From Smithella sp. PtaU1.Bin162 (GTDB lineage Bacteria > Desulfobacterota > Syntrophia > Syntrophales > Smithellaceae), in assembly GCA_002068015.1 (NCBI GenBank), contig MVRV01000094.1:1-58856 (forward strand): a stretch of 58,856 nucleotides of DNA. The letters run 5' to 3'. A program made the position numbers and the translations under genes. This document shows, in pieces, positions 1-58,856 of this stretch (positions are counted from its first letter, which is position 1; the number at the start of each line of letters is the position of its first letter). The notes under the pieces were generated by a model that worked only from the letters and a program-made list of their open reading frames with translations, searched no databases and was not told where the DNA came from.

Positions 1-491
1 TTATGGCTAAAAAAGGCGAACACTTTCATTTAAAGGAAGGGGGATTGCTTGGTTCCACGGCTGAAGCCGTTGTCCGTAATTCCGGGAAGCCCGTCATGAT
101 CATTCCCGATAATTTTCGCGAGATAGAAAGCATGGCGCTCGCTTACGACGGCAGCCCCTCAGCCCGAAAAGCTCTCGGTTTTTCTCTGGATTTGTCCAAA
201 CAGGCCGTCTGGCCTTTGACCGCTGTTATCATAACGGCAAATATGGAAAAGGCGACTCTGCTCTCCAAGCAAATTGAAGAAGCCGCGCAGACTGCGGAAA
301 CCGAATGCGAAGTGATCATCCTGCCCGGTAAAGAAGGGGAAGAAATCATCAAATTCATCAGGGAAGATGCCGTGGAACTAATGGTTATGGGAGCATACGG
401 CCATAACAAATTGCGGGAATTGCTTTTAGGAAGCACAACATCCCATGTCATTGCCGAAAGTCCTGTTCCCGTTTTGCTGATTCATCAGTAA
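1..491 (+). CDS. Universal stress protein, tandem UspA, 5'-truncated by window edge
   Basis: Two UspA folds seem to be present. The first residues carry only the end of one Usp domain (GLLGSTAEAVVRN followed by PVMIIP), so the ATG at position 3 is probably internal and the true start lies left of the window. The second domain, from about residue 43, is complete and ends with the nucleotide-binding pattern G-x2-G-x9-G-S (GAYGHNKLRELLLGSTTS) and PVPVLLI. Usp proteins are cytoplasmic, often ATP-binding, and induced by starvation or stress. The stop codon (489-491) directly abuts the stop of the convergent kinase gene (492-494), leaving no intergenic base. Family call is firm; the physiological role is unknown. 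Confidence 0.9.
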   Translation, partial: MAKKGEHFHLKEGGLLGSTAEAVVRNSGKPVMIIPDNFREIESMALAYDGSPSARKALGFSLDLSKQAVWPLTAVIITANMEKATLLSKQIEEAAQTAETECEVIILPGKEGEEIIKFIREDAVELMVMGAYGHNKLRELLLGSTTSHVIAESPVPVLLIHQ

Positions 492-3400
492 TTAAACGGT
501 TGCAGATTCAGCTTGACCCATCGCCCGCTTCACCGCCTGGGCAAGAGCGGGCAGAGAAACCGGTTTCATAAGAAATTCCCTGATACCGTTTCTTCCGGAT
601 TCCTCCTCCGTAATTTGTTCGCTGAACCCTGTTGATAAAATTATGGGAATCTCCGGACGTATCTTGATCATCTCTTTCGCCAGTGCTATTCCCGTCATAT
701 TAGGCATGGTCATATCCGTAATAATCAAATCAAACCTTTGCGGATCATTGCGGAATATATTGAGGGCGTCACTGCTGCTCACACAGACGATAACTTCATA
801 ACCAAGAGGGGTCAACATTTCGCGCCCCAGAGCAGCAATGGATTCTTCATCATCGACATAAAGAATGCAACCGTTTCCATGAGGCACCGATAAATCTTTT
901 TGTTCATCCGTTCTTTTATTACTGTCGATCAAAGGCAGATAAATCGTAAACTTCGTCCCTTTCCCCGGTTCGCTTTCCACGGAAATAACTCCGCCGGCAT
1001 CTTTGACAATGCCGTAAACAACCGATAAACCCAGCCCGGTTCCTTCTCCCAATTGTTTGGTGGTAAAAAACGGATCAAAGATTTTGTCTATAATGTCAGG
1101 ATCAATTCCCGTCCCCGTGTCGCTGACAATAAGCTGCAAATAGGCCCCTTTTTTCAGGTCCAGATTGTACATATTGTCGGTCGCGAACTCCTGCTCTTGC
1201 AAAAATATTTTCAAAACACCTCCCTGTTCACGCATGGCATGAAGAGCATTGGTGCACAGATTCATCAGAACCTGATGTATGTGAGTGGGATCACAGATAA
1301 TTACATCCCTCTGCACCTCGTAAGTCTGAATAATTTCAATCGTTGCAGGAAGGGAAGAGCGCAACAGTTTAAGAGCTTCCTTGACGATAGGAGTCACGGA
1401 AACAAATTTCTTTTCCTGCTCGCGCTGACGGCTGAACGTCAAAATTTGTTTTACCAGATCCCGGGCGCGATCACAGGATTTCAAAATCTGCTCCAGATAA
1501 GGATTAATTTTCTTATCACTGGTCTTAAAAAACGCCAGTTCGGCGTAACCCATCATCGCACCGAGAATATTATTGAAGTCATGGGCGATACCGCCGGCCA
1601 ATACTCCAATGGCTTCCATTTTCTGGGATTGGCGGAGTTGAACTTCAATTTTACGGGCATTGGTTACATCTCTCTTCAGGGCGACATAACCGGTTAAAGT
1701 ACCTGCGGAAGAAAGAAGAGGGCTGATGGTTGCATCTTCCTCAATCAGTTTACCATCCTTGCGGCGATTCGTAACTGTTCCTTTCCATATATGTCCGCCC
1801 TTGATTGTATTCCAGAGCTCCCTGTAAAAATCCGGCTGATGAATCCCGCTTTTTAAGATCCGCGGCGTCCGGCCAATAGCTTCTGTTCGTGAATAACCCG
1901 TTATTTTTTCAAACGCCGGATTAACGTATTGAATGACACCTTCCGGATCGGTAATGACTACATCTTCATCGGCCTGTTCGATGGCGATACTCAAACGCTT
2001 TAATTCCTCTTCCACCCGGCGGCGGTCGGTAATATCCATTAACGTGCCGATAACAGCCGGCTTGCCCTGATAAACGGTTCGGGAACTGAAAACCTCCGCA
2101 TACCTGATTTCTTTGTTTTTGGTCAAAACCCGGAATGAATAACGCAGTGATTTCAATTCTCCCGAGATTCTTCGGCGCAGGTTCTCCTCAACCTGCGGGA
2201 TGTCATCTGGAAAGATGACATCCCGGACACCCAGACGGTCAATTATTTTATCTGCATCATAACCGAATATGTTGGCTAATTCCGAGTTCACATAGCGAAA
2301 CAGACCGTCTTGCAAAAGATAAATGCCGACTATTGACTTTTCCGCCAGATCCCGGAATTTTCTTTCGGATTCCCGCAGGGCACTTTCCGCTTTTGTGCGT
2401 AAGGTAATATCCCGGATAAAACCGCCCACGCCGGTCCTTCCCTCTCCCAGAGAAACCGGAAATTTAAGACTTTCGTATACATATTGACCTACGGTTTCTT
2501 TGGAAATAACGGTAGAATTCATTTCTTTGGCTTTAAGATCGGTTTCCCGGCATTTTTCCGCTGCCGCCTGCGGCATTAGTTCAAAATCGGTTTTCCCTAT
2601 TATCTCTTCCTCCGGTTTACCGAAAAATTCCTCCAGCGACTTATTGACAACGATGTTACGTAACGATTCATCTTTCAGAAACACCATGTCCGAAGAAGCA
2701 TCGATGAAAGTGCGATAAAGTTTTTCACTTTTCTTGAGCGCTTCTTCCGCCTGCTTGCGTTCGGTAATTTCTCTGATGATTACGCAAAGGCCTCCTTTAA
2801 AACCGTTACCGCCGCCGAAAGGAAACTTGATGGATAAAAAATATCTCTTGCCCCCGGTACTTTCCAAAACTTCCTCTTTCTCCATCATCTTTCCCGATTG
2901 CATCACTTCCCGGTCATTCAAATACATCTGACGACCTGTAGCATTGGGGAATAATTCCTCGCTGGTTTTGCCGAGCGCCTGCTCCCGCTTGAAGCCGGTA
3001 ACTTCCTCCCACCTGCGGTTGACCAGTTCATAGCGCCCTTCCGTATCCTTGATGCATATAATAGATCCGCTTAATTCCAGCATCTCCATCATCAGGTTGC
3101 GGCTTCTTTGCAGATCCTCTTCAAACCATCTTTGATTTGTAATATCAGTTATCACCGTCAGCAGATATTCTCCTCCATCAAGAACAATCTTGTTGGAATT
3201 GAGCAATCCGCATTTTACTTTTCCGCTTTTCGTCTTTATCTGCAATTCCAGATTCTTCACATGCCTTTTATTTTTCAATTCATTAAGCAGCAATTCCCTC
3301 TTTTCCGCAGTAATAAAACCGGTTTCTATGGTTGTTTTGCCGATAATTTCCGGCATTGCATACCCGATCATTTCACACAAGGCATTATTCACATCTATAA

Positions 3401-3554
3401 ACTTACCTTCCTGAATTGTCGTGATGGCAATCGGCGTGGAATTTTCGAGAAACGCTTTGGCAAATTTCTGCTCACCCGGATTCAATCCCGGAAATTTTTC
3501 TGCGGAAGATTTGGAAATGGTCGGCTGCTTATTTGTTTTTTTCTCTTTGCCCAT
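492..3554 (-). CDS. Soluble PAS-domain hybrid sensor histidine kinase with receiver domain
   Basis: This 1020-residue protein has five consecutive PAS/PAC modules (roughly 30-150, 155-280, 285-405, 410-530, 535-660). A HisKA domain follows, with the phosphoacceptor box [12 protein letters not shown], then an HATPase domain with N box ([10 protein letters not shown]), G1 (SDTGTGID), F box (FDPFFTTK) and G2 ([10 protein letters not shown]). A C-terminal receiver domain carries the acidic pair (YVDDEE), the phosphoacceptor Asp ([11 protein letters not shown]) and Lys (FLMKP). No membrane segment is seen, so it should sense a cytoplasmic signal. Start ATG has GAGG about nine bases upstream. No output regulator is adjacent, so it is an orphan kinase. 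It closely resembles the next gene in HisKA-to-receiver architecture, suggesting duplication. Confidence 0.95.
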
Positions 3555-3628
3555 TCAGGGGACCTCTTGGAATAATCAATATCACCGTACCGGTATAAAT
3601 CCGTAAGATGATCTCATCCTGCAAGACC

Positions 3629-6406
3629 CTAGGTTTTGCTGTCCAGTGCGCTCCTTACGGCTTCAGCAATACGACGCCTAACGAACGGTTTCATGATTAA
3701 ATCACGAACACCTTCTGATTTTACACTTTCCAGTGTAATTGTTTCACTGAAACCCGTACAGATAATGACGGGCATCTCCGGTTTGATCTGCATGATTTTT
3801 CCGGCCAACTCCATGCCGGTCATTTTCGGCATGGTCATGTCGGTAATAACCAGGTTAAACCGCTCGGGGCAGGCCCGGAAAATCTCCAGTGCCGTCTGGC
3901 TGTCCGTCTCGCCGACAACGGCGTAACCCAATCCGGTCAGAATATTTTTCCCCAGATCAACCAGCACTGCTTCATCATCCACAAAAAGGATGCGCTCTTT
4001 TCCACCGGAAATGGATTTCTCCGCTTTTGTTTCCGGATTTTTTTCCGTCTCCATCAGCAGCGGAATATAGACGGAAAATTCAGTCCCTTTCCCCGCCTCA
4101 CTTTGCACGGTAATTGTACCTCCGTAACTTTTTACAATGCCGTAAACCAGAGAAAGCCCGAGACCCGTTCCTTCGCCGGGTTTTTTAGTAGTAAAAAAAG
4201 GATCGAAGATCCTTCCCATTGTCGCTGAATCCATTCCGGCTCCCGTATCACGCACTATGAGTTTCAGATAGCTGCCGGGAACCAAACCACAGGTATTATC
4301 AATATTTATTTCCTCAGAAAGCAGACTAATATTTATTTCACCTTTTTTATCCTGCAGAGCATAAGCGGCATTGGTACACAGATTCATCAAAATCTGATGT
4401 ATTTGCGTAGGATCGGCAAAAACCGTATCCGCCGCCGATTGAATATTTTGATTAATGCTGATTGTCGAAGGCAAAGAAGCTCTGAGGAGCTTCAATGCTT
4501 CTTTAATAATGGGGCTGACCCGCAAAGACATCAGCTTCTCTTCGCCCTTGCGGCTGAAGGTAAGAATCTGCCTTACCAGATCTCTCGCCCGTTCGCTCGC
4601 CCTGAATATATTGGAAAGATAACGCCGGAGGCGCTCATTCAGTCCGGCCTCTCCCAGAGCCATTTCCGTATAACCCATGACAGCACCCAGTATATTATTA
4701 AAATCGTGGGCGATCCCGCCGGCCAGAGTTCCTATCGCTTCCATTTTCTGCGCCTGCCTGAGCTGGGCTTCGAGCTTCTCCTGTTCTGTAACATCATTAA
4801 ATATGCAAAGAACCAACTTTTTCCCGTTCAAGGTAATGATACCTGCCGATGCTCTTACGTCATGCATTGCCCCCGTTTTTGCCCGCAAGTGCATGGTCTC
4901 TTCCTTTAAAAAACCCTGCCGGAGTAATTTCCGAGCTACGTCCCTTTGCTCGGCAATGTCCGGCCATATGGATAATATACGGGGCGTTTTACCGATCATT
5001 TCTTCGCGTTCATAATGCAGCATCCGCTGGAAGCTGTCGTTAATATCAACGAACTCTCCGTCTTCAATTGTGCAAATGATGGCGGGAACCGGATTCATAT
5101 GAAATGCCTGGGAGAAACGTTCCTCGGAATATTTCAGAGCTTCTTCCGCCTGTTTGGCTGAAGTTATATCGCGAATGGATTCAACGGCACCGACAATTTT
5201 GCCATGGGAATCCCGCAGGATATTCGCCTTTACAAAAAGATAGGCGGCCTTTCCCTGCAAAGAAGGGATATCTACCTCAGCTTCAAGAAATTCTTCAGAC
5301 CTTTCCATTCCGGTATATTTTACTTCGATATCCTTTCGCGGGTGCAAAACGAGATCAATCAGAATGGGCCTTCTCTCTCCGTAAAAAGGCAGAGCATATT
5401 CATAATTACCCTTGCCCAGTATATCCGTGGATTTAAGCCCCGTCATTTCCTCCATGGCCAGATTCCAGGCGATAACCTTTCCTTCATTATCAATAACAAA
5501 GGTTGCATCCGGCAGAAAGTTAATGATGTCCGAAAAAAGCTGCCTTGATTCCTGAAGAGCATCCTCGGCCTGCTTACGGATAGTCATATCCAAAAGAGAG
5601 GCAACACTTTTCTTGGTACCGGGAATCATATCGATATTAAGGTGAATGTTTTTTATTCGACCTGCTCGATCTACAAGCCGGAATTCATAGGTTTTAGGGG
5701 CAGCAGTCGCATCAATTCTGCGCAGTTTATGTTGCGCCGCCATCCTTTCCATATCTTCCTTGACGACAAATTCCGTCCAGGCTTTCTTGCCTTCAATTTC
5801 CTCACGGGAATAACCAGTTAGTTTTTCAAATTCCGTATTGGCCAGAGAAATTGTTTTATCTTCCTCCAGAATTGTGATCGCAGTACCCGTATTTTCAAAG
5901 ATTGTTTTGTATTTGTTTTCCGATTCCCTTAATTTGTTTTCAGCACGTTTGCGTTCTGTAATATCACGGACCAGCGCCCACATACCCCGGGGACGGCCTT
6001 CCGGATTTTTTATGAGATAAGTCCGCAGTTCAACGGGAAACACATGCCCGTCTTTATGGATATATTCTTTTTCGTAAACATGGGAATGACTACCAGAGGA
6101 AACCAATTCCCGGATAATCTTATCCTCCATGTCGTGCCATTTGGCCGGAGTCAATTGCCGGAAGGTCATTTGTTTTAACTCTGCGTCTGTATAGCCGATA
6201 TTTTTTTTAAAAGCGGAATTACATTCCTTAATATAACCTTCCATATCTACTACGACATAGCCGTCGATACTTTCTTCGTACATCAGCCGGTAATGATCAT
6301 AAATACGGTTTTGCTGGACCGCCGATTCTTCCAACTGCGCAATTTTCCGGCTCAATACCGATAATTCATCAGCCGGCCGGTTTTTTGCTTTCAATTTATC
6401 TTTCAT
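3629..6406 (-). CDS. Soluble PAS-domain hybrid sensor histidine kinase with receiver domain
   Basis: About 925 residues with four PAS modules (roughly 30-150, 165-280, 290-410, 420-540), HisKA with [12 protein letters not shown], HATPase with [26 protein letters not shown] and [10 protein letters not shown], and a receiver with FVDDEA, ITDMTMPKMTG and a Lys in IMKPF. No transmembrane helix is visible. The frame extends to a TTG at 6454, but the ATG at 6406 with AAGGG upstream is the better start. It lies 74 bases upstream of a second hybrid kinase of the same design on the same strand; the two may be co-transcribed and could exchange phosphate or respond to related signals. The ligands of the PAS domains cannot be read from sequence. 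Confidence 0.94.
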   Translation of the reverse strand: MKDKLKAKNRPADELSVLSRKIAQLEESAVQQNRIYDHYRLMYEESIDGYVVVDMEGYIKECNSAFKKNIGYTDAELKQMTFRQLTPAKWHDMEDKIIRELVSSGSHSHVYEKEYIHKDGHVFPVELRTYLIKNPEGRPRGMWALVRDITERKRAENKLRESENKYKTIFENTGTAITILEEDKTISLANTEFEKLTGYSREEIEGKKAWTEFVVKEDMERMAAQHKLRRIDATAAPKTYEFRLVDRAGRIKNIHLNIDMIPGTKKSVASLLDMTIRKQAEDALQESRQLFSDIINFLPDATFVIDNEGKVIAWNLAMEEMTGLKSTDILGKGNYEYALPFYGERRPILIDLVLHPRKDIEVKYTGMERSEEFLEAEVDIPSLQGKAAYLFVKANILRDSHGKIVGAVESIRDITSAKQAEEALKYSEERFSQAFHMNPVPAIICTIEDGEFVDINDSFQRMLHYEREEMIGKTPRILSIWPDIAEQRDVARKLLRQGFLKEETMHLRAKTGAMHDVRASAGIITLNGKKLVLCIFNDVTEQEKLEAQLRQAQKMEAIGTLAGGIAHDFNNILGAVMGYTEMALGEAGLNERLRRYLSNIFRASERARDLVRQILTFSRKGEEKLMSLRVSPIIKEALKLLRASLPSTISINQNIQSAADTVFADPTQIHQILMNLCTNAAYALQDKKGEINISLLSEEINIDNTCGLVPGSYLKLIVRDTGAGMDSATMGRIFDPFFTTKKPGEGTGLGLSLVYGIVKSYGGTITVQSEAGKGTEFSVYIPLLMETEKNPETKAEKSISGGKERILFVDDEAVLVDLGKNILTGLGYAVVGETDSQTALEIFRACPERFNLVITDMTMPKMTGMELAGKIMQIKPEMPVIICTGFSETITLESVKSEGVRDLIMKPFVRRRIAEAVRSALDSKT

Positions 6407-6737
6407 TCGGATAACCCTTAAAGAATCTCGTAATGGATTACTTATAACAGACAAGAGGCCTGCACATCATTTAAGTATCACCTGAAAAGCACACGCTCTC
6501 GGCTGAAAATCTCCACCAATTCTTTTTATACAAAAGATATGCCATGTTAAAACATGGTCGGCTTTTCATGAATAGCATTGAATATCAAATATTTAAAAGA
6601 ATAGTCGGCCTGGCGGATATTCATGCAGGACTTACAGTTTGACAAGAAATTCCTTTTTTACAGGAATAATTTAAAATTCCAATCTACTTGTATTGGATGC
6701 ACTGAACCGGTAAATTTTACACAGCAAACTGGAAGAA

Positions 6738-7502
6738 TCAAAGACTGATGTTCACGGCATTACGGAGAGTATCCAGCATACCGTATTTCGTCAAGTCGTA
6801 TTGAATCGGGGTAAGAGTAATGAAACCGGATTTCAGAGCACTGACATCCGTATCTTTTTCTTCCGGCAGCGACGGAACCTCACCGGAGATCCAGTAATAA
6901 GTATTTTCTCTGGGATCGATGCGTTTATCAAAATGTTCGATAATATTTCCTCTGCCTTGACGGACAACAGCTACTCCCTTTATTTTTTCCCGGGGCAATG
7001 CCGGAACATTCACATTAATAGCAGTATTTCTCAATTCCGCATTATCCATAAACAGCCGAGCCAGCTTACAGGCGAACTGGGCGGCAAATTTATAATCAGC
7101 ATCCTTGTGAGTATCCAGAGAAACAGCCAGTGCCGGAATTCCCATGATAACCGCTTCCGTCGCCGCAGACACTGTACCGGAATAAAGCACATTGATACCG
7201 GTGTTAGCGCCGTGATTGATCCCCGACACAACCAGATCCACCGGTTTGTCGGACAGCTCCTTGATTCCTATCTTAACGCAATCTGCGGGCGTTCCGTAAA
7301 CGGCATAGCCCAGAAATTTCCCGTTTTTTGTAGCGCGCCGCACCGTCAAAGGACGAAAAATAGTAATCGCATGCCCTACGGCACTCTGTTCTATCTCCGG
7401 AGCAACGATCAAACAATCAGCCATCTTGGAAAGCTCGGAATAAAGAGTGCTCAATCCTCTGGCATAAATTCCATCATCATTTGTAAGTAAAAATCTTTTC
7501 AC
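6738..7502 (-). CDS. surE: 5'/3'-nucleotidase SurE
   Basis: 254 residues, normal for SurE, a metal-dependent survival phosphatase that dephosphorylates nucleoside 5'- and 3'-monophosphates. Visible family signatures are the N-terminal metal motif LTNDDGIYARG, GTPADCVKIG and SGINHGANTG, which supply the Asp pair, Ser and Asn ligands of the active site. The start is GTG at 7502 with GAGGAG five bases upstream. It follows the LpoA-like lipoprotein gene by 36 bases on the same strand and probably shares its transcript. In other proteobacteria surE often sits with stationary-phase genes; here the context is envelope proteins. Identification is secure. Confidence 0.96.
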   Translation of the reverse strand: MKRFLLTNDDGIYARGLSTLYSELSKMADCLIVAPEIEQSAVGHAITIFRPLTVRRATKNGKFLGYAVYGTPADCVKIGIKELSDKPVDLVVSGINHGANTGINVLYSGTVSAATEAVIMGIPALAVSLDTHKDADYKFAAQFACKLARLFMDNAELRNTAINVNVPALPREKIKGVAVVRQGRGNIIEHFDKRIDPRENTYYWISGEVPSLPEEKDTDVSALKSGFITLTPIQYDLTKYGMLDTLRNAVNISL

Positions 7503-7538
7503 AAATACTCCTCAGTCTACAGTCTTCAACCCTTCTTC

Positions 7539-8867
7539 TTATTTTACCTGTTCGAGTTTTCCGTTCTTGACTCTCAGGATAAATGCCGTCTTCCTGGCAA
7601 TTCTGTCCCCCGAAAAAGAAGTGTTTCCCGTAGCACCTTTATAATTTTCCACTTGCCGTAAACCGGCAATAAATTGTTCGCGTGTCAAAATATTTTTGTT
7701 TTCCAGAACACTGATGATCATTCCCATGGTATCATAAGACAAGGCCTCAATGTTTTCCGGTTCCCGGCTGTATGCCGTATAATAAATATCCACAAAATCA
7801 TTTGTTTCCGGATAAAAACCATTAACATAAAAACTGTCGGCAAAAACAGCTCCTTCCAGATATTCCGAACCATTTTTTAACAAAGCAGGTGAGTTCCACA
7901 GGCTTGTGCCCAGGAGAGTAATGCCTTTAACATCATAAAAAACAAGCTGCGAGGCTATCATCTTCACTCGGGAATAAGAGTCGGGAATAAACAAAGCTTC
8001 AAAATCGAGAGAAATCTGAACTTTAGTTTCCGGATTATCGGCATTGGCCTTTTTGGCTTCCCTTACGGCATTCTTGGTGACCTTGTTGATCTCTTCAGTG
8101 AAATCCGTCTGCGTCTTTTCGTAAGGAATTGCCCGCTCGACTTTGCCGCCGCTGCGATCTGTTTCCTCACTGAAAAGTCTTACCATTTCAGCCCCATAAT
8201 AATCTTTGGGGTACATTATAGAAAAAATTGCGCGATTAAGATCATTCAAAGAATAATCAACAAGAGCTTTCATCTGTTGAGTTGGCGTCAAAAAATGCTG
8301 GAATACGCATTCTCCCGCACCGGTCACTCCTTCTTTCGGGGTAATTAAAATTACGGGAACTTGCCGGTTGGCCGCCTCTTCAGCAATTTGTGAAGCTTCC
8401 GCTGTCCCGGCAATGGCAATTATGGCCATCACTTTCTCTGTTTCAGCTAAATGATTCACGGCAGCCTTGATTCCTCCCGGTATTGACTGGGAATCTGCGG
8501 CAATTATCCTCCATGGTGTCTCACTTGTTTTATCAAAAACACCCGCTGCCAATAGTATTGCCTCCAGGGCTTTGTTTCCGTAATCTTCATACCGGCCGGA
8601 TAGCGGCAGCACACAACCGATGGCTGTACGGTCCGGTGATCCGTCCGTAGCCGCAATAACGGGAGGTTCCTTCTCTTTTGGTTTTATTTCCGGTGCCGGA
8701 AGCGGCGGTTTCTCTTTAACCGGCTGCACCTTTTTTTCTACCTTCACTTCCTGAGCAGGAGGCGAAGGAGCCGGTTTTTCTACAACAGTTACTACTTTCC
8801 CGCAGCTGACCAGAAGAAATGCCGTTAAAATAACGGATATGCAGACAAATAGGCGAGAAGAATTCAT
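7539..8867 (-). CDS. LpoA-like lipoprotein, periplasmic-binding-protein fold (PBP activator family)
   Basis: 442 residues beginning with a lipoprotein signal peptide and lipobox (FLLVSC, Cys about 22), then a Pro/Lys-rich linker of about 50 residues. A type I periplasmic-binding-protein fold follows, recognisable from IGCVLPLSGRYEDYGNKAL and repeated Rossmann-like segments. This architecture matches the family annotated as penicillin-binding protein activator/LpoA, outer-membrane lipoproteins that stimulate peptidoglycan synthases; similar folds also bind branched-chain amino acids in ABC transport, but no ABC genes are nearby. The ATG overlaps the upstream phospholipase D stop by four bases (ATGA), and AAGGAG precedes it. 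Fold and lipidation are well supported; the PBP-activating role is inference. Confidence 0.8.
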   Translation of the reverse strand: MNSSRLFVCISVILTAFLLVSCGKVVTVVEKPAPSPPAQEVKVEKKVQPVKEKPPLPAPEIKPKEKEPPVIAATDGSPDRTAIGCVLPLSGRYEDYGNKALEAILLAAGVFDKTSETPWRIIAADSQSIPGGIKAAVNHLAETEKVMAIIAIAGTAEASQIAEEAANRQVPVILITPKEGVTGAGECVFQHFLTPTQQMKALVDYSLNDLNRAIFSIMYPKDYYGAEMVRLFSEETDRSGGKVERAIPYEKTQTDFTEEINKVTKNAVREAKKANADNPETKVQISLDFEALFIPDSYSRVKMIASQLVFYDVKGITLLGTSLWNSPALLKNGSEYLEGAVFADSFYVNGFYPETNDFVDIYYTAYSREPENIEALSYDTMGMIISVLENKNILTREQFIAGLRQVENYKGATGNTSFSGDRIARKTAFILRVKNGKLEQVK

Positions 8868-9454
8868 CGGGACTCCTTGATAATCGTCAGCAGATAAGTA
8901 CGTGCCGCTTCAGCCAATTCCGGCTTATCGATTAATAGAGAAGTTTCATTATTATACTTTAGTGCCGCTTGCGTAAGATTATGACTGCCCAGTAAAACAA
9001 GCCGCCGATCTACAACAACAAGTTTATTGTGCATCGTTTTTGCGGGTGAATCAAAATGCACTTCCACACCTTTGGCTTCAAGAATTTGTTTTGTCCGTTT
9101 ATTCTCGCCATCCAGCTTTTGATCACGGCCGCCGGAATTTTCCAGAATTACCATTACCTTTACACCCCTTTGGGCGGACTTGGCAAGATGAGACAGAATT
9201 CTGTCCGGATAACTGTTTCTGTGTACTCCTGCTTTAAATAAAAAGAAAGACATTATTATTTCACTCTTGGCCTCGTCAATCGCCTTTAGCAAAACCGGAA
9301 AATATTCCTGATTTTTTAAAAAGACGGCAGAACATTCTGCCGGAGCAATGGAAAACGCTGTATTGTTGTCGGCGGCAAGAGAGACAACGGGAGAAATTAG
9401 TCCGACCAATAATCCTAAAAATAATGATATTTTAAAAAGAGAAAACCGGCGCAT
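8864..9454 (-). CDS. Secreted phospholipase D family protein with single HKD motif (Nuc-like)
   Basis: About 196 residues from the ATG at 9454. An N-terminal signal peptide (MRRFSLFKISLFLGLLVG, ending near SLAAD) is followed by one PLD domain with the HKD motif HNKLVVVD near residues 145-152 and the following GSHN. A single HKD per chain is typical of the dimeric endonuclease Nuc and of PLD6-like enzymes, which cleave phosphodiester bonds in nucleic acids or lipids. The frame is open upstream to 9550, but those 32 codons read through the palindromic repeat, so the internal ATG preceding the signal peptide was chosen. It overlaps the LpoA-like gene by four bases, implying translational coupling. 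Substrate is unknown. Confidence 0.85.
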   Translation of the reverse strand: MRRFSLFKISLFLGLLVGLISPVVSLAADNNTAFSIAPAECSAVFLKNQEYFPVLLKAIDEAKSEIIMSFFLFKAGVHRNSYPDRILSHLAKSAQRGVKVMVILENSGGRDQKLDGENKRTKQILEAKGVEVHFDSPAKTMHNKLVVVDRRLVLLGSHNLTQAALKYNNETSLLIDKPELAEAARTYLLTIIKESR

Positions 9455-9485
9455 GTAATTTTCTTTGTACTTCACTTGAGCAGAC

Positions 9486-9696
9486 TGGAATCTCATTGCC
9501 CCGGGTATTGAAATACCCTCCGCCTCCGGCGGGATAATTCGATTTACCAATTTCAGCCTGTGACCTTTAGGTTATACGCTACGCTTCTAAAATTGGAATC
9601 TCATTGCCTCGGGTATTAAAAATACCCTCCGCCTCCGGCGGGATAATTCGATTTACCAATTTCAGTACGCTACGCTTCTAAAATTGGAATCTCATT
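9486..9696. repeat. Palindromic intergenic repeat array, copy set A
   Basis: Two nearly identical units of about 71 bp (9486-9556 and 9594-9665) and a third partial unit (9685-9696) lie in the same orientation. Each starts TGGAATCTCATTGCC, contains two small hairpins (GGGTATT with AATACCC, and CCGCC with GGCGG), and ends GATTTACCAATTTCAG. They are joined by a spacer with CGCTACGCTTCT. The first unit overlaps the false 5' extension of the phospholipase D frame. The array ends directly at the dnaK terminator. The same family recurs at about 14062-14240. Confidence 0.9.
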
Positions 9697-9728
9697 AAAA
9701 AGCCCGGAGTTAAAAATAAACTCCGGGC
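9697..9728 (-). terminator. Rho-independent terminator of the gmhA-grpE-dnaK operon
   Basis: Read on the minus strand, the dnaK stop is followed by a 10-bp GC-rich stem (GCCCGGAGTT at 9702-9711 pairing with AACTCCGGGC at 9719-9728, seven-base loop) and then a run of five T (9701-9697). It separates dnaK from repeat set A. Confidence 0.9.
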
Positions 9729-9747
9729 CTTATCATTTTAACCACGA

Positions 9748-11685
9748 CTATTTTACTTCCTCAAAATCGGCGTCAACCACATCGTCATCTTTTTTCCCTG
9801 ATGTTTGCTGGGAACCGGCTTGTTGAGAACCACCGCCAGCTCCGGCTTGGGGACCACCCTGGGGTCCACCCGGACCGCCGGAAGTTTTTGCATACATGGC
9901 TTCCGCCAGTTTATGGGAAACATTCATCAACTCATCCTGTGCTTTCTTTATTGCACTTGCGTCATCGCCCTCCAGAGCTTTCTTAACTTTACTAATGGCT
10001 TCTTCTATTTTCGCTTTTTCAGCTGCATCAATTTTATCACCGAAGTCTTTGATATTCTTCTCCACACTGTAGACCATCGAATCGGCCTGGTTTCGGGCTT
10101 CTATCAATTCCTTGCGGCGTTTGTCGTCTTCGGCATGAGCTTCCGCATCGCGGACAAGCTTTTGAATCTCCGCTTCGGATAACCCGCTCGACGCTGTAAT
10201 TTTAATGCTTTGTTCCTTGCCTGTGCCCAGGTCTTTAGCATTAACATGCACAATACCGTTGGCATCTATATCAAAAGTAACTTCTACCTGCGGCACACCA
10301 CGCGGCGCCGGAGGAATACCCACCAGTTCAAAACGTCCTAACGTCCTGTTGTCGGCCGCCATTTGGCGTTCGCCCTGCAGAACGTGAATGCTCACCGCCG
10401 GCTGGTTATCGGTAGCCGTAGAAAATATCTGACTTTTTTTGCAGGGAATAGTTGTATTCTTTTCTATTAACCTGGTCATTACTCCTCCCAGTGTTTCAAT
10501 ACCCAGAGAAAGCGGAGTAACGTCGAGCAACAAGACATCTTTTACATCGCCGGCCAGAACACCACCCTGAATGGCGGCGCCGATCGCAACAACCTCATCC
10601 GGATTCACACCCTTATGCGGTTCCTTACCGAATAATTCTTTTACTTTCTGCTGGACACGCGGCATTCTGGTCATTCCACCAACAAGGATAACCTCATCGA
10701 TATCCTTGTTGGACATATTGGCGTCTTTCATGGCCGTCCGGCATGGCTCGACGAGTTTACCAATCAATTCTTCCACCAGCGACTCCAGCTTGGCACGGGT
10801 CAGCTTAATGTTCATATGCTTTGGACCGGAGGCATCGGCTGTTATGAAAGGAAGGTTAATATCTGTTTCCATCGTTGTGGAAAGCTCCATTTTTGCTTTC
10901 TCCGCAGCTTCCTTCAGCCTCTGCAGAGCCATCTTGTCGCTGCGCAAATCGATGCCCTGATCTTTTTTAAATTCAGCAACAAGATAATCCATGACCCGCT
11001 GGTCAAAATCTTCACCGCCCAGATGTGTATCACCGTTGGTGGATTTAACTTCAAAAACACCTTCTCCCAGTTCCAGAATAGATATATCAAAGGTGCCGCC
11101 TCCCAGATCAAAAACGGCGATCTTTTCATCTTTCTTTTTATCGAGACCGTAAGCCAGCGCTGCCGCCGTCGGTTCATTGATGATCCGCAGGACATTCAGT
11201 CCGGAAATTCTTCCGGCATCCTTGGTCGCCTGGCGCTGGGAATCATTAAAATATGCGGGAACTGTGATCACGGCATCCGATACCTTTTCTCCGAGGTAAT
11301 CTTCCGCTGTTTGCTTCATCTTAGTCAGAATCATTGCCGATATTTCCGCCGGCGAATAATTCTTCCCTCGAACCGTAACCTGAGCATCATTGTTCGGCGC
11401 TTCCGTTATTTTATAAGGAATAATTTTAAGATCGTACTGTACTTCCTTTGAATTGTATTTACGGCCGATTAATCTTTTCACGGCATAAATGGTATTTTCC
11501 GAATTAGTAATAGCCTGCCTTTTTGCCACCTGTCCCACTAAACGCTCTCCGCTTTCCGTAATGGCCACGATTGAAGGCGTGGTACGGTTTCCTTCCTGAT
11601 TAGCGATAACGACAGGATCCCCTCCTTCCATTATAGCTACGCAAGAATTAGTCGTTCCTAAATCAATTCCGATAATTTTTCCCAT
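9748..11685 (-). CDS. dnaK: Molecular chaperone DnaK (Hsp70)
   Basis: 645 residues, full length. The N-terminal ATPase domain shows the phosphate-1 motif [17 protein letters not shown], phosphate-2 motif [14 protein letters not shown] and the VGGMTRMP adenosine motif; the interdomain linker [18 protein letters not shown] precedes the substrate-binding domain. The tail has a Gly/Gln-rich stretch and the acidic end [13 protein letters not shown], typical of bacterial DnaK. DnaK folds and disaggregates client proteins in an ATP cycle driven by DnaJ and GrpE. grpE lies nine bases upstream; dnaJ is not in the window. Start ATG has a GGAG ribosome site overlapping the grpE end. Confidence 0.99.
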
Positions 11686-11694
11686 TTCTTCTCC

Positions 11695-12306
11695 TTATCC
11701 TCCATTTTCCGGAATTTGTTCACATTCATTATTTTCTTTATTTATTTTTTTACATACGGACACTTTCGACGGCCTCAACAACCGGCCGTTTAGCAAGTAG
11801 CCTTTTACAAATTCATTGACTACTTTGTTATCGTCATGCTGCGCACTTTCCACCTGCATTAATGCCTCATGGAAATGCGGATCAAAATCTTTTCCGCAGC
11901 ACTCAATTCTTTCCACACCATGCTTTTTGAGACAGGTTAAAAGCTGATCCTGGATCAGTTTCAATCCTTCTTTAAAGTTTTGAACATCATTTGCGCTGTC
12001 CGCATGTTCCAAAGCACGATCCAGAGAATCAAGAAACGGGAAGATATCCCTGATAACATCTTCCTTACCGTACTTTATTATGTCGGCTCTTTCCCGCACA
12101 GCACGTTTTTTGTAGTTGTCCAATTCAGCAATTGCTCGTAAATATTTATCATAGTTGTTCGCAGCTTCTTTTTCCTTTTCCGCCAGTTTTGCTTCTAATT
12201 CACTGCTGGTGCAAGCCGGATCTACAGTTGCCGCTCCTTCCGCGTTCTTCTTTACTTCTGCAGCTTGATTCTGCTCATCAGCATGTTCATTTTTATGTTT
12301 TTTCAC
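11695..12306 (-). CDS. grpE: Nucleotide exchange factor GrpE
   Basis: 203 residues: a charged disordered N-terminus of about 40 residues, a long coiled coil (LEAKLAEKEKEAANNYDKYLR), then the dimerisation helices and beta domain with FLDSLDRALEHA and DPHFHEALMQVES, the standard GrpE signatures. It releases ADP from DnaK. Start is GTG at 12306 with AGAGG upstream. It sits between gmhA and dnaK in one leftward operon. No hrcA gene or CIRCE element was seen. Confidence 0.97.
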   Translation of the reverse strand: MKKHKNEHADEQNQAAEVKKNAEGAATVDPACTSSELEAKLAEKEKEAANNYDKYLRAIAELDNYKKRAVRERADIIKYGKEDVIRDIFPFLDSLDRALEHADSANDVQNFKEGLKLIQDQLLTCLKKHGVERIECCGKDFDPHFHEALMQVESAQHDDNKVVNEFVKGYLLNGRLLRPSKVSVCKKINKENNECEQIPENGG

Positions 12307-12330
12307 TATTACCTCTAAATAAATTAATTA

Positions 12331-12915
12331 CTATTTAATATCCGGTTTTTGAAAAAGCTTAATGTCAACCAGATCACAAATTGCATGGCCGGCAGTAATG
12401 TGAGCTTCCTGAATACGCGCGGTAACTGAAGAAGAAACGTTAATGGAAAAATCGGCAACTTTGGCAATATTTCCTCCGTCTTTTCCTGTGAATGATACAG
12501 TTACCAGCCCCATTTTTTTGGCCACTTCCAAGCCTTTTAAAACATTAGCGGAACTGCCGCTAGTACTGATACCCCAGGCAATATCTCCGGCCTGACCGAT
12601 GGCTCGAATTTGTTTGCTGAATATCTCCGAAAAATCATAATCATTACCGATACTGGTAATGATTGAGCTATCGGTGGTCAGGGCGATTGCCGGAAGCGGC
12701 GGCCGCTCAATAACAAAACGATTGACAAATTCAGCGGCGAGATGCTGTGCATCAGCTGCCGACCCACCGTTACCGAAGAGCAGGATTTTGCTTCCCGCTT
12801 TCAGAGCAGATATTATTGCCTCGACAACAGCAACAAGCTTACTCAAGTTTTCATTAACAAAGGTCTCTTTAACGCGATTACTTTCCTTGAATATTTTTAT
12901 TATGTGATCTTCCAT
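12331..12915 (-). CDS. gmhA: SIS-domain phosphosugar isomerase, GmhA/DiaA family
   Basis: About 194 residues from the ATG at 12915, chosen because AAGAAAG precedes it and the longer frame to 12978 would run through the promoter. The SIS fold is evident from LLFGNGGSAADAQHLAAEF, LTTDSSIITSIGND, GISTSGSSANVLKG and the C-terminal AHITAGHAICDLVD. These match sedoheptulose-7-phosphate isomerase GmhA, which makes D-glycero-manno-heptose 7-phosphate for LPS core; the DnaA-binding homologue DiaA is very similar and cannot be excluded. It is the first gene of the grpE-dnaK operon, so LPS heptose supply would be co-expressed with chaperones. Confidence 0.88.
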   Translation of the reverse strand: MEDHIIKIFKESNRVKETFVNENLSKLVAVVEAIISALKAGSKILLFGNGGSAADAQHLAAEFVNRFVIERPPLPAIALTTDSSIITSIGNDYDFSEIFSKQIRAIGQAGDIAWGISTSGSSANVLKGLEVAKKMGLVTVSFTGKDGGNIAKVADFSINVSSSVTARIQEAHITAGHAICDLVDIKLFQKPDIK

Positions 12916-12963
12916 ACTTTCTTTCTTAAACCCGTTAAAATGACCCCCTGACAAAGCGGCACT

Positions 12964-12992
12964 AATATATTTACGCACCCACCTCCTGTCAA
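12964..12992 (-). promoter_or_regulatory. Sigma-70-type promoter for gmhA-grpE-dnaK
   Basis: On the minus strand a perfect -35 TTGACA (12992-12987) is followed after 17 bases by TATATT (12969-12964), about 50 bases before the gmhA start. It resembles a strong housekeeping promoter rather than a sigma-32 promoter. Confidence 0.75.
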
Positions 12993-13063
12993 GGGCAGCA
13001 GGCGGAATTTTCTGGCTATTTTTCCCTTACCGATTAAAGAAGTTAACTTAGACTGCGCAAATC

Positions 13064-13091
13064 TTGACAACAAAATTTTCATAAATATATT
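13064..13091 (+). promoter_or_regulatory. Sigma-70-type promoter for the hsp20 genes
   Basis: TTGACA at 13064-13069 is followed after 16 bases by TATATT at 13086-13091, about 77 bases before the first hsp20 ATG. It is divergent from and about 70 bases from the gmhA-operon promoter, so one control region can serve both heat-shock arms. Confidence 0.7.
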
Positions 13092-13167
13092 TTTCCTGAG
13101 CGAACATGAAATAATTAATAATAGTAATGGCTTACATAATGTTAATTAACTGAAAGGAGGAAATTGT

Positions 13168-13605
13168 ATGTTTACACCAAACTTATGGAGATTTAGAAGA
13201 TTCCCTGATGCTGCTCCTGAAATATTGCGACTGCAGCGGGAAATGAACCGACTCTTTTCCAATGCCGAACAAAGTACTCCGCACGATTTTCCAGCGGTAA
13301 ACATCTGGGAGGATGCCGTGAGCGCTTTCGTCACGGCGGAATTACCCGGAATTGATCCGGAAAAACTTGATATCGAGGTTACCGGTGATATTCTAACTCT
13401 CTCTGGAACAAGTCGTGTTGAAACTCTGAAGGAAGGAGAAACTTACCTGCGACAGGAAAGAGTCCAAGGTGGTTTCAAGCGAAAGATACAGTTGTCTTTC
13501 CCTGTCGACGCCAAAAACGTGGAAGCACATTATGAAAAGGGCATCTTGAGCATTAAGCTGCCCCGCTTGAAAGAAAGCCTTCCCAAAAAAATCAAGATAA
13601 ATTAA
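13168..13605 (+). CDS. Hsp20/alpha-crystallin small heat shock protein (first copy)
   Basis: 145 residues. The alpha-crystallin domain spans about 45-140, with ELPGIDPEKLDIEVTGDILTL (beta strands 2-4), RQERVQGGFKRKIQLSFPV and the conserved AxYEKGILSIKLP motif; the C-terminal tail LPKKIKIN holds an I-K-I motif. Small heat shock proteins bind unfolding clients without ATP and pass them to DnaK. A strong GAAAGGAGG precedes the ATG. First of two adjacent hsp20 genes only 22 bases apart, divergent from the DnaK operon. Confidence 0.95.
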   Translation: MFTPNLWRFRRFPDAAPEILRLQREMNRLFSNAEQSTPHDFPAVNIWEDAVSAFVTAELPGIDPEKLDIEVTGDILTLSGTSRVETLKEGETYLRQERVQGGFKRKIQLSFPVDAKNVEAHYEKGILSIKLPRLKESLPKKIKIN

Positions 13606-13627
13606 TCAGGAAGGAGGTTGATTGTCC

Positions 13628-14020
13628 ATGTCCGAAAAAGAATTGCATAAAACCGAAAATATCGCGGTAACAGAAAGGATCCGCAACATAAAAACATTTG
13701 TGCCACAGGTGGATATTTATGAAACCAAAGATTCTCTTTTTTTAATAGCCGACATGCCGGGAGTTGATGAAAAAACCGTAGATATAGAGCTGAATAAAAA
13801 CATTCTTACAATTGTCGGAAATGTCTGCCCTGAGGTAATAAAAGATAAAACTATGGTTTATTCCGAATATGAAATCGGCGATTACGAAAGATCTTTCACC
13901 TTATCCGACGAGATAGACCGTGAGAAGATATGTGCAACTGTAAAAAACGGCGTCTTACATTTGGAACTACCGAAAGCGGAAAAAGTTAAACCGAAAAAAA
14001 TTGCCATTAAAGCAGCGTAA
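13628..14020 (+). CDS. Hsp20/alpha-crystallin small heat shock protein (second copy)
   Basis: About 130 residues with an alpha-crystallin domain covering most of the chain (ADMPGVDEKTVDIELNKNIL near 40-60 and ATVKNGVLHLELPKAE near 107-122). The frame also permits a TTG at 13622, but the ATG at 13628 ten bases after AAGGAGG is preferred. It is co-transcribed with the first hsp20 gene. It diverges clearly from both neighbours and has a very short N-terminal arm, the part that sets oligomer size in this family, so it probably forms different assemblies or hetero-oligomers (inference). Confidence 0.93.
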   Translation: MSEKELHKTENIAVTERIRNIKTFVPQVDIYETKDSLFLIADMPGVDEKTVDIELNKNILTIVGNVCPEVIKDKTMVYSEYEIGDYERSFTLSDEIDREKICATVKNGVLHLELPKAEKVKPKKIAIKAA

Positions 14021-14061
14021 AAAGGATGAAGACTGAAGGGCAGAAAAGAGGAATATACAAC

Positions 14062-14240
14062 CGCCGCCTGACGCGGGATAATTCGATTTACCAATTTCAG
14101 CCTGTGACCATTAGGTTATACGCTACGCTTCTGAAATTGGAATCTCATTGCCACGGGTATTAAAAATACCCTCCGCCTGCGGCGGGATAATTCGACTTAC
14201 CAATTTCGCTGCGCTTCGCTTGCGGAATTGGAATCTCATT
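14062..14240. repeat. Palindromic intergenic repeat array, copy set B
   Basis: Same family and orientation as set A. A partial unit (14062-14100) ends GATTTACCAATTTCAG, a spacer follows, and a full unit (about 14138-14207) contains GGGTATT/AATACCC and CCGCC/GGCGG hairpins. A last partial copy (14228-14240) abuts the ribosome site of the third hsp20. CCAATTTCAG (14091-14100) and CTGAAATTGG (14131-14140) form a perfect 10-bp inverted repeat around the spacer. Confidence 0.88.
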
Positions 14241-14254
14241 GGGAGGAAATGATT

Positions 14255-14749
14255 ATGAAAGTAAAAAATTTATTACCGTCCCTCGATAGAAAAAATCGTG
14301 AGGTTATCGATCATCCCTTCTATTCTTTGCAAAAGGAAATGAACAGTCTGTTTGAGGATTTCTTTCAGGGATTTGATGTTGCTCCGAGAAGTTTTTATTC
14401 CGGAGGAATGAAAAACTTTACCCCTTCCCTGGACGTAAAGGAAACGGACAAGGAATTCGTCATTAAAGCCGAACTTCCCGGTGTGGATGAAAAAGATGTT
14501 GAAGTGACGGTGACTGATGATGCCGTGACTATCAAGGGTGAAAAGAAAGAAGAGAAGGAAGATAAAGGGAAAAATTATTATTACATGGAACGTTCCTATG
14601 GTTCTTTTAACCGCACGATTCCTCTTGCCACTGGAGCGGAAGCGGGAAAAGCCGAAGCCAGCTTTAAAAACGGCATCCTCAACATCATAGTTCCCAAAAG
14701 CGAAACAGCCAAAGCCAAGGGAACAAAAGTGCCGATTAAATCAGCTTAA
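14255..14749 (+). CDS. Hsp20/alpha-crystallin small heat shock protein (third copy)
   Basis: About 164 residues from the ATG at 14255, eight bases after GGGAGG. An upstream in-frame TTG at 14228 lies inside the repeat and is rejected. The alpha-crystallin domain (about 50-150) is of the Class A IbpA/Hsp18 type, with LDVKETDKEFVIKAELPGVD, a charged loop rich in KKEEKEDKGK, and ASFKNGILNIIVPKSE. It is separated from the two upstream hsp20 genes by repeat set B, so it may be read through from them or have its own control. A strong terminator-like hairpin follows. Confidence 0.95.
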   Translation: MKVKNLLPSLDRKNREVIDHPFYSLQKEMNSLFEDFFQGFDVAPRSFYSGGMKNFTPSLDVKETDKEFVIKAELPGVDEKDVEVTVTDDAVTIKGEKKEEKEDKGKNYYYMERSYGSFNRTIPLATGAEAGKAEASFKNGILNIIVPKSETAKAKGTKVPIKSA

Positions 14750-14752
14750 CCT

Positions 14753-14794
14753 GGTGAATGCCCGCCGTTTTTGGAAAAACGGCGGGCATTCACC
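14753..14794 (+). terminator. Hairpin terminator after hsp20 cluster
   Basis: A perfect 20-bp inverted repeat (14753-14772 with 14775-14794) around GG; the arms read GGTGAATGCCCGCCGTTTTT and its complement. The T run lies inside the stem and only a weak T stretch follows, so it may act in either direction. Confidence 0.8.
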
Positions 14795-14928
14795 GTTACA
14801 TATTACATTAATATGTTTCTCTGATTACGAAATAAGCACTCCTTACATCCATTTGTATTGATTTTCCTTAACTTCATTGATAAAAACGTTGGAACTTAAA
14901 TTAACTTCAATAAAGGAATTTCCGCAAA

Positions 14929-15699
14929 GTGCCAAACCCGACAAAAGAAAAATATCCGCAGGTAAATGCTATTACTGAACGGGAACGGGTGGCCATAGTT
15001 AAAGAAATATTTTCCACAATTCCCGCGCGATATGACTTCCTGAATCACCTTTTGAGCTTAAGGCGCGATATTGCCTGGCGTCGTTTTACCGCCTCCAAAA
15101 TGCGCTTCACTCAAACCAACAGATTTCTCGATGTGGCCTGCGGCACGGGAGACTTGTCCATTGCCGCCGCGCTTCGCCATCCGTTCATCCAGGTCACGGG
15201 CATCGATTTTGTAGCGGAAATGTTACAGAAGGGAAAAAATAAAATTACCAGGGATAAGCTTTCTGATCAAATTACATTCCTGCAGGCCGATGCACTGAAA
15301 TTACCATTTCCCGACAACACTTTTGATGTAACGGGAATTGCTTTCGGTATAAGAAACATTCCGGACAGAGTACAGGCATTGAAAGAAATGCAGCGTGTCA
15401 CAGTACCGGGAGGACAAGTAACGATACTGGAGATGACATTTATCCAAAACAGGCTTTTGAAATATTCTTACTTTCTTTATCTGAACTATCTACTTCCCCT
15501 CTTAACAAAGTTTTTTTCCACTAATACTGCTGCATATTACTACCTGGCTGATTCCATCATGGCCTTTCCCACTCCGGTTGAATTTGTCCGGATGATGCAG
15601 GATGCGGGTATGGTCAATATTAAAAAGTACCCACTTACTTTCGGCATCACTTATCTCTATAGTGGAGAAAAATCACACGGAATTGCCGCAATAAAATGA
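14929..15699 (+). CDS. ubiE: Demethylmenaquinone/ubiquinone C-methyltransferase (UbiE/MenG)
   Basis: 256 residues with GTG start and AAAGGA upstream. Family motifs are YDFLNHLLSLRRDIAWRR near 35-52, the SAM motif I LDVACGTGDLSIA near 67-79, VTGIDFVAEML, and the post-motif TGIAFGIRNIPDR. UbiE/MenG methylates the quinone ring in the last step of menaquinone (or ubiquinone) synthesis at the cytoplasmic membrane. In an anaerobic bacterium the product is expected to be menaquinone, but no other quinone gene is in the window to confirm this. Isolated transcription unit, convergent with the Fe-S gene at 15732. Confidence 0.92.
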   Translation: MPNPTKEKYPQVNAITERERVAIVKEIFSTIPARYDFLNHLLSLRRDIAWRRFTASKMRFTQTNRFLDVACGTGDLSIAAALRHPFIQVTGIDFVAEMLQKGKNKITRDKLSDQITFLQADALKLPFPDNTFDVTGIAFGIRNIPDRVQALKEMQRVTVPGGQVTILEMTFIQNRLLKYSYFLYLNYLLPLLTKFFSTNTAAYYYLADSIMAFPTPVEFVRMMQDAGMVNIKKYPLTFGITYLYSGEKSHGIAAIK

Positions 15700-15731
15700 C
15701 GCTCCGTACCCATCATGATTCCATTTCCGCA

Positions 15732-16508
15732 TCATTTATTTACCGGGCATAACATGTAACAATTAAAACAGTTATATTGAAAACCGACAATCACTGCCTG
15801 ATACAGGCTCATATATTCCGGACTGCTCATCATCTTTTTTTGTTCATCGGGAGTACCATCGATGAATTTCTTCCAGAAATACATATTGCCTGCTATCCCG
15901 TAAGGCTGTGAGTATTTGAGACATTTCATTTCCTGCGTCTTCCCTTCTTCATCAAGCGCATGCCCTGGACACCTCTCTACACAGATATTACACTGTATGC
16001 ACAGGTCTTCCGTCACCTTCGGATCCGGGGGCAATTCCTCATTACAAAGAACCGTCGTAAAGAGTACCCGTGATCCCAAAAGGGGATGAATTATAAGATT
16101 GTGCCTGCCCCAGTTTCCGAGTCCCGCGGCATAGGCGGCATGACGCTGGGAAAAATCAGCCACAAGTCCGTACTTTGCCTCGCGCGCCATATTTAACGGA
16201 TAGGAAACAGGTGTGGACATTGCTTTGAATTTAAATTTTCTCTCCAGATAACGGCAAAGTTTGTAATTACATGATTTCATGAATTCCATAATGTCCAACC
16301 TCCCCCCCATGGCAATCCTTTTATTATCGCTTTCGCAGGTGGACGATTCTTTACAGGCAATAACAATCATTGTTTTCGCTTCAGGAAAAATCGTTCCAAC
16401 AGCAGGAGATTGCGGGCTCTTATATTCGGACACAGATCCAAAGCCCACATCATCGGCACCCAGTCCAAGTACATAATTTTTAATTTCTTCCTTTATTACG
16501 TCAATCAT
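15732..16508 (-). CDS. QueG-like Fe-S protein (epoxyqueuosine reductase-like, 4Fe-4S)
   Basis: About 258 residues from the ATG at 16508, preceded by GGGAGG (a longer frame to 16550 lacks this). The N-terminal half resembles the QueG/reductive dehalogenase-like fold, with GADDVGF, PEAKTMIVIA and GLGNWGRHNLIIHP. A ferredoxin-type segment CIQCNICVERCPG (near 180-192) and a second C-x2-C-x3-CP set at the extreme C-terminus (NCYMLCPV) can ligate clusters. True QueG proteins carry two complete ferredoxin motifs and HEAT repeats; this one is shorter, so it is called QueG-like. Many desulfobacterial paralogues have unknown substrates. A TetR-type palindrome lies in its promoter. Confidence 0.75.
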   Translation of the reverse strand: MIDVIKEEIKNYVLGLGADDVGFGSVSEYKSPQSPAVGTIFPEAKTMIVIACKESSTCESDNKRIAMGGRLDIMEFMKSCNYKLCRYLERKFKFKAMSTPVSYPLNMAREAKYGLVADFSQRHAAYAAGLGNWGRHNLIIHPLLGSRVLFTTVLCNEELPPDPKVTEDLCIQCNICVERCPGHALDEEGKTQEMKCLKYSQPYGIAGNMYFWKKFIDGTPDEQKKMMSSPEYMSLYQAVIVGFQYNCFNCYMLCPVNK

Positions 16509-16678
16509 GAATAACCTCCCTTGTTTAAATATTATATATAGCTCCGACAAAACTAAAATTTTTAATCTCAGTGCTGATTCCGGCTGTGTCGGGATAGGCC
16601 ATTTATCGCATTACAACCTGAACGCCGTAACTGATTTGTTTTCCGTAAAGATTTACATAAGTCAGCACTTTGCATAGC

Positions 16679-16705
16679 TCTACCTATCAGTAGGTAGAAT
16701 GTCAA
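16679..16705 (-). promoter_or_regulatory. Promoter -35 with TetR-type palindromic operator for the QueG-like gene
   Basis: A perfect 8-bp inverted repeat, TCTACCTA (16679-16686) and TAGGTAGA (16691-16698), surrounds TCAG. On the minus strand TTGACA (16705-16700) stands right beside it, placing the palindrome in the -35/-10 spacer of a promoter reading toward the gene starting at 16508. The -10 is poor (TAGAGC at 17-bp spacing). Half-sites of the TACCTA type are common for TetR-family repressors, but no such gene is in this window. Confidence 0.55.
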
Positions 16706-16755
16706 GGCAAATAATTATCCGGCCTTCCTCCAAAGAAGATAGATATTACTGTAGT

Positions 16756-18828
16756 CTAATAATTAAAGTTTTTATTGATTCTTCTATTTTTCAGCTCGGC
16801 GAGTTTTCCTTTGTTCCAGCTCAAAACTTTACTGTAGTATTTAGTAAGACGCGCAATACCTTCAACGTCAGTTGATCCGCAATAGATACAATTTTCGTTT
16901 AATCCCGGCGCAGTCTTCCCGCAGGAAAAGCAGGAAGTGAATTCCGGCGAAAAGTCAACCTGGCGATTGGCTGATTTATAAAATACATCCCGGATAAAGC
17001 GGCTCAGTTCCTCCTTATCCGGATGGAAGCTGCCCGTTTGCAAATGCGTAATAATTTCCCCCTCTAGATACTTATGGAAAAAACCTTCCTCAATCACTCT
17101 TTGTATCGGTGTAATATCCGCTGCAACATTCAGATGCGTAGAATTGGTATAATAAACCGCTCCTTCGGCAATACTGCCTTTTACATAACGACCGGCAGCC
17201 GGAGAATAATATTTTAAATCAAGCCTGGCAAAACGGTAAGCCGTGGTTTCCGCAGGTGTTTGTTCCAGCAAAAATCTCATACCGGCATTGACGCTCCAGC
17301 ACTTGACCTCGTTCTGCAAATATTCGACAACTTTTAAACCAAACGCCAGCGCATCGGGTGCTTCATGTAACTGTTTGCCCAGATGGATTTGAACCAGTTC
17401 ATTCAGACCGGCAAGACCAATAATGTAAAATGACCGGTTCATTCTCAAGTACGGGAAACCATCGTTGTTCATCGCCAGCAAGGCCAGAGGCCCCTCTCCG
17501 GCATAGGAAAGGAGTTTTTCCAGAAAATCCTTTTTCTGAATATGTGCTTCTACCGCAGTAGCAATAATTTCCTGCAGCAAACCCCATAATTTTTTGTCAT
17601 TTCCGGCAGCCTTGTAAGCAATGCGCGGCAAATTTACAGTTACGCTCTGAATCGCCGCAGTACGCATCAGCCATGGTTTATCCAGCTCTTTAATAAAGGA
17701 CGCTTCATCTTTTCCTCCGGCCTTAAAACATACAAAGGAAGAGGCCTCTTTGTCTCTATCAAACACAAAGCATATATTTCCTTTAAGACTTGCTACTGCA
17801 CAGGCCTGTTGCAATAATCCGGAAGCTTCTTCCGCCTGCAAGCTGGATTCTGTTATATGCAGCAGCGGCCGCGGCAAAATGAACGGTTTCCCCGTCGCAT
17901 CACCTTTGATAAACACTTCACAGATGGCCCCCGCAAAGCGCCGGGCATCATCTTCATATTCGGCATAAGTTTTGCCGGTCGGTTCTCCCCCGGGACCGAT
18001 GGCCGGAAGTTTCGCCCAGTGCACTGGTATTTCACAATAGATATGAATGTCAGTATACAGCGCCTGGCCTCCCCGGGGAGCAGCCAATTGCGAAAACTCA
18101 TAGATAAGCATCTGGGCAAACTGCCTTATCTGCTTATCGCTCATTTCTCCCAGATACGGAGCAAAGGAAATATTGAGCGCATCCCAGATAATCGTCCCGG
18201 TAAAGTGCCCCTGCAGGGCGGCGCTGAATCGCACCATATGAGCCAGAAGCACTTCCGCATGTCTGGCTGGTTTTGCGGAATTGATTGCCTGGGGCAGCTT
18301 TAAACCGTTTATTTTTAAATATTCCAGAGTCTGACAGCAACTGTAGGGACGGTCAATGTACCCCAATCCGTGGATATGGATATCTCCTGCGGCATGCGCT
18401 TCACCCGTATCCGGAGAAAAAACATCATAGAGAGAAAACTCTCTTTTAATGCCTTCGGCAAAAATCAGGTTGGTACCTTCCGGAGAATGAGGAATATTGG
18501 CGTTTTCCTTATTTTGATGCAGAATCAACTGACGAACATCATAAAGAGGAAAGCCGAGCCGGCCATGGAGCCGGCGTTCTTTTTCCAATCCTCTTTCAAC
18601 AAGCCGGGCATTAACCAATTCACGAATCAACGCCGTTGTAAGCACTCCGATACTGGAAGAGAAAATCTGCTTTTCCACTTCCTTGGATATTTCCTGGGCC
18701 AGTTTATTGTCAATATTCGCTTCCCGCACCAGTGCATCCACTATACGCTGGCGATTCCAGCGGGAGATTTCTTCACCGGAAGTGCGTACAAAAAGAGTCA
18801 AATCAGTAGTTTCAGAGTTTTCTTTCAT
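16756..18828 (-). CDS. nrdD: Anaerobic ribonucleoside-triphosphate reductase homologue lacking the radical glycine
   Basis: 690 residues with class III (NrdD) architecture: ATP-cone near 10-95, a large ten-stranded barrel (HIHGLGYIDRPYSCCQTLEYL, APRGGQALYTDIH, SVTVNLPRIAY) and the C-terminal Zn site CFSCG plus CIYCGS. The usual glycyl-radical motif R-x-T-G-Y is here ARLTKYYSK, with Lys663 (AAA, 16842-16840) in place of the radical Gly, while flanking WNKGKLAEL is conserved. Class III enzymes need that Gly radical to oxidise the active-site Cys. No nrdG activase is adjacent. The ATG lies three bases after the HD-domain gene stop without a clear ribosome site, suggesting coupling. It may be a divergent enzyme, a regulatory pseudoenzyme or decaying; the full-length intact frame argues against decay. 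Confidence 0.85.
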   Translation of the reverse strand: MKENSETTDLTLFVRTSGEEISRWNRQRIVDALVREANIDNKLAQEISKEVEKQIFSSSIGVLTTALIRELVNARLVERGLEKERRLHGRLGFPLYDVRQLILHQNKENANIPHSPEGTNLIFAEGIKREFSLYDVFSPDTGEAHAAGDIHIHGLGYIDRPYSCCQTLEYLKINGLKLPQAINSAKPARHAEVLLAHMVRFSAALQGHFTGTIIWDALNISFAPYLGEMSDKQIRQFAQMLIYEFSQLAAPRGGQALYTDIHIYCEIPVHWAKLPAIGPGGEPTGKTYAEYEDDARRFAGAICEVFIKGDATGKPFILPRPLLHITESSLQAEEASGLLQQACAVASLKGNICFVFDRDKEASSFVCFKAGGKDEASFIKELDKPWLMRTAAIQSVTVNLPRIAYKAAGNDKKLWGLLQEIIATAVEAHIQKKDFLEKLLSYAGEGPLALLAMNNDGFPYLRMNRSFYIIGLAGLNELVQIHLGKQLHEAPDALAFGLKVVEYLQNEVKCWSVNAGMRFLLEQTPAETTAYRFARLDLKYYSPAAGRYVKGSIAEGAVYYTNSTHLNVAADITPIQRVIEEGFFHKYLEGEIITHLQTGSFHPDKEELSRFIRDVFYKSANRQVDFSPEFTSCFSCGKTAPGLNENCIYCGSTDVEGIARLTKYYSKVLSWNKGKLAELKNRRINKNFNY

Positions 18829-18831
18829 AGT

Positions 18832-20250
18832 TCAGATATTCGTCGGTGTTACCGTTTCCAGAAAGTTTAGCACCTTTTCCGCGGCACAGGACAGTTCTTC
18901 ATCATAATCATGATTGAGCGCAAACACCCGAAAATGCATTACCCGGGCGGGGATAAAGCGATATATTTCCATCAGCGCCGAAGGTGAAGTAAGCCCGGTC
19001 GCCGGATTAAAAATATTGACTCTTTTACCCGGTTCGGCAATTGGATTGAGCGGTCGCGGATCCTGGGTAGCCAGATCTACTTTGAAAGAAATTTTCCTGA
19101 GCTTTGCCGGTAGATTTTCCCGAATTTTTGCTTCGTAATCTCCGGCCTGAGAAAAACCTGTACCACGATAAATCCGGCCGATGGAAATTTCCGCCGAAAA
19201 AGCCATCTTCCATTTTACTTCCCGATCGTGCAGTTTTTTCCACTCCCGCGCCAGTTTTTTCTTTTCTCCATCTTTTGCCGCAAGCCAGTTTTGCACCTCA
19301 CTGAATAAAAACCATTCATCACAATGTAAATAGCCATCCAGGTTTTGAAGAGGATTGCCGGGAAAGAGCAGATTCACCGTATCGCGGAATATTTCCTGCA
19401 GATGCAAGTCCAGCGCACGTGTTGTCCTGTGAAAATAAACATTACTGTAAAGATTTAGCCGTGCATTGAGAAACCTTCCCATTGCCGATATGCCCGATTG
19501 ATGGAGTGTAATGCCCTCGTGAGTAAAAAAAGTATAATAACGCAGGCGGGGAATATCGACCATATCAAGCGAAAATCCGGTCATATAGGCATCGCGCTGA
19601 ACATAATCCAGATTATCCACCGTATAGATACCGGAAAAAAGCTGCCGCAGCAGACGTAACCAGCGAGGTTCTTTTCCTTCGAAAGCTTCCGGCATTTTTA
19701 TCAGATAAGCCACCTGCTTTGAATTTAAAACTTCGTCTGAGGCAAAAGCGCCGGAAGGACTGCGCCGAATGTGCGCAATCAATGCTCCGAGTTTTTTGAT
19801 AATGATCTGCTGTCCGATTAACTCATGAGTCAATTTCCACTGTCTTAAAAAATGTTCATCGAAAAAATGGCCGTAAGGACCGTGTCCCACATCATGCAGA
19901 AGTCCCGCAATCCGCATCAATTCTTCCACATAATTTACGGAAGGCACATCCTTGCAGACATCCCGCAGGCTGGGATAGAGATGTTTGGCAAATTCACCGG
20001 CCACATGCATTGTTCCCAGGGAATGCTGAAAGCGGGAATGCTCCGCCGCGGGATAAACCCAGCGGGCGCTTTGCAACTGATAAATCCTCCGCAACCGCTG
20101 TAGCCAGGGAGAATCAATCAGATCTTTTTCCGTTGTCTCGGATGGGTCATTATCCGGCGGCACGGTAAAAAAGGCATATTGATGAATGGGATCGGCGATC
20201 AGCGCCATTCCCTTATAAATGTTATAATTATCGGCAGCAGTCTTTTTCAT
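18832..20250 (-). CDS. HD-domain phosphohydrolase (dGTPase/SAMHD1-like family)
   Basis: 472 residues. An N-terminal segment DPIHQYAFF...LIDSPWLQRLRRI leads into HSRFQHSLGTMHVAGEF and the metal motif LLHDVGHGPYGHFFDE with a following THE, giving the H...HD...D ligand set of HD phosphohydrolases. The order of motifs matches the COG1078/SAMHD1-like group, several of which hydrolyse dNTPs to deoxynucleosides and triphosphate. It is followed after three bases by the NrdD homologue, so a dNTP-pool function for the pair is plausible. No strong ribosome site precedes the ATG at 20250. Family call firm, substrate inferred. Confidence 0.87.
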   Translation of the reverse strand: MKKTAADNYNIYKGMALIADPIHQYAFFTVPPDNDPSETTEKDLIDSPWLQRLRRIYQLQSARWVYPAAEHSRFQHSLGTMHVAGEFAKHLYPSLRDVCKDVPSVNYVEELMRIAGLLHDVGHGPYGHFFDEHFLRQWKLTHELIGQQIIIKKLGALIAHIRRSPSGAFASDEVLNSKQVAYLIKMPEAFEGKEPRWLRLLRQLFSGIYTVDNLDYVQRDAYMTGFSLDMVDIPRLRYYTFFTHEGITLHQSGISAMGRFLNARLNLYSNVYFHRTTRALDLHLQEIFRDTVNLLFPGNPLQNLDGYLHCDEWFLFSEVQNWLAAKDGEKKKLAREWKKLHDREVKWKMAFSAEISIGRIYRGTGFSQAGDYEAKIRENLPAKLRKISFKVDLATQDPRPLNPIAEPGKRVNIFNPATGLTSPSALMEIYRFIPARVMHFRVFALNHDYDEELSCAAEKVLNFLETVTPTNI

Positions 20251-20319
20251 TGCGCATTGTTTACATTATTCCGGCCAAAAGATCAATTTTTTATCAGCAC
20301 CCCGGAGGCCTGTTTTGTC

Positions 20320-20348
20320 TTGACTATTAAATAGTTGTCTTTTATCAT
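20320..20348 (+). promoter_or_regulatory. Sigma-70-type promoter for the SPFH gene
   Basis: TTGACT (20320-20325), 17-bp spacer, TATCAT (20343-20348), about 38 bases before the ATG at 20387, which has AAGGAG seven bases upstream. Confidence 0.6.
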
Positions 20349-20386
20349 CGAAACAGCTTTGGATAAAAATATCAAGGAGCCGGCAA

Positions 20387-21511
20387 ATGGGAACAAACAA
20401 TGTATTTTTTCTGGAAGTTATAGAATGGTTCGATGAATCAGGCAAAGAAATTATCCACCGGATCCCTCCCGCAGGTTCCGGAGAAATAAAATACGGTGCC
20501 CAATTGACGGTCCGGGAAAGCCAGAGCGCCGTCTTTTTTTATAACGGCAAAGCCTGCGATGCCTTCGGCCCCGGCCGCCACACTCTGAAAACGGCCAACA
20601 TTCCCCTTTTAACCAAAATTCTGGCGATACCCTGGGGAATGACCAGTCCTCTGCGGGCGGAAGTCTATTTTATAAACATGAAGGTATTCCCCAATTTAAA
20701 ATGGGGTACCCGCGATCCGGTCGCTTTCCGGGACCGGGAACTGGGATTAATCCGCCTGCGGGCTTTCGGTGTTTTCAATATCCGGGTTATTCAGCCTTTA
20801 CTGCTCATCAATTCGCTTGCCGGGACCCAGGGAATTTTCAGCACAGAAGAGATTGAAGAGTACCTCAATCGCGTAATAGTCTCGCGTTTTAATGATTATA
20901 TGGGCGAAAACGTGGATACGATTTTCAACCTGCCGGGTAAATACACTGAATTTTCCGAAGGATTAAAAACTTTATTGCAGAATGACTTCAGCAAATTCGG
21001 ACTTGCGCTGACCGAACTCTACATCAATGCAATTACACCACCGCCGGAAGTACAAAAGGCCATTGACGACAAAAGCAGACTGAGCATCTTCGACGACCTC
21101 AACAGTCTTCTGAAGATGAAAGCAGCTATGGCAGTGGAACAGGCCGCCCAAACGCACTCCGAAGCCGGAGCAGGCTTGGGAATGGGCATGGGTTTTATGC
21201 TTCCGGGAATGCTCGCTTCCGCATTTACGGGAACTGCACCGGCCGGAAAAACAGCAGTGCAAAGTTATGCCTGCCCGGATTGCCGGCAGGCAATTCCGCC
21301 CGAATCCAGATTCTGTCCAGCCTGCGGACATCAGCTTTTGATTACGAGCAAATGCGCGTCCTGCGGTAAAAATCTACCGCTCAAGGCCAATTTTTGCGTC
21401 AATTGCGGAACGCCCGTAACAACAAAACCTGTACCGAAAATATGCTCCCGCTGTAAGATGGAAAACCTGCCTGAATCCGTCTATTGCAATAAATGCGGCG
21501 AACGGCTCTGA
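20387..21511 (+). CDS. SPFH/band-7 domain protein with three C-terminal zinc ribbons
   Basis: 374 residues. The first 250 form an SPFH-type domain ([24 protein letters not shown] is the typical entry, then [16 protein letters not shown] and [21 protein letters not shown]). A Gly/Met-rich segment follows, then three Cys4 zinc ribbons at about 298-316, 325-343 and 355-372 (each C-x2-C ... C-x2-C). This layout matches the YdjI/virion-core-protein-like group. SPFH proteins assemble at membranes, but no obvious transmembrane helix is present here. It is followed 36 bases on by another zinc-ribbon protein, presumably its partner. Function unknown. Confidence 0.8.
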
Positions 21512-21547
21512 ACAATAATAATTCCTTCGGAATAAAGGCAACGCCAA

Positions 21548-22780
21548 GTGAATACAACCTGGGACTGGAAGATTGAACAGCAATGCCCGCAATGCGGTGC
21601 ACCGATTATCCTGGACCAGACGGATCGAATTCTTACCTGCGAGTTTTGCCGTACGCGTGTTTATCTCGCGTCCAAGGATCATTATCGTTATTTTATCCCT
21701 CCGGCGGAAGATGTTAACCGGGAAAAATTTTTCCTGCCTTACTTACGAATGAAAGGCCTGTGTTACACTCTTGCAGGAACAAATATTTCCGGCCGTTTTT
21801 TTGATACCACCGCACTTGCCTTAAATACCGCCGTCTTTCCTTCCAACCTGGGATTGCGCCCGCAGGCATTGAAACTTAAATTTGCCGGAAGTGAAGATGC
21901 CGGAAAATTTCTGGAACCGGCTGGCCATAACAGCAAAACAATCTATTCATCTCATCCGTCCCGGGCACCAAAAACTTCCGTCACAAGGAACTATCTTATC
22001 GGCGAAACAGTCAGCGTCATTTATGCCCCGTTTTATTGCGCAAGCGGCTATGTCTACGATGCCGTATTAAAAGAACCGCTATCTCCCCGGGTAAAAGAAG
22101 AAGAATTTAAAAAACTGCCGTTTGCGGCACAAAAGTGGAATTTAAATTTTATTCCTTTGCTTTGCCCGCATTGCGGTGCAGACATGCCCGGAAACAAATC
22201 CGCACTGATTCTTTTTTGTGTTAATTGCAATAATGCCTGGAAATCCGGGAATAACGGTTTTGAAAAAATCAACTTCTCTACTTACGAAACTTCCCGAAAG
22301 GAAGTACACTATCTTCCCTTCTGGCGGATAAAAGCAAATATCGAAGGAATCAAACTGGATTCTTATGCCGATTTGATCAACCTCGCCAACTTGCCCAAAG
22401 CTCCTTCGAAAAGATGGGAGAAAATCCCTTTCTACTTCCGCACACCCGCCTTTAAAATCAACCCGGATTTATTCTTGCGCTGGTGTAAACAGATGACCGC
22501 TTCCTGCAGTGAAGAAAAACCGGCGGAGGAGGTCCCTGCCCAATCCATCTATCCGGTAACCTTGCCGGCGGCGGAAGCGGCAGAAGCCATTGCCGTAATT
22601 CTGGCCGGTCTGATTGTTGATAAAAAAAGACTGGGACAAATGATTAAAACATTTAATATTACCATCGGGGATTTCCTGCTGGAACTTCATCCTTTTGATA
22701 TCGGGCAAAAAGAACTTATTTATTCGCGATCAGGTACGACTATAGATAAATCGGCGCTTATTTTCGGCCAACACATTTAA
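21548..22780 (+). CDS. Uncharacterised zinc-ribbon protein
   Basis: 410 residues from a GTG start. The N-terminus holds a TFIIB-like zinc ribbon (CPQCG at about 13-17 and CEFC near 34-37), and a second ribbon lies in the middle (CPHCG and CVNC, about residues 208-228). The rest is soluble, without recognised catalytic motifs. It follows the SPFH protein in the same operon; paired SPFH and ribbon proteins suggest an assembly at the membrane. I do not recognise a defined family function. Convergent with the flavodoxin-like gene to the right. Confidence 0.75.
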   Translation: MNTTWDWKIEQQCPQCGAPIILDQTDRILTCEFCRTRVYLASKDHYRYFIPPAEDVNREKFFLPYLRMKGLCYTLAGTNISGRFFDTTALALNTAVFPSNLGLRPQALKLKFAGSEDAGKFLEPAGHNSKTIYSSHPSRAPKTSVTRNYLIGETVSVIYAPFYCASGYVYDAVLKEPLSPRVKEEEFKKLPFAAQKWNLNFIPLLCPHCGADMPGNKSALILFCVNCNNAWKSGNNGFEKINFSTYETSRKEVHYLPFWRIKANIEGIKLDSYADLINLANLPKAPSKRWEKIPFYFRTPAFKINPDLFLRWCKQMTASCSEEKPAEEVPAQSIYPVTLPAAEAAEAIAVILAGLIVDKKRLGQMIKTFNITIGDFLLELHPFDIGQKELIYSRSGTTIDKSALIFGQHI

Positions 22781-22820
22781 CCGTTAGTCCGCTTTTTTCA
22801 GGATAGTTTTAACCCGCAGA

Positions 22821-24200
22821 TTATTTTAACCTCGCCAGCACCTTGCTGAAAGGCCTGACCATTTCTTCTTTGATCCGTTTGGTAAATTCGCGGCGCAAAG
22901 GCGGGATTTTGGTGAGAGTTATCAGGATGTCGTTGATCAATCGCCATTTATATCTTTTCTGCGGAAAATCGTAATAATCATGCTTGCGGAAATATCTGTG
23001 GTCAGCTTGAAAAGCAGGACGCATTCTGCCCCAGACGGCATCACGTAATAATTTTTTGCCTCCGATGCACAAAAAAGTCGGCGGCCTTAAATAACCGGCC
23101 CGGCTGTAACTTACGGCATGATCAGCCATGCTCTGCAGAGATTCATTGATTTCCGCCGAACTACCCGCATCATCACTTACAAAACCGATCAGATTGGCAT
23201 GCTGCATCTCCACATAGGCTTCGAGGATTTCGCGCAGATTGTAGAGTTGTCTGAACGGACCGCCGATAATAAAACCGATTTGCCTGTCTTTGAGTACCGG
23301 TATATGGCCGTTAAAAAAGCTCCGGTCAAAAAAACATTTCCAGCAAGCGGAAAGAAACCGGTCGGAAACACAGCCGGCAAAAAACAAAACGTCCGCCGTT
23401 TTAATCTGCCCGTTAAAAAAATCAATAAAACCGTCTTCCCCTTCATAAATGCAGTGATTGTCCATTCCGCATTGAATACAACCGAGGCAGCCGCCTTTGA
23501 TGTCGATATCTTTAAGCTGCAGGAGCTGAGCCTGCGGGAAAAAAGTATTTTGTAAATTTCTCACCATTGAACGCAGATTGTTGTCTTGGGAAATATCGTC
23601 GGCAACAATCAAAATCTTCTTGCCGTAGGTTTCCACCGGCTTCAGATCCTCCGGCATATAAACTGTTGAAGAAGGGATCAGCGGCCGATTATTACGGATT
23701 GCCGGAGAGCCTTCTTTGACCGCCCGGAGAAATAATTCCCCAAAAAGCTGTAAGCGCCGCCGTTCTTTTGACTTTAAGAGATCATTCATTTCAGCGGAAT
23801 AGGAGGCAATAAATTTCATCTCCAGATCATCACAAACGGAATTCATATAATTATGGGCCGTATGATCAAAAAAATTTATGGATGTACTTAAAACTGCGGC
23901 AGGTTTCCCCCGGAAAGCCCAAGACGAATTTCTTTCGAAAATCAATTCGATAAATCTCTTGTACTGTGAGGAAACAAGGAAAAAATATAAAGGAAATGCC
24001 CAAAGCACGGCATCAGCAGCGGATATTTCGCCAATAACCAGTTCAAATTCATCCTCATTTACTTCCAGCTTTTTGATTTTCTGAGCAACGTCGAAAAACT
24101 GAAATGTTACTTCCGGAAACTTCAGCTGGAGAAAATTAACATATTGCATCGTAACACTGGTCTGACCTTTGGGCGAGCCATTCAAAACGGCAATTTTCAT
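22821..24200 (-). CDS. Double flavodoxin-like NAD(P)H-dependent FMN reductase family protein
   Basis: 459 residues with two flavodoxin-like folds in one chain. The first opens with IAVLNGSPKGQTS, the phosphate-binding loop of FMN reductases, and contains WAFPLYFFLVSSQYK. The second begins near residue 195 (KKILIVADDISQDN) and carries the Cys-rich segment GGCLGCIQCGMDNHC, resembling iron-sulfur flavoproteins (C-x2-C), then FAGCVSDRFLSACWKCFFDR. The basic C-terminus lacks motifs. Such proteins transfer electrons through FMN, but partner and substrate are unknown. Start ATG has GGAG upstream. It stands 156 bases downstream of the lipid cluster on the same strand and may be its last gene. Confidence 0.75.
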   Translation of the reverse strand: MKIAVLNGSPKGQTSVTMQYVNFLQLKFPEVTFQFFDVAQKIKKLEVNEDEFELVIGEISAADAVLWAFPLYFFLVSSQYKRFIELIFERNSSWAFRGKPAAVLSTSINFFDHTAHNYMNSVCDDLEMKFIASYSAEMNDLLKSKERRRLQLFGELFLRAVKEGSPAIRNNRPLIPSSTVYMPEDLKPVETYGKKILIVADDISQDNNLRSMVRNLQNTFFPQAQLLQLKDIDIKGGCLGCIQCGMDNHCIYEGEDGFIDFFNGQIKTADVLFFAGCVSDRFLSACWKCFFDRSFFNGHIPVLKDRQIGFIIGGPFRQLYNLREILEAYVEMQHANLIGFVSDDAGSSAEINESLQSMADHAVSYSRAGYLRPPTFLCIGGKKLLRDAVWGRMRPAFQADHRYFRKHDYYDFPQKRYKWRLINDILITLTKIPPLRREFTKRIKEEMVRPFSKVLARLK

Positions 24201-24356
24201 AGGTAATCATCTCCAGACTTTATTCAAAGTTTTTTTAACACAAGGGCAATAATAAGACAATGAAATATCCTTATCGGAAGGAAGCGTAATTGAGCGGAGC
24301 CATATTTTCTTTCTTACGGAAATAACAACAATTTACCTAAAGGATAATGCGCAGGT

Positions 24357-24992
24357 TCAGTCGTATTGCTTGATAAATGCATAGGCGGCAAAACGTCCAT
24401 CATGGCTTAAACTGACGTCGAAAGGAGCTAATTTATCTTCATAATAAAGCAGTGGCGGCTGAAGTTCACTGCCTTTTTTTGACCGGCGAATTTCCATTTT
24501 CCCCAAGTCTAATTTATAGATATCAGCCAATTTTCTGCACAGGCATTGGCGGACAAACGGCGATGGATTAATACTTTCTCCCCTGCCGTTCACAGTCACC
24601 GGATCAATTCCCCAGATTATTTTGTGCAAAGAAGCAGGCTCGGCGGCGCCAATACAATGGACATATTCTTCCGAAGAATATAATTGAACGAAAACCTTAT
24701 CTCCCCCGGGGATCACAACTTTTCCCTCCCGGATCATTTCTCCGGCACGCCTCAACTGCACAGACCAGTATTGAGGAAGGAAAGATGTAATGCGGAGAGA
24801 TTTATTAAGTACTTTATACGCTGTTTCTTTGCAGGCCCAGAGAGACCAGAGCGCCATATCCGGGCTTGCAGCCTTGCGGACATATTCAATTTCAGCAGCG
24901 GTGAGGATCTTCTTTAGATACCGGGAATTTCCGCTTTTCTGCGCATTTCCCGGATCCTTCCAATCCACAACATCGTTCCCGATGCAAAACAA
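24357..24992 (-). CDS. 4'-phosphopantetheinyl transferase superfamily protein
   Basis: 211 residues. The two superfamily signatures are present: GNDVVDW near the N-terminus (Mg-binding Asp) and WACKETAYKVLNK near 51-63 (W-x2-KE). The enzyme moves phosphopantetheine from CoA to a carrier-protein Ser. Here the natural substrate is the ACP encoded 0.7 kb upstream. The start cannot be moved downstream because GNDVVDW follows at once, so the gene really overlaps the 3' end of the acyltransferase gene by 101 bases. Confidence 0.88.
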   Translation of the reverse strand: MFCIGNDVVDWKDPGNAQKSGNSRYLKKILTAAEIEYVRKAASPDMALWSLWACKETAYKVLNKSLRITSFLPQYWSVQLRRAGEMIREGKVVIPGGDKVFVQLYSSEEYVHCIGAAEPASLHKIIWGIDPVTVNGRGESINPSPFVRQCLCRKLADIYKLDLGKMEIRRSKKGSELQPPLLYYEDKLAPFDVSLSHDGRFAAYAFIKQYD

Positions 24993-25716
24993 AATATTTT
25001 TCCTCCATTTGCACTAAGCGATCAATGATCTGAGCTGCATAGTCACGCTGCGCACGCAACCCGCCGCCGGCGACGGGAACAGGTTCAAGTACTTCCACCT
25101 GAACCGAAAATTTTTCTCCCCAGGCCGGGATGAGGCCGTAATTAGCCTGCCTGTCACCCCGCATGTAGATACAAAGCACTTTGCAGTCATCCACATCTTT
25201 AATAAAACGCCCGACACCATAGGAAAATCCTTCCTTGTTGATCCGGCCGGTACGGGAACGGCCGCCCTCGGGGAAGATCATGATGTTATGACCGCAACGC
25301 AGGAGATAAATACATTTATCCAGCGTTTTTTTCATTTTCTCGCGGGAACCACCACGATCTATCGGAATGCATTTAGACAGGTAACACAATACAGCCAGAA
25401 AAATATTACTCTGGAAATTGCTTCTTTCCGGTAAGTTCCACGGCAGTTCCTTATAATTTTTTATATGCTGCCCCAGGCTGAAAGTAGCATACGACAGAAC
25501 AAAAGAATCAATCATCGTCAGATGATTGGCACAAATAATCCATGGTCCTCTATGTCGGGAAAATTCTTCGGCACACCGTCTCCGGATTGCCTTCAAATCG
25601 CGCACACGGTAAAATAAAATCCGGGCAACAAGAAAATACAGGGGAGCGATAATAATGATTGTAGCCCGCCCTAAAAAGTTTTGGACATGAAGAAACAATC
25701 TGGATTTTTTATCCAT
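24892..25716 (-). CDS. 1-acyl-glycerol-3-phosphate acyltransferase (PlsC-like)
   Basis: 274 residues. One hydrophobic N-terminal segment (ATIIIIAPLYFLVARILF) anchors it to the membrane. The acyltransferase motif H-x4-D appears as NHLTMIDS and the substrate motif as FPEGGRSRTG. Such enzymes transfer acyl chains from ACP or CoA to lysophosphatidate or other lipid alcohols. In this cluster it is the likely route for putting the product chain on a lipid. The last 33 codons overlap the phosphopantetheinyl transferase gene; that tail (rich in Arg, Lys, Cys) looks like a non-conserved read-through. It starts four bases after the ACP stop. Confidence 0.87.
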   Translation of the reverse strand: MDKKSRLFLHVQNFLGRATIIIIAPLYFLVARILFYRVRDLKAIRRRCAEEFSRHRGPWIICANHLTMIDSFVLSYATFSLGQHIKNYKELPWNLPERSNFQSNIFLAVLCYLSKCIPIDRGGSREKMKKTLDKCIYLLRCGHNIMIFPEGGRSRTGRINKEGFSYGVGRFIKDVDDCKVLCIYMRGDRQANYGLIPAWGEKFSVQVEVLEPVPVAGGGLRAQRDYAAQIIDRLVQMEEKYFVLHRERCCGLEGSGKCAEKRKFPVSKEDPHRC

Positions 25717-25720
25717 CTTC

Positions 25721-25969
25721 TTACCCGAGCTTCTGTTGAATAACCCTTACGGCATCGCCGATTGTCCGGATTTTATCCGCCTCGTCATCATCAATGCTGA
25801 TTCCATATACGTCCTCACACTTAATAATAACATCAACCAGACGGGCGGAATTGACTTTTAAGTCATTTAAAATATGCGTATCCATGGTTGCTTTATCCAA
25901 AAGCGTCACATCTTTGGTATAAGCTTTTAAAATATTAACCATCTCAGCAAAAATTTTTTTCTCTTCCAT
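25721..25969 (-). CDS. Acyl carrier protein, divergent
   Basis: 82 residues, acidic and helical, with the size and pattern of a stand-alone ACP. The phosphopantetheine Ser is probably in LKVNSARLVDVI near residue 40; the usual D-S-L is replaced by N-S-A, which marks it as a specialised carrier rather than the housekeeping AcpP. AAAGGAG precedes the ATG. It lies between the FabF-like synthase and the acyltransferase, next to its presumed activating transferase. Confidence 0.88.
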   Translation of the reverse strand: MEEKKIFAEMVNILKAYTKDVTLLDKATMDTHILNDLKVNSARLVDVIIKCEDVYGISIDDDEADKIRTIGDAVRVIQQKLG

Positions 25970-25993
25970 AATATTACACTCCTTTTAATATAA

Positions 25994-27271
25994 TTATTTT
26001 TCTTCCCATTTTTTGAATATAAGACAACTGTTGACATCACCGAAACCAAAACCGGCTTTGGCAAAAATTCGCAGCCGGGGAAACTCTATGCATTTTTGTG
26101 GAATCCTGTCGGCAAAATCCGCTATATCGGGATGAACATCTTCGCTGTTGATTGACGGATGTATAAATCCTTTATAAAGCTGCAATATCGTGGCAACGGA
26201 TTCGATTGCGCCGGCTGCACCCAGACAATGGCCGATCATTGATTTTGTGGAATTGATATAGGGGAAATTTTTCGCAGCAAGCCCTAAAGCCGCCGCCCAG
26301 TTTTTAACTTCGTAAGGATCGGCAAATGTCGCCGTCAGATGACCGTTAATAGCATCAATTGCTTCCGGTTCAATTCCCGCATCGGCAATCGCCGTCCGGA
26401 TGCATCTTTTTACTCCTTCGGGATTCGGGGCAGTCATGGAACCGCCCATCCGCTGCCCGCCGCTGTTGACATGACCGCCGATTATTTCGGCATAAATTCT
26501 TGCACCCCGCAACTGAGCCGTCTCCAAATCTTCCAAAACCAGCATTGCCCCACCCGAACCGGGCACAAAACCGCATGCCGAAGCGCTCAGCGGCCGCGAT
26601 CCCGCCGCCGGATTATCATTATATTTGCGGCAAATCACCCGCATGGAATCAAATCCGCCCCAGATATAAGGAGATGCTCCTTCCGAGCCGCCGGCTACCA
26701 TGCGTTTGGCCAGCCCTATTCTTATGCGCCACATAGCTTCAATAATTGCTTCGTTGCCTGTACTGCAGGCCGAAGAATTGGATGTCACCTGATTGCCGGC
26801 ACCGATCAGACCGCCGATCCGGCCGCTGGTTCCGCTGTTCATTACCTGTTCAACAATCCGGCTCCCCATGCGCCGCACTTTACCCTCGTTGATCATCGGC
26901 ACAACTGTTTTCGCTATTGTATCCATTCCACCGATACCGGAACCGGCTATAACTCCCGTATCCCAATCCACTTCTTCATTACCGTCCGACATCGTTAAAC
27001 CGGCGTCCGTCCAGGCATCCACCGCCGAAACCGAAGCATAACCGATATTATCATTGATGGATAAAAGTTTTTCATGATCAAAATAAGCTTTACGGATCGC
27101 ATCAAAATTTTCCGGTATTCCGGCTATCTGACAACCGAAATTTAATTGCTGCAATTCGGGAATAAAACGTATACCGGAGAGACCTTTACGCAGAGCCTGT
27201 TCAAAATCAACCAACCCATGAGCGTTGGGAGCAGCCACTCCCATGCCCGTCACAACTACCCTCTTTTTCAT
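25994..27271 (-). CDS. Beta-ketoacyl-ACP synthase, KAS II (FabF)-like
   Basis: 425 residues with the thiolase fold and the Cys-His-His triad: Cys in NSSACSTGNEA (near 170), first His in INGHLTATFADP (near 315) and second His in KSMIGHCLGAAGA (near 350). The usual NAHGTST is altered to NGHLTAT, a departure from canonical FabF but with His kept. It condenses malonyl-ACP with a growing acyl-ACP. ATG overlaps the FabZ-like stop by four bases. As part of a dedicated cluster with its own ACP it probably elongates a special chain. Confidence 0.9.
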   Translation of the reverse strand: MKKRVVVTGMGVAAPNAHGLVDFEQALRKGLSGIRFIPELQQLNFGCQIAGIPENFDAIRKAYFDHEKLLSINDNIGYASVSAVDAWTDAGLTMSDGNEEVDWDTGVIAGSGIGGMDTIAKTVVPMINEGKVRRMGSRIVEQVMNSGTSGRIGGLIGAGNQVTSNSSACSTGNEAIIEAMWRIRIGLAKRMVAGGSEGASPYIWGGFDSMRVICRKYNDNPAAGSRPLSASACGFVPGSGGAMLVLEDLETAQLRGARIYAEIIGGHVNSGGQRMGGSMTAPNPEGVKRCIRTAIADAGIEPEAIDAINGHLTATFADPYEVKNWAAALGLAAKNFPYINSTKSMIGHCLGAAGAIESVATILQLYKGFIHPSINSEDVHPDIADFADRIPQKCIEFPRLRIFAKAGFGFGDVNSCLIFKKWEEK

Positions 27272-27738
27272 TTTTTGACTCCCATCCCGGCCAGCTTTCC
27301 CAGACAGACAATTTCACCGTTTTCTCTCTCCATCGTTATATCCACTTTCATGGCTCCTTTACGAAAATAAATTTTTGTACCTTTCACGATTACCCGCTCA
27401 CCCGGAACTACGATCCCCCTGAATTCCACATTATCCGCAAAAGAAAAAAGACTGAGCGGACTATTCATCATGCCCGGTCTCACATTTTTTTGTGAGGCCA
27501 TCAGATAAATACCAAAAGCAACCACTCCGATCTGCGCCATCGTTTCCATCAGAATAACACCCGGCGTAATGGGATTACCGGGAAAGTGTCCGCGGTAAAA
27601 GAATGCATCCTCTCGAAAGCGGTAAGCACCGGTTATTTTTTCTTCATCAAGGCTTACTATTTCATCAATGAAACGGAAAGGTTCCTGCTGCGGCACAAGC
27701 GCCAGAATTTCCCGTATTATGCCGGCATCAACCTCCAT
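27268..27738 (-). CDS. 3-hydroxyacyl-ACP dehydratase, FabZ-like
   Basis: About 156 residues from the ATG at 27738 (GGGGG upstream; a longer frame starts at 27756). It is a single hot-dog fold with PFRFIDEIVS and the catalytic region RGHFPGNPITPGVILMETMAQ, in which His and Glu are the FabZ catalytic pair. It removes water from 3-hydroxyacyl-ACP to give the trans-2-enoyl form. It overlaps the FabG-like gene at its start and the KAS gene at its end, consistent with tight coupling. No enoyl reductase gene is seen in the cluster, which may leave double bonds in the product. Confidence 0.9.
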   Translation of the reverse strand: MEVDAGIIREILALVPQQEPFRFIDEIVSLDEEKITGAYRFREDAFFYRGHFPGNPITPGVILMETMAQIGVVAFGIYLMASQKNVRPGMMNSPLSLFSFADNVEFRGIVVPGERVIVKGTKIYFRKGAMKVDITMERENGEIVCLGKLAGMGVKK

Positions 27739-28456
27739 AGAGACCCCCGTTAACATGAATTACGCTGCCGGTTATATAGGTTCCCTTTTTCGCGAGAAAG
27801 GCGACAACTTCAGCTACTTCTTCCGGCTTGCCGATCCGGTTCAGTGTAATTCCCGCCATAACCTTGCTTTTTACTTCCGGCGGCAGTTCGGAAGTCATGT
27901 CCGTCTCGATAAATCCGGGAGCAACGGAATTAACGAGAATGTTGCGACCGCTTAATTCCTGAGCCAGTGATTTGGTAAAAGCATCGAGCGCCGCCTTTTC
28001 CATCGTATAAGGAATCTGGCCGGCATTGCCCAGGTGGCCGACGACACTGGAAATATTAATGATGCGGCCTTCCCCTTTCCGCAGCATGAATTGCCGGAGG
28101 ATTCTTTTGGTCAGATACCAGATACCGCGTGTCATTGCCCGCTGCTCGTCAAATTGTTCCATCTTCATCGAAAGAATATCGGCATTTATTGAATGACCGG
28201 CATTATTCACCAGAACATCAACCCGGCCGACCGTTTCCTTTAATTTTAAAACCAGGGCTTCCACGGATTCGATATTGGTAAGGTCTGCCTGAATTAAAAA
28301 TCCTTCGTTTAGCCGGGACAGAATTTCCTGTGCCCGTTCAGCGCTTTTACGGTAATGAATGCCGACGTAGAAACCTTCGGCAGATAATGCACGGCAGCAG
28401 GCAGAGCCTATGCCTCCTGCACCTCCTGTAACAAGAGCAACCGGTTTCCCCGTCAT
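27728..28456 (-). CDS. 3-oxoacyl-ACP reductase, FabG-like SDR
   Basis: 242 residues, short-chain dehydrogenase/reductase. Cofactor motif TGGAGGIGSACC (about 10-21), NNAGHS, the catalytic Ser in INISSVVGHLGNAGQ, Tyr and Lys in YTMEKAAL, and the terminal GSVIHVNGGLYGG are all visible. It reduces 3-oxoacyl-ACP with NADPH. It overlaps the FabH-like stop by four bases (ATGA) and the dehydratase start by eleven. Assignment to the ACP pathway rests on neighbours, since SDRs are broad. Confidence 0.92.
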   Translation of the reverse strand: MTGKPVALVTGGAGGIGSACCRALSAEGFYVGIHYRKSAERAQEILSRLNEGFLIQADLTNIESVEALVLKLKETVGRVDVLVNNAGHSINADILSMKMEQFDEQRAMTRGIWYLTKRILRQFMLRKGEGRIINISSVVGHLGNAGQIPYTMEKAALDAFTKSLAQELSGRNILVNSVAPGFIETDMTSELPPEVKSKVMAGITLNRIGKPEEVAEVVAFLAKKGTYITGSVIHVNGGLYGG

Positions 28457-29445
28457 CTTTTATCCTCCACTTTAAGCATCAAAGAAGCCCAGGCCAGCCC
28501 TGCTCCGACAATCGCCATGGCGATCCGGTCGCCTGCTTGAATTTCATCCCAGTGCATGCTTAATGCAGAGGGAGCACCGCAACAACCCGTATTCCCGAAC
28601 TGATCGACATTATACCAGTGATTTTCCGGCGCGATGCCTCGCCTCTCACAAACGGTTCGAAGCACTCCCAGGTTGGCCTGATGACCGATAAAGATAAAAC
28701 GTTTGGCCTCACGGTCATGAATATCCTGCAGCACCTTGATTGCATCCGTAGACGTACGAATGGCAAACCCCTGCACGGCATTGCCGTCCTGAAAAAAATG
28801 CCAGCCGTAATCAATGCCTACTTTTTCCCAACCGGAAGGCTTGGAATTAAAATTGCAATCGGTAAAATAAGCACGCGCCGGAACACTTGTTGAAACTATT
28901 GCAGCAGAACTGCCGTCACCAAAAAGCACCGCGACACTGCGGTCGGAGTAATTCACGCTCTTGGTAAGACATTCCGTATCGACAACCAGAATGTACGGAG
29001 GAAGTGCATCCGGCTGCATCCGGGAAAGAAAATTCATTTCCATGCCGAATGAGCTGCATGCCGAATTCAAATCAAAAGAGGGCACCTCAATGCCGAGTTC
29101 GGCGGCAATTGCCGACGCTTCCGCCGGAGCGATATTATCCGGCGACGAGCTTCCCGAGACAACCATACCTATATCTTCCGGTTTCAAGCCCGCGCGTTCC
29201 AGAGCCATTTTTGCCGCAGCCGCCCCCATCTGGGAATTCTTATACTGCCGGGCTTCAAACGCTGCCGGCGGGTTAATGTTTTTTGTTTCTTTGATATAAT
29301 CCAGCGCCAAGACAGTACGTCGATTCTTAATACCTACACGCTCAAGAATCCATTCATTATTGGTGCCGATGTCCAAATCTTCCAAAAATTTATTAGAAAT
29401 AACATTTTCAGGATTAAAGTGTCCCAATGAATGAAGATAAAGCAT
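28453..29445 (-). CDS. Beta-ketoacyl-ACP synthase III (FabH)-like
   Basis: 330 residues with the KAS III triad: Cys in LNSACSSFGMEM (near 125), His in IGHQANLGVL and Asn in DQFGNTGCCGAPSA. FabH-type enzymes prime chain growth by condensing an acyl-CoA with malonyl-ACP, so this one may set an unusual starter unit. Sequence outside the active site departs from housekeeping FabH (for example ASLMLKVEDKR at the end). It lies two bases from the acyl-CoA dehydrogenase gene, hinting that the dehydrogenase prepares or modifies the starter. Confidence 0.9.
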   Translation of the reverse strand: MLYLHSLGHFNPENVISNKFLEDLDIGTNNEWILERVGIKNRRTVLALDYIKETKNINPPAAFEARQYKNSQMGAAAAKMALERAGLKPEDIGMVVSGSSSPDNIAPAEASAIAAELGIEVPSFDLNSACSSFGMEMNFLSRMQPDALPPYILVVDTECLTKSVNYSDRSVAVLFGDGSSAAIVSTSVPARAYFTDCNFNSKPSGWEKVGIDYGWHFFQDGNAVQGFAIRTSTDAIKVLQDIHDREAKRFIFIGHQANLGVLRTVCERRGIAPENHWYNVDQFGNTGCCGAPSALSMHWDEIQAGDRIAMAIVGAGLAWASLMLKVEDKR

Positions 29446-29447
29446 TT

Positions 29448-30647
29448 TTAAACAATCTCCCGTCCGATAATCATATTCTGCACTTCCCGAACGCCTTCAT
29501 AAATATCGATAATATGGGCGTCGCGCGCCAGTTTGGAAATTTCATATTCCGTAGTAAAACCGTAACCACCGTGTAAGTGCAAACCTTCGGTGGCGCAGAA
29601 AATTGCCGCTTCCGCCGCCGTATTTTTCGCCAGTGATGCATAGATACCGGCATCTTTGGCTTTTTCCTCTATCTTGCAGGCCGCCCGGAAAAGCGCGAGA
29701 CGGGCAAGTTCCACCTTTTTCCACATGGTGGTTATGGTTTCCCGGGCCACGGGAAGATCGCAGATGCGCTGGCCGAATTGTTTACGCTCCCTGGTATAAT
29801 CGAGCGTAACCGCAAGCGCTCTTCTGGCCAGCCCCAGGCCAATAGCGGCCACCATTGGCCTTGCGTAATCCAGAACATCGACAATATATTTAAACCCGAA
29901 TCTTCTGTCTCCGATGATTTGTTCAGGTAAAATAACAACATCTTCAAAGGTGACGGAGGCCGTATTGGAAAGACGCTGGCCCAGTTTGTCCTCAGGCTTG
30001 CCGACGACAATCCGTCCTCCCGTGGGAACCTTTATTTCTCTGGTATTGCTTTTGATATCGGGAATATCGGAAGCGGTTACCGGATCAACCGGAATAACAA
30101 CGCAGGCCATAAAATTACTGGTGGGTTTGCCGACCTTGCAAAGAACAGTATACTGAGAAGCATAAGACGAATTGGTAATAAAGCATTTGGATCCGTTTAA
30201 AACATATGATCCGTCATCTCTTTTACAGATAAACGACGTCATGAGTGAATTGTCCGACCCGGCACCGGGTTCCGTGAGACAAAAGGAAGCGAGCAGCGGC
30301 CGTTCGGCAAAAGGACGAAGAAATTTCTCCTGCTGTTCTTTCGTGCCATGCTGGGAAATGACTACATTGGCCAGGTCATTACACATTGCCGAAGTGGAAA
30401 TTCCGGTATCGCCAAAGGAGAGTTCTTCGATTATTATTGCCGACGAAATAACATCAATTTCAAAACCTTTTATTGATTCCGGAATGCACAAATTAAGAAC
30501 TCCCATTTCCCAGGCCTTGCCGATAATACCCCAGGGAAAAGCATGGGCCTTTTCCATCTCCAGGATATGGGGGGTAATTTCATTTTTTACTAACTTGCGT
30601 ACGGTATCAACATACAGCGATTGATTTTCATTCAATCTAAAATCCAT
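29448..30647 (-). CDS. Acyl-CoA (or acyl-ACP) dehydrogenase
   Basis: 399 residues, full length for the family: FCLTEPGAGSDNS and GSKCFITNSSYASQY in the middle domain, FAD site residues, and the C-terminal IDIYEGVREVQNMIIGREI, where the Glu of YEG is the usual catalytic base. It introduces a double bond between C2 and C3 of an acyl thioester, passing electrons to ETF. No etfAB is nearby. Placement inside a fatty-acid/PKS-like operon, two bases before the KAS III gene, suggests action on a biosynthetic chain, as seen in some polyketide pathways; that is inference. Confidence 0.92.
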   Translation of the reverse strand: MDFRLNENQSLYVDTVRKLVKNEITPHILEMEKAHAFPWGIIGKAWEMGVLNLCIPESIKGFEIDVISSAIIIEELSFGDTGISTSAMCNDLANVVISQHGTKEQQEKFLRPFAERPLLASFCLTEPGAGSDNSLMTSFICKRDDGSYVLNGSKCFITNSSYASQYTVLCKVGKPTSNFMACVVIPVDPVTASDIPDIKSNTREIKVPTGGRIVVGKPEDKLGQRLSNTASVTFEDVVILPEQIIGDRRFGFKYIVDVLDYARPMVAAIGLGLARRALAVTLDYTRERKQFGQRICDLPVARETITTMWKKVELARLALFRAACKIEEKAKDAGIYASLAKNTAAEAAIFCATEGLHLHGGYGFTTEYEISKLARDAHIIDIYEGVREVQNMIIGREIV

Positions 30648-30742
30648 TTTGTCAGCCTTTCTCTTCCATAATTTTTGATTATAAGCTTATAGAACTATCC
30701 GGTAAAAATACTTTCCCGGATATTCGTTGCCAAGTTATTTTT

Positions 30743-32170
30743 TTATGTAATGTTTTCCGCATCCGCACTTTCTCTCTTATTTACTCCATATTTTGACTGC
30801 AGGAATTTTCCCATTGTCGCGGGAAATAAGGCGTAGGCCAGCACATCTTCATCGCAACGCGCCAGATCACCAATACGCTTTCTGGCTTTCTCCATTTCCG
30901 GTTCCAGATAATCTGCGGGCCTTCCGGTTATTGGTTCCTGTCCCCGTTTGTAATTTTTTAATATAGTCCCGGCAAGCTGTGAATCAATAGGCATCGGTGT
31001 TTTACCATATAATCCCAAAACCAGGTCTTTCAGCTGATAGGTAACTTTTGCGTAACGCCCGAAAAGCACATTCCACACGGCCTGCGCACCGACAATTTGC
31101 GATACCGGCGTGACAAGAGGCGGACAACCCATGTCTTTACGTGTTTTCTCGACCTCTTCATAAATTTCTTCCAGCCTGTTTAATGCTTTCATTTCCTTAA
31201 GCTGGCCGGTCAAATTAGATATCATCCCGCCCGGAATCTGATGGGCCAGCACTGCCGTATCGATAATGGAAAGCTTATGATCAGCCAGATACTGCTTATA
31301 TTTAGGCGCGACACTTTCCAAATGTTCGTCCAACTCCAAAAGCTTGTGTAAATCTATTCCGGCAGCACGTTCTCTGCCCTGAAGCGCCGCCACGATCGGT
31401 TCAACCGCCGGCATTGATGTTCTCAGTGCAAAAGGAGCAAGGCAGGTATCAATAATGTCCACTCCGGCTTCGATTGCCTTCAAATAAGCCATGCTGGCCA
31501 TGCCACTGGTATAATGAGTATGCAAATGCAGCGGCACTCCGATTTCCTTTTTCAGGGCGGAAACCAAATCATAGGCATCATAGGGGGAAAGTATTCCGGA
31601 CATGTCTTTGATACAAACCGTGTCTGCACCCATCTTTTCCAGTTCTTTCGCCTTCAGGACATAGTAAGACAAATTATATACTTCACCGCCCAGCCGCCCC
31701 TCTGTCAGCGAATAACATACCGTTCCTTGAAAATGTTTCCCGTTGTCTTTAATTCTTTCCGCACAAGTCTCGATATTGCGGAAATCATTTAAGGCATCGA
31801 AACAGCGAAAAACATCGATACCGATTTCACATGATTTATCAACAAAAGCACGGACTACATCGTCGGCATAATGATTGTACCCGACCAAATTTTGTCCACG
31901 CAGCAGCATCGAAAACGGAGTTTTCCTGATATATTTTTTTAATATTCTCGGCCTCATCCATGGGTCTTCTTCCAGGAAACGATGCATCGTATCAAAGGTT
32001 GCACCACCCCACACCTCCATCGCCCAGAAGCCGCAGTTGTCCATTTCTTCGGCAATGGGGACCATGTCTTCTGTTTTCATGCGGGTGGCATAAATCGACT
32101 GATGCCCGTCACGGAAAGTATTATCCTGAATTTTTATCGGATTAGTTGGAATCTTATTTAAATTTTTCAC
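30743..32170 (-). CDS. Carboxyltransferase subunit (PycB/OadA/methylmalonyl-CoA carboxytransferase 5S-like)
   Basis: 475 residues with GTG start and GGAGG upstream. The carboxyltransferase TIM barrel shows IQDNTFRDGHQSIYATRMK (metal Asp), MLLRGQNLVGY, VCIKDMSGILSPYDAYDLV (biotin Lys) and LHLHTHYTSGMA (metal His pair). The C-terminal PycB domain follows, but there is no biotinyl-carrier domain with its MKM, so a separate carrier and carboxylase are needed and are not in the window. It moves CO2 between pyruvate/oxaloacetate and biotin. It is not clear whether it serves the lipid cluster or central metabolism. Confidence 0.9.
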   Translation of the reverse strand: MKNLNKIPTNPIKIQDNTFRDGHQSIYATRMKTEDMVPIAEEMDNCGFWAMEVWGGATFDTMHRFLEEDPWMRPRILKKYIRKTPFSMLLRGQNLVGYNHYADDVVRAFVDKSCEIGIDVFRCFDALNDFRNIETCAERIKDNGKHFQGTVCYSLTEGRLGGEVYNLSYYVLKAKELEKMGADTVCIKDMSGILSPYDAYDLVSALKKEIGVPLHLHTHYTSGMASMAYLKAIEAGVDIIDTCLAPFALRTSMPAVEPIVAALQGRERAAGIDLHKLLELDEHLESVAPKYKQYLADHKLSIIDTAVLAHQIPGGMISNLTGQLKEMKALNRLEEIYEEVEKTRKDMGCPPLVTPVSQIVGAQAVWNVLFGRYAKVTYQLKDLVLGLYGKTPMPIDSQLAGTILKNYKRGQEPITGRPADYLEPEMEKARKRIGDLARCDEDVLAYALFPATMGKFLQSKYGVNKRESADAENIT

Positions 32171-32256
32171 AGGCTATTTCCTCCATTTATTTAAGTATTC
32201 CAGCTAATATTTTGCGTCTTTAAATAAAATGCAAGAAGTTTTTAATTGTAAAAACG

Positions 32257-33207
32257 TTAATTTGCGCAGACAAAGATTTTTTCAGCTGACGAAAGACCGG
32301 TAATTGACTGACAAGCAACATTAATTGTTTTAAAGAATTCCCGCAAGGGACGGCCAGGCCCGATTTCATAAATTGCGTGAGCGTTGGCGGCCAAACCCTG
32401 CATATTTTCGCGCCAGTGGACGGTGTTACTTAATTGATTCACCAGATTTTTCATTATCTCGGGCATGGAATCGGAATGAAAACTGCCCGTGAAATTTGAC
32501 GTTACTTTCGGGGCATATTCTGACTTTAATTTAGAGCTGCCTTCAGTTAACGTATACGAAAATGATTTTTCGATTGATTTCATGTAACGGCTGTGGAAAG
32601 GAGCGCTGACATTCAATTGAACAAAGCGAAACGGTTTTGCCCCTCCCAGAACCTGCGACAATCTTTTTTCAGCTTCCGGCAGAGCTGAAGCTTCACCGCT
32701 GATTACTACCTGATTGTCCGAATTGATATTGGCAACATCAAGAGGCAGGTTCTCCAGCATATTTTTCAGCTTATTAACATCAATTTTTTCCGAAATAACC
32801 GCAGCCATACCGCCAATCCCCAGGGGAACCGCGTCCTGCATTAATTTACCCCTTGTTTGTACTATTTTTAATATTTCCGCCAAAGGCATGACTTCTGCCG
32901 CGACCAGTGCCGTAAATTCACCTAAAGAATGTCCGCCGAAATATTGCGGGGCAAAGCTATAGCGTTTTACCAAACCCCGATACATGGCTATTTCCGTAGT
33001 GACGATGCAGGGCTGAGTATACTCGGTGTGGTTGATTCTTTCATCTTCACCAAAACAAAGAGAAGCCACATCCCAGCCCAGCGTATCGGAAGCTTCCTCG
33101 TAAGTTTCGCGGCATATTGGAATTTGTTCATAGAATTCTTTTCCCATACCTTGACGCTGCGAACCCTGACCCGGAAAAACAACCGCTATACATTTATTTA
33201 TACTCAT
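32257..33207 (-). CDS. fabD: Malonyl-CoA:ACP transacylase
   Basis: 316 residues. The family motifs VFPGQGSQRQGMGKE near the N-terminus and the nucleophile elbow GGHSLGEFTAL (Ser, near 90) are clear, followed by the conserved QLNVSAPFHSRYM with the catalytic His. The enzyme loads malonyl units onto ACP. ATG has GAGGT upstream. It appears to be the first gene of the leftward lipid/PKS-like cluster. Confidence 0.93.
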   Translation of the reverse strand: MSINKCIAVVFPGQGSQRQGMGKEFYEQIPICRETYEEASDTLGWDVASLCFGEDERINHTEYTQPCIVTTEIAMYRGLVKRYSFAPQYFGGHSLGEFTALVAAEVMPLAEILKIVQTRGKLMQDAVPLGIGGMAAVISEKIDVNKLKNMLENLPLDVANINSDNQVVISGEASALPEAEKRLSQVLGGAKPFRFVQLNVSAPFHSRYMKSIEKSFSYTLTEGSSKLKSEYAPKVTSNFTGSFHSDSMPEIMKNLVNQLSNTVHWRENMQGLAANAHAIYEIGPGRPLREFFKTINVACQSITGLSSAEKIFVCAN

Positions 33208-33412
33208 TGGAACTACCTCGTTAATTGCGTTAAAAAAGAGAAATAATTACTTTTATAATTTTAATGACAGTTGCCCCACTATGAGCAGCATCCATGCCAA
33301 AACCTCATTTATTTTCAAAAAAATATTGTTTCCTGATTTTATTGAGTATTCTGCGAAATTAACGTTCAGAAGAAACCGGCAAAAAGCATTTATTTTGCGT
33401 AATTAAATTTAC

Positions 33413-33434
33413 AGTGCGTAATATACTTCGCACT
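33413..33434. promoter_or_regulatory. Inverted repeat upstream of fabD
   Basis: AGTGCG (33413-33418) and CGCACT (33429-33434) form a 6-bp dyad with a 10-base AT-rich centre, 206 bases before fabD and 66 bases after the HMA-like gene. It may be an operator for the lipid cluster or a weak terminator of the gene before it. The rest of 33208-33499 is AT-rich without further structure I can name. Confidence 0.35.
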
Positions 33435-33499
33435 TGATTAGCTCTCCGTTTGCCGGCATTTAATTTTCCACAAAGAATCGTTTCCTTACTCCTATCTTT

Positions 33500-33793
33500 T
33501 TATCTCAGGAATATTATTTCCCCCTCCACAAACAACTTTCCTCTTTTTAACTCGTTCACTATCATATTCAATGTAGTAATTTCGTCATCAAAAACAATTA
33601 CAAGCAATCCGTGCCCTTTATTTTCGAAGTTTTTAACGCCTTTAGTTTTTTTAAGAATTTTTTCCGTTCTACCTTGGGCATTACAATCCGCACAACCGGA
33701 TAGACTTAACTGCACAATTCTTTCTTCGGCAAAAGCCGCCGAAGAAATTACCAAGCAAATGGATAATAAGATGGTTTGAATAATTTTTTTCAT
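33500..33793 (-). CDS. Small secreted HMA-like (heavy-metal-associated fold) protein
   Basis: 97 residues. A signal peptide (MKKIIQTILLSICLVISSAAFA) precedes a MerP-like ferredoxin fold of about 75 residues: QLSLSGCADCNAQGRTEKILKKT with C-x2-C near 34-37, then a GVKNFE-type strand and VIVFDDEITTLNMIVNEL. It resembles periplasmic HMA metal-binding proteins, though the usual M-x-C-x2-C is changed to S-G-C-A-D-C. AAAGGG precedes the ATG. It is divergent from the kinase/NtrC pair, with 129 bases between them, which suggests the pair may control it. Confidence 0.75.
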   Translation of the reverse strand: MKKIIQTILLSICLVISSAAFAEERIVQLSLSGCADCNAQGRTEKILKKTKGVKNFENKGHGLLVIVFDDEITTLNMIVNELKRGKLFVEGEIIFLR

Positions 33794-33922
33794 TTTTTCC
33801 CTTTCTGTAATTTGATTTTTTAATCAAATATTGTTCATCCTGTAAAGAAATTTAGATGAGTCCGCGAATTATAATATTATTTTTTATTAGCTTTTTTAGC
33901 TTTTGCGCTATATTAAAAGCAT

Positions 33923-35446
33923 ATGGATACATTTACTCTGGCAGCAACAAGTTTTATTATTGCGCTATCTTTAATTATCACCGGCCGGAAAGACAAATTG
34001 CAGGAATCTTTCATCGGCCTGTGTCTTGCTGTCTTCATCTCGCAGGTTGGAGTCTTTTTCCGTGATATTTTCATCTCCTCTTTTTGGGAAAATGTGGAAC
34101 ATATGGGATTGCTCGCCATTGCGCCTTGTGCCTTCTGGTTTTTCCGCCATCTCACTCACAACAAATCCATCCTGACCGGAGGATTGATTATTTTTTCCAT
34201 TGTCGTAAGTTCATTGACAGTTATTTCTTTTTTCACCCCGCTGCCCCAATGGCCTTATTTCAGCCCCCTGATAGTGTCTTATACTTTTGCCACCCTGGGT
34301 TTATGCTACATTGCCCTCTTCCGCTATGTAAAAAAACTGTCACCCAGCGTAGAAAAAAAACGTCTCAGTTACATGCTTTTTGCCTGCCCCATTGCCTTAA
34401 TTTTGAGCAGCATTGATTTGTTTAATTATTTCGGGTTTATTTCCCCGCCTCTATCCGGAATTATCATATCGGCATTGCTTTACTTCATTTTGCTGATTGT
34501 CGCCTATCCCCAATTACATGAATTGCATGACTTCTTTGCGCGCGCGCTGGTTATCTTTGTCAGCACCGTCTGCGGTATGATTATTTTTTATTTCGCCGCC
34601 GGGGTCTTCGGTGACAGCCGGCTGCCTTCTTTTACCAGCATCCTTATGGCGGCGTTTTTAATTGTAATTTCTCTCGCCCCGCTCAGAATGATTTTGAAAA
34701 AAATTTTCAGTTTCTTTTACCCGGAAAGCAAAAATGTTTTTACATCACTCTATGAGTTTGATGAAAAGCTGGAACGGGAAAAATCAATGATGCTCGCGGA
34801 AATGGCACCGGTTTTCGCCCATGAGATCCGCAATCCGCTGGGGTCAATCAAAGGCGCCGCCCAGTATTTGAAAACGGAAGCCGTCACGGAAGAACAGAAC
34901 AAAATGTTTGATGTGATTATTGAGGAAGTAAACAGATTGAACGCCGTTGTCAGTCAATTTCTTGATTATGCGCGTCCCTATACCCTCAAGCTCAAAACAC
35001 AAAACATCAACGCGCTTATTTCCCGAGCCGTCTCCATCATTGCCACCAACGAGCTGGCCTGCAGAATCTCCCTTGTCCGGGAACTTTCCGAAGACCTGCC
35101 GGATGTGGAAGTGGATGAACAGCAATTTCTTCAGGTAATTTTGAACATCGCCCTCAATGCCATTGAATCAATGCCCGGCGGCGGCAGTCTGACTTTGCGC
35201 ACAACTAAAATTGAAACCAGCGCCGGCAATGCTGTAGGAATAACCATCCGCGACACCGGTCACGGCATCAGCAAGGAATCTCTGAAAAATATTTTCAAGC
35301 CTTTTTATACGACTAAAGAAAGAGGCGCCGGCCTCGGGCTGGCGATCTGCCAGAAAATAATCAAAGAACATGGAGGAATGATCAGGGTAAAATCGATTCC
35401 CGGACAGGGAAGCGTGTTTTTTATCCGGCTTAACACCGTAAATTAA
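33923..35446 (+). CDS. Membrane-bound sensor histidine kinase, NtrB/ZraS-like
   Basis: 507 residues. The first 260 are hydrophobic with about eight membrane helices and little periplasmic loop, so sensing is probably within the membrane. The kinase core follows: HisKA with VFAHEIRNPLGSIKG (His near 297), N box NIALNAIESMPGG, G1 IRDTGHGIS, F box and G2 ERGAGLGLAICQKI. It pairs with the NtrC-type regulator 195 bases downstream. No obvious ribosome site precedes the ATG. The signal is unknown; the nearby metal-binding protein and Fe-S membrane protein point to metal or redox sensing (inference). Confidence 0.92.
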   Translation: MDTFTLAATSFIIALSLIITGRKDKLQESFIGLCLAVFISQVGVFFRDIFISSFWENVEHMGLLAIAPCAFWFFRHLTHNKSILTGGLIIFSIVVSSLTVISFFTPLPQWPYFSPLIVSYTFATLGLCYIALFRYVKKLSPSVEKKRLSYMLFACPIALILSSIDLFNYFGFISPPLSGIIISALLYFILLIVAYPQLHELHDFFARALVIFVSTVCGMIIFYFAAGVFGDSRLPSFTSILMAAFLIVISLAPLRMILKKIFSFFYPESKNVFTSLYEFDEKLEREKSMMLAEMAPVFAHEIRNPLGSIKGAAQYLKTEAVTEEQNKMFDVIIEEVNRLNAVVSQFLDYARPYTLKLKTQNINALISRAVSIIATNELACRISLVRELSEDLPDVEVDEQQFLQVILNIALNAIESMPGGGSLTLRTTKIETSAGNAVGITIRDTGHGISKESLKNIFKPFYTTKERGAGLGLAICQKIIKEHGGMIRVKSIPGQGSVFFIRLNTVN

Positions 35447-35641
35447 ATTCTTGTATTATTCCGCATCCGCTGACAGATGATACTCCCTGCGACTCGAAAA
35501 AGACAACGATGCATGTATAATATCTTGAAGAACCTACAACTCCGGTTTGCCTCAAAACAGACTACGCTGACAAAGCCAGATCATGTTTTAGCAGCGGAAT
35601 TCCGGCTTGATTTAAAATCCAACTTCTAATAATACAAGCCC

Positions 35642-37018
35642 ATGAATAAAGTTCTGATAGTTGACGATGAATTAAATATGCGACTCGTTTTATCCGCCAT
35701 GCTGAAAAAAGAAGGATACAGCATTACCTCCGCGGCGGACGGTCGGGAAGCACTGCAGATTTTAAAATCCAACAAGATGGACGTGGTGGTGACCGACCTG
35801 AAAATGCCGAACCTCGACGGAATGGGATTGCTCAATCATGTTACCGAACAATATCCGGAAGTCCCGGTAATCATAATTACTGCCCACGGCACTGTCGCGA
35901 CCGCCGTGGAAGCGCTCAAAAAGGGCGCTTTGGATTATATCACCAAACCTTTTGAGCTCGACGAGTTAAAGAGTGTTATCTCCAAAGCTATCAAAACACG
36001 CACCTTGAATGAAAATGAATTGCTGCTGCCGCCGGAGGAAATAGAACGAACCGGAATTATCGGCACAAGCAAACGATCCCTGGAAATATTTGACGCCATT
36101 AAAAGAGTCGCTCCAAGTACAACCACCGTTCTCATTACCGGAGAAACCGGCACCGGAAAAGAGCTTGTTGCCGAGGCCATCCACCGCAATTCACCCCGGA
36201 AAAATAATCCCCTCATTAAAATCAACTGCGCCGCCATCGCCGAGACACTCATGGAAAGCGAACTTTTCGGACATGAAAAAGGCGCCTTTACCGGAGCAGC
36301 CATCACCAAACCCGGCAAAATCGAACTTGCTCACAAAGGTACTCTCTTCCTGGACGAAGTCGGAGAAATTCCGCGTGACATGCAGGTTAAATTGCTGCGT
36401 GTCATTCAGGAGCAGGAATTTGAACGTATCGGGGGACTCAAGACAATAAAAGTCGATGTACGCATTATCGCCGCAACCAACAGAAATTTACTGCAGGATG
36501 TCCATTCCGGAAATTTCCGTGAAGATCTGTATTACCGCCTTAACGTCTTTCCCATCGTTGTGCCGCCGCTGCGCGAAAGAAAAGAAGACATTTTACCGCT
36601 GGTCGATTATTTTACGGATAAATTCAATAAAAAGCTCTCACTTTCCGCTGGTATTGATAACGAGCTAAAAGAGATGCTGCTGCGTTACGAATGGCCGGGC
36701 AACGTCCGCGAACTGGAAAATCTGATGGAGCGAATGATGCTGCTTGCACGGAACAACCTTGTTACCGTCAATGAATTGCCTGCAGAGTTCAAGAAAGCCA
36801 TGGAAAGTGCGCCTGCTTATAATGCGGAAAATGAAAAAAAACCATTTAAAGATTTCATGCGCGAACAAGTGGAAAATGTGGAACGGCAAATGATCGTCAA
36901 ATGCCTGGAAGACTTCGACGGCAACGTCACTCAAGCCGCCAAACAAATGGGACTAAGCCGCAAGGGATTGCAGCTAAAGATGATCAAATACAATCTGCGC
37001 AAGGAAGCAAAACAATAA
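35642..37018 (+). CDS. Sigma-54-dependent response regulator, NtrC family
   Basis: 458 residues in the standard order: receiver (VLIVDDELNMR, phospho-Asp in VTDLKMPNLDG near 53, Lys in YITKPF), AAA+ domain (Walker A GETGTGKE near 170, the sigma-54 loop GAFTGA, LFLDEVGEI, and GNVRELENL), and a C-terminal Fis-type helix-turn-helix (NVTQAAKQMGLSRKGLQLKM). It activates sigma-54 promoters after phosphorylation by the upstream kinase. Targets are not evident, although the Fe-S membrane protein operon converges with it at once downstream. Confidence 0.96.
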   Translation: MNKVLIVDDELNMRLVLSAMLKKEGYSITSAADGREALQILKSNKMDVVVTDLKMPNLDGMGLLNHVTEQYPEVPVIIITAHGTVATAVEALKKGALDYITKPFELDELKSVISKAIKTRTLNENELLLPPEEIERTGIIGTSKRSLEIFDAIKRVAPSTTTVLITGETGTGKELVAEAIHRNSPRKNNPLIKINCAAIAETLMESELFGHEKGAFTGAAITKPGKIELAHKGTLFLDEVGEIPRDMQVKLLRVIQEQEFERIGGLKTIKVDVRIIAATNRNLLQDVHSGNFREDLYYRLNVFPIVVPPLRERKEDILPLVDYFTDKFNKKLSLSAGIDNELKEMLLRYEWPGNVRELENLMERMMLLARNNLVTVNELPAEFKKAMESAPAYNAENEKKPFKDFMREQVENVERQMIVKCLEDFDGNVTQAAKQMGLSRKGLQLKMIKYNLRKEAKQ

Positions 37019-37055
37019 ATTTGCAGAAAAACCAATTCCCCAAATGATCTATTCT

Positions 37056-38231
37056 TTATTTTTTTTCATATTTGTCGGGAGGAGGCATCCTGCGTTTCCC
37101 CGCCTTAAAACTGATTGATTTCGTCGGACACACTTCGATGCAGGTCGCACAGGAAAAACAGTCGGGGACAATCCGGTCTCGTTTCAAAATTCCTTCCATG
37201 ACGGTAGAGGGACAAGCCTGCACACATTTTTCACAGGCGATACAAGTGTCATAATTTACCTGTATTTTAAATACGCTCATTTTTTCGACAATCCAGGCAA
37301 CCAGACCAAACGGGCAGAAAAGATGACACCATGGACGATAAATAAAAAGACTGGCTATAAGCAAAGCGCCGATGAATACCCAGCCATAAACAGCAACGAC
37401 CGACGGTTTGAACATTTTGAAAGGATCAACTGCGCCGATCATGTCCAGCCCCCAGACAAAAGCAATGAAAGCAAGGGCCGCAAATGTAATTATGCGTATC
37501 GTGTTGGTTACGGCAAAGGGCAGCTTGATCTGAGGGAAAATACCTCTCCGGTCTTTTTCTCTGCGGTTTATCCGGAAAATCGCATCCTGAAACGTGCCCA
37601 ACTGACATCCCCAGGAGCAGATGAATCTGTTGGCCAGAAAAACTGTCAACAGAAAAACCGCAAGCGCAATCATGCGGGGGGGAAAAATAACGCCGCTCGT
37701 TCCCAGAAGAACGATGGCATCCTTTACAGTACCCATAGGACTCGGATCCGAACCCAGGATAACACCGAACAGAACAAAGGCAGCAAAATATAGAATTTTT
37801 CTTACGCGTGCTGTAATTGCCCTTTTGCGGATAAGTACAAACACCATCACCAAAAAGACAATCCACAGAGCAAACTTGAGGGGAATAAGAAACCAGTTCT
37901 TGGATTTAAACTCCTCGTGCAAAGCCTTTTCTTTCTTTACTTTAGCCAGTACCTGTTCCGTGGAAATACCGGTTTGATCAATTGTCTTTTTTAAATCTTT
38001 TTTATCGGTCAGACTAAAAACTTCTTTGAGTAATTCGTTGGATAAATTATTTACCTTACCGAACTCTTCGACAGTCATATCTGCTGTCATGTTTATCTTA
38101 ACCGGTTCCTTGCTTTCTCCTTCTTTTCCACCCCAGAGTCCTGCAAAAAACGATGAAAAAAGAATAACAGCCGCAATCATAATCACAAAGAAGCCTACAA
38201 CCTTCAGCCTGCCGTATTTACTCATTTCCAT
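37056..38231 (-). CDS. Membrane polyferredoxin, NapH/MauN-like 4Fe-4S protein
   Basis: 391 residues. An N-terminal helix and a soluble helical insert of about 80 residues precede four or five membrane helices. Two C-x3-CP-like motifs face the membrane (CSWGCQLG and WCHLFCPFG), then two C-terminal ferredoxin motifs (CIACEKCVQACPS and CFSCATCIEVCPT). NapH-type proteins take electrons from quinol and pass them to periplasmic partners. The long insert is absent in NapH. GAGGAGG precedes the ATG. It follows the exported helical protein by 61 bases, probably in one operon. Confidence 0.88.
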   Translation of the reverse strand: MEMSKYGRLKVVGFFVIMIAAVILFSSFFAGLWGGKEGESKEPVKINMTADMTVEEFGKVNNLSNELLKEVFSLTDKKDLKKTIDQTGISTEQVLAKVKKEKALHEEFKSKNWFLIPLKFALWIVFLVMVFVLIRKRAITARVRKILYFAAFVLFGVILGSDPSPMGTVKDAIVLLGTSGVIFPPRMIALAVFLLTVFLANRFICSWGCQLGTFQDAIFRINRREKDRRGIFPQIKLPFAVTNTIRIITFAALAFIAFVWGLDMIGAVDPFKMFKPSVVAVYGWVFIGALLIASLFIYRPWCHLFCPFGLVAWIVEKMSVFKIQVNYDTCIACEKCVQACPSTVMEGILKRDRIVPDCFSCATCIEVCPTKSISFKAGKRRMPPPDKYEKK

Positions 38232-38292
38232 TCACCGCCTCCTCTTTGTTTATTCTCCGATGGAATTATGCCCGCTTCTATTTTCGCAGAGG

Positions 38293-39006
38293 CTAACCGA
38301 ATTTAAGAAAAAGTTTTGAATAAGGAGCTTTAAGTTTACCCATCGCTTCAATCACGGCTTTAGAATCCTGGGTAAAAAGTGCAGCTTTCAGATTATTTAC
38401 CGATTTTTCCACATTTTTTATCAACCCGAGAAACTCTTCGCTTTTCTTATATTGCGCAGGAGCTTCGAAAACCAGCTTGAGGTATAGATATTCCAGTACT
38501 CCGGTCTGAGCAATAAGTTTTTGGATGCCCTGCTCACCGGCTAACGTCTGCTTCCCCTTTATATCCAATTCTTCCATAGCAGCATGATACTCATTCATAT
38601 GGTCACTATAAACAATGATATTGTTACGCTTGCGTAAATCCGCCAGCAAATCGCGAACTTTTTCCAGCGTCTCGTGCGCCTCGGCCAGCTTGTCGTCATT
38701 GATCTCATCGGCAGCTTTTGCATAGACTTTGCCCACTTCAGAGAGGGTTACACTAAAACCGGAATCACGATCGTAAGGAACCGGCGCTTGAGAAGAAAAC
38801 TGGTTTACAATGCTCACCCAGGCTTCCTGCGCTTTTTGAACAGTCCGCTGCGACTCCATTTTGGCTTTGGTATTGGTTGCAAACAGGGAACTGCGATAGG
38901 GAATATATGCTTTTTCCACGGCTTCAGTAAATGCATCCATAGCAAAAGCAGATGAAATAAATAATAGCATAAAGGCCAAAGCTGCAATAATCAATTTTAT
39001 CTTCAT
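38293..39006 (-). CDS. Exported all-helical protein of unknown function
   Basis: 237 residues with a clear signal peptide (MKIKLIIAALAFMLLFISSAFA). The mature part is almost entirely helical and charged, with a four-helix-bundle pattern (KAQEAWVSIVNQF, EAHETLEKVRDLLADLRKR, NVEKSVNNLKAAL) but no Cys or haem motif. I do not recognise a family with certainty. AAAGGAG precedes the ATG. Its place before the NapH-like gene suggests a periplasmic partner of an electron-transfer or metal system. Confidence 0.75.
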   Translation of the reverse strand: MKIKLIIAALAFMLLFISSAFAMDAFTEAVEKAYIPYRSSLFATNTKAKMESQRTVQKAQEAWVSIVNQFSSQAPVPYDRDSGFSVTLSEVGKVYAKAADEINDDKLAEAHETLEKVRDLLADLRKRNNIIVYSDHMNEYHAAMEELDIKGKQTLAGEQGIQKLIAQTGVLEYLYLKLVFEAPAQYKKSEEFLGLIKNVEKSVNNLKAALFTQDSKAVIEAMGKLKAPYSKLFLKFG

Positions 39007-39164
39007 ATTCTTCTCCTTTCATGAAAATGTTAAATGGTTAAATTATTAATCGGATAAATACGACACGACTCTCGGCTTGACATAATGTATATTAATTTTA
39101 TCACACTACTGTATGTAAAACAATTAACGGTGAATGTATTGGCCATGGTCAAGATCTGAAAATC

Positions 39165-39683
39165 CTATCTGTCTTTCTTGCCTCCCTGCCGAAAAGAAGT
39201 CAGGTGATTCTGTGAAGCTGCAAGCAGACGTTCAAAAACATCCTTAACATCAGCGGGCAAATCTTGCTTAAGAAACCTTTCATACATAGCGATGTTGGCC
39301 ACTTCCGCATCCACACCGGTTTGGAGAGCTTCGGTAAATGTTGCCGGTGCTTTCGCAAATTCCAGTCCACGATCCGCAGGGATCGCCACATTATGTTTAT
39401 TAAACAACGGCTTTAACCAGGAAATATGCCTTTCTTCGGCTTTGATAATATTCACAAAGGGCCGACGCTTACCGAATTTTTCCATAACTTTCTCATATTC
39501 ACCCCGTGCCAGGTATTCATCCTGGAGGGCAAAGGTTAACATCATGGAAAGATTCAGTTCACTGTCGGCAAGTCTGGATGCACCGTCCGCACCATACGTC
39601 TCATCTGCTGCCAGAACAGGTAAAGAAATACTGAGAGACAGTAACATAAACACTATTACAAATGACATCGTTATCTTTTTCAT
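39165..39683 (-). CDS. Exported DUF2202 ferritin-like protein
   Basis: 172 residues: signal peptide ending SLPVLAAD, then a ferritin-like four-helix bundle of the DUF2202 family. Possible di-iron ligands are in LQDEYLARGEYE, AEERHISWL, VDAEVANIAMYE and ASQNHLTSF. The arrangement E...E-x2-H in helices 2 and 4 is of the ferritin kind, but binding is not shown. GGAAT-type ribosome site before ATG. First gene of the exported cluster downstream of the kinase/NtrC region; iron or oxidant handling in the periplasm is a guess from fold. Confidence 0.82.
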   Translation of the reverse strand: MKKITMSFVIVFMLLSLSISLPVLAADETYGADGASRLADSELNLSMMLTFALQDEYLARGEYEKVMEKFGKRRPFVNIIKAEERHISWLKPLFNKHNVAIPADRGLEFAKAPATFTEALQTGVDAEVANIAMYERFLKQDLPADVKDVFERLLAASQNHLTSFRQGGKKDR

Positions 39684-39975
39684 ATTTTTATTCCTTTTTA
39701 TTTTTTACATATGTATTCAGCAAGAGACGTGCCAGCCATCTTATATATTTTTCAGCCCATGTAATACCTTAAATATTAACTACTTTATATTACACTTGTC
39801 AGTTGTTTAGTTTATCCATAAAAGAAGAAACGGTTATAAAATAACCAACCAAGCTCTCCGGTTGATTAAAAAGTATCCACTCGGCGATTAAGAGCAAAAT
39901 TAGATTTATCCGAAAAGTTTTCAGATAGGGGAGAAATTCAGAACAAAACGCCTTTTTGTCTTATTAATTTGCCGC

Positions 39976-41355
39976 TTAATGAGTTTTTTCCTCCGCCTTC
40001 CTTGCCCGGTACATTTCACGGAAGCGTTCGTTGGGAATCATCCCTTCCGCATCCTGCGATAGTTCCGCTTTTATTCCCTGCACAAAGTACATGTCCACGG
40101 CACCTTTGTTTTTTACCATGATTCGGCCGCGATGTTCGGTTTCAAAAAAATCCCGAATCCGCAGGCATGTCGCCTCAGAAATGTTTACCCGGCCTTTTTC
40201 CGCGGCGGATTCCATACGATTGGCCAGGTTTACTGAGTCACCCCAGACATCATAGACAAATTTCTTTTCCCCGACAACTCCGGCCATAAGCGGCCCGGTA
40301 TTGATGCCGATGCGGATTTCAAATGCCGGCCTGTCCGCATATCTTTTTGCTTCGTTGAGTTTCGCTATAAAAGACTGAATCTCCAGCGCCGCGAGCACCG
40401 CATCGATTTCATGAGTATTGTTAACAATGGGAATCCCACCTGCAAACATATAGGCGTCGCCGATGGTTTTCAGCTTTTCGAGGCCGTACTTGTCCATCAC
40501 CCGGTCAAAATGGGAAAACACCGCATCGAGTTCCCTGATCAGCTGATCCGGTGTAAGCTTTTCCGTAATCCTGGTAAAGCCGACAAAATCGGTAAAAACT
40601 ATGCTGACGGAATGATAATATACCGGTTGGACATGACCCTGATCTTTAAGTTCCCGGGCAACCGGCTCCGGCAGTATATTCAAAAGAAGCTTGTCGATTT
40701 TTTCCTTATCCGCTTTCAATTCTTCCCGCTGCTTTTCAATCCTTTTCGACTTTACCCAGCTCATATAGCGGGTATTATTGAGCAGATAAATGAAGAAGAC
40801 CGTCACAGCGGCGGCACTGACGATATCGTGCAGACTGTAACGGGCGCTTACCGTATTAAACAATACTCCCTTAAAAAACCCTACACTGAAAAATGTTGCC
40901 AGCGATGCTGCAAGTATTGCGAGAGCTGAATAACTGCGGACGGGAACAAGAGCAAGGATGATGAGCACGAAGATATTACCACCCACATAAACCGGATCCG
41001 CCTTGGTCAGAGCCGTGATCAGGCTGCAGGAGACGGCAAGGTAGGCACCGATAATATTAAGGAACAGCAGATTGCATCCGGGAAATCGTCTCGTCATATA
41101 AAGAATAAAAATTGTTACGCTGACTAAAGAAAGGCCGATCCGCAAAAGAGGCAAAAGAGGCTCTGCCGGGTGAAGTTGAATATCCAGAGTAATATAAGGC
41201 AGCCAGGCAACGGTTGTAATAAGGGAAGCAAAAAAGAGAATCCGGCCGCATTGGTGATTCAGTTCTTCGCGGAAGCTTTCCGGATATTCGGCGCGATCAT
41301 CTTCAAAAACAAGAGACAAACGCAAACGCGCAAGCAAAGTTCGTATGCCGGACAA
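39976..41355 (-). CDS. Membrane adenylate/guanylate cyclase, class III
   Basis: 459 residues from a TTG start with GAGGG upstream. About six membrane helices occupy residues 35-200, then a short coiled linker (KSKRIEKQREELKADKEK) leads to the class III cyclase domain. The two metal Asp lie in IVFTDFVGFTR and TIGDAYMFAGG, Lys in EKLKTIGDAY suggests adenine recognition, and VYDVWGDSVNLANRME carries the second purine-contact Asp. It should make cAMP at the membrane in response to an unknown cue. It stands alone between unrelated genes. Confidence 0.92.
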   Translation of the reverse strand: MSGIRTLLARLRLSLVFEDDRAEYPESFREELNHQCGRILFFASLITTVAWLPYITLDIQLHPAEPLLPLLRIGLSLVSVTIFILYMTRRFPGCNLLFLNIIGAYLAVSCSLITALTKADPVYVGGNIFVLIILALVPVRSYSALAILAASLATFFSVGFFKGVLFNTVSARYSLHDIVSAAAVTVFFIYLLNNTRYMSWVKSKRIEKQREELKADKEKIDKLLLNILPEPVARELKDQGHVQPVYYHSVSIVFTDFVGFTRITEKLTPDQLIRELDAVFSHFDRVMDKYGLEKLKTIGDAYMFAGGIPIVNNTHEIDAVLAALEIQSFIAKLNEAKRYADRPAFEIRIGINTGPLMAGVVGEKKFVYDVWGDSVNLANRMESAAEKGRVNISEATCLRIRDFFETEHRGRIMVKNKGAVDMYFVQGIKAELSQDAEGMIPNERFREMYRARKAEEKTH

Positions 41356-41476
41356 GGTTCCCTCCCCCCCACGGTTTATTTACCATGTCAGCAAATTTGC
41401 AGCTTTACCAATTTTCTTATATGTAATTGTCACCTGACCGGCGCATATTAAACCTACCGGCCGGTTTTTTCAATCA

Positions 41477-45058
<3,582 letters not shown>

Positions 45059-45077
45059 GATTATTTCCTCCTCCGGA

Positions 45078-46427
45078 TTATCCCAGTTCCTCTTTGACGA
45101 TATCAGCAAGCGACCGGCAATATTTTTCCGTCACCGTATCAGACGGCCCTTCCACCATAACACGGCACATGTTCTGTGTTCCGGAGTACCTGACCAGAAC
45201 GCGTCCTTCTTCACCCAGCTCTTTTTCTATCTGTTTGATGGCTGCCGCAAGTTTCGGAACTTTGGTGATATCCGGCTTGCTCTTTACATCAACATTGATG
45301 AGTTTCTGCGGAAAGATGTCCATCATACGGGCCAGTTCGGACAGCGGTTTGCCTTTGCGGACCATAGCCGCAACCAGCTGCAGGGCGGCAATAATTCCGT
45401 CACCCGTTGTATGATGATCAAGAAATATCATATGGCCCGCTTCTTCGCCGCCGATAACGGATCCCAGTTTTAACATATCTTCAAGAACATAACGGTCACC
45501 GACTTTGGAGGCATGATATTTAAAGCCGTATTTTTTGCAGGCAACTCTGATGCCGAGATTGCTCATCACCGTGCTCACCAGAAGGTCGTTTTTCAATTTG
45601 CCGTCATTCTTCAGCATATTGGCGCAGATAATAAGAATCTGGTCGCCGGTAATTTCCCGGCCTTTTTCATCCACGGCTATAAGGCGGTCGCCGTCTCCGT
45701 CGAAGGCCAGTCCCATAGCAGCACCGGTTTCCACTACTTTTTTCTTGAGATCATCCGTATGCTGCGATCCGCATTTATCGTTGATATTGATGCCGTTGGG
45801 CGTTTTGTGAATTACTTCTACATCAGCACCCAGCTCGGTAAAAGCGTCCGGTGCTACCTTATAGGTGGCGCCGTTGGCTGTATCGAGAACAATTTTCATT
45901 CCTTCCATGGAAAGATTGCGGGGAAAAGTGTTTTTTAGAAAAACAATATAGCGGCCGTTTACACCTTCAAGACGCGACGCCTTACCGATGTCTTTGGCCA
46001 GCGGCAGCAAATCGTTAAGTTTGTCATTGAGAATCAAATCTTCTATTGTTTCTTCCTCCGCATCGGTGAGTTTGTAACCGTCACCGCCGAATATTTTAAT
46101 GCCGTTATCCTGAAAAGGATTATGGGAAGCGGAAATAACGACTCCGGCGTCGGCGCGCATGCTCTGAGTGGCAAAGGCAATGCCCGGCGTAGGTAATACG
46201 CCGACAAGATACGGATGGCCTCCCATGGAAGTTACACCTGCTTCCAGTGAGCTCTCCAGCATATATCCTGATAATCTGGTATCCTTGCCGATTATGACCA
46301 CTGCGCGATGGCCTCCTTTTTTAAACAAATGCGCTATCGCCCGGCCCACTCCAAAAGCAACTTCGGCATTCATGGGATAACGATTTGCTTCCCCCCTGAT
46401 TCCGTCCGTTCCAAACAACTTACCCAT
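45078..46427 (-). CDS. glmM: Phosphoglucosamine mutase
   Basis: 449 residues. Phosphoserine loop GVVISASHNPFQDNG (Ser near 102), metal-binding LAFDGDGDRLIAVD, sugar loop GGEEAGHMIF and phosphate-binding VRYSGTQNMCRVM are all in order. The enzyme converts GlcN6P to GlcN1P for UDP-GlcNAc synthesis. It stands between the GlmU-like and NagB-like genes. Confidence 0.97.
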   Translation of the reverse strand: MGKLFGTDGIRGEANRYPMNAEVAFGVGRAIAHLFKKGGHRAVVIIGKDTRLSGYMLESSLEAGVTSMGGHPYLVGVLPTPGIAFATQSMRADAGVVISASHNPFQDNGIKIFGGDGYKLTDAEEETIEDLILNDKLNDLLPLAKDIGKASRLEGVNGRYIVFLKNTFPRNLSMEGMKIVLDTANGATYKVAPDAFTELGADVEVIHKTPNGININDKCGSQHTDDLKKKVVETGAAMGLAFDGDGDRLIAVDEKGREITGDQILIICANMLKNDGKLKNDLLVSTVMSNLGIRVACKKYGFKYHASKVGDRYVLEDMLKLGSVIGGEEAGHMIFLDHHTTGDGIIAALQLVAAMVRKGKPLSELARMMDIFPQKLINVDVKSKPDITKVPKLAAAIKQIEKELGEEGRVLVRYSGTQNMCRVMVEGPSDTVTEKYCRSLADIVKEELG

Positions 46428-46487
46428 CGACCTTCTCCTTTCTGCTATTAAAACCCGTTAGGGAATAAATAATCAAAGCTGTTTTCG

Positions 46488-47735
46488 TCATTTTTCAAAC
46501 AACCCCGCCGATGGCATGAACTGAACAACTTTTTCCCTTACCGCATTTACCATACCGCTTAACCAGGCAACACCTTTTGATGATACTGCTACAGGCAGGC
46601 TTTGAATAACCGAAACGTAATCCGCCTTTTTGTCGCCCGCAAATTTTGCAAAATCGGCAAGGAATATTTCGCGCATTTTGTCTGTTGAGGAAGATACTTC
46701 CGGTATTTTTCCAGTGAAAAGTTTTTCGAGAGAACCTATCTGGCCGGAAAACTCCCGTCTTATCACCGCATAACGATCGTCCGCCGGCGGGCCCGCGGCC
46801 TTTTCCGCCATCGCCTTCAATCTTTTCAGCCTTTCCTTTTTAGCCGCAGTAAGTTGATCCATGACGCCGCCGTACAGAAGGTGTCCGTATTCCCGAACTT
46901 CCAGAAAAGGCTTCCTTACGTGCATGTACCACGACTCCAGAGCCGTCAGATTTGCCAGATAAAGAATATTGTTTTCCACAATGCGAATAATACCCGGATA
47001 GGCTGCAGGTTCGTAATCTTTTACGCCGTTGGCCGGAGCTTTTTCAAAAATAAGTTGATTATCCTGCGGATAATCATGGCGCAGCACGGAACCGGCTGCC
47101 ACAACATTGCCGTATCCCAGACGCACCGGCCCGATAATACCACCCTGCCCTCCCAGAAAAATCGGCGGCTGGTTGAGCATCACACCCCGGGGAACATCAC
47201 CTATCAGCGACGGGGTTGTTTTATCGGCAGCCGGAGTAAAATTAAAGTGAATGTAGGAGCTTCCCACTTCAGAGTGATTGCTGCGGCTGGTTCCGCCCGC
47301 CATCAGACAATCACAGAAATTAATGAGGCTGCCGAGCGTCACAAACGGGAAAAGAATTGTCTGCTTTAGTCCGACACAGTGCGCACCGCCGGCTTCCTCT
47401 TCCAGAATGCAGCCTTCCCGGACATGTGCGCCCATACCCATATTCGCCTTTTCCAAAAAGACCGACTTGCTGACAAAACCACCTTTTAGCTCAACTTTTG
47501 ATCCGAGTTGACAGTCTTCAATTGTCAACGGTGCCTCATACCCCAGCCGGCAACCGGCGGAAATAACGGTTCTGTGTCCGTATATCCGGCATCCCGGATA
47601 TATTTTAACCCCATGTGCCGAAATCTGGTCCACACTGACTTCCTCACCGATATCAATCGTTGCGGGGCTTACAATATCCACTCCCCGTTCCATGAGCTGT
47701 TCTATTTTTTCCCGGGATTTCGACTCAGAATTCAT
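46488..47735 (-). CDS. GlmU-like left-handed beta-helix protein without uridylyltransferase domain
   Basis: 415 residues. From about 25 to 250 it shows hexapeptide-type repeats (IYPGCRIYGHRTVISAGCRLG, KANMGMGAHVREGCILEE, GGIIGPVRLGYGNVVAAGSVLRHD) characteristic of left-handed beta-helix acyltransferases and of the C-terminal half of GlmU. The GlmU nucleotidyltransferase motif (L-x-G-G-x-G-T-R-M type) is absent, and the C-terminal 150 residues are helical and unfamiliar. With GlmM and a GlmS-like protein as neighbours it may supply an acetyltransferase or UDP-sugar step; a GalP-like uridylyltransferase elsewhere would then be required. Function inferred from context. Confidence 0.75.
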   Translation of the reverse strand: MNSESKSREKIEQLMERGVDIVSPATIDIGEEVSVDQISAHGVKIYPGCRIYGHRTVISAGCRLGYEAPLTIEDCQLGSKVELKGGFVSKSVFLEKANMGMGAHVREGCILEEEAGGAHCVGLKQTILFPFVTLGSLINFCDCLMAGGTSRSNHSEVGSSYIHFNFTPAADKTTPSLIGDVPRGVMLNQPPIFLGGQGGIIGPVRLGYGNVVAAGSVLRHDYPQDNQLIFEKAPANGVKDYEPAAYPGIIRIVENNILYLANLTALESWYMHVRKPFLEVREYGHLLYGGVMDQLTAAKKERLKRLKAMAEKAAGPPADDRYAVIRREFSGQIGSLEKLFTGKIPEVSSSTDKMREIFLADFAKFAGDKKADYVSVIQSLPVAVSSKGVAWLSGMVNAVREKVVQFMPSAGLFEK

Positions 47736-47827
47736 ATGTTCACCTTCGTTTTTTGCTCCGACTAAGGGAGACTAAACACAATAAACGGAAACGCTGCTTA
47801 AGCCGTGCTCAGTATCTCCACCAATAC

Positions 47828-48829
47828 TTAAAGGTTTGAAATATCCCGCATCTTCTCGAATTCCAGCACCGACGACATCGCTTTATTATCAACATCTAGT
47901 CCGGCCTCGCCAACAGCCGCAACCGGATTCAGGCCGCCTATCAGAATCATCCCGATTTTATTCACGTCTACATGAGTCTGGCATACGGGATGGCCGATAT
48001 TACCGATGGACAAAACACCGTGAATGCCGACTCGGCCGAGATCACCTATAACCCGGTCAACCAGACTGCGGCTTAGAGCTGGTATTTCACGGAAATTGGC
48101 AAGAATCTTACCTTCACCTTCCGCCGCCACCTGCGCAACGGAGGTCATTTTACCGCGGATAAAAATCTCTGAAGGGTCAAGCGATGAACCGGCGTAATGA
48201 ATCAGTTCTACAAATCTCAGTATTTCTCCCTTTCTCATCTGGAGAATACCACCGAATTTAGAATCAATGGGAATACCGTGCTTTAAAAGAACCCCGTTAA
48301 TCACTATACTGCAAACGGTAGCAAGACCAATCTTACCCTGGGGCACGATAACATCACCCAGATTTTTCCCAGCCTCGGCGATCGCAACCCGCGAGCTTAC
48401 AGCCAGTTTTTTTTGAAAAACCGGCCTCATTATTTTCAACGCCGTATTAAATTGTTCCTTGGAAAAAAAAGAGATATTGACCGGCACCAGGCCTCGCTTC
48501 TTTTTGACGTCGAATGTCGTTTTGAAGGAAAGGATATCAATGCGGGAAATGGAAAGCCCTATTTTATCCTGCACACGGGCATCACTTATTTCACTTTGGC
48601 CCAGATCAGTAATGATTCTGCCGTCCCGCCGACCCACGAGCCTCGTCAGCCCTCGTTCATCCATAATTTTCAGGTGATAACGGACGGTTCTTTCGCTGAG
48701 CTTAACGCCACATTCCAGCATTTTCCGGGCAATCACCCGCGCACCGACCGGTTCCGGGCTTTCATGAAGAATTTTCAAGATAAGGAGAATTTTTCTTTCA
48801 ATATCTTCCGGGCTAAAAAGTTGTTTCAT
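47828..48829 (-). CDS. nrpR: NrpR-like transcriptional regulator (winged helix plus DUF128)
   Basis: 333 residues. An N-terminal winged helix (about 10-80, with ARVIARKMLECGVKLSERTVRYHLKIMDERGLT) is followed by one NrpR/DUF128 regulatory domain (about 90-330) containing GLATVCSIVINGVLLKHGIP, SKFGGILQMRKGE and IHGVLSIGNIGHPVCQ. NrpR is best known as the archaeal nitrogen-gene repressor that binds 2-oxoglutarate and usually has two DUF128 domains; single-domain forms pair with a partner. Its place in a glutamine-dependent amino-sugar operon suggests control of these genes by nitrogen state (inference). Confidence 0.85.
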   Translation of the reverse strand: MKQLFSPEDIERKILLILKILHESPEPVGARVIARKMLECGVKLSERTVRYHLKIMDERGLTRLVGRRDGRIITDLGQSEISDARVQDKIGLSISRIDILSFKTTFDVKKKRGLVPVNISFFSKEQFNTALKIMRPVFQKKLAVSSRVAIAEAGKNLGDVIVPQGKIGLATVCSIVINGVLLKHGIPIDSKFGGILQMRKGEILRFVELIHYAGSSLDPSEIFIRGKMTSVAQVAAEGEGKILANFREIPALSRSLVDRVIGDLGRVGIHGVLSIGNIGHPVCQTHVDVNKIGMILIGGLNPVAAVGEAGLDVDNKAMSSVLEFEKMRDISNL

Positions 48830-48967
48830 AAGACCATCGGCAATCGTTTGCCGTACTCCTACTTTTAAACAATCATTTTGTCAAACAAAAACTTGAACAT
48901 CTCCTGTTCGCCCGGCTAACTATTGAATTTAAAAAAAATCATCCCGCCCACGGTTATTCAGGCCATG

Positions 48968-51900
48968 TCAGGAGGTATGCTGCACCTTAATTGTACCGGC
49001 AATTTCCTCCACGGACTCGCCAAACAAAAACTCCATGGAAAGAGCATCCAAACAAGCATCATTCCAAGTCAGGTTATATTCATTAATCAGGTTGCGGATA
49101 TCATCATAGCGGTACCCCAATACCTGAATTTTATCCTGAAGTTTCATCGCCTCATTAAAGACGACGTGCAGCAAAAGCAGATTGCTGACCGGCAATCCGC
49201 TCCCGTGCAGAGGAATAATCATTATAGCCGCACCGTCGGTTTTACCGCGTCCCAAATAAAGATGCCCGGTGCCGACGATGGTTCTTTTTACTCCCATCAA
49301 AGCCGTTGTATAATCAGCACGTGACTTCATTAAAGCAGCAATACCTCCCTTGGTATTTACCGTAATGGTCGAATTATCCATGGGGTGGCCTTTTGCGTCA
49401 AGACCACCGATCTCATAAAGCGTATATCCCCGCACCGCCGTTATCGCAGGCTGGATACGGTGAATTGCCTGAATATTGCGATAAGTCAGATTTCTCACGG
49501 GGAAATGGAGTGTTTCCAGCAGATCGAAAATAATCCCTCTGATCTCTCTTTCCTTCCGGCTTGTACCCACCGTAACTGTTTTGGCCTGATGGCGGATGGC
49601 ATCAATCGGTCGCGTCAACTCGTCAATGGCCGCTCCCAGAGTCACATCAAGCAAATCAAATGGATCAGCCAGATCATTTGCAATTTTAAATTCCCTGCAT
49701 ATATCCTGTAAGGGCAATTTGCCGGTAGTGTACTTCATCAAGAGCAGTAAATCGGCTATTATTTTCCCGGAAAGGAAACTCAGTGCTCCGCTCTGACTGC
49801 CGGATTTAAACCGGTAATAAAACTCATCGACGATCCTGCAGAACGAGACGTCGGATATCATGTCAAAAACGGTTAAGTTCATTTTTGCTCTTTTTACCAA
49901 TTCAGTTACCACCCGGCTGCGGAATTCCCGAAGTATCTGGGCACCCTGATCGATGGAGCAGGCCGCGTAATATCCCCATAAATGTCCGGCCAAAGTATTC
50001 AAAATAACGGGCAGAGGGAGCGCCGCCCGCGGAATGGAGATAACGGCGTCGGCAACCCCGTTGAAACGATCATCTCCTTCATCCGCACAAACGACAACGG
50101 CCGCCTTATGCGCCTTAAAAATCGCCACATCCTTGGCAATATCTTCCGTAACTGATTCGGGATTACCGGCGGAGCAAACCAGAATAAAAGGTTCCGCCGA
50201 GAGGTCAATATGCTTTTTATTCTCCACAAAATCGGAAGAAATAGTCTTATAGCAAAGTTCGCTGAGCTTAATCCGAATCTCATCCGCCGCCGCTTTATTC
50301 GGTCCGCTCCCCACAACCGCCCAGTATTTCTTATCAAATGTATTATTCACCGTCCGGGCTATCTGCTCACGACGGGAAAACAATTTTGTCATCAACTGCG
50401 GCACAGTTTCAAGGTTATGCAGTTCCGCCGCAATGTAGTCATTGGTTTTCACTCCGGTAAGCTGAGCAAAATACAAAGCAAGTATCTGACCGGCAACAAT
50501 CTGGGAATAAAAAGCTTTTGTTGAAGCAACCGACATTTCAATGTCGCGCCCGTCGCTGGTATAAAAGACACCGTGTGACTTGGACGTTACATCCGATTGC
50601 CTTCTGTTCACTATGGAAATAATAAAGGCACCGCGTTCTTTCGCCATGGTCACGGCCCTATTCGTATCAGTCGTTGTTCCCGACTGGGTTATCGGAATTA
50701 TCAGTGTGCCGGCAAGATCATCATCCAACAGGAATCCGCTTAATTCGGAAGCGACCCTGGCTGTGACATTAATCGCCCCTTCCAAATACCGTTCAAATGC
50801 TTCGGCGACAACCATTCCGGCAACGGCCGCCGTTCCATGACCGATGATCATTATCCTTTTAATAGAATTTTCGCGGAAACGTCTGCGGAGAATTTCCGGA
50901 ATAATATCTTCGCCCAGATTAAAAATTACTTCCGGACCGGAACCTTTTTGGGTTTCCGTCCGGTACTTTCCCCGCAACGTTCTTCTAACTGAGAGAGCCG
51001 ATTCGGAAATTTCCTTAAGGAAAAAATGCGGATAGTCCCCCCGATCAATATCCCGCGTAGTAATTTGCGCTTTTTGTATATCATTCTGGGTCAGCTTAAA
51101 CTCCGTACCGTCGTAAGAATATGCAGTAATGCCTTCCGGTCCTCCGCAGGAATTCTGATCCAGAATAAAAATCTGGCCTGCTGCCGTTTTATTATCAGCA
51201 TTCGACGCCTCGCCGTTCATTTTAACAAATTCAGGCATTACCTCAATTAAGCCATATAGTTCCGAAGACAGCATATACTGATCTTCGCCGACACCTATAT
51301 AAATGGATTGCCCGCTGCCTTTAAGCGCCAGGAATACTTTACCCGGTTCCAGATCACAGGTCATCACTATAGCATGTGATCCCGCAAAATTATTTACGGC
51401 CAGGCGAAAAGATTTCTCCAGATTGTTGCCGGCTTGCAAATATTTCTCTATTTGCAGGGGAATAATTTTTGTATCCGTTGTTACTTCCGGCGCAATGATA
51501 TTATGATCCGTTTCCAACTCGGAACGCAAAACAGGATAGTTATCGATATCACCGTTTAAGACAACATTTATTGCCGCTTCAGTTATTGGAGGATGCTGAT
51601 CCGGCAGTCGCTTATAGTTGTTCACAGGGTGGCAATTTTCTTCCGTAATGGAACCGACGGATGCCCAGCGTGTATGGGTGATTGCCGTTTCACAGACCGA
51701 CTCCAGTCCTGCAAAATACCGGAAGATACGATCATTTCTTATTATCCGGCGTAATTCGCGGACATTGCGTCCCAGTTCACCGACGATGGAAAAAGTTTTG
51801 TAGGTGAAAGTTATTTTTATTCTCTCTTTGTTTTCTTCCGGAAGTTGGAGATAAATTTGAATGGATCCGTTCAAAAGGTCTCCGGCCTGTGAACGTTCCA

Positions 51901-52687
51901 CATAAGTATCATACAAGCCGTCTTTTTTAAGATCGGACAAAACAGTTGCCATTGGTTCTGCATTTTCCGGAACAAGGGTTATCTGCAGTCCCGCGGAATC
52001 CCTGCCGCGTACTTCCAGCCGATCCAGAGCATTGAGCAGTAAATTAATTTTCCGGTATTTTCTAAATTCCGCCGGTTTGACATCCGCCTCTTTTTCCTTG
52101 CCGGACAAATCTATAATTTTCCCGAAATTCGCTAAAATATCCTTTTCCAGAATCCATTGAATATCTTTGAGCAGAACGATGCGACTGTTGATTATTTCCA
52201 GATCCGGAGAATTAAATTTATCTGCATTATCCTCAAGGTTTTTTTCTTCCGTATTCAGAAATTTTTTAATTTCCTTGCTAAGAATAATAAATTTTTTAGT
52301 TTCCGATTGCCGGAAAAAATAAAATTCCTGAGCATCTTCCCTCTTTAATTCCAGAACGGCGTTTTCAGCTTCTTGAAGATTTTGCCACCCATTTAAATAC
52401 TCCGATATCTTGGATCTGCCGGCCAGCACACTCTTTAGGTTAAACGTCTTGATTTTTTGCCACAAGCCGATGAGTTTCAGATCAAGGGTTGGTTCATAAT
52501 TCTTAGCCGGTAATTTAACCGTCATGAGACCGGCAAAACCGCAATTGAGCACGGAAGGAAGAAGTGGAAAAAATATTATCGCCGTACATTTAACACAAAC
52601 CGGATCGGCACCGATTAAAATACGGCAATGTATAACAAAAAGGAACTTTTTTATCAGTTTAGCGAACATTTTTGTATAAACCATCAT
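48968..52687 (-). CDS. Long GlmS-like glutamine:fructose-6-phosphate amidotransferase homologue
   Basis: 1239 residues, about twice the usual GlmS. A possible nucleophile Cys49 lies in LNCGFAGLM; canonical GlmS begins at this Cys, so either a leader is removed (as in some PurF) or a non-ATG start near 52552 is used. RGRDSAG comes at 227-233 (about 150 residues extra), THTRWASVG near 340 and VLNGDIDNY near 376. HFFLKEI (554-560) matches the GlmS linker. Two SIS domains follow (about 605-740, with ITQSGTTTDT and VASTKAF; about 785-925, with AADEIRIKLSEL and ENKKHIDLS). The last 315 residues have no recognised motif. It starts the amino-sugar operon; Gln to GlcN6P is the expected reaction, but activity is unproven. 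Confidence 0.82.
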   Translation of the reverse strand: MMVYTKMFAKLIKKFLFVIHCRILIGADPVCVKCTAIIFFPLLPSVLNCGFAGLMTVKLPAKNYEPTLDLKLIGLWQKIKTFNLKSVLAGRSKISEYLNGWQNLQEAENAVLELKREDAQEFYFFRQSETKKFIILSKEIKKFLNTEEKNLEDNADKFNSPDLEIINSRIVLLKDIQWILEKDILANFGKIIDLSGKEKEADVKPAEFRKYRKINLLLNALDRLEVRGRDSAGLQITLVPENAEPMATVLSDLKKDGLYDTYVERSQAGDLLNGSIQIYLQLPEENKERIKITFTYKTFSIVGELGRNVRELRRIIRNDRIFRYFAGLESVCETAITHTRWASVGSITEENCHPVNNYKRLPDQHPPITEAAINVVLNGDIDNYPVLRSELETDHNIIAPEVTTDTKIIPLQIEKYLQAGNNLEKSFRLAVNNFAGSHAIVMTCDLEPGKVFLALKGSGQSIYIGVGEDQYMLSSELYGLIEVMPEFVKMNGEASNADNKTAAGQIFILDQNSCGGPEGITAYSYDGTEFKLTQNDIQKAQITTRDIDRGDYPHFFLKEISESALSVRRTLRGKYRTETQKGSGPEVIFNLGEDIIPEILRRRFRENSIKRIMIIGHGTAAVAGMVVAEAFERYLEGAINVTARVASELSGFLLDDDLAGTLIIPITQSGTTTDTNRAVTMAKERGAFIISIVNRRQSDVTSKSHGVFYTSDGRDIEMSVASTKAFYSQIVAGQILALYFAQLTGVKTNDYIAAELHNLETVPQLMTKLFSRREQIARTVNNTFDKKYWAVVGSGPNKAAADEIRIKLSELCYKTISSDFVENKKHIDLSAEPFILVCSAGNPESVTEDIAKDVAIFKAHKAAVVVCADEGDDRFNGVADAVISIPRAALPLPVILNTLAGHLWGYYAACSIDQGAQILREFRSRVVTELVKRAKMNLTVFDMISDVSFCRIVDEFYYRFKSGSQSGALSFLSGKIIADLLLLMKYTTGKLPLQDICREFKIANDLADPFDLLDVTLGAAIDELTRPIDAIRHQAKTVTVGTSRKEREIRGIIFDLLETLHFPVRNLTYRNIQAIHRIQPAITAVRGYTLYEIGGLDAKGHPMDNSTITVNTKGGIAALMKSRADYTTALMGVKRTIVGTGHLYLGRGKTDGAAIMIIPLHGSGLPVSNLLLLHVVFNEAMKLQDKIQVLGYRYDDIRNLINEYNLTWNDACLDALSMEFLFGESVEEIAGTIKVQHTS

Positions 52688-53002
52688 TTCTATTTATTCT
52701 GCGGCGGGAATGATTTCCGCAACACTGTGTGGTTTTTTTCAACAATTTCGTCCAAGCCAAAACAAGCTTACTCGCGCTCGGGAGATGCACAAGATTGATG
52801 TAAAAAAGAATTCATTTATTCCTTGCAAAGCTTTATTAAATCATCATCAGCATCCTGCAAGAGGCCTCCCGAGAATACAAGGAATAATCTTCTTATCCTG
52901 AAAACTGGGTTTTGCAAGAAACGTTCCTAAAGCTTACCTGATTATTTTTTGCAGTAATTAAAACGGATTTAAGGTTACATTGAAAGTTATTTTTTACAGC
53001 TA
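52688..53002 (-). promoter_or_regulatory. Leader region of the GlmS-like gene with pseudoknot-capable RNA
   Basis: No gene is seen. On the minus strand two interleaved perfect helices can form: 10 bp (52887-52878 with 52825-52816) and 8 bp (52873-52866 with 52784-52777), an H-type pseudoknot topology. A competing 6-bp hairpin (52861-52856 with 52827-52822) shares four bases with the first helix, so the two folds are mutually exclusive. It ends 90 bases before the GlmS-like frame. It does not match the glmS ribozyme core as I know it. Confidence 0.45.
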
Positions 53003-53338
53003 CTACACCTTTTCACAGTTTATGCCAAGCTTGCCCATTTTATCCGTAAAGGTATTGCGACTGATACCAAGAAAGTTTGCCGCTGAGCTTTTAACGTAAT
53101 TAGAACGCTGTAAGGCAATCTTAAACAGACCTTTTTCCACCATAGTCATCACTTCTTCATACAGTTTGCTTTTGCACCCGCCGGAAGAGGATAAAACAGT
53201 AGTAATATCTTCTAGCTTTTTCTCTATTATTTCTTCAACAGCCAGATAGGGCGTCTCTTTAACTTTTACAACCACCGCATGATTATTTTGCTTCTTTGCG
53301 CGCATCTTTTTGAAGTTCCTCTCTTCCAGTATTCCCAT
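53003..53338 (-). CDS. Small Fis-family DNA-binding protein
   Basis: 111 residues. The C-terminus holds a Fis-type helix-turn-helix (KSSAANFLGISRNTFTDKMGKLGI), the same fold that ends NtrC regulators. The N-terminal half is charged with a likely dimerisation helix (YEEVMTMVEKGLFKIALQ). An alternative ATG at 53305 with GAGAGG upstream would remove eleven residues. Proteins of this size are nucleoid or local regulators. It precedes the GlmS-like gene on the same strand and could regulate it, or be part of a transcript covering the leader. Confidence 0.82.
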   Translation of the reverse strand: MGILEERNFKKMRAKKQNNHAVVVKVKETPYLAVEEIIEKKLEDITTVLSSSGGCKSKLYEEVMTMVEKGLFKIALQRSNYVKSSAANFLGISRNTFTDKMGKLGINCEKV

Positions 53339-53369
53339 GCCGGAACAAATTTATATTTTATTTTTAAAT

Positions 53370-53885
53370 CTATATTCCCGACAACCGCAAAATTATTACG
53401 GCAACAACAATAACAACCGCAATCCAACTCATTATAATCAGAGAAAACCTCTCCAGGGGATTATTCAGATAATTTTTAACTTCCGCTTCCACTTTCTCGT
53501 CACCAAGTTTATCCACAAGAGAGTGTATAAGTAAAGCATGGTTTTCTAAAAGATTGGAAAAAATATAAAAACCTTTAGTTGTAGTCAGTAAAAAATAAAC
53601 TTTTTTTCTTAAAACAACGACGGCCAGGTGAGTGATCTCCGCCCAGCTAAATTCTTTGCACCGAAAAACTTTTTTAATTTTTAATCCCTGATCGTTAACG
53701 ATTATTTCCTTCTTTGCCATGTTCATACAGGCAGCCAGAGAAAATAAAAAAAGAATTGCGATAACTATTATCTCCCAGGTCTGGCTGGTCGTCAGGCTGA
53801 TTAAAAAAAGTAAAAACAAAGACACTACAACGGCAATTAACGGCACAACAAATGCTTTTTTTATTTTGTAAATAGCTTCACTCAT
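53370..53885 (-). CDS. Membrane protein with PH-like domain
   Basis: 171 residues. Two adjacent N-terminal membrane helices (AFVVPLIAVVVSLFLLF and IIVIAILFLFSLAACM), a soluble middle of about 75 residues with the pattern of bacterial PH-like domains (IIVNDQGLKIKK, CKEFSWAEITHLAVV, YFLLTTTKGFYIF), and a C-terminal helix (IMSWIAVVIVVAVII). Function not recognised. It ends 31 bases before the Fis-like frame starts, on the same strand, so the two are probably co-transcribed. Confidence 0.72.
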   Translation of the reverse strand: MSEAIYKIKKAFVVPLIAVVVSLFLLFLISLTTSQTWEIIVIAILFLFSLAACMNMAKKEIIVNDQGLKIKKVFRCKEFSWAEITHLAVVVLRKKVYFLLTTTKGFYIFSNLLENHALLIHSLVDKLGDEKVEAEVKNYLNNPLERFSLIIMSWIAVVIVVAVIILRLSGI

Positions 53886-54420
53886 TACCAGTTAACATCC
53901 GTTGTTAATTCATTAATTCATTTATTTAAATACTTTTCTGAAACACGCTTTTTATCGATTACGGAATTTTTCACTATCTTCAGTAATCGTACGTAATGAT
54001 CAATATCTTTAATAAAAGATTATATTCAGAACATCTTTGCAAATCACGATTTTATCTTTTTTGTAAAAAAGCAGCGGACCTACCGCGATCCAAAATGTTT
54101 ATCCAAGATATTTTTTTCATGACGGTTACTGATTTTAAAACAATGCACCAGGTTCCAATTTTCAATAACACATTTTCACGACAGAGAAAATGCTTCCAGT
54201 ATCTGTTAATAATACGTCTGGAATAATCATGAACATTGCCCATAAAAATAGCCTCCAGGATGGAGACCAGGCACGTAATTGTCTGCACGTTTGTTAAACA
54301 CTAGCATAGGCCGAATTTCGAGTCAAGAAAGTCAAACAGTTTTACATTAATAATATTTTTTGCTATAAGTAATAAAATTATTTAACGATTTCATTATAAA
54401 ATACAGGGGGGGTATAAATA
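53886..54420. other. Intergenic region between PH-like gene and comM
   Basis: 535 bases without a convincing gene. Short overlapping frames on both strands (53996-54226 plus, 54052-54288 minus) lack ribosome sites and resemble no family I know. The divergent promoters of the flanking genes must lie here; only the comM promoter at its right end is clear. Confidence 0.6.
54341..54369 (+). promoter_or_regulatory. Sigma-70-type promoter for comM
   Basis: TTTACA (54341-54346), 17-bp spacer and TATAAG (54364-54369) lie about 52 bases before the ATG. A run of seven G (ribosome site) lies at the end of the leader. Confidence 0.6.
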
Positions 54421-55353
54421 ATGTTCGTTAAAGTTTCGGGCATGAGCATTATTGGGATGGAATCTTATCCCGTTTCGGTAGAAGTAGACATTTCTGCCGG
54501 CCTGCCCCAATTTTCCACAGTTGGCCTCCCCGACGCCTCCGTCAAAGAAAGCCGGGATCGTATCAAAGCCGCAATAAAAAACTCCGGTTACCATTTTCCC
54601 CGCAGCCATGTCACCGTTAATCTGGCTCCCGCCGATATTAAGAAAGAAGGCACCGGTTTTGACCTGCCCATAGCCGTGGGGATTCTTGCCGCCCAGGAAC
54701 TGATCAAAGAAGATTCCTGGAAAAATTGCTTCTTTATCGGTGAGCTTTCTCTCGACGGCAGTATCAAAAATGTGCGGGGCATACTACCTGCAGTCTTTAA
54801 GGCAAAAGAACTGGGAGTCAAAAAAGTTTTTGTCCCGGAAGAAAATGCCGCCGAAGCGGCAATGGTGGCAGGAATCAGTGTTTTCCCTGTTGCCACTCTG
54901 CCGGATATTGTTGATTTTTTGAGCGACCGGAAAGCCATTAAACCACTTGCACTCGACATTGATAATATTTTTCAGGAACGCCGCCGTTATGACTTTGATT
55001 TTAATGAAATTAAAGGACAAAAACAGGCGTTACGCGCGCTGGAAATCGCTGCTGCCGGCGGACATAATGTTTTGATGATCGGACCACCCGGTTCCGGAAA
55101 AAGTATGCTGGCCAAAAGAATGCCGACTATATTACCCGATCTTTCTTTTGATGAAGCAATCGAAGTAACAAAAGTCTTTTCCGTAGCCGGTTCATTGAAC
55201 AAAACCGAAACGTTGATTGCCGTGCGTCCATTCCGGGCACCTCATCATACGATATCCGATGCGGGCCTCGTCGGCGGCGGCCAGACTCCGCGCCCCGGTG
55301 AAATCAGTCTGGCTCATATGGGAGTTCTTTTTCTGAACAACACTATTTTATAA
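54421..55353 (+). pseudogene. comM: ComM/YifB Mg-chelatase-like AAA ATPase, truncated
   Basis: The frame gives 310 residues of a family that normally has about 500. The N-terminal Lon-protease-like domain ([40 protein letters not shown]) and Walker A ([17 protein letters not shown], near 217-233) are intact. Homology continues through [17 protein letters not shown] to HMGVLFL (55335), where family members go on with D-E (Walker B). Here the frame changes to NNTIL and stops. The remaining sensor and lid regions are not found downstream. ComM is a hexameric helicase assisting branch migration in natural transformation; this copy should be inactive. The break coincides with a sharp drop in GC. 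Confidence 0.9.
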
Positions 55354-55450
55354 TTCCAATCCAATCCAAGATTATTATAAATTCAGGACAACCATTGCCC
55401 TATAGAGAGATAAAATGATGACCTTACTGAAAAATTATGCCTGTCTTTTT

Positions 55451-55479
55451 TTTACGGTCTTGAAATTTTCTGATATAGT
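55451..55479 (+). promoter_or_regulatory. Possible promoter at start of the inserted segment
   Basis: TTTACG (55451-55456), 17 bases, TATAGT (55474-55479), about 38 bases before the ATG at 55517, with a strong AAGGAGG ribosome site. Confidence 0.45.
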
Positions 55480-55516
55480 TTTAAGTTAAAGGGAAAATAT
55501 GTAAGGAGGATTAAAA

Positions 55517-55936
55517 ATGCAACAAAAATCTGGAAATAAGGTTTTAACACCAAGGAAGTCAGTATCATCAAGTAATGGGAATCTACTCAACGTCAAATCA
55601 GCTATGGAGGAGAATCCTCAACTGCTACCAAAAAAGAAACTTATTTTGAAAGTTAAAGAACCACCTACTAATGAACTTCAAAGCAAACCAACTGAAAATC
55701 GCAATTTAACTTCTAAGGGTCTCCATTCGTCAGAGAAACCAAAACTGCTTAATCAGAATGATTCATTTGTCTCTAGTCATAAAAGTCCTGTTAGGGCGTA
55801 CCAGAAATCAACATCGGAGCCCATCCTTCAAACTGAAAATACTGAAGAATCTGAAAGCCTAGATTATCTCAACAATGAATTGGACAAACTCCTTAACAAA
55901 TATATTGACCAAGCAAAAAATGGTAGTGTAAAATAA
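55517..55936 (+). CDS. Low-complexity hypothetical protein of the inserted segment
   Basis: 139 residues, hydrophilic, rich in Ser, Lys, Asn, Gln and Pro, predicted mostly disordered, with a short acidic helical end (ESLDYLNNELDKLLNKYIDQ) suited to coiled-coil pairing. AAGGAGG seven bases before the ATG makes it a likely real gene. No family recognised. It is followed directly by a frame encoding a winged-helix-like protein, and the two may work together, for instance in replication or segregation of an element (inference). Confidence 0.6.
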   Translation: MQQKSGNKVLTPRKSVSSSNGNLLNVKSAMEENPQLLPKKKLILKVKEPPTNELQSKPTENRNLTSKGLHSSEKPKLLNQNDSFVSSHKSPVRAYQKSTSEPILQTENTEESESLDYLNNELDKLLNKYIDQAKNGSVK

Positions 55937-56094
55937 TTTGTGTAAATATCGAAGACGGAAAAGAGTTTCTTTATAGTATTGAATCTAAAACAATAACAAG
56001 TTTTTATCATGGACTTGAAAAGTTCAAAAAGCACATAGAAGACAAATACAAAAAACAATTATGGAAAAAGGGCCGTTCCTTTCCTCTTCAATGG

Positions 56095-56535
56095 ATGCTT
56101 GATGATCCAAATATTTTTTCCCTGATAAAGCGATATAAAAATATATGTAAAATCCTGAACGAGCTTAAAGAGAAAAACAGGGAAGGTAAGAGATCCAAAC
56201 CTTTTCGCTATTTATTCCTATTAGATGAGCCGCCGTATATAAATCCCCAAAGCGGAAAGCGACACCCTTATGTCTGCTTTATTACCAATAAAAATTTTTA
56301 TGATTCAATTATTCCCAAGTTAGGAATAGCAAGAAATACATTACAGAAATATTTAATGGCTTTTTGCAAAGTTGGAGTGATTAAGAAATTAAATAAAGCT
56401 GGCAGGTCTGATATTAGCACGAATCAGAAGCTATATGCCTTAGGATATAGCTTCAACTACAAAGGCAGCCCATCACTCAAAACGTTTCTGATTAAAGAGA
56501 ACAAAGAGGAGTTTGCTAAATTCAAGCTTCCTTAA
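56095..56535 (+). CDS. Winged-helix-like hypothetical protein, start uncertain
   Basis: 146 residues from the first ATG. A central segment (IARNTLQKYLMAFCKVGVIKKLNKAG) resembles a winged-helix DNA-binding domain like those in replication initiators. The same frame is open without a stop back to 55927, just after a TAG at 55924; those 56 codons (for example NIEDGKEFLYSIES, SFYHGLEKFKKHIED) look protein-like but have no ATG, GTG or TTG. Start could be a rare ATA or ATT at the upstream stop (55933-55938), or a -1 slip at AAA-TAA. A 16-bp hairpin follows the stop. Function unknown. Confidence 0.6.
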   Translation: MLDDPNIFSLIKRYKNICKILNELKEKNREGKRSKPFRYLFLLDEPPYINPQSGKRHPYVCFITNKNFYDSIIPKLGIARNTLQKYLMAFCKVGVIKKLNKAGRSDISTNQKLYALGYSFNYKGSPSLKTFLIKENKEEFAKFKLP

Positions 56536-56538
56536 GAT

Positions 56539-56573
56539 GATTACTAATATTTATCGAATAAATATTAGTAATC
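56539..56573 (+). terminator. 16-bp hairpin after the winged-helix-like gene
   Basis: GATTACTAATATTTAT (56539-56554) pairs perfectly with 56558-56573 around CGA, four bases after the stop codon. It is AT-rich and lacks a T run, so it may be a weak terminator or a protein-binding site. Confidence 0.5.
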
Positions 56574-56702
56574 AATATTATGCTTAATTTTACTGAGAAT
56601 AATCACACTAATATTTATTGAATAACATCATAAATAGATGATTTGGTTATGTATTATATAAATCATAGTTAAGTAAATAATTAAATTATGCATATATTAG
56701 TA

Positions 56703-56773
56703 ATGAAGAGTATCTCTTTAAACAAGTAGCTTCGCTTCGCTTGCTACTGATGTTTAAATTCAATACTCTTCAT
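56703..56773. repeat. Extended imperfect hairpin in the inserted segment
   Basis: Outer arms ATGAAGAGTAT (56703-56713) and ATACTCTTCAT (56763-56773), middle arms TTTAAACA (56717-56724) and TGTTTAAA (56751-56758), inner arms AGTAGC (56725-56730) and GCTACT (56743-56748), loop TTCGCTTCGCTT. In total 25 bp pair, with two small interruptions. Confidence 0.75.
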
Positions 56774-57241
56774 AAAGTTTGCTAAAGCAAACTACTAAAA
56801 ATTTAGGAATTATGGTTATAATCAAGAATTAATTTTAATCTCCTGTTTTTGTTTTGAAAACCATTTTTTAAATTTATTTATTTTATTTTTTATATACTCC
56901 TGCAACTTATATTCATTCCTTTGTTAATTTAAAAGTATTAAATTACTTTTATTAATTCCTGAAAATGCCTCCTGCTGTTCGCTTTAAGAATGCCCTTTTG
57001 GCTCCCAAAACTGCCCTTATTTTGAACGATCTTACTTTATAGCGTTGATATATTTCGCCTTCTGTTATGGTTAGCTACAATAACTTTTTAAATTTTCATT
57101 GACAAAGCAGAGAAATACTAGCAAATTCGATGCACTTCAAAAATAATTCAAAGTACCATGTAACACTAAATGCATTGAAAGAGGGAAACTATTAAATCAA
57201 AGAATGGCTGAATAAATAAATTTATTTTGCGAGGGGAAAAA

Positions 57242-57820
57242 ATGAAAAAATTTCTTATTTTTTTATCCATCATCATTTTATTGTTTTCAGTAAATGCAAT
57301 AGCTGCCGAAAAACCAATTACCATCAAAAAAATGTATATCGGAATGAATGTTGATGATGCTAGAAACACCGTACAACAATTGCTTGGTAAAGAATGGAAA
57401 ATAACACCTACTGGCGATGCTAAGGATGTTCTCGCCGATTACAGGTTCGGTAATGAACTTATATTCGGAAAACCTGGTACTGCAAAACCAGTTTTGATCA
57501 GTGAATTTGGATTTGCAATTTATGACCTTGATAATACTTATGAAGGATTTATAGGTTGCGATAAAAACACAAAACAAGTAACTGGAATTTCACTGGGTGG
57601 AATATTAGTTGATATTATTTATGACTCAAAAAAAGTTTCTGCTGAAGATTTTGTGGAACAATTAAGTGAGCATTTTAATTTACCGGAACTTAGTGGAATG
57701 TTTATGGGATGGACATTCACTAGTAAGAACGGCTATACTTTAAATATTTGGACTAATAAAACTTTGCATATCAAGAAAGATTTAACAAAGAAGAATAGAC
57801 AACAAATTAACTTTGAATAA
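57242..57820 (+). CDS. Secreted hypothetical protein
   Basis: About 192 residues from the ATG at 57242, preceded by GAGGGG (the frame is open to a TTG at 57227). A standard signal peptide, MKKFLIFLSIIILLFSVNAIAA, is followed by a soluble beta-rich domain beginning KPITIKKMYIGMNVDDARNT, which recalls the start of small lipoprotein-assembly (SmpA-like) repeats, though the match is weak. No Cys after the signal, so it is released to the periplasm. No family recognised. Confidence 0.7.
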   Translation: MKKFLIFLSIIILLFSVNAIAAEKPITIKKMYIGMNVDDARNTVQQLLGKEWKITPTGDAKDVLADYRFGNELIFGKPGTAKPVLISEFGFAIYDLDNTYEGFIGCDKNTKQVTGISLGGILVDIIYDSKKVSAEDFVEQLSEHFNLPELSGMFMGWTFTSKNGYTLNIWTNKTLHIKKDLTKKNRQQINFE

Positions 57821-58124
57821 ATATTTTTATCCCGAGTTCCTTACCTGCTTTACAGCTAATAAAGTATTTTGGAATATAATAAACAAAAAAACTATTACAT
57901 TTTACCGATTTTTTGCATTAAATTATATTAGATTTTATCTAATTTCCCTGAAGAAAGGTAAAGTCAGAACAATTTACCTTAACAGCCAATTTCATTGATA
58001 GAATTGATTGAGTATATACTTGTAGATTATTGTCGTTAGTACCTGCTTTCCCCACGCAATTCTTTATTCCAACTTTTGTAGGGTGAAAAGCTAATTTTAT
58101 CTTTATATAGCTTCACTTCGCTTA
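57821..58124. other. AT-rich intergenic stretch between convergent genes
   Basis: 304 bases between the secreted protein and the leftward lipoprotein gene. It has one short frame without a ribosome site and no strong hairpin; nothing else can be named. Confidence 0.6.
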
Positions 58125-58778
58125 TTAATCAGAAGCAATAATTTCAAAGGCAGACAATGCTCTTTTATTGAAATCGCTTATGTAGTTTTTCTGTTCATCA
58201 GTAAAATTTGCTTGATCCTTCCATTTCTCACATGCATAGCCAGATAAGGTGGCATCCTCTCCATAAGTAATTCCAATTGTTTTTTCGTTTTGACTTACTC
58301 TACGCAGAGCATTTCTTTGTAAAACACATTTTGGTATTGTATATCCTTCCTCCGCGAGTTTTTGGAATTGCTTATCCTCCGTTATTTTCGGGAATACCAT
58401 ACGAGAACCAACTTGAAAACTATACCAGCCAAGTTTTAAAACATCTCTGTCAATGTACGAATCATCGGTTAGCAAATCTTCAATAAAATATGTCTCTATT
58501 TCGCTTATTTTTATATAGACATATTTGGGGATCATTCCTCTTGTTATGGAGTTGGGAATGAAAAAGTATGAGTTATTTTTGTATCGTAAATTTCTTGATT
58601 TGTTGACAGCTAAAATTTGATCTTCCCACTGAAAGTGGGACAAATATTTAAAGTCAGGTGATATTTTTGCTTCAAGATAAGGTCTGCGAGAAGAAATAAA
58701 TTTGTTGTTATTTATTTCCATTGTGCTACAGCCACCGATAAGAAAGATACCAATTATGATCATTATTAGTTTTTTCAT
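58125..58778 (-). CDS. Hypothetical lipoprotein of the inserted segment
   Basis: About 217 residues from the ATG at 58778, with AAGGGGA upstream (the frame is open to 58811). The signal MKKLIMIIIGIFLIGGCS has a good lipobox with lipidated Cys at 17. The mature domain is soluble, with no Cys-rich or catalytic motif; EDLLTDDSYIDRDVLKLGWYSF and ATLSGYACEKWKDQ are its most ordered parts. Not recognised. Convergent with the secreted protein gene; both carry export signals, so the segment's cargo includes envelope proteins. Confidence 0.7.
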   Translation of the reverse strand: MKKLIMIIIGIFLIGGCSTMEINNNKFISSRRPYLEAKISPDFKYLSHFQWEDQILAVNKSRNLRYKNNSYFFIPNSITRGMIPKYVYIKISEIETYFIEDLLTDDSYIDRDVLKLGWYSFQVGSRMVFPKITEDKQFQKLAEEGYTIPKCVLQRNALRRVSQNEKTIGITYGEDATLSGYACEKWKDQANFTDEQKNYISDFNKRALSAFEIIASD

Positions 58779-58856
58779 TTGAATATTCCCCTTGTTGTCT
58801 GTTCTTTCCATACTGGAATAATGGTTCGTTATGAAAATCCCGTGTATTCACTTTCC

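Follow-up and report, generated by a model that had tools for sequence, protein, structure and literature searches.

Results

An NrdD homologue next to an HD-domain gene

We analysed a stretch of DNA of 58,856 nucleotides (the window). Its minus strand encodes, at 16756..18828, a catalytically degenerate homologue of class III ribonucleotide reductase (RNR) of 690 aa, which was recognized from its open reading frame, profile matches and predicted fold and is called NrdD* here. The frame starts with ATG and is intact, with no frame problem. PF13597 (NRDD) matches the protein end to end with 388 bits (cut-off 26.2). TIGR02487 (NrdD) also matches end to end, with 328.8 bits, barely above its cut-off of 326.35. 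By these full-length matches NrdD* belongs to the class III RNRs (NrdD). An AF2 model built from 34 sequences (pLDDT 79.3) predicts the 10-stranded barrel, the C-terminal Zn domain and the loop of this class. The barrel and the C-terminal loop are modelled well; the cone region is modelled poorly, and the nucleotide pocket cannot be judged there. When compared with 8p2s, the model gave a Z of 35.1 and an rmsd of 3.4 over 528 aligned residues, which suggests a class III RNR fold nearly end to end.

The N-terminal ATP-cone-like region (residues 1–95; 18544..18828, minus strand) is the best kept region of NrdD*. At the other end, the Zn-site quartet C633, C636, C647 and C650 (16879..16932, minus strand) is present and invariant across relatives, and WNKGKLAEL is in place. 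The C-terminal region is conserved, as the preliminary description of this DNA had claimed.

A second gene on the minus strand (18832..20250) lies 3 nt upstream of NrdD*, and the two probably share an operon. By homology it encodes an HD-domain dNTP triphosphohydrolase-like protein of the COG1078/SAMHD1/EF1143 type. It is homologous to COG1078-type HD proteins, 2hek (1.4e-27), SAMHD1 and the protein of 2o6i/3irh/4lrl, which we take to be EF1143. The metal site H76, H119-D120 and D212 is invariant in all relatives covering those positions. With this H...HD...D site and its homology, the HD protein is a predicted dNTPase.

Lysine at the glycyl-radical position

NrdD* carries Lys663 (codon AAA, 16840..16842, read 16842-16840 on the minus strand) where the C-terminal loop of class III enzymes (RVxG[FWY]-like) has its glycyl-radical Gly. 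Upon alignment with solved NrdD and with orthologues, Lys663 falls on the radical Gly of P. copri NrdD (RLTKYY versus RITGYL) and on that of intact orthologues. The former glycyl-radical loop (residues 657–684; 16777..16860, minus strand) is conserved except for T659A, G663K/Q/R, T666S and G677A. Together with the end-to-end profile matches, this bears out the earlier claim of a full-length NrdD homologue with Lys for the radical Gly. A conserved Gly elsewhere in the radical loop was searched for by alignment and none was found: RLTKYYSK contains none, and the G of WNKGK occurs in canonical enzymes too.

NrdD* orthologues were found in about 127 of 149 related genomes and are missing from about 22. 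In the named genome collection there are 39 loci, mostly from MAGs labelled Syntrophaceae, Smithellaceae, Syntrophales or Deltaproteobacteria. The frames are open and full length across about 20 families. Gly occurs at site 663 in 0 of the 66 members tabulated as the Gly-less set. Over Gly-less orthologues from dozens of independent genomes, the site holds K (30), Q (29), R (8), N (2) or P (1); one locus (L046) has Leu. The codons are ordinary (AAA 27, CAG 21, CAA 8, others), and Gly to Arg to Gln or Lys can be reached by single steps. Members of the family of the window protein have Lys and, in a few cases, Arg. Other Syntrophales families have Gln, Arg, Asn or Pro, and some keep Gly. The Gly-less lineage covers most of the about 20 family-level groups sampled in Syntrophales. 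The preliminary description had raised the possibility that Lys is shared by a clade; what is shared is the loss of Gly, while the residue varies and Lys is not universal.

A sequencing or assembly error at Lys663 was rejected because many independent genomes lack Gly there, including one that consists of a single contig of 3,179,300 bases (G084, locus L082, Syntrophus type) and has Arg at the site. A special genetic code or a frameshift is not needed, since the frame is open. The ordinary codons and the K/Q/R/N/P found in independent genomes indicate that Lys663 is real rather than due to chance or error. The residue is nearly always a long polar side chain in the Gly-less clade (mostly K/Q/R). 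As a speculation, this side chain may plug a cavity no longer filled by the lost finger loop.

Two genomes have extra copies. In G003, a second, partial NrdD* (L067, G003:C51) lies at a contig end and adjoins gmhA-dnaK. G110 carries two different copies, 78% and 59% identical to the window protein. These are either duplications or mixed bins.

Other catalytic residues

The reducing Cys (T4 C79, T. maritima C125; PMC4493059) is replaced by Ser163 in the window protein (18340..18342, minus strand), and Cys occupies this position in 0 of the 66 Gly-less orthologues tabulated. Cys164 and Cys165 adjoin Ser163, and a shifted reducing Cys is possible. The finger-loop/CCR region (residues 353–382; 17683..17772, minus strand) is degenerate. 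Here Phe368 replaces the second Cys of the CCR/GCR motif, giving VCFK, and the pLDDT of the model is below 50 at 363–376. The aligned position holds Cys in 12 of 66 Gly-less relatives. L010, L020, L026 and L027 have Lys at 663 and still keep C-C-R. In crystals of T. maritima NrdD the SCCR motif lies away from the tip of the finger loop (PMC4493059), so the exact thiyl residue of this subclass is uncertain. In the HxHD triphosphate motif, described for T. maritima NrdD, the NrdD* lineage keeps both His and has lost the Asp (D154 to G/A/S); the old substrate site may therefore bind poorly.

We counted how many positions invariant in the intact enzymes are kept at ≥90% in the Gly-less set. The values are 81% for the ATP-cone, 53–62% for the barrel, 50% for the Gly loop and only 16% for the finger-loop region. 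All four Zn Cys are kept. The statement that the ATP-cone is retained holds for these positions, whereas the Pfam score of the region (21.7 bits) is under the cut-off of 25.8. For close pairs, dN/dS is 0.065–0.18 in the Gly-less set and 0.055–0.12 in intact enzymes, as simple Nei-Gojobori counts with some dS near saturation. By these counts the Gly-less NrdD* is under strong purifying selection. With a low dN/dS, a kept cone and kept Zn Cys next to a decayed finger loop, Cys and Gly, the protein is maintained and its catalytic sites are not. Between G000 and G003, NrdD* is 82% identical and canonical NrdD 93%, so NrdD* diverges faster.

Intact orthologues, nrdG and other RNRs

The intact NrdD gene is present in well over 100 Desulfobacterota genomes outside Syntrophales. 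All 31 intact orthologues examined there have invariant YC, SECCRL and ITGYF, and NrdG is adjacent, downstream, in 30 of the 31 loci. These NrdDs of nrdD-nrdH-nrdG operons (L060, L142–L171) are direct orthologues of NrdD* and share its N-terminal region; aligned along its length, the window protein has 54% identity to L060. In contrast, NrdD* has the HD gene upstream, and nrdG is adjacent to it in none of the Syntrophales loci in our neighbourhood count. No NrdG is linked to the window NrdD*, in agreement with what had first been noted for the window.

The source genome carries canonical NrdD (MCCRL, RVVGYL) followed by NrdG elsewhere (L002). This NrdG could act on NrdD* in trans. A class I/II-type large subunit match, which we read as NrdJ, is also present. 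Canonical NrdD is found in 129 of the 149 related genomes and is only about 26% identical to NrdD*. NrdD* is kept without it in G028, G046, G066, G076, G107 and G113. Genomes with NrdD* and no canonical NrdD all have an NrdJ-type gene, except G023, an 85%-complete MAG. The question of whether NrdD* genomes also have a canonical NrdD or NrdJ is thus answered with yes, apart from this MAG.

Order of losses

Rooting on canonical NrdD was spoiled by long branches meeting, and the tree was rebuilt with intact orthologues as the outgroup. Catalytic columns were removed. The search was quick, the branches are long, and support is by SH-aLRT only, with no bootstrap. In this tree the intact orthologues (branch 99) are followed by L172, by the Gly-keeping Syntrophales and by one Gly-less clade (97), in which the members with Arg (Syntrophus type), Gln and Lys all fall. 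At least two Gly changes are required, one for the Syntrophales clade and one for L172. Gly was therefore lost about once within Syntrophales; the branching among Gly-keepers is tentative.

In the Gly-keeping Syntrophales the nrdG linkage is already gone, the motif is often SECG or worse instead of SECC, and in 13 of them the HD gene is already upstream. The change of gene partner and a large part of the cysteine losses therefore preceded the loss of Gly. The sequences show the losses and their approximate order, as well as the selection and the gene pairing.

Four Syntrophales proteins of group f2 (L089, L091, L092 and L097) keep the reducing Cys, SECC and Gly, with N replacing the Arg of CCR. 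Neither nrdG nor the HD gene adjoins them. They are living intermediates and may still be able to form a radical. L172 (G270:C137), from a family outside Syntrophales, is a degenerate NrdD* that has Asn where L060 has the radical Gly680, and PDYGTV for SECCRL; its HD homologue is on a separate contig. It may stem from an independent second loss of Gly or from an old transfer.

Pairing with the HD gene

The HD gene lies directly upstream of NrdD* on the same strand in 75 of the 89 Syntrophales loci with room to tell, with a median of 5 nt between match ends. Of the 149 genomes, 116 have both genes, 9 only HD, 11 only NrdD* and 13 neither (Fisher p 4e-7, the genomes not being independent). Outside Syntrophales there is no HD-NrdD linkage: in the genomes compared, the two genes sit on separate contigs, and HD has no NrdD nearby. 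Exceptions exist within the order as well. The Syntrophus-like family (L082–L084) keeps NrdD* and has no HD gene, L200, L201 and L204 keep HD and have lost NrdD*, and in some f2 genomes both are present but apart. In L203, a 147-bp NrdD* remnant (L203:3787-3933, genome G018) sits right after the HD gene, the remainder of the gene being lost. These exceptions count against an obligate complex.

The HD subfamily (window 18832-20250; L188–L199) is also found unlinked in other Desulfobacterota families. In L198 it is near gmhA, which suggests that NrdD* was inserted between HD and gmhA.

Discussion

Judged from its residues, NrdD* is very probably not a radical ribonucleotide reductase. The preliminary description held that the known class III mechanism cannot run in this protein. 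We agree on wider grounds, since the reducing Cys and usually the CCR Cys have gone along with the Gly; whether the active-site Cys are kept, a question it had posed, is answered in the negative.

The best explanation, to which we give a probability of roughly 45%, is that NrdD* is a pseudoenzyme that has been retained, probably as a regulator of dNTP pools that binds nucleotides and works with the HD protein. In Syntrophales, NrdD* is the orthologue of the usual NrdD of Desulfobacterota. It left the nrdD-nrdH-nrdG operon, came to lie between the HD-domain dNTPase gene and gmhA, and lost the reducing Cys, the CCR motif and lastly the radical Gly. Meanwhile, dNTP synthesis would have been taken over by the second NrdD/NrdG and/or NrdJ. 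The barrel, the Zn site and the ATP-cone are retained. SAMHD1-kind HD dNTPases lower dNTP pools under nucleotide control. ATP-cones read ATP versus dATP (PMC11226230). It is most likely that ATP, dATP or other (d)NTPs bind to NrdD* and that the protein serves as a nucleotide sensor or scaffold tuning the dNTP pool. It probably controls or assists the HD triphosphohydrolase encoded just upstream, or informs the dNTP economy more broadly. Both the nucleotide binding and the physical or regulatory coupling to the HD protein are what we infer. The earlier proposal of a regulator or putative dNTP sensor built from a reductase fits the kept cone, the purifying selection and the pairing best. A bolder form is possible and rather unlikely: in a two-gene dNTP rheostat, the dead RNR would act as allosteric sensor subunit for a bacterial dNTPase of the SAMHD1 kind. 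If it is true, the fold that once made dNTPs now decides the timing of their destruction.

The barrel might instead have become a new enzyme that, with radical chemistry gone, runs a non-radical nucleotide reaction, for example through newly fixed His262, Arg200 and Arg320 and the long polar residue 663. The positions newly fixed in the Gly-less clade (N262H, K200R, Q248L, K320R, S528T), the mostly long and polar replacements at 663 and the purifying selection agree with this. However, even among close relatives the former active-site loop varies or is missing, which is not what would be expected of a functioning active site. The changes at 262 and 200 do not track the Gly loss either, because most or all Gly-keepers have already lost the intact residues there. 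We consider a new enzyme unlikely. Slightly less likely again is that NrdD* has no nucleotide role and partners another protein, either canonical NrdD or some other client, in a structural or dominant manner. Conservation of the loop and Zn domain despite lost catalysis would suit such a partner, as would the occurrence of NrdD* in genomes without the HD gene. On the other hand, mixed dimers with canonical NrdD are unlikely at about 26% identity, six genomes keep NrdD* where canonical NrdD is absent, and the best conserved part is the nucleotide-binding cone.

Continued radical chemistry, with an aminoacyl radical on Lys, Gln or Arg or with another donor, as the preliminary description had allowed, is very improbable. 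Ala, Ser and Thr radical enzymes do exist in the PFL branch (PMC11528403), the C-terminal loop of NrdD* stays conserved, and some Lys members retain C-C-R. Against this, the family has no fixed residue at 663 (K/Q/R/N/P), none of the tabulated Gly-less members has the reducing Cys, and most of them have no CCR Cys. The window protein itself has Phe there and no linked activase. Least probable of all is a decaying, functionless relic or an assembly error. The loss of NrdD* from about 22 relatives, the remnant in G018 and the divergence faster than that of canonical NrdD would be expected of a relic. Open full-length frames in about 20 families, a dN/dS of about 0.1 and a conserved gene pair would not, and an error would not recur across independent assemblies or in the genome that consists of one contig (L082).

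Compared with the class III NrdDs of T4, T. maritima and P. copri, NrdD* shares the full-length fold, the ATP-cone-like N terminus, the Zn Cys quartet, the C-terminal loop and HxH. It has no radical Gly, reducing Cys, HxHD Asp or linked nrdG, and its CCR is broken. Aminoacyl radical enzymes are likewise relatives of glycyl radical enzymes without Gly. Those enzymes, members of the PFL branch, carry Ala, Ser or Thr, keep the catalytic Cys and have their activase next to them (PMC11528403); NrdD* (Lys663, Phe368, no adjacent activase) differs on these points and is not one of them. The nearest concept, by analogy, is the inactive R1 homologue of cytomegaloviruses (UL45, M45; PMC5469499), an RNR large-subunit homologue that has lost reductase activity and is kept for another role. 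UL45 and M45 are viral homologues of cellular R1 acting on host signalling, whereas NrdD* is bacterial, belongs to class III and has a dNTPase-like gene as its partner. The HD neighbour shares its HD active site and homology with the SAMHD1/EF1143/COG1078 dNTPases (2hek, 2o6i, SAMHD1). Known members of this group sense dNTPs inside their own oligomer. We found no description of an HD dNTPase with an RNR-derived partner in the open-access literature.

The radical Gly was believed to be universal in class III RNRs. A survey by Fu et al. (2024; PMC11528403) reports enzymes with Ala, Ser or Thr radicals in the PFL branch; for class III RNRs it reports the Gly form only, without exception. The Syntrophales lineage, under strong selection, is an exception. 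Our search of the open-access literature (subscription papers were outside its scope) found no paper that treats Syntrophus together with NrdD, and none that describes Gly-less class III RNRs or an operon of dNTPase and RNR genes. Within that literature, the NrdD* lineage is a previously undescribed pseudoenzyme branch of class III RNR. The surviving intermediates reveal that the activase partner was lost first, then cysteines, then the glycine, and the lineage is a rare record of an essential enzyme becoming a pseudoenzyme. The sequences suggest that an old enzyme turned into a nucleotide-sensing regulator. If NrdD* senses dNTPs for the HD enzyme, it would be a direct model for the control of bacterial SAMHD1-like enzymes. 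Annotations of "anaerobic ribonucleoside-triphosphate reductase" in Syntrophales are probably wrong as statements of function.

Neighbouring genes

Three small heat shock (Hsp20-like) genes in a row (window 13168-14749) lie between dnaK-grpE-gmhA and NrdD*. A QueG/reductive-dehalogenase-like 4Fe-4S protein, under the family cut-offs, is encoded just downstream of NrdD* on the same strand (window 15732-16550); no match to it adjoins NrdD* in the relatives searched. On the strand opposite HD-NrdD*, window 20387-22780 encodes two zinc-ribbon proteins, one of them SPFH-like. The gene order dnaK, gmhA, NrdD*, HD, SPFH is also kept in other families, and SPFH-like/zinc-ribbon genes adjoin HD in several other families too.
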